Shown here piece after piece: positions 1-44,904 of a DNA stretch of 44,904 bases. The stretch's first letter is position 1, and each line of letters opens with the position of its first letter. Under the pieces are notes generated by a model that had not been told where the DNA came from, made no database searches, and was given only the letters and a program-made list of their open reading frames with translations. The position numbers were made by a program, and so were the translations under genes. The stretch is from an uncultured Puniceicoccaceae bacterium (GTDB lineage: Bacteria > Verrucomicrobiota > Verrucomicrobiia > Opitutales > Coraliomargaritaceae). Where the stretch lies: positions 1 to 44,904 of the forward strand of contig CAJWMY010000007.1 in the NCBI GenBank assembly GCA_913044165.1. The letters are read 5' to 3'.

Positions 1-53
1 GCGCCTGACTACGGATCAGGAGGTTAGGGGTTCGACTCCTCTCGGGTGTGCCA
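1..53 (+). tRNA. tRNA-Arg(ACG), 3' part
   Basis: The window opens inside a tRNA. An anticodon stem CCTGA/TCAGG (4-8 with 16-20) encloses the loop CTACGGA (9-15), which places anticodon ACG at 11-13 (arginine, CGN codons). A T-arm follows (agggg/cctct around loop ttcgact), then the 3' acceptor strand cgggtgt, discriminator G at 50 and an encoded CCA at 51-53. The 5' acceptor and D-arm lie outside the window, so the gene is partial here. Confidence 0.93.
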
Positions 54-73
54 TTAATTATTAAAATTTCAAA

Positions 74-80
74 AGTTTCA
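74..80 (-). promoter_or_regulatory. TGAAACT motif upstream of xylAB (possible operator)
   Basis: The 7-mer TGAAACT reads on the - strand 67 bp before the xylA ATG. On the same strand it continues as GAAACTTTTGAAAT, a loose direct repeat of GAAA. The same 7-mer occurs in the intergenic regions before the receptor, the PEP-CTERM/xylR pair, the 1628-residue protein and the sulfatase operon/galM pair. A role as a XylR site is inference. The motif also occurs before rpmF and inside coding sequence. Confidence 0.3.
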
Positions 81-147
81 AAATTGTATATAACTGCTTC
101 ATTTCGAAGCCTTGATTTCAATCAACATATTTTGTAGAGTGCGTATT

Positions 148-1452
148 ATGGAATATTTTAAATGCCCTAAAATTCAGTACGAAGGACCAACATCAAAAAA
201 TCCTTTCTCTTTTAAACACTATGACGAAAACGCCTTAATTGAAGGAAAAAGCATGAAAGATCATTTGCGTTTTGCTGCTCCTTACTGGCATGTTATGCGC
301 AATTCTTTGGCAGATCCTTTTGGAGATGGTACTGCCCTAATGCCTTGGGATGATGGTTCAAAATCAATTGAAAATGCTCTTAATCGAGTTGATGTGTTTT
401 TTGAATTCCTAGAAAAAATGGGGATTGATTTTTATTGTTGGCACGATCGGGATATCGCTCCTGAGCTTAACGATTTAAGCGCATCAAATAAAGCATTAGA
501 TGCAGTTGTTGAAAAATTAAATGATAAACAATCAGAGACAGGCGTAAAACTATTATGGGGAACTGCCTGCTTATTTTCACATCCTAGATATTCTCAAGGA
601 GCTGCCACTTCTCCTAGCGCTGATGTTTATGCTTATGCCGCTGCTCAAGTTAAAAAAGCTATGGAATGTACCCATGCTTTAGATGGTCTAGGTTATACTT
701 TTTGGGGAGGTCGAGAAGGTTATGCTACACTTCTTAATACAAATATGAAAAGAGAATTAGACCACCTTGCACACTTTCTTCACATGGCAGTAGATCACGC
801 AAAGAAAATCGGATTTAAGGGCGCATTCTATATTGAACCCAAACCTAGAGAACCTTCAACTCACCAATATGACTCTGATTCTGCTGCTTGCTTAAACTTT
901 TTAAGAGAATACAACTTAATTGATCACTTTACCTTAAATATTGAAACTAATCATGCAACATTAGCTGGTCATACTATGGAGCATGAGTTAACTGTTGCTA
1001 TAAATGCCGGCCGCCTAGGAAGCATTGATGCAAATCAAGGAGATGAATTAATTGGATGGGATACAGATCAATTTCCTTCTAATATCTATCTGACTACTCA
1101 AGTGATGATGAAAGTTCTTGAGATGGGAGGATTAAAAAGTGGAGGTCTAAATTTTGATGCTAAGAGACGAAGGGAATCCCATGATCCCATTGATTTAATA
1201 TATGCCCATATTGGAGGAATGGATGCTTTTGCTCGAGGATTAAAAATCGCTCATGCTATACGTGAAGATGGGCGTCTTTCAAAATTCCTAAAAGAACGTT
1301 ATGAAACATTTGATTCAGGTATTGGATTAGATGTAGATGTGTCTAAGTCGACTTTTGAAAGTCTTGAACAATATGCAATTAAAAGTGGAGAGCCCATATT
1401 GGCTAGTGGAAGACAAGAATTATTAGAAAATTTAATTAACGAATTCATTTAG
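148..1452 (+). CDS. xylA: Xylose isomerase
   Basis: This cytoplasmic enzyme interconverts D-xylose and D-xylulose, the first intracellular step of xylose catabolism. The 434-residue product is close to E. coli XylA (440) and carries the family signatures: catalytic His99 with Asp102 in YCWHDRD, WGGREGY near 186-192, and the metal-site glutamates Glu230 in IEPKP and Glu266 in [12 protein letters not shown], each two residues short of E. coli numbering. The reading frame also opens at a TTG at 112. The ATG at 148 is preferred because homology starts there ([13 protein letters not shown]). No strong Shine-Dalgarno is visible. xylB follows after 4 bases, so the two are surely co-transcribed. The only upstream space is the 94 bases after the tRNA, which hold a TGAAACT motif (74-80) and AT-rich -10-like sequence around 87-94. 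Confidence 0.97.
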
Positions 1453-1456
1453 AGCC

Positions 1457-3010
1457 ATGGCTTACTCCTTGGGAATAGATGCTTCTACTCAAAGCATATC
1501 AGCAATTGTATTAAATCTTGATGATAACGAAATTTTGTGCGAATGCTCTGTAAATTTTGGAGAAAACCTACCAAAATATAATGCACCTAATGGCTTTATT
1601 AATGGAAATGCAACAGGTGAGATCTTCGCAGACCCACTTATGTGGCTTGATGCTTTAGATATACTTTTTGAAAAACTTCAGCTAATATGTGATTTGAATA
1701 AAATCACCTCCATCTCTGGAGCAGGCCAACAACATGGCTCGGTTTATCTAAATGATAAATGGATAAAAACCTGCGAAAACCTAGACCCAAAAAGTTCATT
1801 ATCGGAGCAAATTGCCCCTTGCCTTAGTAGAAAATACTCACCGATATGGATGGACAAATCAACTACCCAAGAGTGCCAAGAAATAACACATTCATTAGGT
1901 GGCAACAGAGAAATTTGCCGTAAATCTGGATCTGTTGCAATTGAAAGATTCTCAGGGCCACAGATTAGACGATTCTATAAAAATCATTTAGAGGACTATC
2001 CTCAAACAAAGAGGATTCATTTAGTTAGCTCATTCATATGCTCAATAATTGCCGGAAAAGACTCTGCCATAGATACAGGAGATGGGGCAGGAATGAACCT
2101 GATGAATATTGATAGCAATACGTGGGATGTAGATTTATTAAAAGCTACAGCACCTGGTCTACTAGATAGGCTTCCAAATATTTCGCAAGGCAATACAATT
2201 ATTGGATGTGTCTCAGGTTATTTTGTTAGAAAATTCAACTTAAATTCGGAAGCAGAAGTCGTTATATTTACTGGAGATAATCCAAGCAGTCTTGTTGGTA
2301 TGGCTTCCAGTTCACCTGGGAAAAAAGTTATTTCACTCGGAACTTCAGATACGTTTTTTGCTGCCATGCCTGAGACTCTTTCAGACCCCAATGGATTTGG
2401 ACATGTATTTGGTAATCCAAGTGGAGGATCAATGTCGTTACAATGCTTTTTGAATGGTTCGCTAGCAAGGGAAAAGGTCAGGAAAAAATATAAATTTTCT
2501 TGGGAAGAATTTAATCAAGCTATTAAAGATACCTCGCCCGGATCTAATGGAAACTATATGTTACCTTTCTTTAGTCCAGAAATTAGTCCGCTTTACGATG
2601 GCCAAAATCCAATTCTTGAAGGTACGAAAAGCTTTGAAAATTGGTCTAATCCAAAACTTGCTATTAGAGCTTGCTTGGAGGGTCAATTTCTCAATATGAA
2701 AATTCATACTAAATGGATGAAATCAAATACTTCGACTATATATGTAACAGGTGGTGCGTCCCAAAATAATACAATCCTTCAAATTATTTCTGACATTTTT
2801 CAATCAGACATTAAAAAATCCGAAGTTACTGGTTCAGTGGCTTTAGGTGCAGCTATGCGAGCTGCTCAGCATTGTATGAAGATTGATCTTTCAATCCTTG
2901 AAAATAATTTTTGCAGGTTCAGTAATGATGTTATAAATCCAAATGTTGATAACGAAAATATATACCTAGAAGCCGAATCTAATATTAAAACTTTATTACT
3001 TACTATATAA
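1457..3010 (+). CDS. xylB: Xylulokinase (FGGY family)
   Basis: This kinase phosphorylates D-xylulose to xylulose 5-phosphate with ATP, feeding the pentose phosphate pathway. The 517-residue protein shows the FGGY layout: an N-terminal actin-like lobe opening with GIDASTQS, the substrate-side motif SGAGQQHGSVY, WMDKST, a likely catalytic Asp274 in FTGDNPS, LGTSDTFF in the second lobe, and the C-terminal nucleotide-site motif VTGGASQN. It lies 4 bases after xylA and is the last gene of that + strand unit. It converges on the receptor gene with only 14 bases between the stops, and no clear terminator fits there. The GQQHG motif and the xylA neighbour make xylulokinase more likely than another FGGY kinase. 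Confidence 0.95.
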   Translation: MAYSLGIDASTQSISAIVLNLDDNEILCECSVNFGENLPKYNAPNGFINGNATGEIFADPLMWLDALDILFEKLQLICDLNKITSISGAGQQHGSVYLNDKWIKTCENLDPKSSLSEQIAPCLSRKYSPIWMDKSTTQECQEITHSLGGNREICRKSGSVAIERFSGPQIRRFYKNHLEDYPQTKRIHLVSSFICSIIAGKDSAIDTGDGAGMNLMNIDSNTWDVDLLKATAPGLLDRLPNISQGNTIIGCVSGYFVRKFNLNSEAEVVIFTGDNPSSLVGMASSSPGKKVISLGTSDTFFAAMPETLSDPNGFGHVFGNPSGGSMSLQCFLNGSLAREKVRKKYKFSWEEFNQAIKDTSPGSNGNYMLPFFSPEISPLYDGQNPILEGTKSFENWSNPKLAIRACLEGQFLNMKIHTKWMKSNTSTIYVTGGASQNNTILQIISDIFQSDIKKSEVTGSVALGAAMRAAQHCMKIDLSILENNFCRFSNDVINPNVDNENIYLEAESNIKTLLLTI

Positions 3011-3024
3011 AATCAAGGGATTAT

Positions 3025-6000
3025 TTAGAAATAAAAGCCAGCTGAAAAAACAATATTCCTTCCTTCAGTGTATCGGGCATTGTTTAGCCCTGTACTAATT
3101 AAAGTTCTTTCATCAAATATATTATTAAAGTTCATTTGTAAAGTTGTCCAAGGAATACCTTTATTAATTTTACCTGACCATTTAATAAAAAAGTCAGTGT
3201 TAAATTGGTCTTCTAACCAAAAAGTATGCCACTTAGGATTTTTTGTGATAGTCGAATTTCCACCGGAAGCATAATCCTCTACATTGACAGGGATATAATC
3301 TGATTGTCCATCTCCATCTAGATCTTCAAAATAATGACTTAATAGGGCTGCAGACCTATATTTTTGATTTAATCCTAAAGTTGTACCTTTTAGTTTTCCA
3401 TTATTAAACTTATACCTAAAAGTAATGTTTACATTATGATCAGATGTACCTGCAGTAGGCAACCCCTCAAGTATATCTAATGCAGACTGTAATATTGTAG
3501 TTTTAAGATAAGCATATCCTAAGAAAATAGATATATTATCTGTAGGATTTGCATATAAATCTAATTCTATTCCCCTACTCCGAACTTCTTCATCTGCTAC
3601 CCTGAATCCCTTCGGATTAAAGTCCGCTCTTAATCTAGGCAAATTTGTGTCTTCATCAATAATAGTCTGACCGTAACGGTCAGTATATAAATAATAATCA
3701 TAAATCTCAGATGGTAAGTGCCCATTAGAATATGCTTCCGTTCTCATTGATCCATTTGGATTTAGTCCAGGATATATCGATTGTAGCATCGGCCAACTAA
3801 TATTCTGCCTTTGCTCATTTTTTTTATCAATTGTAAATGCCGTAAGTTGTCCATTAAATACACCATCCGGCGTACTTAATTTAAATCCGACTTCTGTGCC
3901 TTCTCCGGTTTCCGGAGGCGTAATGTCACCAAAAACATCAAATTGAAAACCTGTAGGAGAAATTACAGATTTCGAATAGTTCCCAAAAACTGCTAAGCTT
4001 TTTGTCATCCAATATAATCCACCAATTGATGGAGTCCAAACTGGATTCGTTGTAGTTTCTGATTTAATTGCAAGATCTGCCAAACTTGTCCCCCCGCTAA
4101 TTAATTGATTATTTGTATCATCTTGATCCCCGCCTGTAACATAACTAGAGTTATCAACATTTCTTAGCTTAAATCTTGAGTAAAGACTGTCAGTCTCTAT
4201 TAAATCTCTCCTAGCTCCTATTAATGTCCTAAATTTTCCATCAAAGTATGACCCTGAGGCAGCCATCCATAATCCAGTAGAGTCTACAACTGCCTCTGCT
4301 TGGTATAAATTCTTCCAATTCCCTCTATTCAATTCTCCCAAAGGTATTTGATAATTAGTTATCCAATTAGGAGAACCTGCATATTGATGACCCTCCGTAG
4401 TTTCATTTACATAAGCCCTACTACCTTCTAAACCATACAATATGTCATACAAGCTTACTGGATCTGAAACGAGGTCTCTTCTTAAAAATAAATTTAGGTC
4501 TGGACCCCATGCTCTAGCATTCTCACTGACAAGTTCTAACTGAGATCTTGATGCTTCTCTGTGGTCTAAATCAATTCCTAATAAAAACTGCTGATTCCCA
4601 GGAATTAAATCCAAATCCTCATCATATGAAAATGTGATTCTAGCTGACTTATTCGTATCTCTATTCGTAGCTTTTTGCCACTGCCTCTTAATAAATGGCT
4701 CTAAAAACTCAACTGATGAGGACATCATGGAAGGTAAAGGATAATCAGCAAATATAGCATTATTTCCATCTTCATTAAGATAGGCATCATCTTCAGTAAT
4801 AGCATCAATCATGCGGAGTAAATTTGGCTGAATATAATCTCTCCACATCCAAGACAAATCTGCTGATGAATCTAAATCATATTTAAAAAGATCATAAACC
4901 TTAGTTGTATTATCCCAAAATTCTGAGTTAGCTTTATCAGAGTCATCCTGATCTTGAGCAGCATCGCTTATCAAAATCTTATAGATTTGTTTTGCTATTG
5001 AACGCTTTTGTAGCCTTACCTCGTCTGGGATACTATTACCGATAACTAAACCATCTAGTGGTTGCATAGTGCCTCTAGCTGTTAGTTGTGCTAAATCAAC
5101 ACCTGGTTGGGCTAAAGTTATTCGTGTATTTCCATTAAGGCCTTCCATTGTCCAGTTAGGAATAGCATCATAAATTAATTTTTCCCCATCCTCGGTTAAT
5201 ATAAAGTCAGCTAAGTTGATTGAGAAATATTCATTTGCACCAGTTCCCTGATCATCCCACTGCCCATTTCCATTTGCGTCTGTAAATTGTTCCCCAACAT
5301 CCCAACTGCCATTTTCATTAGTATCAGTAAATAATTCCGCTGCCTCATACTTTGAATACTCTGTATTTGTCCAGTTGAATGTTTCATAAGGATCACTAGA
5401 ATTTCTACTTAGACGATCAGCAAAATTTACGGCACCATTACTATAATTAGTCAGCTCATTTCTGTATTTTTCTACATTAACATACCTATCAAGGCGTAAC
5501 ATATTTAGCTGAGCTGTACCCCTAACTGAATCCATTTTTCCATTCGTCAAAACATTGTTAAGGATATCAAATAAAGAAGTACCTCCTTGGTCACTAGTTA
5601 GCAAATAGCCTAGATTAGATTCATAATTTAAATGACTGTTTTCAAGGAAATCTTTAACCCTCGCATAGAACTTACCTAATTCGTAAAGCTTTTCTAAATC
5701 CGTTTCGGCATCATCTAAATTAAGAAAATTATTTACGAAAAATTCTGCCATATGCTCCTTATGAACATCTGCATCTGTTATCATCTTAGTCTTATCAAAA
5801 ACTTGGCTATAATCTATACCTAGACCACTGCCTAAATTAAGAAAATCAGGCTCCCCGTCTGCATCAACATAAGCCTCTCCTTCATCCCATAAACCGTTAC
5901 CATTAGAGTCTATAAATGACTCTTCTGCATCCCATTCATTATCACCATCGATATCATTGAATGCTTCTCCTTCATCCCATTGACCATTGGAATTATCGTC

Positions 6001-9000
6001 TACATAGCCTTCTTCAGCATCCCATTGACCATTTCCAACTTCATCCCTAAATGGTGCTGCAGAATTCAAACCACCCTGCCACGCAACTATGTCTCTAACT
6101 AAAAGACTTCTCACCTCATCTAAGCTATAATCACGGAAACCATCATTGTCTAAATCTTCGAATCTAACCTCACCTTCATCCCATAAATTATTGCCATTGG
6201 TATCTGTGAATGCTTCGCCAACATCCCAAATATCATTTCCATTTCTATCAATAAATAACTCACCCGCATCGTATATGCCACTATCACTTTGATCCTCTTC
6301 TCCTGGATCAAATAATTGATTACCATTTAAATCTATATAATGAAACTCCCCGAGGTCCGTAAATTCTTCTCCATCATCCCAAATGCCATTATTATTAACA
6401 TCAACATAGGACTCTTCGTCGTCCCAAATACCATTCCCATCGATGTCATTGAATGCTTCTCCATCATCCCAAGTACCATTTCCATTAGTATCTGTAAAGG
6501 ATTCTGCAGCATCCCATAAACCATTTCCTCTATCCCAAATGCCATTCTTGCCATCTATAAATGGTTCAGCATCGTCCCAAATCCCATTGTCATTTCTATC
6601 TGTGAAGGATTCACCAAGATCCCAAATGCCATTCTCGTTTGTATCCGTATAAGATTCTGCCATATCCCACCGGCCATTACCAAAGTCATCAAATCCCTCG
6701 CCTTCATCCCATTGACCATTTCCATTTCCCGCGTCAATAAATCCTTCCCTAGAATCCCATTCTCCATTTCCATTAGTATCTGTGAATGCTTCTCCATCAT
6801 CCCAAATACCATTTCCAATATCTGAGAATGGCTCAGCATCGTCCCAAACTCCATTCCAATTCAAATCAGTTAACGCTTCGCCTGGGTCCCATACTCCATT
6901 TCCATTATCATCTGTGAATTCTTCTGCCCCATCATGTACAAAATTCCAATTTGCGTCTGTAAATGATTCTCCTGGATCCCATACTCCGTTTCCTATATCG
7001 ACGAATGATTCTGCTTCATCTCTTGTACCATTTCCATTTCCTGCATCTACAAAATCTTCTCCTGTATCATACATGCCATTCCCGATATCAAAGTAAGGCT
7101 CACCAACATCATAATCCCCATTGAAATTAGAGTCTACGTATGGATCTATTGACTCATCAAAAACTCCATTAGGTAAATCGGCAAATAATTCGCCTTGATC
7201 GTATCTACCATTACGAGTGTCAATAAATATCTCACCAAAATCATACGTATCATTTATTGAATCTTCAAACAAATCAGAATCTAAATCGTAGAATCCATTA
7301 AGGGAATCTGTAAATGCTTCTCCCAAATCATAAACTCCGTTAAATTCATCTAGAAAGTCTTCTCCTTCGTCCCATATACTATTATTATTAATATCAGAAA
7401 GAATTTCAGCAGAATCGAATATGCCATTGCCATTTACATCATTGAAATTCTCACTCGTATTCGAGTCTAAGACATTAAGCATTGCCCATGCGCCATTTGC
7501 ATTAGTCAAATCAACTAAAACACTCTCATAGGGAGATTGTTCTCCCATTAATTTTCGTGGATCCGCATTATAATCATTAATTGAGCGTAATGTTGGAAAT
7601 CTGACTGTCCTTCCATAACCTGAAGAAAATCTCAACTGATTAGCTGACCAGCCAGAAGATAGAGATTCTGAAAGAACATCTTCATATGAAACAGAAATTT
7701 TAAAATCTAAATTATCTGTTATTGCATTTTCATAATCTACTAGGAAAAATTCAAAATCCCTATCGACATATGAGTCAGGCCCAAAACCTGTTCCGCTATT
7801 TGAATAGTCAATATTTTTAAAAAGATTCTTAATATCTTCTCTGGTTTGAATAAAATCAGGAACCAAGGAACCTCCAGGATCACCAGACCAGATTTTAGGG
7901 TGTTGTGACCTAGTCAAATATCCTCCAGTAAATGCTTCATCAGCGTCATTGAATTGCCCATCTCTATTAGCATCTACATAGGACTCTGGAAGATCTAGGT
8001 TTTGATCGGACTTTTGTATTGTGCCCTTCGAATATTCAACATTATGACTAAATTTGCTATTTCCATCTACATCAAAATAATTAGTCGATGGCATCCCATT
8101 GTTGTCATAATCTATAAAACCAAATACACCATTATATGGATAATTATATGCAACATTGTTCTGTCCTTCAATATTTGGATAAATACCTAGAGGGTCTCCT
8201 GATTGAAAGCGATTAACTTTCGAATAATTTGAAACATAATTAAAGAAATCATCATCCATCAATTGAGCAATTTTAGAATCCGCAACTATTCCATTTGGTA
8301 AGCCTGTTGGTCCACTAGCCACCTTAAAAGTTCCTCCAGTTAAGGACCTACTAGCTCTTCCTCCTTCAAAATGGAAACGAAGCCTACTGGAAGGACTTAA
8401 GTTATGCATCAGTTCTAATGTTGCTCCAGTGAATCCCTGATACTTATGATCTAAATCAAATTCTCGATACTTATCTACAAACATGAATCGAGCAGCAGTC
8501 TTATCATTGATAACTCGGTTAATATCAAAAGTAAATTTATTCCAACTCTTGTCACCTATTTCTATAAGAAGACTACCCCTGTCCTTGCTTAATTGAGCAG
8601 TTTTTGAAATAACATTTACCTTCCCTCCTGGATCAGCTTGGCCGTATATTAAACTGTTAGCACCTCTAATAATATCTGAACGACCAACATTATACCAATC
8701 TAATGGTGAATAACGTGGCATAAATTCATATAATTGATTACGGGTTAGAAATCCTCTAAACCTAATCTCTTGGTTATTATAAACATTGCCCTCAGCTTCA
8801 ATACTAGGAACAAAGTTCCCTAAATCTGCCAAAGTTTTCATTCCAAAATCTCTAATCATTTCCTCATTCACAGTGGAAATTGTCATTGGAATATTCTTAG
8901 TTAATTCGTTTGTCCGTGTCCCAGCTAAAGTATTAGCTGAGTAATAGCCCTTATCTTTGTCGTCGGAAACAACAAAGTCAGGCAAGATATAAAAATCTGC

Positions 9001-9096
9001 CTCTACAGATTCCTCAACACCATTAAGTGATAAATTTAGAGTTGCAAAAATTAAGACTAAATGAATGGGGAAATATGAGGGCTTAAAATGTAACAT
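3025..9096 (-). CDS. Giant TonB-dependent outer-membrane receptor with repeat insertion
   Basis: This is an outer-membrane active-transport receptor; xylan fragments are the likely cargo by context only. The chosen ATG at 9096 gives 2023 residues with a signal peptide (hydrophobic run about 8-25). A TTG at 9117 would add 7 residues. A TonB-box-like LPDFVVSDD is followed by a plug domain (about 55-165: NIPMTIS, IRFRGF, RGANSLIYGQADPGGKVNVIS). Barrel strands follow, and the C-terminus ends in Phe (NIVFSAGFYF). Typical receptors have 700-1100 residues. The excess is a region of about 740 residues with roughly 35 Asp/Asn/Gly repeats (about 551-1081), a helix-rich segment (about 1090-1440) and two more repeats near 1252-1289. 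Strands flank the insertion, so an extracellular loop is inferred. No SusD-like partner is present. An EF-hand gene lies upstream on the same strand, 127 bases away. Confidence 0.92.
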   Translation of the reverse strand: MLHFKPSYFPIHLVLIFATLNLSLNGVEESVEADFYILPDFVVSDDKDKGYYSANTLAGTRTNELTKNIPMTISTVNEEMIRDFGMKTLADLGNFVPSIEAEGNVYNNQEIRFRGFLTRNQLYEFMPRYSPLDWYNVGRSDIIRGANSLIYGQADPGGKVNVISKTAQLSKDRGSLLIEIGDKSWNKFTFDINRVINDKTAARFMFVDKYREFDLDHKYQGFTGATLELMHNLSPSSRLRFHFEGGRASRSLTGGTFKVASGPTGLPNGIVADSKIAQLMDDDFFNYVSNYSKVNRFQSGDPLGIYPNIEGQNNVAYNYPYNGVFGFIDYDNNGMPSTNYFDVDGNSKFSHNVEYSKGTIQKSDQNLDLPESYVDANRDGQFNDADEAFTGGYLTRSQHPKIWSGDPGGSLVPDFIQTREDIKNLFKNIDYSNSGTGFGPDSYVDRDFEFFLVDYENAITDNLDFKISVSYEDVLSESLSSGWSANQLRFSSGYGRTVRFPTLRSINDYNADPRKLMGEQSPYESVLVDLTNANGAWAMLNVLDSNTSENFNDVNGNGIFDSAEILSDINNNSIWDEGEDFLDEFNGVYDLGEAFTDSLNGFYDLDSDLFEDSINDTYDFGEIFIDTRNGRYDQGELFADLPNGVFDESIDPYVDSNFNGDYDVGEPYFDIGNGMYDTGEDFVDAGNGNGTRDEAESFVDIGNGVWDPGESFTDANWNFVHDGAEEFTDDNGNGVWDPGEALTDLNWNGVWDDAEPFSDIGNGIWDDGEAFTDTNGNGEWDSREGFIDAGNGNGQWDEGEGFDDFGNGRWDMAESYTDTNENGIWDLGESFTDRNDNGIWDDAEPFIDGKNGIWDRGNGLWDAAESFTDTNGNGTWDDGEAFNDIDGNGIWDDEESYVDVNNNGIWDDGEEFTDLGEFHYIDLNGNQLFDPGEEDQSDSGIYDAGELFIDRNGNDIWDVGEAFTDTNGNNLWDEGEVRFEDLDNDGFRDYSLDEVRSLLVRDIVAWQGGLNSAAPFRDEVGNGQWDAEEGYVDDNSNGQWDEGEAFNDIDGDNEWDAEESFIDSNGNGLWDEGEAYVDADGEPDFLNLGSGLGIDYSQVFDKTKMITDADVHKEHMAEFFVNNFLNLDDAETDLEKLYELGKFYARVKDFLENSHLNYESNLGYLLTSDQGGTSLFDILNNVLTNGKMDSVRGTAQLNMLRLDRYVNVEKYRNELTNYSNGAVNFADRLSRNSSDPYETFNWTNTEYSKYEAAELFTDTNENGSWDVGEQFTDANGNGQWDDQGTGANEYFSINLADFILTEDGEKLIYDAIPNWTMEGLNGNTRITLAQPGVDLAQLTARGTMQPLDGLVIGNSIPDEVRLQKRSIAKQIYKILISDAAQDQDDSDKANSEFWDNTTKVYDLFKYDLDSSADLSWMWRDYIQPNLLRMIDAITEDDAYLNEDGNNAIFADYPLPSMMSSSVEFLEPFIKRQWQKATNRDTNKSARITFSYDEDLDLIPGNQQFLLGIDLDHREASRSQLELVSENARAWGPDLNLFLRRDLVSDPVSLYDILYGLEGSRAYVNETTEGHQYAGSPNWITNYQIPLGELNRGNWKNLYQAEAVVDSTGLWMAASGSYFDGKFRTLIGARRDLIETDSLYSRFKLRNVDNSSYVTGGDQDDTNNQLISGGTSLADLAIKSETTTNPVWTPSIGGLYWMTKSLAVFGNYSKSVISPTGFQFDVFGDITPPETGEGTEVGFKLSTPDGVFNGQLTAFTIDKKNEQRQNISWPMLQSIYPGLNPNGSMRTEAYSNGHLPSEIYDYYLYTDRYGQTIIDEDTNLPRLRADFNPKGFRVADEEVRSRGIELDLYANPTDNISIFLGYAYLKTTILQSALDILEGLPTAGTSDHNVNITFRYKFNNGKLKGTTLGLNQKYRSAALLSHYFEDLDGDGQSDYIPVNVEDYASGGNSTITKNPKWHTFWLEDQFNTDFFIKWSGKINKGIPWTTLQMNFNNIFDERTLISTGLNNARYTEGRNIVFSAGFYF
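5230..5340 (-). repeat. Two outlying copies of the acidic repeat
   Basis: Two more units (DTNENGSWDVGEQFT and DANGNGQWDD) sit about 170 residues beyond the main array, separated from it by the helix-rich segment of the receptor. This suggests that the helical segment was inserted into, or trapped within, an originally continuous array. Confidence 0.8.
5855..7446 (-). repeat. About 35 tandem acidic repeats inside the receptor gene
   Basis: Each unit is 14-16 residues (42-48 bases) with pattern D-x-N-G-N-G-x-W-D-x-G-E-x-F-T/V, for example DTNGNGTWDDGEAFN and DDNGNGVWDPGEALT. Early units (towards 7446) are more divergent and use Tyr or Phe in place of Trp; central and late units are more regular. 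The D-x-N-x-N-G spacing resembles calcium-binding loops of EF-hand, dockerin or thrombospondin-3 type, so calcium binding is inferred. Copies are clearly related at DNA level but diverged, which argues against very recent expansion. Two further units lie at about 5230-5340, and a related D-A-N-R-D-G-Q unit lies near 7930-7985. Confidence 0.9.
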
Positions 9097-9176
9097 AATG
9101 GTATAAAAAGATGACAATTATACAAAATAGAATCATTTTCATCAACCGACAAAAATGACTCTATTGTAATGATTTT

Positions 9177-9183
9177 TGAAACT
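9177..9183 (+). promoter_or_regulatory. TGAAACT motif upstream of the receptor gene
   Basis: This exact copy of the 7-mer lies in the 127-base gap between the EF-hand gene and the receptor start. A weak inverted repeat (ctagc/gctag, 9182-9186 with 9192-9196) overlaps it. ATTGTAAT at 9163-9170 also matches the core of the palindrome at 12570-12581. Its function is unproven. Confidence 0.28.
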
Positions 9184-9223
9184 AGCAATAAGCTAGCTTT
9201 GATTATTTTAAAGGAATAAAAAA

Positions 9224-9490
9224 TTACTTCGAAGCAGTAAATTCCTCTAATGTAATTTCCCCATTTTTATCTTTGTCATGGTAATTGAAAAACTTATGGC
9301 TTTCTGCCTCTGGCCTTCCCCATTTTGTACGAGTTTGAACAAACTCATCTTTAGTAACAACACCATTAGAATCTTTATCGAAAGATTTTTCAAAACGTTT
9401 TGTTTTTGCTTCAACAGAATCTGCAAAGATAAAGTTTAAAGGAGCAGAGACGAGAATAAGGAGTAATAAAATAGAATTAAATTTAATCAT
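9224..9490 (-). CDS. Small secreted EF-hand protein
   Basis: This 88-residue protein has an N-terminal signal peptide (MIKFNSILLLLILVSAPLNFIFA, cleavage near residue 23) and two canonical 12-residue EF-hand loops. The first has ligands Asp38, Asp40, Asn42 and Glu49; the second has Asp72, Asp74, Asn76, Glu78 and Glu83. It is predicted to be periplasmic or surface-located and to bind calcium. Its enzymatic role, if any, is not visible. It lies just upstream of the receptor with the Asp/Asn/Gly repeats, and both are predicted calcium binders, which suggests a shared calcium-dependent surface process (inference). Similar small EF-hand proteins are common in Planctomycetota and Verrucomicrobiota, so a specific function cannot be named. 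Confidence 0.88.
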   Translation of the reverse strand: MIKFNSILLLLILVSAPLNFIFADSVEAKTKRFEKSFDKDSNGVVTKDEFVQTRTKWGRPEAESHKFFNYHDKDKNGEITLEEFTASK

Positions 9491-9543
9491 TTTATAATCT
9501 ACTCAAAATAAACATTATTTTACAAGATAATTTATTTACAGAA

Positions 9544-11526
9544 TTAATAATTAAAAACAACGAAATCATGCATATTAAAGCTATCCAATTCTAATGAATG
9601 GTAGCCAGAAATACTCATTTTAGAATTCAATATATTATTTTCATGACCTTGGTATATTCTAGTTATGTTCTTTGGAAATTTAAATCGAATATTAATGTTA
9701 TTTAGTTCAGGGAAATCTTCCAAAACACTTACATTTCCTCTCTGAATAGGGGGCCCATATAGAATGTGTAGAATGTATCTTTTATTTTGAATTTGATCTA
9801 ATACATTGATTCTAGCAGTACTAGGTAAATCTATTTTAACATAAGGATTTTGGTAAACCCGATCTATCGAATTCTTAAATAGACTTCTGTGAAGTCTGGA
9901 TCCTTTACTAGCATAAATTACATCTAATTCGTGTGAAAAAAATAAACAATTATCATTTATAACAACCGCCGCAGAAGCACTATATTTTTCTTCATACGGA
10001 GTTTTTTGATGTGAACAAAAATGAGCTTCTGTTCGATTAAATGATGGATTGTGAATCTTGGCTAAAGCTATTGAACTTTCTAATGCTTTAGTCTTTAAAC
10101 CTGGTAAATAATTAAGAAAAGGTCCCTCGCTATAAAGCCTAATTGGACTTCCAATTAGAGAAGTATAGTCGCTATCATAATCAGAATTTCCTATGTACTG
10201 AATACCAAAATCTTTAGCAATATTGTCTTCAGTAAAATGCATGATGCTAGCACCTAAACAGACTACCGATCCCCCATCTTTGATGAAATTCTTTACGCGC
10301 TTTATAGTTTCTGGGCAAAGTTCTGATCGGCTAGTAAATATTAAACAACTATAAGCTGATAAATCGTTACAATGGTTTATATAATTAAAATCCAAGTGCT
10401 CCTCTAATAACATATTTGCCATTCCATTATCAGAAGTTTCATCAAAAGAACGCCAGACACCAAGATTAGAACAAGGTTTAGAATTCAGTCCGTACGCTTC
10501 AATTTTTTCAACATACTCATAGGCTGGCTGAATACATTTATAGGTACTTAAATTCATTTCACCTAAAGGATGTAATTGGTCACCTATATTACAATTTGCT
10601 CCATGAGCAATCATAGCAGCAGCTTCATATTTAATTGCATCAGGATGTTTAAATCCACCGAACTCGCCCCAATCTGTATGAAACTTTCCACTCATTGCTG
10701 TTATTGAATAATCTAAGCTAAGAAAATATTTCGATTGTATACTTAATTTATCGTATCCGCCCCATGTTGTTGGTAAATGCTCTAAATCTTGTGCAGTATT
10801 TACTATATACATTTCATGTTTAAAATTAGAACCGAGATCGGTAGCAGTAGTACCATTAAAAAATACGTTAGCATTGGGCATATAGCTCTTTATTAAGCTT
10901 TTAATGCTTGAACAGTGTTTCTTAATTAAACGCCCATTAAAAGCCTCTACTTCTAAAGAATTTTCAAGATCAATACCTTCTATTAGCATTTGTTTCTTGC
11001 AATTATTGCAGTAACAAATCCTGTGAACCTGATAAATATCGAACCAAAATCCATCAACATTATAACTTTCACAGAGCTCCTTAACCTGAGAATATATCAA
11101 CTCATGGTATCCATTATTGAGGCACATGAATTTCCAATGAAAATGAGGTAAATTTTCATCTTCAGGGTTATCTTTGGGGGAATTTATAATATATGAATCG
11201 TTCTTTTCTCTAGCACACCATTCAGGATGATCTTCTGCATCATTTGAAGACCAGCCCATTGTAAAATAAATATAAGGTCTAATATTGGCTTCTTTGCAGG
11301 CTTCTATTTGTGAGCCAAGTAAATCAAAGTTAAGATTTGGGTGCATCTTACCAACTTTCGTAGGATAATAACTCCAACTATGGTGGCATTTTGCAAATAA
11401 GTTTATCCCATTAACCTTTGCTTTTAATAATGTGTTTTTAAATTGATCCTTGGAGAAAGTTTTTCCTACATTTGAAATATGCTCAGATGTGTGAAAGTCT
11501 AAATGTATTTGACGACTAGGAAGCAT
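9544..11526 (-). CDS. GHL6-like putative glycoside hydrolase with GH42-type trimerisation domain
   Basis: This 660-residue protein has no signal peptide and is therefore probably cytoplasmic. The N-terminal half (about 1-350) resembles the hypothetical glycosyl hydrolase 6 family (GHL6): it opens HLDFHTSEHI, has a barrel-like pattern, and contains DGFWFDIYQ followed by a CYCNNC cysteine cluster (about 160-185) typical of that group. A Rossmann-like segment near 370-440 (CPETIKRVKNFIKDGGSVVCLG) fits a beta-galactosidase trimerisation (GH42M) domain. Catalytic residues are not assigned; the Asp in WFD is a candidate. It lies 73 bases beyond the terminator of the PEP-CTERM gene, so it has its own promoter or relies on read-through. 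By context it could remove a side group or act on imported xylo-oligosaccharides. The exact substrate is unknown. Confidence 0.75.
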   Translation of the reverse strand: MLPSRQIHLDFHTSEHISNVGKTFSKDQFKNTLLKAKVNGINLFAKCHHSWSYYPTKVGKMHPNLNFDLLGSQIEACKEANIRPYIYFTMGWSSNDAEDHPEWCAREKNDSYIINSPKDNPEDENLPHFHWKFMCLNNGYHELIYSQVKELCESYNVDGFWFDIYQVHRICYCNNCKKQMLIEGIDLENSLEVEAFNGRLIKKHCSSIKSLIKSYMPNANVFFNGTTATDLGSNFKHEMYIVNTAQDLEHLPTTWGGYDKLSIQSKYFLSLDYSITAMSGKFHTDWGEFGGFKHPDAIKYEAAAMIAHGANCNIGDQLHPLGEMNLSTYKCIQPAYEYVEKIEAYGLNSKPCSNLGVWRSFDETSDNGMANMLLEEHLDFNYINHCNDLSAYSCLIFTSRSELCPETIKRVKNFIKDGGSVVCLGASIMHFTEDNIAKDFGIQYIGNSDYDSDYTSLIGSPIRLYSEGPFLNYLPGLKTKALESSIALAKIHNPSFNRTEAHFCSHQKTPYEEKYSASAAVVINDNCLFFSHELDVIYASKGSRLHRSLFKNSIDRVYQNPYVKIDLPSTARINVLDQIQNKRYILHILYGPPIQRGNVSVLEDFPELNNINIRFKFPKNITRIYQGHENNILNSKMSISGYHSLELDSFNMHDFVVFNY

Positions 11527-11545
11527 TTCAGAAATAAATACAAAA

Positions 11546-11575
11546 AAAGCGGGGAAGTAAACACTTCCCCGCTTT
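11546..11575 (-). terminator. Rho-independent terminator after the PEP-CTERM gene
   Basis: A perfect 13-bp stem (AAAGCGGGGAAGT/ACTTCCCCGCTTT, arms 11546-11558 and 11563-11575) has a 4-base loop AAAC. Read on the - strand it is followed by a T-run (11542-11548). It sits 24 bases past the stop of the PEP-CTERM gene and separates it from the GHL6-like gene. Confidence 0.93.
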
Positions 11576-11599
11576 ATGAAAAAACTTATTTAAATTTAA

Positions 11600-12514
11600 T
11601 TACTTTCTGCGGCGTATCGCTACGAATACGAATGCAGCAAACCCTGCAATCAATGCATAAGTTGATGGTTCAGGAACAACAGTTACATCCAAAGAGATAT
11701 GATCCACAGTTACCCAAGCACCTGGTTGATTTGATCCCATTGTAGATGTACCCCATCCAACACTTCCATCACCATGGTGAGCAGTTAGCTGAATTTGATC
11801 AATTGAAGTTAAACCAGAACCACTGCCAATTTGAGTAAATGAAATAGAATCTTCATTAGCATTGTTACCATTAACACCAGTAGAAACCCATGATGTCCAC
11901 TCACCTGATTGAGTGTTACCTCTAACTTGTAGTGTTAAGTCTTTCGTATCTTGAGCATCTGCTTGTGTAAGCCAACTAGTGTTAGTCGCACTAATGCCAG
12001 ATGTGTAACCGGCAAAAGCATTTCCACCACCTTGTGAATAAACTTGTCCGTAAGCACTATCGCCTACTCCCATTTTAAGACCAATTTGAATATCATTAAG
12101 CTTAAACGCTACACCTCTTCCATGATCAGGACCCATGTTACCTGGATTTAATTGCCAAGCATCAATGACAGCAGAGAAAGTAAAGTCATTATTTCCTGCT
12201 ACAGAATCAGTGAGTGCTAGAGTTCTAAAAGTTGAGGAAGGAGAAGCATCAGACAGACTGTCGCTGAAGGTACCTTTAAAATAATGTGTGTAGCCAATAT
12301 TTAAATGACCATTGTTATTGCTACGCTTTTGCTGTTGTACTCCGCCGAAATTCCACTGAGCAGATGCATCAGTACCAGAATTGTAAGTGGTGTTTAGTTG
12401 TGCGCCTTGGCCAACACCGCCAACACCATTTTCAAAGTTATATTCAATAACGTTAACAGCACTTAGGTTAATAGCTAAAGCTGCGATTAAGGGTAATAGT
12501 AATAGTTTTTTCAT
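11600..12514 (-). CDS. PEP-CTERM surface protein with a single LNIGY-type module
   Basis: This is a 304-residue secreted protein. A signal peptide (about 1-19, MKKLLLLPLIAALAINLSA) leads into one beta-rich, Gly/Asn/Ser-rich module. The C-terminus is a textbook PEP-CTERM sorting signal: VPEPSTYALI, a hydrophobic helix, then RRRK. Such proteins are processed by an exosortase, which is not in this window. The module contains WNFGGVQ, GHLNIGYTHY, STFRTL, DLTLQVRGN and a WGTS/TVDHISLDV ending. These landmarks recur in the 1628-residue protein at 20459-25345. A LamG/jelly-roll fold with glycan binding is a reasonable guess, not shown. The gene is divergent from xylR and carries its own strong terminator, which fits a highly expressed, separately regulated product. 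Confidence 0.88.
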   Translation of the reverse strand: MKKLLLLPLIAALAINLSAVNVIEYNFENGVGGVGQGAQLNTTYNSGTDASAQWNFGGVQQQKRSNNNGHLNIGYTHYFKGTFSDSLSDASPSSTFRTLALTDSVAGNNDFTFSAVIDAWQLNPGNMGPDHGRGVAFKLNDIQIGLKMGVGDSAYGQVYSQGGGNAFAGYTSGISATNTSWLTQADAQDTKDLTLQVRGNTQSGEWTSWVSTGVNGNNANEDSISFTQIGSGSGLTSIDQIQLTAHHGDGSVGWGTSTMGSNQPGAWVTVDHISLDVTVVPEPSTYALIAGFAAFVFVAIRRRK

Positions 12515-12569
12515 AAGGGTATATGATTTAATAAATTAGGTAATGTAATAATATACGATTTTCTTACTC

Positions 12570-12581
12570 GTATTACAATAC
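12570..12581. promoter_or_regulatory. Inverted repeat GTATT-AC-AATAC
   Basis: This 5-bp perfect palindrome with a 2-base centre lies 56 bases upstream of the PEP-CTERM ATG, a position suited to a regulator bound near a promoter. It may be an operator, but AT-rich palindromes can arise by chance. Confidence 0.3.
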
Positions 12582-12609
12582 TACATTGTGAATAAAAAAT
12601 ATATAATAA

Positions 12610-12616
12610 TGAAACT
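12610..12616 (+). promoter_or_regulatory. TGAAACT motif, first copy in the xylR control region
   Basis: This exact 7-mer starts 33 bases upstream of the TATAAT at 12643-12648, roughly where an activator contacting the -35 region of the xylR promoter would bind. It is also 96 bases upstream of the PEP-CTERM start. Its function is inferred. Confidence 0.3.
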
Positions 12617-12681
12617 TTTTAAATATTATGCTTGATTATTGGTATAATATTTATGGATATTATTTCTATATTCACTCTTTT

Positions 12682-12688
12682 TGAAACT
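12682..12688 (+). promoter_or_regulatory. TGAAACT motif, second copy in the xylR control region
   Basis: This exact 7-mer lies 22 bases before the xylR ATG and downstream of the proposed -10. If it binds a protein, that would suit autorepression. Its function is inferred. Confidence 0.28.
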
Positions 12689-12709
12689 CAATATTTATAA
12701 AGTCAATCA

Positions 12710-13873
12710 ATGCTGAAAACAAAACATATTTTACTGCTTTTGGAATGGTATGATTACCGGATTCACAAAGGGGTAGCTCAGATGGCAAGAAAATACGGAT
12801 GGCATTTGGATTGCCCTAAAAACCAATCAAGTATTTCATTGAAATCGGGAATATTAAAGGACTGGGATGGTGACGGATGCATCGCCATGATTGAATCTAA
12901 TGAAACCTTTGAATACCTTTCAAATAAAGACCTTCCAATTGTTGATCTAGGTTTGAGAGCACATAAAATTCCCGTATATAGAATGGCAACCGACAATGAA
13001 AAAATTGGTATGCTTGCTGCAGAACATTTTAGAGATTTTGGTCATAGGGAAATATTTGTTTTAGACCATGGGAAAAATCCAATGTTTGTGGAACGTTTAC
13101 AATCTCTTAAAAAACACTGTAAAAGAAATGACTGTATGGTCACAATTTTACAATCTGTTTCGGAAATACAATATGAAACAATTAGAGAACTTGAAGAAAT
13201 CTTTGAAAAAAGAGGAGAAAAACTTAGAGAAAAATCTATCGGATTTTTTGCTTACAATGACTCAGTAGCTGCCGATTTAATTTCATTATGTTTAAGGAAT
13301 GGAATCAATGTTCCAGAAAATATAGCTATTCTAGGAGTAGACAATGATGATTTAATTATTAGTAGCCTCTCTTTAGGTCTAAGTAGTGTTGACAGCGACC
13401 AAGAAGGATTAGGGATTTCATCCGCTAAGCTGATGCACTCGATACTTGAATATGAAAATAACATAAATACGACAAAAACTTTTAGACATAGGCCTAAAGG
13501 AGTTGTAGCAAGAAGAAGTACCGACTGCTATGCCGTAAGAAACCCTCTCGTATCTAATGCACTCCATTGGATACAAAATAACTTTTATACTGGAATACAG
13601 GCTACAGACGTGGCTGAAGCAATGGATGTTTCTCAACAAGGACTACAAAAGGCTTTTGCTAAAAATTACGTTAGATCTCCAGGGAATGAAATAAGAGAAC
13701 AAAGACTAAAGGCTGTAGTGCTTTTATTAAAAACAACAAATGCAAATTTAAATACTATAGCCAAAAACTGTGGATTCTACTCTGTAAATTCATTAATAAA
13801 TAGTTTTAGGAAAAAATTCCAAACTACCCCTGGTAAATTTAGAGATAATCATAAGCATGGTAAAAGCTACTGA
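12710..13873 (+). CDS. xylR: XylR-like AraC-family transcriptional regulator
   Basis: This 387-residue protein has the architecture and length of E. coli XylR (about 392). An N-terminal LacI/periplasmic-binding-like sensor domain (about 1-275) carries the landmark ILGVDNDD followed by LSSVDSD. An AraC double helix-turn-helix domain (about 280-385) has VAEAMDVSQQGLQKAF and the second helix pair IAKNCGFYSVNSLINSFRKKF. In the family the sensor binds xylose and the protein activates xylose genes. Here the likely targets are the surrounding xylan genes (context). It is the only + strand gene inside a 34-kb block of - strand genes, and it is divergent from the PEP-CTERM gene. Its stop overlaps the end of the convergent GH10 gene by 7 bases. 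Confidence 0.9.
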   Translation: MLKTKHILLLLEWYDYRIHKGVAQMARKYGWHLDCPKNQSSISLKSGILKDWDGDGCIAMIESNETFEYLSNKDLPIVDLGLRAHKIPVYRMATDNEKIGMLAAEHFRDFGHREIFVLDHGKNPMFVERLQSLKKHCKRNDCMVTILQSVSEIQYETIRELEEIFEKRGEKLREKSIGFFAYNDSVAADLISLCLRNGINVPENIAILGVDNDDLIISSLSLGLSSVDSDQEGLGISSAKLMHSILEYENNINTTKTFRHRPKGVVARRSTDCYAVRNPLVSNALHWIQNNFYTGIQATDVAEAMDVSQQGLQKAFAKNYVRSPGNEIREQRLKAVVLLLKTTNANLNTIAKNCGFYSVNSLINSFRKKFQTTPGKFRDNHKHGKSY

Positions 13874-16809
13874 TCTATCTCAACTTTATAAAATCTATCA
13901 CTTTCCGTAGAAATATTATCCCAAAAATTTACTGTACTCTGATTGCCAGGAATAGCTTCTTCTAACAACTGCCAATTAGCTTCATTTAGATTACTCTTTG
14001 TGAAAACTCTATAGCTTTTCTCAGCACTTCCGAGCCATACTAATGAACTAGTCGTTCCATCATTACTAAACTGATAAATATCAAAATACGAAAAGTTGCT
14101 ATTTGGATTAGTGTCTGATCTAAATTCAATTAAATTTGTCTTTCCGTCACTATCATTATCATCTTCTGAGTTTTGTGATAAATCACCAAAATTTTCGATT
14201 TCCCAACTATCTAGAAGTTGATCACTATCGGAATCATTAGGATTAACTATAACTTCACCATTGGTATCAATTATTGAAACATTATCAACGAAGTAATCTA
14301 TTCCTGGGGTTGCTCCAGAAAAATAGATAAAATCATAATCAGAATTATAAACAAAACTACCAGTTAATGTACTCCAATTTCCTAGGTTAATCTGAGTTGA
14401 ATCAAGAGTATCTATTGTAACATAATAATGCGGTGCAAACTTAGATTTTATAGTTGCTGAAATATTTAATAAGGCAGGATTAGAGTATGTACCTATATCT
14501 GCGGAAAATTGATAAGTTGTGCCCTCCGTAAGATTTAAGGAATCAAGTAAATATCTGGTACCGTGCCATGAATGATTTGATGCAGTTGAATCTCTCTCAA
14601 CAAGCATAGATGAAGCACTATTATTTCCAAAATTAACTAAAGATATAGTGTTGTCAGAAGTAGGACCCATTATTTCCCAATCCCCTAGACCTGACTCAAA
14701 TCCACCATTAGGAAAACTTTCGGAGGAAGTTAATGCTCCAACATTAAGTACATTTATGGTACGAGTAACATCTGCGTCATTAAGAACTCCGTCTGCTATG
14801 ACTCTAATTACATTTTCACCTGAAGGGGCATCAAACCAAGTATGAACAAATGGCGGCTCAGAATCTAATTTAACCGAATTACCATTAAGTATGAATTCAA
14901 CATTGTTAATTCCAACGTTTGAGCCATTCGGATAAGCAACTCTAATTTCAATTCCCTCGTTCGTATAATAATCAGTATCAACTGTTGGAGTAATCATATT
15001 TATGCTTCCTTGAGATTCTGTTATTTCTCCATCAATGTAACTAAGATATAAAATTTCATCATTACTATCAGTAGATAAAGTTTGTGGAATGATTTGGCCA
15101 TCAATCTCAATGTCATATTCCCCAGCAAAAGCAGATAACTCTATATTACCATATTCGTCTGTAACCAAGTCTGTATCTGTCCACCATTCACCAAATACTA
15201 GATCTTGATATCTATCAACTTGAGGAGTCTCTATCCATTGTGTAGGGTCATCATTTGATAAATCATAATCATTTCTTTGATAGCCAACATATTGCCAAGG
15301 AGCCTTAGCCCTTCTCCAATGACAGCCACTCCAAAAACCCCACATAATAACAGCTTCTACCATCTCGTGCTCAAAGGATGCTCGATAAAGATTTTCTAAA
15401 AGATTAGCCCTTTGAGCGTCACTCATACTATCATTCCCAGAGTCAAATTCTGTAACTTTAATTGGTAAGCCTAGATCATCTAGGATATTAAAACAATTAG
15501 TTATATGCTCCTTAGTCCTATAACTCCCAAAATGGCCCTGAACACCGACTCCATCAACGTCCACTCCATGATTATCTCTAAGATCTTGAATGAGATTTTT
15601 ATATTTGGTAGCGTTGCTAGTACTACTTTGGGTTATTATATTATAATCATTATGATATAGCTTTATGTTAGGATTTGCTTCCCTTGCCCAATCTTCAAAT
15701 TCTGCTAAAATAGAATCTCCGGAGGGACCATGCGATCCAGTTTTGAATGAAGTTTGGCCATCAAATTCTTTTCTATATTTATCAAAGTTCCAAAGTTCAT
15801 TATTGAAATCCCATTCATCAATCTCTCCTGAGTAATGACTTACTATACCCTGAATTCTACTTTTAATTCTAAGCTTAGCTGCTTCAAACTGTCCGCTTTC
15901 CATTAAATTCTCAACAGATTCTCTATCATGCATTTCTCTTGAATTTGAGCTGTTAGTTTCTTGCCCCCTTCCCCACAATAAAGTGTGCCCGCGAACTGGA
16001 ATATTATTATCCTTGTGCCATTGATGCCATCTATCTGCATCATCAAAGTCTGTTCCACTTTCTCCATTAGAATACCATTTCATTACATTACCTGCCACTG
16101 AAAAATTGAAGTTCTCTAAAAATACTTCACGGTATTTTTCAATATATTGCATCTCTGTGGAGGAAGGAGACAAAGGGCTTCCATTTAATGCTGTTCCGCT
16201 TATTCGAATAGGGTAAGGCTTACGCTGTGTCTCAGTTGGATCGCCTGGATTAGTGTCCGAAAGAGTCCAAGATTCAACCGTTTGAGAACCAAAGGCATAT
16301 TGATGGTTCTTCATTTTAAAACGAACTGCTTGATTAGGATTTCCAGTAGAAATAAATACTTTCCTTTTTCTATGAGATAAAGGCTCATTAATTATAACAT
16401 TTAATTGGTCTTCTCCGACACTTATACCACTTGAGTTAAGCCATACTGCCCTCACAATATGTGAACCCACTGCAGGAAGCCAACTTCCATTATTATACAA
16501 CATATATGGAGCTGAGGAATCTTCAGACACTTTAATATCATTGATGTAGAATTCTACTTTGGAAATAGAGCCAGTAGGTATATTTTTTATATTTAGGGCT
16601 CTTCTGTAACGATAGGTGCTTGAATTCAAATCAATAGTAACTGCATTAGAACTTACAGATTGAATAAAAGTATCCCCTGAAGGCACAGTATTAGTAAGCC
16701 CTTCCTTAGCCATCGCCTTACCATATATTTCGAAATTAGCATAAAGGCTGAATGCAAAAAAGCAGTTTGCCGCCAAAAAACAAGTAGCTCTAAGGAGTAT
16801 GAATTTCAT
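13867..16809 (-). CDS. Multidomain secreted GH10 endo-1,4-beta-xylanase
   Basis: This 980-residue extracellular enzyme would cut internal beta-1,4 xylosidic bonds. The order is: signal peptide (about 1-24), an Ig-like domain (about 55-145), a GH10 barrel (about 150-545) with acid/base Glu338 in DFNNELW and nucleophile Glu454 in KVTEFDSG, a small beta segment (GNIELSAFAGEYDIEIDG), a second Ig-like domain (about 605-690), a CBM4/9/22-like carbohydrate-binding domain (about 695-840, NGGFESGLGDWE), then a thrombospondin-3-like stretch and C-terminal module (about 858-980, ending RFYKVEID). That last module recurs in the sulfatase at 26969-29305. The gene is third in the GH52-transporter-GH10 unit, 26 bases after the transporter. 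Its 3' end overlaps the convergent xylR by 7 bases. GH10 assignment is certain; substrate detail is inferred. Confidence 0.95.
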   Translation of the reverse strand: MKFILLRATCFLAANCFFAFSLYANFEIYGKAMAKEGLTNTVPSGDTFIQSVSSNAVTIDLNSSTYRYRRALNIKNIPTGSISKVEFYINDIKVSEDSSAPYMLYNNGSWLPAVGSHIVRAVWLNSSGISVGEDQLNVIINEPLSHRKRKVFISTGNPNQAVRFKMKNHQYAFGSQTVESWTLSDTNPGDPTETQRKPYPIRISGTALNGSPLSPSSTEMQYIEKYREVFLENFNFSVAGNVMKWYSNGESGTDFDDADRWHQWHKDNNIPVRGHTLLWGRGQETNSSNSREMHDRESVENLMESGQFEAAKLRIKSRIQGIVSHYSGEIDEWDFNNELWNFDKYRKEFDGQTSFKTGSHGPSGDSILAEFEDWAREANPNIKLYHNDYNIITQSSTSNATKYKNLIQDLRDNHGVDVDGVGVQGHFGSYRTKEHITNCFNILDDLGLPIKVTEFDSGNDSMSDAQRANLLENLYRASFEHEMVEAVIMWGFWSGCHWRRAKAPWQYVGYQRNDYDLSNDDPTQWIETPQVDRYQDLVFGEWWTDTDLVTDEYGNIELSAFAGEYDIEIDGQIIPQTLSTDSNDEILYLSYIDGEITESQGSINMITPTVDTDYYTNEGIEIRVAYPNGSNVGINNVEFILNGNSVKLDSEPPFVHTWFDAPSGENVIRVIADGVLNDADVTRTINVLNVGALTSSESFPNGGFESGLGDWEIMGPTSDNTISLVNFGNNSASSMLVERDSTASNHSWHGTRYLLDSLNLTEGTTYQFSADIGTYSNPALLNISATIKSKFAPHYYVTIDTLDSTQINLGNWSTLTGSFVYNSDYDFIYFSGATPGIDYFVDNVSIIDTNGEVIVNPNDSDSDQLLDSWEIENFGDLSQNSEDDNDSDGKTNLIEFRSDTNPNSNFSYFDIYQFSNDGTTSSLVWLGSAEKSYRVFTKSNLNEANWQLLEEAIPGNQSTVNFWDNISTESDRFYKVEIDQ

Positions 16810-16835
16810 GAGAGTAGATTTTAGGATATGGACAA

Positions 16836-18227
16836 TTATTTATTATTATTAAGCTCAGAAAGAATTTCATCGTATCTTTCTTTAGATAGTTTATAATAAA
16901 ATAATACTATAAGGCAAGCAAGAGAGAACAAACCGGGGAAAATATTATACAGCCACTTTATACCGCTTAATGCACTTTCACTTAATTCTGTATTTGCTTC
17001 ATAGCCTGTGTAGGCAAGTACTTGAAGTGCAAAAAATCCTGCAAATGACATAGCTAATTTTTGCATAAAACTAAAAAACGATAATGGTATTCCTTCAGAA
17101 CGAATACCCGTCTTCCATTGGCCATATTCAATAGTATCAGGTACCATTCCCCACTGACAAATAGAGCAAAACATCATACAAGAGGATCCTATCATAGATA
17201 GGCCAACAAAAAGCGTGTATGATTCGGCTGTGGGAATTGGAATAAAATGCCTAATTATATTAACAGCAAAAACAATTAGACTTCCTAGAATAAAAACATT
17301 TTTCTTTCCTAATCGACTGGTGAGAATAGGAGTAAGAATAACTCCAATGATATTTGCTGGAAGCATCCATTGAAAGAAAATAGTTTGAAGAGATTCAATT
17401 CCAGCAACGTACTTAAAGTAATAGAATGATACAGCATTCTGAACTACCCAAATTGAAGTATTTAAAAACATCGATGCCGATAATACCAATAGTACATCAT
17501 TACCCAAAATTATCTTAGATAAATCCCTAATTTGATATTTCTGAACAGGAACTTGAACTCTCTCTTTTGAAGTATAGGCGCTGTAAAATAATATAGCTGT
17601 AGATATTATTCCAAAAATTAAAGCTACATTAAACCAACCCTCAGCCTCATCCTTAAATTGAGGGCCATTAAAGGTTACAATTTCTTTACCAATAAACTCA
17701 ACTACTATTGGATTACTATTAACATACGGAGTTACGTAAGAGCCAATAATTGTTATAACTACAACTACTGCAAAGAACATTCGCATTGTAGAAATCTTAG
17801 CTCGCTCTTGCTGATCCTGGGTAACTAATGTTCCAACTGCACTATAAGATAATCCTACTGCTGTAAAAATCATCCCATGAACAATGTAGGTAAAATAACA
17901 ATATACGACCTTCATAGATTCCGATAGCTCAGGAATTGAAAAACAAGCAATCAGGACCAAATTCAAGGGTATAGCTCCCCAATAAATAAAAGGCTTATAT
18001 GTTCCCCATTTGTTTCTAAAACGATCTGCAATGTAACCCATCAGTGGATCATTAATTGCATCCCATCCTCTAGCTATTAGAAAAATAAAACTGGCATGCC
18101 AAGCACTTATACCAAAAACGTCTGTATAGAAATAGGCTAAAAAGAAACCTAGTAATTGAAAATTCAAATTGATTCCGAAATCCCCAATACTAAAATTAAA
18201 GATTTCGCGATTTTTTAGGGGTTTCAT
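16836..18227 (-). CDS. GPH-family sugar:cation symporter, likely xyloside importer
   Basis: This 463-residue inner-membrane protein has about 12 hydrophobic segments and typical glycoside-pentoside-hexuronide (GPH/MelB-type) motifs: DAINDPLMGYIADR near 56-69, followed by KWGTYKPFI. The second half has the conserved stretch around YGQWKTGIRSEG. Family members import xylosides, melibiose or glucuronides with H+ or Na+. Its place between the cytoplasmic GH52 beta-xylosidase (15 bases upstream) and the GH10 xylanase points to xylobiose or short xylo-oligosaccharides (inference). There is no signal peptide beyond the first membrane helix, as expected. Confidence 0.9.
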   Translation of the reverse strand: MKPLKNREIFNFSIGDFGINLNFQLLGFFLAYFYTDVFGISAWHASFIFLIARGWDAINDPLMGYIADRFRNKWGTYKPFIYWGAIPLNLVLIACFSIPELSESMKVVYCYFTYIVHGMIFTAVGLSYSAVGTLVTQDQQERAKISTMRMFFAVVVVITIIGSYVTPYVNSNPIVVEFIGKEIVTFNGPQFKDEAEGWFNVALIFGIISTAILFYSAYTSKERVQVPVQKYQIRDLSKIILGNDVLLVLSASMFLNTSIWVVQNAVSFYYFKYVAGIESLQTIFFQWMLPANIIGVILTPILTSRLGKKNVFILGSLIVFAVNIIRHFIPIPTAESYTLFVGLSMIGSSCMMFCSICQWGMVPDTIEYGQWKTGIRSEGIPLSFFSFMQKLAMSFAGFFALQVLAYTGYEANTELSESALSGIKWLYNIFPGLFSLACLIVLFYYKLSKERYDEILSELNNNK

Positions 18228-18242
18228 ATTTTTATATATATA

Positions 18243-20369
18243 TTAAGTTTTAGCAAGTTCCTCAGACTTTACTTTATTATTAAATGCTTTCGATTTTGCT
18301 TTTAACCAAAGTATACTCGTGACAATTCTTGGGTAATATAAACTTCCAATAGGTTTACCTGAAGCAAATTGATCGGAGCAAGCTTGGCTTTTAGAACCAT
18401 TTACCTGCCATTCAACATGAGCATTATCTGCTTCTAACTCACCACCATAATTTATTCCAAATATTTCATGGACAATAAATTGATTAAGACAAATTTTACT
18501 CATCCATGAGTTATCTGCGCTACTAGAAAGCTTCCAACCCCCATCTTCATATAGGCAAACTCCTTTTTTTAAAACATATTCCGTATGACGCTTAAGCATG
18601 GCTAAGTATTCTGAAAACGGACCATCTGAATCAAGATAGCCTTTTTGCCCCATCATGTAAGGGTAAATCAATGCTTCGATAGCTGGAATAATTGCGCTCT
18701 GATTTCCATCTTCCAATACTGCAGGAATAAAACCTAGCGAATCATCAAAACTACTAGATAAAGTAGATGCTGTAAGCTTTGCAGAAGTTAAAGCATTCTC
18801 TGCGAGATCAGACTTTCCCAATGCATTAAACAAAAGTTCTAGAGTCAGATAAGATGCCCAAGTTTTTCCTGCTAGATAAACATTATTCCTTGCTTGCCCA
18901 AGAGAATGGTCCAAGGAGTCATATGTAGTAATTTCTCCACCACCAAGCGTTCTACTACTATCAAAACCCATTAATCCATTTCTAAGTTCAGGATTAGGAT
19001 TATCTCGATTTAATAAACTATTTAGACAGGCAGAAAAAAGACTAGCATTGGTATTTAAAAAATCTTGATCGCTTGTTTTAGAATAATAAAGACCTGAACA
19101 TATAACCCAATTAGTTAATTCTTCGTAAGTCATGTATGAGAAGCACTTTCTATCGATTCCAGCACACTCATAGCATGAATATTGATTTGGGCTAAAATGA
19201 TTAGCCACCCCCATATCATGACAAAATGAGATACCCCCCTCATGCATTTCATCATTACAATCCGGAGAAAATACTTGGTCTACGTATGAGTATTCATTAG
19301 CAAATTGCTCTAAAACATTTCTTAGAGTCCAAGGATTATATTCAAGTTCGAAAAATGCCATATCAATTGTCAAATCAAGGGTATTAATCATTAAATATTC
19401 ACCTTCATTGACAATCCACCGAGCTTTATTCTTTTCAGAGAGCCACTGGGTGGAGCCGTAGTAACTACGAGTTGAATGTGCAATTAAAAATTGCTGGTCT
19501 AGGCTTAAACCGCTTGATTTGAGCTTTTGATTAGAATCCAGAGCACTATCTAAGTATTCGTTAAAACCCTCTAAAGCGAATGATAATACAGTTTCAATTG
19601 AATCAAAATAATTAGTATACCAATATTTAGCTTCTTTATTAATTGTTACATTACCAGATTTAAAAAATCCTAAAGCAATACGAACAGTTTTTGAAGTGCC
19701 AGCTGCAACTTTAAAAGAAATACCACCAATGGGACCAAGCAAAAAGTTTGGGGTTTTGTGTTCCTTGCTAAGTGCAGTCTCAATTCCAAAATCTATAAAT
19801 TCAGATACATCAGGATCATCTGAAGCAAATCCAAGCTCATCCCTCGATATCATTCCTTTTAGATCATTACGGCTTGATAACGGAGTCCATGGATTATCCC
19901 CTTGAATTGCAAAAAAACCTTCCCAATCTTCATTACTATCGTTTCTAATAGTTATTTGACCAAATATTGAAGGACAAGATGCTTTTTTAAGAGCTTCTTT
20001 ATTTTCTATAGCAGGATCACTAATTTCGAAAAATGGGGTGATAATTGAAAAATCAATGCCTGGAGCACTAAATTTATCAATTGCCCAGTCATAAGATCTC
20101 TGAATTTGGCTTTCTTCAAAACTGATCGTTTTAACTCCTTGGCTATTTTCGTCTAAGCTAAATCTGTCAGCTTCATTCACTAACTCCTTATAAAATGGAA
20201 ATTGTTTAGTAACACCTGAATCACTTCTGTATCCTATAAAAACTGATTGTTCAGCAGGCTTCCCTTTTTCTAGGGCCATTCCTCCATTCGATCCAAACAT
20301 TCCTAATGTAAATGATGCATGAGCTCCCATCGGAGAATGATGCGCATGAAATGAATCTGTTTTCCTCAT
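18243..20369 (-). CDS. GH52 beta-xylosidase
   Basis: This 708-residue protein has no signal peptide and so acts in the cytoplasm, releasing xylose from the non-reducing end of xylo-oligosaccharides. It matches GH52 along its whole length, and the Geobacillus enzymes have about 705 residues. Landmarks are FHAHHSPMGAHASFTLG at the N-terminus, VNEGEYLMINTLDLTID (Glu322 and Glu324, the region of the family nucleophile), GISFCHDMGVANHFS, and GGGEITTYDSLDHSLGQARNN, which holds the presumed acid/base Asp. GH52 is a small family known almost only for beta-xylosidases, so the assignment is firm. It is first in a three-gene unit with the symporter and GH10. A TGAAAGT near-match to the locus motif lies at 20404-20410 upstream of its start. 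Confidence 0.96.
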   Translation of the reverse strand: MRKTDSFHAHHSPMGAHASFTLGMFGSNGGMALEKGKPAEQSVFIGYRSDSGVTKQFPFYKELVNEADRFSLDENSQGVKTISFEESQIQRSYDWAIDKFSAPGIDFSIITPFFEISDPAIENKEALKKASCPSIFGQITIRNDSNEDWEGFFAIQGDNPWTPLSSRNDLKGMISRDELGFASDDPDVSEFIDFGIETALSKEHKTPNFLLGPIGGISFKVAAGTSKTVRIALGFFKSGNVTINKEAKYWYTNYFDSIETVLSFALEGFNEYLDSALDSNQKLKSSGLSLDQQFLIAHSTRSYYGSTQWLSEKNKARWIVNEGEYLMINTLDLTIDMAFFELEYNPWTLRNVLEQFANEYSYVDQVFSPDCNDEMHEGGISFCHDMGVANHFSPNQYSCYECAGIDRKCFSYMTYEELTNWVICSGLYYSKTSDQDFLNTNASLFSACLNSLLNRDNPNPELRNGLMGFDSSRTLGGGEITTYDSLDHSLGQARNNVYLAGKTWASYLTLELLFNALGKSDLAENALTSAKLTASTLSSSFDDSLGFIPAVLEDGNQSAIIPAIEALIYPYMMGQKGYLDSDGPFSEYLAMLKRHTEYVLKKGVCLYEDGGWKLSSSADNSWMSKICLNQFIVHEIFGINYGGELEADNAHVEWQVNGSKSQACSDQFASGKPIGSLYYPRIVTSILWLKAKSKAFNNKVKSEELAKT

Positions 20370-20403
20370 AATTAGATAAAATTAGGCATAAAATGATAAA
20401 GCT

Positions 20404-20410
20404 TGAAAGT
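20404..20410 (+). promoter_or_regulatory. TGAAAGT, near-match to the locus motif, before the GH52 unit
   Basis: This differs by one base from TGAAACT. It lies between the terminator of the upstream 1628-residue gene and the GH52 start, which is the only space for a promoter of the GH52-symporter-GH10 unit. Support is weak. Confidence 0.2.
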
Positions 20411-20415
20411 AAAAA

Positions 20416-20443
20416 AAAAGGGCGGCATTAAATCCGCCCTTTT
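20416..20443 (-). terminator. Rho-independent terminator after the 1628-residue surface protein gene
   Basis: A 10-bp stem (AAAAGGGCGG/CCGCCCTTTT, arms 20416-20425 and 20434-20443) has an 8-base loop. A T-run follows on the - strand (20411-20419). It starts 15 bases past the stop codon and isolates this gene from the GH52 unit. Confidence 0.92.
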
Positions 20444-20458
20444 GTATAAAGAATTTAT

Positions 20459-23400
20459 TTACTGAACACTAGCATCATTGTCATCGGCATCATCTCCATT
20501 ACCAACTCCATCACCATCGAAATCATACTGGTTAGTATCATCATTTGGTGCCCAGTCAGCATGATCTAAGATACCGTCTCCATCTTCATCCGTAGTGCTA
20601 GCTGGAGCTGTAGGAACAGGAGCACCTACAATGCTATTGTCTTTAAGAGTAAATGAATCAATTAATACATAATCACCTACAGTTGTAGTGTCATCACCCC
20701 ATGCATCTCCTGCAGGAGTTTTGTGGGTGATTTGAATATTATCGATATTAGTAAATCCAAGACCCTCTGTTAGGTTAGTCCAAGAACTTTCATTATTCTT
20801 TTTATATCTTGAATAGAAGTATCCGGTATCAGTATCTACAACTATTTGAAGGGTCACTCCAACGGATGAACTAAATCCTCCCTGATTGGACCTAACATTT
20901 CCTGTAGATAGAATAACTCCGTCGGATGTATACCATGTTTGTCCCTCGACCATTACATCATCAGCAGCTGGATTCACCCATAGGTTAATCGCTGCACCTT
21001 GTCGATTTGGACTTCCTGTACCATTCTTAAGAATTACTCTGAATCCTTTTTGGGACTGACTGCTTGAGGATGTCCATGATTTACTTAAATCATAGCCGGA
21101 TATAACTGTTTCAAATACTGCAACACCTTCAGTGACATCACTTAATAAGGTCTTAGTCCTAAATTTACTACCGGTATTTGCATCCGAATAATTATTAACC
21201 CCTGCAGGGTCACCATAACCCCAAACAAGATTACCATTGATGACTTTAGCGCCGTTATAATTCCATGAATCAGGATCTGTACCAGCATCAGAACCGTCAG
21301 CGGTTGGAGCTAAACTACCATCATCTAACGTATCTCTTATATCTGTACCATCAGCATCTTCAAATAGGTTGTTTACATATACAGTTGTAGGTACAATTCC
21401 ATTTAAAGGATCATTTGGATAAGGATCAATAAAATCAGGCTGGCCATCTCCATCAGCATCTTGTCCTAGGATAATATCTTGTGCTGCATTTACAGTTCCA
21501 AATTCAACAGTAGCATAATCACTACTATTTGAATCAAGGCGGAATATCATTCCTTTTCCTGTAAAGCTATTTATATTACTTTCACTACCATTGTCCCAAG
21601 CTCTGCTTAAGTTGTAAGACGATATATCAACAATCAATTCTATATTATTAGCGTCAGCATTTGTTATTGGATCATTTGTAATATACTTCCTGAAACTCGG
21701 CTGTGTAGCACTTGGTGCCGTCCATCTCCAGTGCTCCGTATATCCAACATTTAGACTACCATCTTGAAGTCTAGGTCCACCAAAAGTCCACGCACCAGCG
21801 AATAATCCAGTGTTAACTGCCTCTCCAACAAATGTAGAACCTACTTGTTGTTTCATCCAAGTTCCAGTAGTCTCCTCAAAGTCAAAGGAAATAAGTGGAG
21901 AACCATCACCAGTTATCGTTACAGCATCAATTTTAATATTATCACCAGCAATACCAGCAGCTACAGAACCATCTCCCCAAGCATCATATTGATGAGTCTT
22001 TGTACCGAAAGTGAAGTTTTCTATTGAATACAATCCGGCACCGTCTGTTACAAGAGCAGTCCATGTGTCACCTTCATCAGTTGAAAAACCAGATGACCAA
22101 ACTCCCGTTGATAAATTAGCAAGAATTTTAAGCTGCATGCTACCTGACTGAGCTGAACTATTTTCTATAGCAACATCAGCAGCAGTTCCTGATATAGTAC
22201 CAGCAACCTTACTTTGCACCGAAATACTATTGTTGTTATCAGGTGAGGCATCATTAGTAATTCTTATGTAATCCACTTTAACATAGTCTCCTGGTAAGGG
22301 AGCGTTACCAGGATCTCTTTGACCGTTACCATTTTCGTCTGTATATGTTTCACCAGCGACAAAAATTGGTGTGCCATTATGAGTAAAGCTAGAGAAACTG
22401 ATATCCCCATCAATACGTAATTTAACGCTTCTTTCAAAAGCAACAGAACTGACAGTAATAGAATTTTCACCTAGAACTAATGCTTGTGCTGGTCCATTAT
22501 ACCAATTTCCGTTAGCAACAGTTTTTGCTACTGAGTAATTTGCGCCCCCGCCCAAATCCGTAACATTAATTACAAAATTTTGTTCAACGGAACTAGAGGC
22601 TCCTTCTTCAACTTCAGCTGTTAATCTAAAGAATTTACTACCTGATAAGGCATCTGAATGAGGATTAGATGCGCCAGAAATTTCTGACCATGATGATAGA
22701 TCGGATGATTCTTCAAGAACTACAGTTCCAGACCATGCAATATTTGCATTTGATCCATCAGAGGAAATTGAGATTGTTGCGTCTTCCGGAAGTGCACCAG
22801 GTGCAGCAGGTGTAGCTGCTGTGTAAGCGTAAGGCCATGAACCATTTCCAGTGTCAGCAAAATCCCCACTGTTGGAAGGAGTATCCGTGGCTGCGCCAGT
22901 GGTCCCAGCATTAAATTGACCATCTCCATTAGCATCAACATAAGCTTCAGGAGCATTGCCGTCCAATGTCTCATCTCCCCACTCGTTTATGAGAACACCC
23001 TCTGTATCTATAGGCGTCTTTGGGTTTATTTGAATTGAGGCAATTTCATTTAGCCCTGTTCCTCCCAATTCCATATCTTTCCAGGTGTCCGAATTTGAGC
23101 TTTTAGCATGTGTTGACCATTGTCCTGTATTTAAATTTGCTCTTATTTGAATATCAATTTCCCCGGTGTTATTAAGACCAAATGCTTGGGTTATACCATC
23201 AGAAGCAGAAGCAGTTCCACTTCCCCAAGTATTAGTTTGTGTTTTTAACTGATAATCACCAGCAACACCATCACCATCTAAGTCTGTCCCACTTACATGG
23301 GAAAAGAAATTAACAACGGCACCCGAATTGTCAGAACCGCGTAGCATAATTTGAAGACCTTTTCCACCAACAAGGTGAGAATTATCTTCATTCTTCCATT

Positions 23401-25345
23401 GTCCTGATAAATCAGAAGGATTAAATGAAGCCTCTAAAATATATCTTCCAGAAGTTATAGGTTGGTCACCTAAGGTGTCAGCATCAGAGTCTATAGTGAA
23501 AGTTCTAAAAGAATTCCCAGCTACAGGATCACCATAAATACCTGTCCATTTATTTGCACCTGAGTATCCAATATTTAAGTTACCTTCACCATCTGTCTGC
23601 GGACCGCCGAAATTCCAAGTCCCTGTGTATCCTTCACCACTATAGACAGCGCCATCAAATAATGTGGTACCTGCTACATCATCAAAATCAAGCTGGATTA
23701 CTGAACCAGGCACAATCTTATTATCAGTAAATAAATTAATCGCTGCACCTGCATTTGAAGAATTTTGTATTGAAACTTGTAATCCTTTTCCATCGTAACT
23801 TCCGATAGTGCTAGTTGTATCCCACGATTTAGATAAATCATATTCTGCAACTACAACTTCAAAAACAACGATTCCAGTTGCACCTGTTGCTGTTATAACT
23901 CCTGCATCAACCGGCGAACCAAAAGTATAGGTCCTATACGATCCTTCAAAATTATTCACCCATTCATTAGATCCAGCATAACCTACATTAAGATTACCTG
24001 AACCATCAGTTAGGTGGCCTGAAAAATTGAAAGCACCATCAAATTCAGCAATATTTGCAACAACTGAAACTGAAGGATCTAATGTATCATCTGAAGTATC
24101 ATCTGGCGTACCGTTATCATTTGTTTTTCCTAAAATATCAGTTCCTGCAGTATCATCAAAATCGATTACAAAGAAATCGACCTCCGTAGTTACATCTGCG
24201 GTGGCTTGATCAAAACCAGTACCACTCATTACTTTTACTGAATCAATTTTAATGTAGTCACCGTTAGCTGCAACCATATCACTTGAACCCCAAGATTCTA
24301 CCTCTGGTGTTTTAACATTCAATTGTATACGATTAATATCAAAGATACCTTCACCATCAGTTACTAGAGAGTTCCATGGATCGTCTGCTACTTTATAACG
24401 AGATGCCCATAGACCTGTATTTAAATCAGCAATTATCTGCAAAGTTGTTGAACCAGGATTTACTTGGTCAACATCACCAATATCTGAGTTAGCTTCTGTA
24501 GCTAAAAGATTAGAATCATTATTAGCCCCCCAAGCAGAACCAGCGATATTTATATCCGCAGTAGTTTCTGGTACAACTTCAGTTACAGTTATTTCATCAA
24601 TTAAAACAAAATCACTAGCTACACCATCAGTTGGGTTAGCTCCCCAATTATAGCTAGGATTAGAAAAAGATGTATGGATATTAATTTCACTTATGTTGGA
24701 TATCCCCGACCCGTCCTGAACTAAAGGAAGTACTGTAGAACCTTGTTTAGCAGTAGTTGCCCATGTGCTATCATCTAAATTAATCAAAAACTCTAAAACG
24801 ATATCAGTTTCCCCCATTGCAATGTCATAACTATCAACCTGAGCAATTGATACACTTGAGTTAGTATCATCGCTGTATGTAAATAACTCAGATGCTTGAG
24901 CGCCCACATTCCATATTCCTGTAAGACCAACTTTAGCTCCATTTCCGAAACTATCTTTAACAGACAAATGAAAATCTTTCTCCATTATAATAATACCTGC
25001 CGGACTCTTCCAAGCTCCACTTATGTCATGGCTTTTGATTTTTATAGTTACTAGGTGCGTGCCAGAGGAAATAGGGGTTCCTCCTCCTATACTTATTGTA
25101 TCAAGCGTATTATTGCCATTTACATATGGTGCTTTGTATGTCTCAGAGAACCCAATATTTAAAGTCCCGTCAGCTCCAACTCTTAAGGGAGTAGATCCAA
25201 ATGTAGCGGGAATATCTCCATCATTAGAAACTAAGGATGCATTGATTCCAGGAGCATCATTAAACAAAAGAGAGACATCTGCTTTAAGATGTGAAGCTAG
25301 AAATATAGTAGTTAAGAAAACTACATAGAAGGGTAGAATTTTCAT
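20459..25345 (-). CDS. Giant secreted modular protein with at least five LNIGY-type modules
   Basis: This 1628-residue protein has a signal peptide (about 1-22, cleavage after LKA) and no recognisable catalytic domain. At least five related beta-rich modules can be traced by LNIGF/LNVGY/LNIGY/LNVGY/LVWGY. Each sits in a frame of WNFGGP, a G-N-L-N-I-G-Y core, SFRTFT, GKGLQ, AxINLF, IQIxANLNTGxW, IQINxKTP and WGD. The single-module PEP-CTERM protein at 11600-12514 shares this frame. In the middle there is a segment (AWSGTVVLEESSDLSSW to FFRLTAE) resembling the C-terminal modules of secreted Verrucomicrobia enzymes, plus GETYTDENGNGQRDPG, which matches the receptor's acidic repeat. The end is a thrombospondin-3-like calcium-binding stretch (DEDGDGILDHADW, DFDGDGVGNGDD). 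No PEP-CTERM signal is visible, so the attachment route is unknown. It is monocistronic with its own terminator. A surface glycan-binding role is inferred. Confidence 0.85.
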   Translation of the reverse strand: MKILPFYVVFLTTIFLASHLKADVSLLFNDAPGINASLVSNDGDIPATFGSTPLRVGADGTLNIGFSETYKAPYVNGNNTLDTISIGGGTPISSGTHLVTIKIKSHDISGAWKSPAGIIIMEKDFHLSVKDSFGNGAKVGLTGIWNVGAQASELFTYSDDTNSSVSIAQVDSYDIAMGETDIVLEFLINLDDSTWATTAKQGSTVLPLVQDGSGISNISEINIHTSFSNPSYNWGANPTDGVASDFVLIDEITVTEVVPETTADINIAGSAWGANNDSNLLATEANSDIGDVDQVNPGSTTLQIIADLNTGLWASRYKVADDPWNSLVTDGEGIFDINRIQLNVKTPEVESWGSSDMVAANGDYIKIDSVKVMSGTGFDQATADVTTEVDFFVIDFDDTAGTDILGKTNDNGTPDDTSDDTLDPSVSVVANIAEFDGAFNFSGHLTDGSGNLNVGYAGSNEWVNNFEGSYRTYTFGSPVDAGVITATGATGIVVFEVVVAEYDLSKSWDTTSTIGSYDGKGLQVSIQNSSNAGAAINLFTDNKIVPGSVIQLDFDDVAGTTLFDGAVYSGEGYTGTWNFGGPQTDGEGNLNIGYSGANKWTGIYGDPVAGNSFRTFTIDSDADTLGDQPITSGRYILEASFNPSDLSGQWKNEDNSHLVGGKGLQIMLRGSDNSGAVVNFFSHVSGTDLDGDGVAGDYQLKTQTNTWGSGTASASDGITQAFGLNNTGEIDIQIRANLNTGQWSTHAKSSNSDTWKDMELGGTGLNEIASIQINPKTPIDTEGVLINEWGDETLDGNAPEAYVDANGDGQFNAGTTGAATDTPSNSGDFADTGNGSWPYAYTAATPAAPGALPEDATISISSDGSNANIAWSGTVVLEESSDLSSWSEISGASNPHSDALSGSKFFRLTAEVEEGASSSVEQNFVINVTDLGGGANYSVAKTVANGNWYNGPAQALVLGENSITVSSVAFERSVKLRIDGDISFSSFTHNGTPIFVAGETYTDENGNGQRDPGNAPLPGDYVKVDYIRITNDASPDNNNSISVQSKVAGTISGTAADVAIENSSAQSGSMQLKILANLSTGVWSSGFSTDEGDTWTALVTDGAGLYSIENFTFGTKTHQYDAWGDGSVAAGIAGDNIKIDAVTITGDGSPLISFDFEETTGTWMKQQVGSTFVGEAVNTGLFAGAWTFGGPRLQDGSLNVGYTEHWRWTAPSATQPSFRKYITNDPITNADANNIELIVDISSYNLSRAWDNGSESNINSFTGKGMIFRLDSNSSDYATVEFGTVNAAQDIILGQDADGDGQPDFIDPYPNDPLNGIVPTTVYVNNLFEDADGTDIRDTLDDGSLAPTADGSDAGTDPDSWNYNGAKVINGNLVWGYGDPAGVNNYSDANTGSKFRTKTLLSDVTEGVAVFETVISGYDLSKSWTSSSSQSQKGFRVILKNGTGSPNRQGAAINLWVNPAADDVMVEGQTWYTSDGVILSTGNVRSNQGGFSSSVGVTLQIVVDTDTGYFYSRYKKNNESSWTNLTEGLGFTNIDNIQITHKTPAGDAWGDDTTTVGDYVLIDSFTLKDNSIVGAPVPTAPASTTDEDGDGILDHADWAPNDDTNQYDFDGDGVGNGDDADDNDASVQ

Positions 25346-25490
25346 GTTAATATAGGGTAGTGTAATTAAAGGGAATGGTCTTAATTTAAAAGCTATAAAA
25401 GATAATATCAGAATATTACTATATCAACAATGCACCTAATTAATATTAAAATCAATAAAAATGAAACTAATTTTATAAAATAAATTAATA
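25346..25490. promoter_or_regulatory. Upstream region of the 1628-residue protein gene
   Basis: This 145-base AT-rich gap follows the last sulfatase of the upstream operon. It contains TGAAACT at 25462-25468 and a 10-base direct repeat AATTAATATT (25438-25447 and 25483-25492, the second running into the sulfatase stop). No convincing hairpin terminator for the sulfatase operon is seen. The promoter of the giant protein should lie here, since its coding sequence starts at 25345. Confidence 0.4.
25462..25468 (+). promoter_or_regulatory. TGAAACT motif before the 1628-residue protein gene
   Basis: An exact copy in the context AAAAATGAAACTAA, which matches the copy before the sulfatase operon (36881-36887) over 14 bases. 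It lies 117 bases upstream of the ATG. A role as a shared regulator site is inferred. Confidence 0.3.
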
Positions 25491-26960
25491 TTACTTTCCA
25501 TAATTATGGGGATTAATCCTCTTATTTTTTAGTACCCCCACTCTTTTAGATGCTATTTTGTAATTAAATTCCTCTGCTTGCTCGTCTAGGTTATGTCTCC
25601 AGACTTTGAAAATAGGAGAAATCGAATTTGATAAATTTAAATAATCGCCTTGGGATTTCATCCAATTAAAAAGTTCAAGCTTCAGATTATTTTTAACTTT
25701 CTTCATTCCAATTTTTCCAATAAGATTATCCAACTCATATGGATCATTTTTGGTATCATATAACTCTTCGATAGGAACTCCAGATCGTTTATTTGCTCCG
25801 AATCTCAAAAAATATAGTCGATCATCATTTAAGCTTTTAAGCTTTTTCAGATTATCTATACTATTGAAACTATAAATATATCGATATCGACCATCAGATA
25901 TAGATCTCTGCGGGAAAATGTGCCTATTTTGAATGCCTTGATTAACTGCTACACCAAATACAAATTTATGATGAAAATCTGAATTTCCTGATAAAACTCC
26001 TAAAAAGCTCTTTCCGTCAAAATTACAATCTCCTTTGAAATCGCCGCCCGCAAGATCAATTATAGAGGGCAAAAAATCTACGAATGAAATAAGCGCATCC
26101 GTTCTTTTAGGAATTATCTTGCCTGGCCACCTAACCATAAATGCGACATTTAAACCAGAATCGTATACAGTAAATTTTCCGCGAGCCATTCCATGGTCAT
26201 CTGCGTAGAAAACTATTGTTTTTTTATTTAAGCCATGCTTATCGATAAGCTTTAAAACATCCGAGAACTCATTCTCTTTCTCCTCAATGCTTGCATAATA
26301 CCGGCTAAACCGATTTCGGTTATATGAATTATCGTCTTGAAAAGGATATAAATTGATTGAACTTGGATCAAATCGGGTCTCTTTAAAATATGGTCCGTGA
26401 GGGTATTCAGATGCAAAAATAAGACAAAAAGGCTTGTTGTTATTAGCGAGGTAATCATCAACTTTATCAATAGGAATAGCAGGCCTAGGGTAACCCTCTT
26501 TTTTGATTGATTGCATCCACTCGTTCCATGGAAACTGATCCATAGGCTTAATGTGTGACTTTCCTATTAGTAAGACATCATAACCTAACTCTCGTAAATA
26601 AGCAGGTAGAGTTTTAAGCCCAGGCCTTATTGCTGTATGATTTATATAGCATCCATTTTTTAGCGGGTACATTCCGGTAAACAGAATAGACCGACTAGGG
26701 GCACAAATTGCTTGGCCAGTATATGCTTTTTCAAAAACCAAAGCATCTCTACTAAAGGCTTGGGTGACGGATGTTGGCACATCCTGATTTCCATAAGCTG
26801 AATGATCTAATTTACTTTGATCGTCAGCTAAAAATAAAACAATATTTGGTCTCAAGCCAGATAAAGAGCTTTCAGAAGCTAATATAGTGTCAGCAAATAA
26901 AAAACTTACATAAAAGAAAATTGAAACAAATAATCTAGATGTAACAAAGCGATTAAACAT
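25491..26960 (-). CDS. Secreted S1-family sulfatase (CAPSR type)
   Basis: This 489-residue type I sulfatase hydrolyses a sulfate ester on a carbohydrate. It has a hydrophobic N-terminal signal (about 1-29), the alkaline-phosphatase-fold start RPNIVLFLADDQ with metal-binding Asp residues, and the formylglycine motif C-A-P-S-R with Cys86 as the residue to be oxidised. A second metal-site motif is YADDHGMARG. The short Asp-Asp-Gln-Ser start and overall layout recall sulfamidase-like S1 subfamilies (about S1_8), but subfamily assignment by eye is not reliable. It is the last gene of the seven-gene sulfatase/GH10 run, 8 bases after the previous one, and is not closely related to the other four sulfatases. 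The maturation enzyme is not in the window. Confidence 0.92.
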   Translation of the reverse strand: MFNRFVTSRLFVSIFFYVSFLFADTILASESSLSGLRPNIVLFLADDQSKLDHSAYGNQDVPTSVTQAFSRDALVFEKAYTGQAICAPSRSILFTGMYPLKNGCYINHTAIRPGLKTLPAYLRELGYDVLLIGKSHIKPMDQFPWNEWMQSIKKEGYPRPAIPIDKVDDYLANNNKPFCLIFASEYPHGPYFKETRFDPSSINLYPFQDDNSYNRNRFSRYYASIEEKENEFSDVLKLIDKHGLNKKTIVFYADDHGMARGKFTVYDSGLNVAFMVRWPGKIIPKRTDALISFVDFLPSIIDLAGGDFKGDCNFDGKSFLGVLSGNSDFHHKFVFGVAVNQGIQNRHIFPQRSISDGRYRYIYSFNSIDNLKKLKSLNDDRLYFLRFGANKRSGVPIEELYDTKNDPYELDNLIGKIGMKKVKNNLKLELFNWMKSQGDYLNLSNSISPIFKVWRHNLDEQAEEFNYKIASKRVGVLKNKRINPHNYGK

Positions 26961-26968
26961 ATGAATCC

Positions 26969-29305
26969 TTAATCATCTATTTCTACTTTATAAAACCTAT
27001 TTGATAAAAGGGAATTTTCATTCCAAATATTAACCGTACTTTGAGCTCCTTGGATATTCTCATCTATTACCTGCCAATTAGTAACCTCTTGTAATTGATC
27101 AGTAGCTAGAATCCTATAAGTTTTATTACTACTTCCTAACCAAACTAATGAATTATCTGAAGCAGACCTATCCAACTGATATATTTTAAATATGGAAAAA
27201 TTTTGGTTAGGGTCTGTCCCGCTTCTATATTCATCTAAGTTAGTTGCACCATCTGAATCATAATCTTGATTTTGATTACTTGATAAATTTCCAAAATTCT
27301 CCAGCTCCCAATCATCCGCTAGACCATCCGCATCTGAATCATCAGCATTTAAAGTATTTTCTACACTTATCGTCACTTCTGATGTTAAAGATGACTGAGA
27401 ACCATCACTATAAGTATTTAATCCGATAGCAGAAACAACAACACTACCTAAGTCTAAATCATAAAGCACAGCGGAAAAAGGAGCTACTCCATCTGTTTTT
27501 ATAAGCTCCCCATTAGCATAAAAACTAGTAGATGTAATATTAGAAGCTGAGTTTCCTTCTGCCAAAATAGATACAGATTGAAGAGGATTATATATTTCGC
27601 CGCTAGTTGGATTTATTAGATTCAATAGAGGGTTCCTTGGCGGGGGCGGGGGAAGTGGAATAGAACCAATTGCCATTTGATAACGAGTGTACATTTCATC
27701 TTGTAAATCACTACTCACAGAGTTGTATATATTATACCAACCATGGGGATCATTAATATGATCATATAACTCTCTTGTACCATCTCTATAATATATAAAT
27801 CTATATTGCTCAGTTCTTATACTCCAATGAGCCGTATTAGGCAAAGCCCTCTGATTTCTTGAAACTGAAGCTGTTGAACCTATGCCAGAAGCAGAAAAAT
27901 CAACACCTGCCCAATAACCATTTATAGGATCTTCCAATAAGTCTTTGATAGAGTTTCCATCCAAAACATGGGGTTCATTAATTTGAGCTATGTCAATACA
28001 AGTAGCATATATATCTACTAAAGATATTGGCTTTGTGCAAACTTCTCCCGCAGACACTCCCGGACCAGAAACTACAAAAGGCACTTTACAGCTTTCTTCC
28101 CAAGGACTCATTTTAAAGATATACTCTTTTTCACCTAAGTGATACCCATGATCGCTAGTAAATATAACATAAGTATTATCTCTAATATTTGGATCTGTAC
28201 TATCTTCTATAGCATCAAGCACTTTGCCTACTTGCTCATCAACAAACGCTACGCATGCTAAATAAGCTTGTGTCCATTCCTTAAGACACCTTTCAGGATC
28301 AGAATATTCGTCTAAACCCATATTTTTATATGTATTATACTTATACCATCCGGAAGATTGAGCGAGATCTTTATCACTACTATTAACAGGGCCATAGATA
28401 TCGCTATAGTCATTATTTATCATTGGTGCCAATTCGACGTCATTAAGATCTGGAACATAGGGTGATTCAAAAAACTTCTCTGGAGCGTAATACGGAGAAT
28501 GTGGCCTAACAAAGCCAATTGTTAATAAAAATGGCTTATTCTCGTTATATGAATTAATGAAATTTACAGCTTGAGCTGCACATATTTCATCAGGTACAAG
28601 ATCCCCTGTATTCCATGTTGTGAAACTAGCACTATTAGATCCTCCCGTTTGGTTTGTCCATTTTCCACCATAGGAGCCTAAATCCCTATACGCACCAAAT
28701 CCAGAATACGGAGGGCCAGCTCGGTTTTTATAAGATTGAGGCCACCAATGCGGATCTACTCCGTTATGAACTGGATTAGAAAAATCATTTGGATAAGGTC
28801 CAAAACCTCCGGGTTTATTATTATAAGTCCCATATTTTCCTTGATTTTCAAAACCTACAGTGCCGTCGGTATTCCTCATTATTGTCGAATAATTTCCTTC
28901 ATGACCATTATGATGAATTTTTCCTGTTGCGTAACTATAGTATCCTTGGTCAATAAATGTTTCAAAAAGAGTATCTTTGGAACTTAAAACTACATTATTT
29001 CGCCACTGATTGCTTTGTTGGTCTTTCCCATACATCCCAGAAGTGAGGGGCAAAATCCCGCTCCACATACTGGCTCTCGAAGGACCACATATCGGTGCAT
29101 TGGATGCTGCATTAGTAAATTTAACACCGGCTTCGGCAATACGATTTATATTCGGAGTGTAGGCCTGGGAATGCCCCCCAAAACCTTCGATCGTATCATT
29201 TAAATCATCGCATACAATAATGACAATATTTGGCCCAGTATTAGCACCCAAAAAATTTACGAGAATTGGTACAAATAGTATAATAATGAAAAGTATCTTA
29301 TTCAT
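26969..29305 (-). CDS. Secreted S1 sulfatase (iduronate-2-sulfatase-like) with Ig and C-terminal modules
   Basis: This 778-residue protein has a signal peptide (about 1-21), a sulfatase catalytic domain (about 24-545) with IVIIVCDDLND, formylglycine motif C-G-P-S-R (Cys73) and TSDHGYHLGEK, a proline-rich linker (PPPPPP), an Ig-like domain (about 560-650), a thrombospondin-3-like segment (DSDADGLADDWE) and a C-terminal module (to 778, ending RFYKVEIDD). The C-terminal 120 residues are about half identical to those of the GH10 xylanase at 13867-16809. The catalytic domain resembles iduronate-2-sulfatase-like subfamily S1_7. The next gene upstream (29334-30938) is a close paralogue that lacks the extra domains. 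Sulfate removal from xylan chains is inferred from context. Confidence 0.94.
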   Translation of the reverse strand: MNKILFIIILFVPILVNFLGANTGPNIVIIVCDDLNDTIEGFGGHSQAYTPNINRIAEAGVKFTNAASNAPICGPSRASMWSGILPLTSGMYGKDQQSNQWRNNVVLSSKDTLFETFIDQGYYSYATGKIHHNGHEGNYSTIMRNTDGTVGFENQGKYGTYNNKPGGFGPYPNDFSNPVHNGVDPHWWPQSYKNRAGPPYSGFGAYRDLGSYGGKWTNQTGGSNSASFTTWNTGDLVPDEICAAQAVNFINSYNENKPFLLTIGFVRPHSPYYAPEKFFESPYVPDLNDVELAPMINNDYSDIYGPVNSSDKDLAQSSGWYKYNTYKNMGLDEYSDPERCLKEWTQAYLACVAFVDEQVGKVLDAIEDSTDPNIRDNTYVIFTSDHGYHLGEKEYIFKMSPWEESCKVPFVVSGPGVSAGEVCTKPISLVDIYATCIDIAQINEPHVLDGNSIKDLLEDPINGYWAGVDFSASGIGSTASVSRNQRALPNTAHWSIRTEQYRFIYYRDGTRELYDHINDPHGWYNIYNSVSSDLQDEMYTRYQMAIGSIPLPPPPPRNPLLNLINPTSGEIYNPLQSVSILAEGNSASNITSTSFYANGELIKTDGVAPFSAVLYDLDLGSVVVSAIGLNTYSDGSQSSLTSEVTISVENTLNADDSDADGLADDWELENFGNLSSNQNQDYDSDGATNLDEYRSGTDPNQNFSIFKIYQLDRSASDNSLVWLGSSNKTYRILATDQLQEVTNWQVIDENIQGAQSTVNIWNENSLLSNRFYKVEIDD

Positions 29306-29333
29306 AAAAAAGGGGGTATTATTAATTTATATA

Positions 29334-30938
29334 CTATTTCAAAAGTTTTTCAAGAGAAGTTTTAAGCTCCTTACGCATAGAAAATATAACACTTTTATAG
29401 CTACTTTCATTTATTAGATTATTCCATTCGTTAGGGTCAACAGTATGGTCATAAAGCTCCTCTTCACCATTATTACATAAAATATACCTGTATGATTTAG
29501 AGCGAAGACTTAAATGTTGGTCTTTATAGCTTGCAGGAATATTTAATTCTACTTTTTTTCTACTACCTATAACAGATAAGGATGAATTTGGTCCTGCCCA
29601 TTTACCCTCATCAGAGTCTTCTAATAAACTACGTAAAGAATATCCATCTAAGTTGTGACTAGGTTTAACCGAGGCATAGTCTAAGCAAGTTGGGAACAGA
29701 TCGACTAAAGAAATAGGGTTATCACAAATCTTACCAGGATTTACATTGGGGCCAACAACAACAAAAGGTATACGTACACTTTCCTCCCAAGGGGTTAACT
29801 TAAATATATAATCTTTCTCGCCCATGTGATAACCATGATCGCTTGTAAATATTATTAAGGTATTGTTAGAATCTTCGCGTTTTTCTATCGCATCTAAAAC
29901 CTTACCTACTTGGGCATCAACAAATGCAACACAAGCAAGATAAGCTTGAGTCCACTCTTTAAGCATATCCTTTTCTCCTTTAGACATATTTATATACCTT
30001 TGGTATTTGCTAAATCCCCAAGGCTGCGCCAAGTCTTTATTGTTAAATAAAATTTTAGCACAATCATCTAGATCATTGCTAAGATTTGGCGCTAATTCGA
30101 TTTCATCTATCGGAAACATGTCGAAAAATTCTTTAGGGGCATACCAAGGTGAGTGAGGTCTAGAGAATCCAATCGTCAAGAAATATGGCTTGTCAAATTT
30201 CATAGCTAAAAATTCTTCAGCCTCCTTTGCATGAATTTCATCAGGCATTAAATCCCTATTGTGTCCCTCACGATATTCCCATGTGTCCCCATAATAAGCC
30301 ATTGTCCATTTCCAATTTTCCCCATATCCTTTAACATCTTGGACCGGGCCAAATCCATCATATGGTCGACTACCCATTTGCCTTTTTTCTTCTGACCACC
30401 AAGGTGGCAAAACACCCTGCCTTTTAGTTTTAACATCTGATTCACCATTATTTGGATAAGGTCCAAAATTTGGTCTAGATCCATAGCCAATATCACCATT
30501 TTTGTTTACATAAATTGAATCTTTTTCATGGCCATTATGAAAAATCTTACCAGTGGCAAAACTCTGATATCCACCATCTATTAATGTTTCAAAGAGGGTT
30601 TTCTTACCTTTAATATTCTTATTGTTATGCCAACGATTCCTTTGCTGATCCCCCCCATACATTCCTGTATTCACAGGATGTATTCCTGTCCAGAGACTTG
30701 CCCTAGAAGGTCCGCAAATCGGGCTGTTAGATGCTGCATTCGTAAATCTAATACCAGACTCAATTAATCGATTTATATTAGGGGTAATTGCCTGAGGATG
30801 ACCTCCCATACCCTCTATGGAATCATTTAAATCATCACAAACAATGACAACTATATTGGGCCTTTGACCTGAGAAAAGATATCCTATCCCCAAAAGGAGG
30901 AATACAAGTATAAGCGTGAAAATTTTATTTATATGCAT
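29334..30938 (-). CDS. Secreted S1 sulfatase (iduronate-2-sulfatase-like), paralogue of the next gene
   Basis: This 534-residue sulfatase has a signal peptide (about 1-25), IVVIVCDDLND, formylglycine motif C-G-P-S-R with Cys75, and TSDHGYHMGEK. It aligns with the 778-residue sulfatase through the whole catalytic domain (shared blocks include ATGKIFHNGHE/ATGKIHHNGHE, LKEWTQAYLACVAFVD and FTSDHGYH) but stops at the end of that domain. The pair looks like a tandem duplication followed by gain or loss of C-terminal modules. It is separated from the next gene by 28 bases and from the preceding GH10 gene by 3 bases, within one operon. Probable subfamily S1_7. Confidence 0.94.
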   Translation of the reverse strand: MHINKIFTLILVFLLLGIGYLFSGQRPNIVVIVCDDLNDSIEGMGGHPQAITPNINRLIESGIRFTNAASNSPICGPSRASLWTGIHPVNTGMYGGDQQRNRWHNNKNIKGKKTLFETLIDGGYQSFATGKIFHNGHEKDSIYVNKNGDIGYGSRPNFGPYPNNGESDVKTKRQGVLPPWWSEEKRQMGSRPYDGFGPVQDVKGYGENWKWTMAYYGDTWEYREGHNRDLMPDEIHAKEAEEFLAMKFDKPYFLTIGFSRPHSPWYAPKEFFDMFPIDEIELAPNLSNDLDDCAKILFNNKDLAQPWGFSKYQRYINMSKGEKDMLKEWTQAYLACVAFVDAQVGKVLDAIEKREDSNNTLIIFTSDHGYHMGEKDYIFKLTPWEESVRIPFVVVGPNVNPGKICDNPISLVDLFPTCLDYASVKPSHNLDGYSLRSLLEDSDEGKWAGPNSSLSVIGSRKKVELNIPASYKDQHLSLRSKSYRYILCNNGEEELYDHTVDPNEWNNLINESSYKSVIFSMRKELKTSLEKLLK

Positions 30939-30941
30939 AAT

Positions 30942-32099
30942 TTATTCTACTAATTTTCTAAGTGCGTAATACGCAGGCTTTGGTTTATATTTTCTATCAA
31001 AAAGTGCGGGATAAACAGTTCTGCCCTCTACAGGCCAATTCCTAAGCCATGAATGATGATCTACCAATCCCCAAAAACTTACTCGCTCAATTACATCACT
31101 GTTTTTTATAAATATTTTAAACAAAGAGCTATATTTTTTTGCCTGCTTTTTTAGAACGGATTTTGGAATTCCGTCTGTATAAGGATCTAATTCCTTCATT
31201 CTTTTAATATTTAAATTAATATCAGCTCCCATTTCTGAATCCTTGGGGTGAGGTAAAACTCGGATATCTAATTCCGTGACACTAATTTTTACATCTGCAT
31301 CAGATAGAATATCAATTGCTGATTGGAGATCACTTTTAGTTGGCCACTCTAAATGCCAATGCCCTTGCATTCCAACTCCGTGAATAGGTATTCCCTTCCC
31401 CTTTAAACCTTTGACCATTTTTGCTACAAATCTAGTCTTAACTAAATCGGTCATACTATAATCATTATATAAAAGTAATGCTTCAGGATCTGCTTCATGG
31501 GCAAACCTATATGCTAATTCAATATAATCTTCTCCAATAATTTCATACCAAGGGGATTCCCTCAGATGTGCTACTTGCTTCCCGCCGACTTTTTTTAAAT
31601 TAACGGCTTCATTCACAACATCCCAATATTTGATCCTTCCTTTATATCGCTCCATTATTGTAAAAATATGATCTCGCATTCTATCGATAAGCTCTTCACG
31701 GCTTACTCTTTCTCCTCTGGAATCAACAAATATCCAATTAGGAACCTGATGGTGCCATACCAAAGCATGTCCAACAACTTCCATATTCGCAGCTTCTGCT
31801 AGGTTTACTAAAGCATCTGAAGCACTAAAATTATACTCACCTTTTTTAGGCTGCATATATGCCATTTTCATACTATTTTCAGCCGTTAAGCAATTGAACT
31901 CTGAAACTAAAAGCTCTAGCTCATTTCTGTCTTTCCTAAAAGTCTCTCCTCTCTCCATTCCACCAGAAAGAATATTACCGATTAAAAAATGATCCTCATA
32001 AAGCTCATTCAATGGAATATAATTATCATCTTCTGCAGGCAAGGATTGCGCCCAACTTATCAAGGAAAGAACCACTAATAATCGAATTATTATATACAT
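30942..32099 (-). CDS. Secreted single-domain GH10 endo-1,4-beta-xylanase
   Basis: This 385-residue protein consists of a signal peptide (about 1-22, ending SLPA) and a GH10 barrel only. The acid/base is Glu164 in WDVVNEA and the nucleophile is Glu276 in VTELDIR. Other family landmarks are TAENSMKMAYMQP, GHALVWHHQ and VSFWGLVDHHSW. It is the most canonical of the three GH10 enzymes in the window and is likely a periplasmic or outer-membrane-associated endoxylanase; a lipobox is not evident. It is embedded in the sulfatase operon with 3-base gaps on both sides, so xylan cleavage and sulfate removal are transcriptionally tied. Confidence 0.96.
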   Translation of the reverse strand: MYIIIRLLVVLSLISWAQSLPAEDDNYIPLNELYEDHFLIGNILSGGMERGETFRKDRNELELLVSEFNCLTAENSMKMAYMQPKKGEYNFSASDALVNLAEAANMEVVGHALVWHHQVPNWIFVDSRGERVSREELIDRMRDHIFTIMERYKGRIKYWDVVNEAVNLKKVGGKQVAHLRESPWYEIIGEDYIELAYRFAHEADPEALLLYNDYSMTDLVKTRFVAKMVKGLKGKGIPIHGVGMQGHWHLEWPTKSDLQSAIDILSDADVKISVTELDIRVLPHPKDSEMGADINLNIKRMKELDPYTDGIPKSVLKKQAKKYSSLFKIFIKNSDVIERVSFWGLVDHHSWLRNWPVEGRTVYPALFDRKYKPKPAYYALRKLVE

Positions 32100-32102
32100 A
32101 GC

Positions 32103-33572
32103 TTATTTAATTTTTTGGGGACCTAATTTTTCAAATTTTTTCAAATAATGCTTATAGGGCATAGAATCATAACGAAGTACTTCTTCTTTAATAAGAGAAA
32201 CTCCTATATCAGGCCATGGATTTCTATCTAGAGCCTTCAAGAGAAAAGCTTTTGCTTCTTTAACTTCAGAATCAGAAAAATCTGTAACTAAGGTGTAATC
32301 TTTTTTTGATGTCGACCCATTGCATTTATAAAGGCGCCCGTCTTTTTCGCCATAAATTGGATCAACGGCTTCAAGAAGCCAATCATCACTTCTAGCCATT
32401 CTAGCAGTAGCTATGTAACTTATAATAGAGTCCCTGTAATAAGGAACTTTACCCTCTAGTAGAGGTCGCATACTAACTCCATCGATTTTGTAGCCTTCAG
32501 GTAATATTGTATTTGAATAGTCCATAATCGTAGGGAAAATATCTGCGAATTCCATCAAAGCATCTGTTCCACCAATAGGTTTTATTCTTCCTGGACAATT
32601 AACTATAAAAGGAACCTTGGGACCCTCTTCTGTAGCGTGCATCTTTGAAGCCCCTGATGTACCATTATCTGAAGCAAAAATTAAAATTGTATTATCTCTT
32701 AACCCATTGGATTGAAGAGCTTCAACAACTCTACCAACCAATTTATCGACATAAATATTTAAATCTTTAAGATTGCCGCCCTTGTTAAGTCCGATTTCAC
32801 CCTTTCGGGGAATTGTTGGTAAACCACCACCTGCTATATCATGAACCAAATTCATGGGGAAATAAGCAAGGAATGGAACATCTTTATGCCTCTGAATAAA
32901 ATCAACTAGGTAATCTGTATATAAGTCTGGCGCAAAATCAAAATCGTCAGTATCTAGTAATTTACCATTATTTGTTATTGCTGGATGCCAAAATCTCGAA
33001 GGTACGGGCAATGAACCTGGAAATTTCCATTTACCTTCAAACTTGCCATCAAAAGCTACATCTTTGGGAAGTTTCCTATTTTCGTTTATGTGTAAAAAAT
33101 ATTCATCAAACCCCACATAAAGTGAATCGGCTAAATGGTAACCAAGGGCCATTTGTTTACCGACTATAGCAGTTCTATATCCATTTTCTCTCAATAAACG
33201 AGCAAATGTGTAATGACCTTCTGCCCAACTCCAACGAGAATGATTTTTTAAGGTATTTCCAAGTGCCTCCGAAGGAATTCGGAGATCATTATGCCATACT
33301 CCTGTCTTACTTGGATATCTGCCCGTAACTAATAGAGCCCTAGTTGGTGAGCACATAGGTGTAGCCCACGCCATATTAAAAAAAACACCATTTTTAGCTA
33401 ATTGATCTATATTAGGAGTTGGATATTTAGTATTTCCATAACAACCAAATTCGGATGGGCTAATATCATCCACCATTATTATTAAAAAGTTTGGCCTCTT
33501 GTTAACTTCTTCGGATAGGATCGATAAGACTGAACTAAAAAAGGCGGCTAAAAATAAAATTAAATTTTTCAT
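32103..33572 (-). CDS. Secreted S1 sulfatase (CSPTR type)
   Basis: This 489-residue sulfatase has a signal peptide (about 1-20), the start RPNFLIIMVDD, formylglycine motif C-S-P-T-R with Cys74, and a late metal motif ASDNGTSG, where Asn replaces the usual His of the DHG motif. This is the arylsulfatase A-like variant (DNG). It differs clearly from the other four sulfatases, so it probably attacks another sulfate position or linkage (inference). Its exact S1 subfamily is not assigned. It lies in the seven-gene run with gaps of 3 and 6 bases to its GH10 neighbours. Confidence 0.93.
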   Translation of the reverse strand: MKNLILFLAAFFSSVLSILSEEVNKRPNFLIIMVDDISPSEFGCYGNTKYPTPNIDQLAKNGVFFNMAWATPMCSPTRALLVTGRYPSKTGVWHNDLRIPSEALGNTLKNHSRWSWAEGHYTFARLLRENGYRTAIVGKQMALGYHLADSLYVGFDEYFLHINENRKLPKDVAFDGKFEGKWKFPGSLPVPSRFWHPAITNNGKLLDTDDFDFAPDLYTDYLVDFIQRHKDVPFLAYFPMNLVHDIAGGGLPTIPRKGEIGLNKGGNLKDLNIYVDKLVGRVVEALQSNGLRDNTILIFASDNGTSGASKMHATEEGPKVPFIVNCPGRIKPIGGTDALMEFADIFPTIMDYSNTILPEGYKIDGVSMRPLLEGKVPYYRDSIISYIATARMARSDDWLLEAVDPIYGEKDGRLYKCNGSTSKKDYTLVTDFSDSEVKEAKAFLLKALDRNPWPDIGVSLIKEEVLRYDSMPYKHYLKKFEKLGPQKIK

Positions 33573-33578
33573 AACTTA

Positions 33579-35027
33579 CTACATTTCATTTAACATTAAT
33601 TTATAAGAATTATTTTTATTCTTTGATAAGGAAAAATTTCCATTGTAGGATTTACCATTGGCATTAAGAGATATTTCATAATCTCCAAAAAAGCCCCTAA
33701 ATTCTATTTTATTCGAACTATCTAAAACCCCCGAAAAATTCGTTTTCCAATCATGGTTTATAAGTTGATCCAATACATGGTATACCGGCTTAGGGTTTCC
33801 TTCTTCATCTAGCAACCCGCAAGGCATTCCTCGCCATGGATCTAAATCACTCATAGTCCACCAGGTAATTACCTCAACATTTGGATGACTAAATGCTAAT
33901 GTATAGAAATCTTTAGTTAAATGAGCCTGAAATAATTCTTCCTTCTCTAAGCTATCAAGTGTGGGAATTTTAAGCCCATTGTTAACTGCATAATCCCATT
34001 TATCATTTTGTACTTTCAAACCTTTCCAATCCTCATATTTACCGCAGCTTAAAATACTAATTTCTGATAAATGTATTGGTTTACCATAATCAGTATATGT
34101 CTCTAACATTTTCCACAACGTTTCTTCGGAAAAACTTTGAGTAACATTATGCATATGGGTTTGAAGACCAATTGCCTCAAATGCTATATTATTATCTAAA
34201 CAATACTTAATTTGTTGATGATAATATTTATCAGTATGATCATAATGATTTAGTACAAAAAATCCATTCGGAAGCAAAGGCCGTGCAATACCCATGACTT
34301 CTTGAATAACAAAACCAGGACCACTAACAAATTCGCCATCCTTAATAACATTGCCTAAGTATTTTTGCCACCTTCTCATTCCAAGATTCTCATTTTCCCA
34401 TCTAATTCCCGGAACCTCGTTATAAGTATCCCAATGATCTATCTCAGGAAATTCCGTTATAAGTAACTTAATATGTTTACGTATGTCCTTATCAATTTTC
34501 TTAACATCCCGGGTTTCATTACTGATCCAATTTGGCAAAACCTGATGCCATGCTAGAGGATGACCCTTCAGGGTCATATTTTCAGATAAAGCCCAATTAA
34601 GAATATCTCTTGAGAGGGGCGCTTCCTCATAATTCCATTTTCCTCTAGCCTTCTCGTGGCTTGCCCAGTAAAAGTTTACCGTCGCGTAATTAAATAGATT
34701 TGAAAAATAATTCTTAAAATCTCCGAACCAATCCCTGCTCGGAACAGACCAATCTGTTGAAAGCGAGCCACCGAAATAAAATTCATGATTGATCTGTTTA
34801 ATTTCGACTGATTGGCTAGGCTTTAATTCGGTTCCATCTTCTAAAATAACCTCTATTGAAATATTACCTTTACGAAATTCTTCTATCCTATCATCAGCCC
34901 CGGAGAGCTTCCAAGGTATATGCTTCTCATATATCAAAGGATAATTACCATCAATAATTTCTTCCCCAAAAAGAAAAAATGAAAAAAAATAGAAACAGAA
35001 AAATTTAATTCCTTTAGATAGCATCAA
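33579..35027 (-). CDS. Divergent secreted GH10 family enzyme
   Basis: This 482-residue protein has an N-terminal signal (about 1-21), a beta-rich N-terminal region (KGNISIEVILEDG to QINHEFYFGGSL, about 50-95), a GH10 barrel with acid/base Glu204 in WDTYNEVPG and nucleophile Glu322 in IHLSEISI, and a short beta C-terminal extension (about 425-482) resembling the small sandwich after the barrel of the 980-residue xylanase. The nucleophile context SEI rather than TEL/TEF and the N-terminal sandwich mark it as a divergent GH10 branch. It may prefer a modified (sulfated) or mixed-linkage xylan; this is inference. It lies between two sulfatase genes with gaps of 6 and 9 bases. Confidence 0.9.
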   Translation of the reverse strand: MMLSKGIKFFCFYFFSFFLFGEEIIDGNYPLIYEKHIPWKLSGADDRIEEFRKGNISIEVILEDGTELKPSQSVEIKQINHEFYFGGSLSTDWSVPSRDWFGDFKNYFSNLFNYATVNFYWASHEKARGKWNYEEAPLSRDILNWALSENMTLKGHPLAWHQVLPNWISNETRDVKKIDKDIRKHIKLLITEFPEIDHWDTYNEVPGIRWENENLGMRRWQKYLGNVIKDGEFVSGPGFVIQEVMGIARPLLPNGFFVLNHYDHTDKYYHQQIKYCLDNNIAFEAIGLQTHMHNVTQSFSEETLWKMLETYTDYGKPIHLSEISILSCGKYEDWKGLKVQNDKWDYAVNNGLKIPTLDSLEKEELFQAHLTKDFYTLAFSHPNVEVITWWTMSDLDPWRGMPCGLLDEEGNPKPVYHVLDQLINHDWKTNFSGVLDSSNKIEFRGFFGDYEISLNANGKSYNGNFSLSKNKNNSYKLMLNEM

Positions 35028-35036
35028 TCTAATAAA

Positions 35037-36791
35037 TTACTTTACTTCAAGAGCCATTCGAGCTCGCACGGGAGCATTGACTCCATCTGATACACTTAGA
35101 ATAAATTCATTTAATCCAACATCTCTCTTAGATGGCGTACCCGAGAACTTCCCATATTTTGGACTTACTAAAGAAAGCCACTCTGGCCCAGATTCTTTTT
35201 TAAAAATCAATCTTCGGTCATCTTCACTCAATTTTTCTTCAGCATCTGAAACTCTCCAGTTTACGAAGGCATTATATTCTTCACCAACAAAAGCATATTT
35301 TTTACCAGTGCTATTTTGATTAAAATTATTTGAATTCCAAACAGGAGGAGTGTTCGAGCTTTCCACTATATTATTTAGATTTGTATTTTCATCAAATTCA
35401 ACCTTATTCCTATGCTTCCTAAGAGCAAGAGCCATGGCTTCCACTACTTTTGAATATCGCTTATCTGAAACAACATTTATATCTTCATTTGGATCCCTAA
35501 GATGATCATAAAGCATACTTTGTCCATTATCCCACTCACTGTATTGAAACCTATCTGTTCGGATTGTCTCGCCCGAATGATATCGTCCATAAATTGCTTT
35601 CTTATGAACAATATCAGGGTTTTCTAATGATGGAACTAAGCTTTTCCCTTGTAAATGTTGAGGTAATTCTAATCCAGCAAGTTCACATAGTGTTGGATAA
35701 ATATCAACCATCTCTACCAAAGAGTTAACTCTCTGATTAGATTTATATCCGGGAGCACTAATGATTAAAGGTGCGTGCATTGAAGTCTCAAATAGTGTGT
35801 GCTTACACCATAGAGAATGGTCACCTAATTGAAAGCCATGATCCCCCCAAAGTACTATTATTGTGTCATTCAATAAACCTTGAATCTCCAACTCATCTAA
35901 AAGTTTGCCAATCATATCATCAGTATAAGAAACACATGCAAGGTAGCCATGGATCAATTTAATAGCCATTTCATCGGAAACAGGACCTTCTTTAGGAATA
36001 TCATCATACATATTCCTTAATTCTCCCCATGTACTATTTGATGATGATGGAGCACCCTCAGGGAAAAATGAGTAATTTTGAGGTAAAGTGATATCCTCAG
36101 GATTGTATAAATCCCAATATTTTTTTGGAGCTACAAATGGCAAATGTGGCTTAGAGAACCCTGCTGTTAAAAAATAAGGCTGATCGGATTCTTTTGCTTC
36201 TTTAATTTGAGCTAAAATCTTATCTGTCATAATACCCGTAGGATAAGCATTGTATGAAACAGGAGCACATTCATAAGCTGGGCTTTTACCTTCATTTTCA
36301 GTTAGTTGATAAGCTTTAAAATAGCCAACTCTATCAATAACATCCCACGCTTTTATATTGTCATTTGAGTAGTGATATATTTTACCCATTGAAAATGTTT
36401 TGTACCCATTATTTTTAAACCAATGAGGGATATCCTCAACGTCTGGTGCCCCAGTACACTCTCTTCCCCAATTATTACTTGTAGGGCTATCAAAACGGGT
36501 ACCATACCAAGTAAATCTTTTTGAAGAAGGGTACATTCCGGCCATCAAACTAGCTCTAGAAGCTCCACAAACAGGCACTTGGACATAAGCATTTTCAAAG
36601 AGTGTCCCCATTGATGCTAAACGGTCAATGTTGGGACTCACAGCCCTATTTGCTCCGTAGCAATTTAATTCAGGTCGAAGATCATCAACAGCAATAAAAA
36701 GAATGTCTGGACTTTTTTTTGAAGCGTTAGCAGTAAAAACAAATGCAGGTACAAAAATCCAAAGGTATATAATAAGTAGAAAATATTTCAT
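35037..36791 (-). CDS. Secreted S1 sulfatase (CGASR type) with He_PIG-like domain
   Basis: This 584-residue protein has a signal peptide (about 1-23) and a catalytic domain resembling iduronate-2-sulfatase-like S1_7 (DILFIAVDDLRPELNCYG; formylglycine motif C-G-A-S-R with Cys75; WGDHGFQLGDH). The Ala at the position often held by Pro is seen in this subfamily. The C-terminal 110 residues (from NTPPVWNSN to the end) read as a putative Ig/cadherin-like He_PIG domain: VNWRVSDAE, GPEWLSLVSPKYGKFSGTP and LSVSDG. It is the first gene of the seven-gene sulfatase/GH10 run. A TATAAT on the - strand lies at 36818-36823, 27 bases upstream of the ATG. Confidence 0.94.
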   Translation of the reverse strand: MKYFLLIIYLWIFVPAFVFTANASKKSPDILFIAVDDLRPELNCYGANRAVSPNIDRLASMGTLFENAYVQVPVCGASRASLMAGMYPSSKRFTWYGTRFDSPTSNNWGRECTGAPDVEDIPHWFKNNGYKTFSMGKIYHYSNDNIKAWDVIDRVGYFKAYQLTENEGKSPAYECAPVSYNAYPTGIMTDKILAQIKEAKESDQPYFLTAGFSKPHLPFVAPKKYWDLYNPEDITLPQNYSFFPEGAPSSSNSTWGELRNMYDDIPKEGPVSDEMAIKLIHGYLACVSYTDDMIGKLLDELEIQGLLNDTIIVLWGDHGFQLGDHSLWCKHTLFETSMHAPLIISAPGYKSNQRVNSLVEMVDIYPTLCELAGLELPQHLQGKSLVPSLENPDIVHKKAIYGRYHSGETIRTDRFQYSEWDNGQSMLYDHLRDPNEDINVVSDKRYSKVVEAMALALRKHRNKVEFDENTNLNNIVESSNTPPVWNSNNFNQNSTGKKYAFVGEEYNAFVNWRVSDAEEKLSEDDRRLIFKKESGPEWLSLVSPKYGKFSGTPSKRDVGLNEFILSVSDGVNAPVRARMALEVK

Positions 36792-36936
36792 AAGGGAATA
36801 TAATATGATTAAAACCTATTATAATAGCATTTAATATATCAATTTAAAAGACGTACAAATGATAAAAAAGTATTTAAAAATGAAACTAAAAAATAAATAG
36901 TTTGATCTTAACGCCTTAAATAAGGATGAATTTTAT
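36792..36936. promoter_or_regulatory. Divergent control region of the sulfatase operon and galM
   Basis: This is a 145-base AT-rich gap between two divergent units. On the - strand TATAAT (complement of 36818-36823) is a candidate -10 for the operon, without a good -35. TGAAACT occurs at 36881-36887. On the + strand AAGGATG near 36922-36928 is a plausible ribosome site for the ATG at 36937. Confidence 0.45.
36881..36887 (+). promoter_or_regulatory. TGAAACT motif before the sulfatase operon and galM
   Basis: This exact 7-mer lies 90 bases upstream of the first sulfatase and 50 bases upstream of galM. It continues as GAAACTAAAAAAT, which fits my recollection of the XylR half-site described in E. 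coli (a GAAA start and an AAT end). Its function is unproven. Confidence 0.3.
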
Positions 36937-37974
36937 ATGCGTATTAGTAAAGAACCATACGGAAAAATCCCAAGCGGAGATAAAGTAGACTTATACTCAC
37001 TTAAAAATAAGAACGGAATGCTCTGCAGAATAACAAATTATGGGGGCATAATAACAAATCTCATGCTTCCAAAGAAATTTGGATCAACAGATGTAGTACT
37101 TGGCAAAAAATCTTTAGAGGACTATCTTTCGGGTCACCCTTATTTCGGTGCACTAACTGGGCGCGTTGCAGGTCGTATAATAGACGCGCAATTTGAATTA
37201 GAAGGTTCTACTTATTATTTGGATGCTAATGACGGGAAACACTGCCTTCATGGAGGAAACAATGCTTGGGATAAACAAATATGGAATGCTGATATTATAA
37301 GGCATTCGGGAATAGATAAGCTACAGCTTACTTACCTTGATAAAGATGGGGAAAACAACTTCCCTGGAAATGTTGAGTGCATAGTTACTTATGCGCTTAC
37401 CGAAGATAATAGTCTTGAAATCAGCTACAAAGCCACGAGTGATAAGGACACCCCGTTTAACCCAACAAATCATAGCTATTTTAACCTTAGTGGTGAAAAT
37501 TCAGGCACAATTTTAGACCACGAGGTACAAATTATTGCCGATGAAATCGCAGAAGCCTGCGATAACATGACATTAACAGGGAATAAAAAGGAGGTGATTC
37601 CAGGTCTTAATGATCTGAGAGAACCAATACGCATTGGTAATCTATCCGAGTTAAGCCATCGCAACATTGATACACATTATTTCTTAAATGGAGGACGTAC
37701 TAAAAATCCTAGATTTGTAGGAAAAATTTATGACCCAGCCTCAAAGCGTACTTTGGAACTTCATACAACAGAACCGGGAGTTCAATTTTATGGAGCTATA
37801 AACTTGTCAAAAGGAAATCATGAGATTGGAAAGAATGGAAATATTTACCCAGTCTATGGAGCCTTTTGCCTAGAAACTCAAGATTATCCCAATAGCATAA
37901 ATCAACCAATTGGTTCTGCAATCTTGAAGGCAAATCAGACTTTTCGCTCAAAAACAGTTTTTAAATTCGTATAA
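36937..37974 (+). CDS. galM: Aldose 1-epimerase (mutarotase)
   Basis: This 345-residue cytoplasmic enzyme interconverts alpha and beta anomers of aldoses. Family landmarks are NYGGIITNLMLP, HGGNNAWDKQIW (His105), NPTNHSYFNLSG with His179 as the likely acid, and CLETQDYPN with Glu313 as the likely base. Length and motifs are standard. It is divergent from the sulfatase operon. Next to a xylan pathway it would equilibrate the anomers released by GH52 so that xylose isomerase receives its preferred form (inference; the family also serves galactose and arabinose). A ribosome-site-like AAGGATG precedes the ATG. It ends 25 bases before the convergent TPR gene and marks the right edge of the xylan locus. 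Confidence 0.94.
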   Translation: MRISKEPYGKIPSGDKVDLYSLKNKNGMLCRITNYGGIITNLMLPKKFGSTDVVLGKKSLEDYLSGHPYFGALTGRVAGRIIDAQFELEGSTYYLDANDGKHCLHGGNNAWDKQIWNADIIRHSGIDKLQLTYLDKDGENNFPGNVECIVTYALTEDNSLEISYKATSDKDTPFNPTNHSYFNLSGENSGTILDHEVQIIADEIAEACDNMTLTGNKKEVIPGLNDLREPIRIGNLSELSHRNIDTHYFLNGGRTKNPRFVGKIYDPASKRTLELHTTEPGVQFYGAINLSKGNHEIGKNGNIYPVYGAFCLETQDYPNSINQPIGSAILKANQTFRSKTVFKFV

Positions 37975-37999
37975 AGTAAAATGACAACTAGCGGTAAGC

Positions 38000-39391
38000 C
38001 TATTTATTAGAATAAAAATCATCAATCTTTTTAGAAACATCTTTATAAGTAATATCAATACCATACAATGTTTTGTATTCTGAAATAGCTTTATCAAAAT
38101 CCTTTTGGTATTCATAACAACTTCCAAGATCATATATTACAGCTTTTTTCAAATCAGTGACACCAGGGATTTCAGATTTCGCCAAAAGTAATTGCTCAAC
38201 AGCCAAATCAAAAAATCCTTTTTCTATATACGATTGCCCTAAAAGAACTAAAGCCTTAACTCGAACTTTGGGAGCCCTAAGCGCAAGTTGTAGCTCTTTG
38301 ATTGCTGCATCAATGTTATGATCTTCCTTATACAATTCACCAAGCTCATAACGGTAACTAAACTCGTTAGGATATCTTTTTACCAAACCTTCTGCTTGAG
38401 ACAAGCGGAAATCATGCTCTTCTTTTTTCAACTGATCAAGCTGAGTTCCCAAGGAGGAATCTCCAGGATTTTTATCAAAATCAGCTTGTAATAACAGAAT
38501 GGCTTTAGCCATTTTTTCTCGCGTAAGTGTTACCATCAAAGTTTCTAAATTAACATCTGCTTTACCAGATTCAAGACCGCGCGCTTTTTCCAACCATTCA
38601 AGAGCACTATCATACTCATCCAGCTTACGATAGTAAGTAACTAAATCTTTAAGTGTATTAATATTTTCAGGTTCATCCTCAACCTTCTTTAAAGACTCTT
38701 CGATGAGAGAACGAAGACCCTCTTCGCCTGTTTGAGCCCGACTTGATTGCTCTAGTCTTTGTGCTTCATCCTCATCTTTAAGTTTATCTCTAAAGCTCTT
38801 TTCTTCTTCCCATTTACCTTTATCAAGGGTTTGTTGAACCGATGCTTTCTTAATTAAATCTTGAACTTCGTCATCAGAAGGATTGTTCTTCAAAATAATA
38901 TCTCCAATATTAATTGCTTCCTCTGCTTTCCTAGCATCTATGTATTCACGAATTAGAGTTTTGCCATTTTGAACATTTTTTTGATCAAGGTTAAATAAAC
39001 TTTCATAAGCTAACAAAGACGTCTCCAAAAGACCTAACTCCTTTGCTGCTAGAGCTAATGACTTATGAGCTGAAGCATTTGTATAATTTGCTTTAATTTG
39101 CTCTTCAGCGGATTCCAGGACCTTTTCGGGATTCTTCCTAATAGAAGATTCGTTTGCTCCACCCGAAAGTTTTGCGAACATACCTCCCAAACCTCCAATT
39201 TTTTTAGACTTACCGCTTTTAATTTGAGCTTGTCTCAAAAGCCTTCTCACTTCAAAACAGTTAGGATTTGCTTTTACGATATTAAATAAAATATCAGCTG
39301 CGTAACTAGGATCTTTGGATAATACCTGGCTTGCTTTTTCTAAATGTTTTCGCAAACGAGGCTGTAATTCATTAATTTGGATTTCTTTCAT
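38000..39391 (-). CDS. TPR-repeat protein of unknown function
   Basis: This 463-residue, helix-rich protein has no signal peptide. An N-terminal segment (about 1-60) is followed by a small Gly-rich linker (GGLGGMFAKLSGG) and then tetratricopeptide-like repeats (for example 110-200, 240-300 and 330-455; the pattern NIDAAIKELQLAL, FFDLAVEQLLLA, DFDKAISEYKTL is clear). A charged coiled-coil-like stretch lies between (about 195-235). It probably acts as a protein-interaction scaffold. Nothing in the sequence gives a specific function. It lies 44 bases before glmM on the same strand and belongs with the housekeeping block rather than the xylan locus. Confidence 0.8.
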   Translation of the reverse strand: MKEIQINELQPRLRKHLEKASQVLSKDPSYAADILFNIVKANPNCFEVRRLLRQAQIKSGKSKKIGGLGGMFAKLSGGANESSIRKNPEKVLESAEEQIKANYTNASAHKSLALAAKELGLLETSLLAYESLFNLDQKNVQNGKTLIREYIDARKAEEAINIGDIILKNNPSDDEVQDLIKKASVQQTLDKGKWEEEKSFRDKLKDEDEAQRLEQSSRAQTGEEGLRSLIEESLKKVEDEPENINTLKDLVTYYRKLDEYDSALEWLEKARGLESGKADVNLETLMVTLTREKMAKAILLLQADFDKNPGDSSLGTQLDQLKKEEHDFRLSQAEGLVKRYPNEFSYRYELGELYKEDHNIDAAIKELQLALRAPKVRVKALVLLGQSYIEKGFFDLAVEQLLLAKSEIPGVTDLKKAVIYDLGSCYEYQKDFDKAISEYKTLYGIDITYKDVSKKIDDFYSNK

Positions 39392-39435
39392 AAATAAATT
39401 ATAATGGATACATTAATTAGAATGAATTGGAAAAT

Positions 39436-40803
39436 CTAGATAATAGATAAACTATTGCAAGCCTCAGTTACAATAATTTGCATAACTTCGGAAGCTAAAT
39501 TCTCCGATTTAGATTCTACTAAAATTCTAAGTTTTGACTCAGTGCCAGAGTAGCGAACTAAAACCCTTCCTTCTTCTCCCAGTAATGACTCCGCATGCTT
39601 TATAGAATTCTTAAATCTCGGTAATTGATCAAATGGAATCTTTTTCTCTACCTTTAAGTTCTTTGTTTTTTGCGGATAGAGCCTAATTGCTGAGTGCATT
39701 TCAGACAAAGGACACTCTTCTTCAATAAGTAATTTCATAAGTTCTAAAGCTGCAAGTAACCCATCTCCAGTAGGGCAAACATCTAGGAATAAAATATGAC
39801 CTGAGGATTCTCCACCAATTTGAACTCCTAATTCTCGCATTTTTTGAGCAACATTCCGATCTCCAACAGGAACACGCACCACTTTGAAACCAGCTTCTCG
39901 CAAGGATTTATCCAGACCTAAATTACTTTGGATAGTTAATACAATAGTTTTATGAATAAGCGTATTCATTTTCAAGGCATGTAATGCGAATAAACCTATT
40001 AATAAATCACCATCTAGTATTTTGCCTTTTTCATCGCAGACAACTAAACGATCTGCATCTCCATCATGGGCTAAACCTAAATCCGCTTGATGCTCAATAA
40101 CTAGTTCTGCTAGATTATTTGGATATTCACTTCCAATTTGGTCATTTATATTTTCACCATTAGGGGAAGCTCCAATCAATACCAAATCAGCCCCCAAAGC
40201 ATTTAATATTTCTGGAGAAGTTTTAAAACTTGCCCCGTTAGCACAATCAAGAACAATCTTAAAACCCTTTAAAGAATCAGCTTTCATAACCAATTGTATT
40301 TTCTCATTATAATAAGAAGAATCTAGGTAACTAATAGGATTTTGGGCTTTTTTTTCTAAAATATTGTAGATTCCAAAATCTCTAATGTCTAGCGAATCGA
40401 TAATTGCTTCAATTTTGTCTTCCTGGGCAATAGAAAATTTCTCTCCATTATGGTTAAACAATTTTATTCCATTATCAGAGGCGGGATTATGAGATGCAGT
40501 TAATACAATTCCCAGAGTGGCCTTAAAATGAAGTACGCCTAGGGCAACCGCTGGCGTTGGAACAATTCCCAAAAAGCATACGTTTAGTCCTGCAGAAGCA
40601 AAACCCTTTTGCATTGCGCACTCTAAAAGCTGACCACTGTAACGTGTGTCTCGGCCAATAATAATTTTAGAATTTAACGAATTTTCATTCTGTTGATTTA
40701 TAAAATAGCCCAGTGCAACAGCCAAACGAAAAGCAAACAATTCTGTCATTGGATCAGTGCCAAAAGATCCACGAATACCATCTGTTCCAAAATAACGACC
40801 CAT
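39436..40803 (-). CDS. glmM: Phosphoglucosamine mutase
   Basis: This 455-residue enzyme converts glucosamine 6-phosphate to glucosamine 1-phosphate on the way to UDP-GlcNAc, the peptidoglycan and LPS precursor. Landmarks are the N-terminal YFGTDGIRG, the phosphoserine loop TASHNPASDNGIK with Ser104 (E. coli Ser102), the metal loop DGDADRL, the sugar loop GGESSGH and the C-terminal phosphate-binding RYSGTESKLRI. All key residues are present and the length is standard. It lies between the TPR gene (44 bases before it) and trpD (15 bases before its start), all on the - strand. Confidence 0.97.
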   Translation of the reverse strand: MGRYFGTDGIRGSFGTDPMTELFAFRLAVALGYFINQQNENSLNSKIIIGRDTRYSGQLLECAMQKGFASAGLNVCFLGIVPTPAVALGVLHFKATLGIVLTASHNPASDNGIKLFNHNGEKFSIAQEDKIEAIIDSLDIRDFGIYNILEKKAQNPISYLDSSYYNEKIQLVMKADSLKGFKIVLDCANGASFKTSPEILNALGADLVLIGASPNGENINDQIGSEYPNNLAELVIEHQADLGLAHDGDADRLVVCDEKGKILDGDLLIGLFALHALKMNTLIHKTIVLTIQSNLGLDKSLREAGFKVVRVPVGDRNVAQKMRELGVQIGGESSGHILFLDVCPTGDGLLAALELMKLLIEEECPLSEMHSAIRLYPQKTKNLKVEKKIPFDQLPRFKNSIKHAESLLGEEGRVLVRYSGTESKLRILVESKSENLASEVMQIIVTEACNSLSII

Positions 40804-40818
40804 TGATTTTATTTAAAA

Positions 40819-41982
40819 TTAAGATTGTCGAGCAATGCTTTTATAAAAGTCTCGCACTTTATTTATCCAATTAATTAATTTACCTGACTCAATACAACTT
40901 CGTGCTTGTAAAACACCTTCAGATAAAGTTTGAACTCTACCACAAGAAAGCAAAGCAGCTGCTGTGTTTAAATAAATAGTATCTCGTAAACCCCGAGGGA
41001 CAGTACTTTCTTCGTTACTAGCAAAAGCAAATAAAATCTTAGTATTATCTTCTACAGTTCCACCCTTAAGTTCTTCTGCATCACAACGCTGAAGACCTGT
41101 AGATTGAATTTCTAAAACCCCATCGATCCCACTAAGCTTTCCAAAGCCTCGATGAAAGTTATGGCCAGCACAGCTAAGCTCATCTAAAGCTGTTCCCTCT
41201 AAAGGAACACCATGCACAACTATACCTCTATCTAAGTTCATATTATCTAAAGCTTCAGCAATTGGATTAATCCACTCTTTTGAATAGACCCCAATTAATT
41301 GAAATTTTGGTTTAGCTGGATTTATAAGTGGTCCAAGTAAATTAAAAATACTTTTACTTCCATTAGCAGCTAGTGCTTTTCTAGCCGGCATTATAGATTT
41401 AAAAACAGGGTGAAATGAAGGTGCAAAAAAGAAAGTAAAATTCAAAGCCTCAAGAGCTTTACGATGATTATGCAAATCAATCATTAATTCTATTCCAATA
41501 GCCTCCATTAAATCTGCGCTTCCACATTTTGAAGTAATCGATCGGTTTCCATGCTTTAAAACAGGTATCCCAAGTGCAGCTAAAACAAAGGCCACAGTAG
41601 TAGAGATATTAAAAGTTCCAAATCCATCGCCGCCTGTACCACAAACATCTATACCGCAAGCTGCATAATCATCAAGTTGGGGATTAATAGCAAGTGAGCG
41701 AAATACCTTGGCAAATGCAGAAACTTCTAATGCCGTTTCACCTTTGTTAGCTAAAGCGCTAAGAAAATCTATCTTTTCAGCATTGGATATCGTCTCATAA
41801 CCCAAAATCCGAGCACAAAATTCAGCTTCGATAGGATTTAAATTAAACCCATCTTTTAGTTTTTCTGTACTTTGAATTAAATTGTCCACATATCTATTGG
41901 ACAAATGCCCATCTAAACCACAAGCATAAAGCACTTTAGCAATGACTTTTTCTATCTTAAAAATTAAATTTAAACTAACCAT
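40819..41982 (-). CDS. trpD: Anthranilate phosphoribosyltransferase
   Basis: This enzyme transfers the phosphoribosyl group of PRPP to anthranilate in tryptophan synthesis. Landmarks are CGTGGDGFGTFNIST (PRPP loop), KHGNRSITSKCGSADLMEA and NLLGPLINP. From the ATG at 41982 the product has 387 residues, longer than the usual 330-350, mostly through an N-terminal extension. An ATG at 42015 would add 11 more residues. 41982 is preferred because an AAAGGG lies 12-17 bases before it. Start uncertainty matters because the divergent uppP frame overlaps this end. It is 15 bases from glmM. No other trp genes are in view. Confidence 0.92.
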   Translation of the reverse strand: MVSLNLIFKIEKVIAKVLYACGLDGHLSNRYVDNLIQSTEKLKDGFNLNPIEAEFCARILGYETISNAEKIDFLSALANKGETALEVSAFAKVFRSLAINPQLDDYAACGIDVCGTGGDGFGTFNISTTVAFVLAALGIPVLKHGNRSITSKCGSADLMEAIGIELMIDLHNHRKALEALNFTFFFAPSFHPVFKSIMPARKALAANGSKSIFNLLGPLINPAKPKFQLIGVYSKEWINPIAEALDNMNLDRGIVVHGVPLEGTALDELSCAGHNFHRGFGKLSGIDGVLEIQSTGLQRCDAEELKGGTVEDNTKILFAFASNEESTVPRGLRDTIYLNTAAALLSCGRVQTLSEGVLQARSCIESGKLINWINKVRDFYKSIARQS

Positions 41983-43072
41983 TAAAAAATTGAACCCTTT
42001 GCTTTGTAAATACATACGAAGAACTAAGATTTTGAGTTTTATTTTATTATTTAGCCTTTGTATCCCATTACATGGAGAAGTAAGTCCTGGAGTAAAAAAA
42101 GATAACTTAAATTACATGGACTGTATAATCCTAGGGGTAGTAGAGGGAATAACAGAATACCTGCCCATATCTTCAACAGGACACTTATTGATCACAAATG
42201 AATTTCTTGGATTAAATCAAGAAACACCAGTAGGATTTTATTTATCTAAGCCTAATATAGATTTAAAACCTGAAACTAATAATAAAAAAAGTTTCCCCGT
42301 TGAATCTCCATATACCCTCAAAGAAGCAGCATTTGCCTATATTATAATCATTCAAGCGGGCGCTATTCTAGCTGTTATCTTTTTGTATCGCGTAACAATT
42401 TTTCATATTTTTCTCGGATTGGTCGGAAAAAAACCAAAGGGATTAAAATTAGGATTACTCATATTGATGTCATTTTTGCCAGCTGCTATATTAGGTCTAG
42501 CTCTAAATAATTGGATTGAGAATCAATTAGGAGACCACCTAATAGCAATTGCAATTGCCTTGTTCCTAGGAGCAATTCTAATGCTCTACACAGATAGTAA
42601 AAGGAAAAAAATGAACTCTGAATCACAAATTTCTTTTAAAAGTTCGGATGCAAAAAACAATGCCGATAGAGCAATTAACGAACTTGACCAATTAAATTAT
42701 AAACAGGCCTTATTTATTGGCTTTGCTCAATGCCTCGCTTTGTGGCCAGGAATGAGTAGATCTATGGTAACAATCGTTGGAGGCTATTGGATAGGCCTAT
42801 CCCCAAAAAAAGCCGCTGAATATAGTTTCCTGCTAGGTTTAATAACGCTTTCGGCTGCATCAGCTTATACATTAACAACTGATGGAGCATTGTTAATCAA
42901 AAATATGCCCATTGCGCCCATGATAGCTGGATGTATCGTAGCTTTTATCTCAGCTACCTATGCCATTCGTTTTCTTGTAAGTTGCCTTAATCGATATGGA
43001 TTAGCCCCTTTTGCTTGGTATAGAATAGCATTAGCATTATTCCTGGCACTATTTTTCTTAGCAAAATCCTAG
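41942..43072 (+). CDS. uppP: Undecaprenyl-diphosphatase with N-terminal extension
   Basis: This multi-pass inner-membrane enzyme removes a phosphate from undecaprenyl diphosphate to recycle the cell-wall lipid carrier. Family motifs are GVVEGITEYLPISSTGHLL (first signature, with its acidic residues) and PGMSRSMVTIVGG (second signature). The frame from ATG 41942 gives 376 residues against about 270 typical. It carries an N-terminal hydrophobic, signal-like stretch (ILSFILLFSLCIPLHG) and a polar insert after TNEFLGLNQ (about 90-110). Start choice is uncertain: ATG 41942 overlaps trpD by 41 bases, TTG 41999 would keep the signal-like segment, and ATG 42116 starts right at the conserved core. The 3' end and function are certain. 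Confidence 0.92.
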   Translation: MTFSILKIKFKLTIKKLNPLLCKYIRRTKILSFILLFSLCIPLHGEVSPGVKKDNLNYMDCIILGVVEGITEYLPISSTGHLLITNEFLGLNQETPVGFYLSKPNIDLKPETNNKKSFPVESPYTLKEAAFAYIIIIQAGAILAVIFLYRVTIFHIFLGLVGKKPKGLKLGLLILMSFLPAAILGLALNNWIENQLGDHLIAIAIALFLGAILMLYTDSKRKKMNSESQISFKSSDAKNNADRAINELDQLNYKQALFIGFAQCLALWPGMSRSMVTIVGGYWIGLSPKKAAEYSFLLGLITLSAASAYTLTTDGALLIKNMPIAPMIAGCIVAFISATYAIRFLVSCLNRYGLAPFAWYRIALALFLALFFLAKS

Positions 43073-43092
43073 CTTTATTATAGAAAGCAAGC

Positions 43093-43127
43093 TTGACGTA
43101 CTAGTTTCATAGCATTTTATGATGCTA
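43093..43127 (+). promoter_or_regulatory. Candidate promoter and inverted repeat upstream of rpmF
   Basis: TTGACG (43093-43098) and TTTTAT (43115-43120) with a 16-base spacer form a plausible -35/-10 pair 26 bases before the rpmF ATG. A perfect 6-bp inverted repeat TAGCAT/ATGCTA (43110-43115 with 43122-43127) overlaps the -10. AGTTTCA (complement of TGAAACT) lies at 43103-43109 in the spacer. The repeat could be an operator for the rpmF-plsX-fabH group, or a weak uppP hairpin. Confidence 0.4.
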
Positions 43128-43145
43128 CTTTAACCAAATCTGATT

Positions 43146-43325
43146 ATGGCACAACCAAAACGCAAACAATCAAAGCAGAGGAGTAGAAAACGTCGTGGCT
43201 CTGTTAAATTTGAATTACCACAGCTTGCTAAAGATCCGCAAGATGGAACTTTGCATCGACCCCATCGTGTAAACGGATCAAATGGAACTTATCGAGGCCG
43301 TCAAGTTTTAGACGTTGAGGTCTAG
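43146..43325 (+). CDS. rpmF: 50S ribosomal protein L32
   Basis: This 59-residue basic protein of the large ribosomal subunit opens MAQPKRKQSKQRSRKRRGS, the usual L32 start, and ends HRVNGSNGTYRGRQVLDVEV. No cysteine zinc ligands are visible, so this is a zinc-free version. The rpmF-plsX-fabH order is widely conserved and supports the call. plsX follows after 20 bases. Confidence 0.96.
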   Translation: MAQPKRKQSKQRSRKRRGSVKFELPQLAKDPQDGTLHRPHRVNGSNGTYRGRQVLDVEV

Positions 43326-43345
43326 GAATTACCTTTACTCATCCC

Positions 43346-44401
43346 ATGATGAGAGAAAATAATAAAAACTGTACTATTGCAGTTGACGTTATGGGTAGCG
43401 ATAAAGGCCCGAGTGAGTTCATTCGTGCCTTAATATATCTAAAGGATCAAAATTTATTAAATTCAGACTTAATTCTATTAGGCCAAAAGAAAAGAATCGA
43501 ACGATTACTTTCTGTTAGGGAAAAATTTATTCCCCTTGAACGCATACAAATCATAGATGCTGATCAAGTAATTTCAATGGAAGAAAAGCCTATTACAGCT
43601 TTAAAGAAAAAGAAAAATTCTTCAATGGTTAAAGCAATAGAGCTTCTTAAAAATAATGAAGCGGACGCAATGGTAAGCTGTGGAAATACAGGTGCTATGA
43701 TGGCAGGAGGTACTTTACGTTTAAGACCGATTGAAGGTATTGAACGACCAGCATTAGCTGCAATAATACCAAGTAAAAAATCTCCATTTGTATTTTTAGA
43801 TGTAGGAGCAAATCCTGAATCAAGCCCTATACACTTAATGCATAATGCTATTTTAGGAACACATTATGCTCAAGCTAGACTAGGAATTAAAAAGCCGAAA
43901 GTAGGATTATTAACTATTGGTACAGAGCAAGGGAAAGGCACTCCAATAGTTTCAAAAACCCATCAATATCTCCAGGAAATCAATGATCAAATTAATTATA
44001 AAGGCTTGATAGAAGGATTTCAATTATTTGATGGCGACGTAGATGTTGTCGTTTGTGACGGATTCGTGGGGAATATTTTGCTAAAAAGTTCTGAATCCCT
44101 TTTCGCATTTATTGGCGAAACTATTAAAAGAGAATTACTTAGAAATATTAAGCGAAAGATTGGTGCTGCCCTCTCCGCTTCTGCATTTAAAGACATGAAG
44201 TCCCAGCTAAATCCGGATGAGCGATCTGGAGCTCCGTTATTGGGAATTAATGGAAATATCATCAAATCTCATGGCTCCTCTAATGCAGTTGCAATAGCTA
44301 GTGCTATTGTAGCAGCTCAAATGGTTGTTGAGTGTGATATGATTGATGGAATAAAGTCAGATATTCTGCTCGCAAATCAAAAAATTGAAGTTAACAATTA
44401 A
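43346..44401 (+). CDS. plsX: Phosphate acyltransferase
   Basis: This 351-residue peripheral-membrane enzyme makes acyl-phosphate from acyl-ACP for phospholipid synthesis. Landmarks are IAVDVMGSDKGP at the N-terminus, VSCGNTGAMMAGGTLRL, FLDVGANPE, and DGFVGNILLKSSES near the C-terminal third. The length is typical. The frame begins ATGATG at 43346 and either Met may be the start. It sits between rpmF and fabH, the standard lipid-synthesis arrangement, and is probably co-transcribed with rpmF (20-base gap). The 55-base AT-rich gap to fabH shows no clear terminator. Confidence 0.97.
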   Translation: MMRENNKNCTIAVDVMGSDKGPSEFIRALIYLKDQNLLNSDLILLGQKKRIERLLSVREKFIPLERIQIIDADQVISMEEKPITALKKKKNSSMVKAIELLKNNEADAMVSCGNTGAMMAGGTLRLRPIEGIERPALAAIIPSKKSPFVFLDVGANPESSPIHLMHNAILGTHYAQARLGIKKPKVGLLTIGTEQGKGTPIVSKTHQYLQEINDQINYKGLIEGFQLFDGDVDVVVCDGFVGNILLKSSESLFAFIGETIKRELLRNIKRKIGAALSASAFKDMKSQLNPDERSGAPLLGINGNIIKSHGSSNAVAIASAIVAAQMVVECDMIDGIKSDILLANQKIEVNN

Positions 44402-44456
44402 GTAATATTCTTTAATATATTATTAATGCGCTAATATAATTAATTGTAGATCTATA

Positions 44457-44904
44457 ATGACAGCTTCAATAATTGCAGGAACAGGCTCCTACACTCCTGA
44501 AAAAATAGTCACTAACGACGCAATGTCAGAAATAGTTGATACCTCAGACGAATGGATAACAACAAGAACGGGTATTCGACAGCGATGCTTTGCTAACGAC
44601 TCTGAAACAACAAGTGATATGGCTTTAAAGGCAGCTGAAAAAGCAGTCCTTAAAGCAGCTATAAAAAAAGAAAGCATTGATTGTATAATTGTTGCCACGA
44701 TGACCCCAGATATGCCTTTCCCTTCAACTGCTTGTCTTTTACAACATAAAATGGACTTACCTCAAGTAACAGCTTTTGATATTCAAGCTGCTTGTTCAGG
44801 ATTCATCTACGGACTTAATCTTGCCAATACGATGATTTTATCTGGGCAATATAACACAATTCTTGTTATTGGCTCAGAAAAAATTAGCAGTATTTTAGAC
44901 TTCG
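44457..44904 (+). CDS. fabH: 3-oxoacyl-ACP synthase III, 5' part
   Basis: This condensing enzyme starts fatty-acid synthesis from acetyl-CoA and malonyl-ACP. The first 149 codons are present and the gene runs off the window. Landmarks are [26 protein letters not shown] and the active-site cysteine Cys113 in QAACSGF (E. coli Cys112). The start ATG at 44457 fits the family N-terminus. It follows plsX by 55 bases. Confidence 0.95.

Follow-up and report, generated by a model that had tools for sequence, protein, structure and literature searches.

A long array of EF-hand-type loops in a predicted extracellular loop of a TonB-dependent receptor from an uncultured Puniceicoccaceae bacterium

The window, i.e. 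the whole 44,904-nucleotide stretch of DNA analysed here, corresponds to contig C7 in a draft genome of 1.26 Mb that comprises 78 contigs, is 86.65% complete and, from its gene content, probably belongs to a marine verrucomicrobial lineage. It carries a gene for a TonB-dependent receptor, whose residues were counted from the TTG start; the numbers are those of an earlier sequence-only reading plus 7, because that reading placed the start at the in-frame ATG. The receptor gene and its features were as follows:

3025..9117, minus strand: TonB-dependent receptor open reading frame, 2030 aa (TTG start; ATG at 9096 in frame)
8965..8982, minus strand: putative TonB-box-like PDFVVS, residues 46-51 (read in the sequence)
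8623..8898, minus strand: Plug domain PF07715, residues 74-165 (Pfam, 36.8 bits against a cut-off of 23.9)
7756..8340, minus strand: predicted extracellular loop L3, residues 260-454 (strand assignment)
4648..7665, minus strand: predicted extracellular loop L4, residues 485-1490, 1006 aa (strand assignment)
6157..7440, minus strand: main array, 28 units, residues 560-987 (unit count)
6046..6156, minus strand: interruption, residues 988-1024 (putative helical segment LDEVRSLLVRDIVAWQGGLNS, aligning with array-less relatives)
5866..6045, minus strand: second block, 4 units, residues 1025-1084 (unit count)
4648..5796, minus strand: L4 domain, residues 1108-1490, 383 aa (conserved in G001, G005, G006, G009 and G013)
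5245..5325, minus strand: two further units in the L4 domain, residues 1265-1291 (unit count)
3028..4647, minus strand: C-terminal barrel, residues 1491-2030, with predicted strands b8-b22 (resembles siderophore receptors whose structures are solved)

The product had been read as a TonB-dependent receptor of more than usual size, and both points were borne out: PF07715 was matched above its cut-off, the sequence was similar to the solved receptors FpvA, FhuA and FoxA, and the 2030 aa compare with 941-1653 aa in relatives. The TonB-siderophore receptor model TIGR01783 matched at 3e-27, with a score (95.4 bits) below the curated cut-off of 223.5, and PF00593 was unmatched in the Pfam scan. At the TonB-box-like site, DF.V[S/T] was kept in all aligned full-length relatives. 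Similarity to solved receptors was partial; 22 strands could tentatively be assigned by hand, with short turns (1-7 residues) alternating with long loops, and up to b5 the pattern agreed with FhuA-type receptors in the alignment. By strand counting, the array is predicted to lie between b7 and b8, that is in extracellular loop L4, which supports its earlier placement in an extracellular loop; in the cell it is probably exposed on the outside. The L4 domain (residues 1108-1490) gave no Pfam or PDB match.

Positions 13867-36791 of the window encode five sulfatases, three GH10 enzymes and one GH52 enzyme, are nearly syntenic in G001 and likely form a sulfated-xylan locus. The gene order was the same in G001 (sugar isomerase, kinase, receptor, GHL6, PEP-CTERM protein, AraC regulator, GH10, MFS, GH52, 1628-aa protein, sulfatase), where the receptor is array-less. 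The 1628-aa protein (20459-25345, minus strand) consists of several similar modules with an acidic C-terminal end; it had no Pfam match and is 53% conserved in the corresponding locus of G001. A 1722-aa protein of the same genome (L082, G000:C16) contains modules resembling the 1628-aa protein and two array-type units. The window receptor is like the siderophore receptors of the FhuA/FpvA/FoxA type (TIGR01783) in its Plug, its tentatively assigned 22-strand barrel and its sequence, but it differs from them in an L4 of 1006 aa that contains, besides the EF-loop array, a 383-aa domain for which no relatives are known, and in its position in a glycan locus, because of which its substrate is probably not a siderophore.

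The commonest array unit has 15 residues, D-x-N-G-N-G-x-W-D-x-G-E-x-F-x, and a 14-residue form has one residue fewer before N5. The 34 segments of residues 560-1107 comprised 20 of 15 aa, seven of 14 aa, three of 16 aa and four irregular ones, and 90% of close unit spacings were 14-15 residues. Clear units numbered 28 (residues 560-987), four (1025-1084) and two (1265-1291), about 34 in all, so the earlier count of about 35 was right; the array is broken only once, by the segment 988-1024. Its net charge is about -132 over 525 residues.

Most units show the spacing D1-x-N3-x-N5-G6-x-W8-D9-x-x-E12, as in the EF-hand calcium loop (ligands 1, 3, 5, 9 or 7, 12), without the EF-hand helices. At a period of 14-15 only 2-3 residues separate the loops, which leaves no room for such helices, and they were absent from the array in both AlphaFold2 models described below, at low confidence. 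The strict 12-residue EF-loop pattern was found in 17 array units and twice elsewhere in the receptor protein, compared with a mean of 0.34 and a maximum of 3 in composition shuffles of the array (n=500), and the proposed calcium-loop character of the units was thereby upheld as far as spacing is concerned. About half of the array misses the strict pattern, and seven of its units are one residue shorter than the canonical EF loop. L3 contains one strict EF-type loop, DANRDGQFNDAD, at residues 382-393. Searches of array fragments against Pfam (EF-hand, thrombospondin type 3, RTX) gave nothing significant, EF-hand_5 appearing only at E 1.6, and the repeat profile matched no solved structure in the PDB.

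Similar units are known from helix-less Dx[DN]xDG loops (PMC3123361), thrombospondin type 3 repeats and PERCAL repeats (PMC3396595), which share the Asp/Asn-rich loop with ligands 1, 3, 5 and 12 and, like the window array, occur as tandem or inserted copies; the window array differs in its shorter period (14-15), its conserved W8 and F14 and its lack of cysteines. Calcium binding by Dx[DN]xDG loops is on record across a wide range of structural settings (PMC3123361), and in bacterial peroxidases an inserted short repeat motif, studied as a peptide, binds Ca2+ at 33-79 μM (PMC3396595). Judged by its sequence pattern, the window array probably binds calcium too.

For structure prediction with AlphaFold2, residues 540-1122 alone, without calcium or a real alignment, gave a mean pLDDT of 35, and six units aligned with the array's own units, again without calcium, gave a pLDDT of 52. 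These values neither support nor exclude a folded repeat. The array may be disordered, since a confident fold was absent; and because neither prediction included calcium or a real alignment, the result that the sequence-only reading had named as counting against it, no folded repeat, may still hold. Weak calcium binding without folding is possible in disordered proteins of high charge (PMC8391695).

The array units had a mean identity of 55% in DNA and 42% in protein, and the best pair was 82% identical in DNA. For a codon comparison of the 17 strict units, the ligand and core columns gave pN 0.11, pS 0.90 and pN/pS 0.12, and the other columns pN 0.57, pS 0.63 and pN/pS 0.90; as the units were chosen by motif, the conservation of ligand columns is partly built into this test, which is partly circular. 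The near-saturation of synonymous sites seen in the same comparison is not built in by that choice. Of the 20 ungapped segments of 15 residues, which were delimited by D1 alone, 18 kept D9 and E12. An assembly artefact or chimaera, which might be suspected in a fragmented draft of 78 contigs, was rejected as highly improbable because the reading frame is open across the whole array, the units have diverged in DNA (best pair 82%, mean 55%) and the flanks of the receptor gene are syntenic with relatives; the GC content of the array (0.39) is also near that of the rest of the gene (0.35).

Syntenic orthologues were found in G001, G005 and G006 (same genus) and in G009 (same family), with receptors of 1306-1653 aa. 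The L4 array was absent from those of G001, G005 and G006, and L4 measured 362-455 aa in relatives against 1006 aa in the window receptor. L3 ranged from 101 to 394 aa across the receptors compared; barrel and plug were conserved while the lengths of L3 and L4 varied strongly. A single EF-type loop occurs in G001, G005 and G006 (DSNNDNAITNDE, DSDEDGVATNDE and DLNGDNNISGDE, respectively) near the site of the second block, which lies directly upstream of it in the alignment; the corresponding site is degenerate in the window receptor, and the single loop is a possible founder of the array. About eight units are present in G005, in L3 rather than L4. A second receptor of this genome (L048, G000:C6:7000-16000; 1185 aa) adjoins sulfatases and has two units in its L10, which its G001 orthologue lacks. 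Since the receptors of G005 (L3) and C6 (L10) carry them, the gain of units has affected more than one loop and more than one receptor.

As in Bacteroidota SusC/SusD pairs, the receptor sits within a polysaccharide utilisation-like locus, but in contrast to those pairs no SusD was found: PF07980 was matched in none of the five genomes of the group, this one included, and was found in the Bacteroides control. Verrucomicrobiota MAGs have been reported without SusCD machinery (PMC8857213). The noted absence of a SusD-like partner was therefore correct, and the suggestion that the array replaces that partner was rejected as unsupported, because array-less relatives with the same locus likewise have no SusD.

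For the 44 genomes of the family searched, the long array was confined to this receptor; other proteins with units were a secreted protein of about 2800 aa (2-3 units) and a few more. Runs of similar units were also seen in pilin-like proteins of about 730-840 aa from other lineages of the window's phylum (L085-L091). In Neomarinimicrobiota, 84 of 245 genomes had matches at E <= 1e-9, and comparable arrays occurred there in unrelated receptors. A Pfam scan of 13 Neomarinimicrobiota array proteins identified a Plug domain in nine and a CHASE2 cyclase in one. Neomarinimicrobiota receptors (L114, L116, L121, L127, L143 and others) have the same type of unit inside a TonB receptor with the 14/15-residue spacing found again, but they belong to other subfamilies and have an N-terminal CarboxypepD_reg-like domain that the window receptor lacks. 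Long arrays of the same type also stand beside CHASE2 in cyclase-like proteins (L115, L124 and L125; Pfam on L125 only). A peptide-pattern scan of genome contigs returned a single match, a Neomarinimicrobiota receptor with two units. Neither arrays in receptor loops nor repeats in Marinimicrobia were found described in the open-licence literature searched. As similar units occur outside outer-membrane receptors, they are not specific to transport. The feature is recurrent in at least two phyla, with which common origin, transfer and convergence are all compatible; the array itself is real, old, constrained at its ligand columns, recurrent and not unique.

We somewhat favour the view of a glycan transporter, a receptor of siderophore-receptor type, with a calcium-stiffened, acidic accessory arm at its mouth. 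The receptor lies in a locus apparently suited to a sulfated, xylan-like glycan, and its L4 loop, predicted to face outwards, has acquired a long tandem run of helix-less EF loops relative to its orthologues. In a calcium-rich medium (e.g. seawater) the array would bind many Ca2+ ions, at most one per unit, and what is a repelling polyanion without them would become an arm, extended and in part ordered, that rises over the mouth of the transporter. Such an arm would be an accessory that core transport does not require, because relatives sharing the locus manage without the array. The order or stiffness of the array, and any benefit from it, are likewise presumed.

Such an arm might instead capture glycan, the Ca2+ held by the array bridging to polysaccharide sulfates and concentrating the glycan at the receptor mouth. 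Ca2+ bridging of polyanions is established chemistry, the locus has five sulfatases, three GH10 and a GH52 enzyme, and the C6 receptor with its two units also adjoins sulfatases; yet G001 has the same locus with an array-less receptor, and CHASE2 cyclases and pilin-like proteins, for which no glycan would be expected, have arrays as well. We hold capture to be unlikely. An array that grew as a near-neutral, minisatellite-like run in an insertion-tolerant loop, disordered and without benefit, would fit its restriction to the receptor of this species among the family genomes searched, the scattered smaller expansions and the lack of a confident fold in the AlphaFold2 models, and Asp/Gly-rich motifs arise easily by slippage (PMC3123361). 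This origin is doubtful, as the units are old, with saturated synonymous sites, yet keep D1, D9 and E12, and the same 14/15-residue spacing is found in a second phylum.

Bulky loops might also serve as a shield or variable decoy that hides the barrel from phages or bacteriocins. In FhuA, L4 is the loop bound by phage T5. The role of FhuA as a phage receptor is documented (PMC11658791). The strong variation of L3 (101-394 aa) and L4 (362-1006 aa) around a conserved barrel and plug agrees with such a role. The ligand columns of the array, however, appear conserved rather than diversified, and we know of no phage of this organism; a shielding function is given little credence here.

The receptor with its array is a variant of known parts, not a new kind of system. 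On a broader and quite speculative view, which we think improbable, helix-less EF-loop arrays in outward receptor loops would be recurrent, independently acquired, calcium-dependent capture arms with which receptors lacking a SusD lid gather anionic polysaccharides of marine origin. Identification of the transporters in the outer membrane of Verrucomicrobiota has been called for (PMC8857213), and the wider question is how large sulfated polysaccharides reach the outer membrane in bacteria without SusC/SusD pairs. A receptor with a removable, probably calcium-binding arm in its main gating loop, whose relatives at the same locus lack the array and which has counterparts with comparable arrays in a second phylum, offers a natural comparison for testing the effect of such loop insertions.
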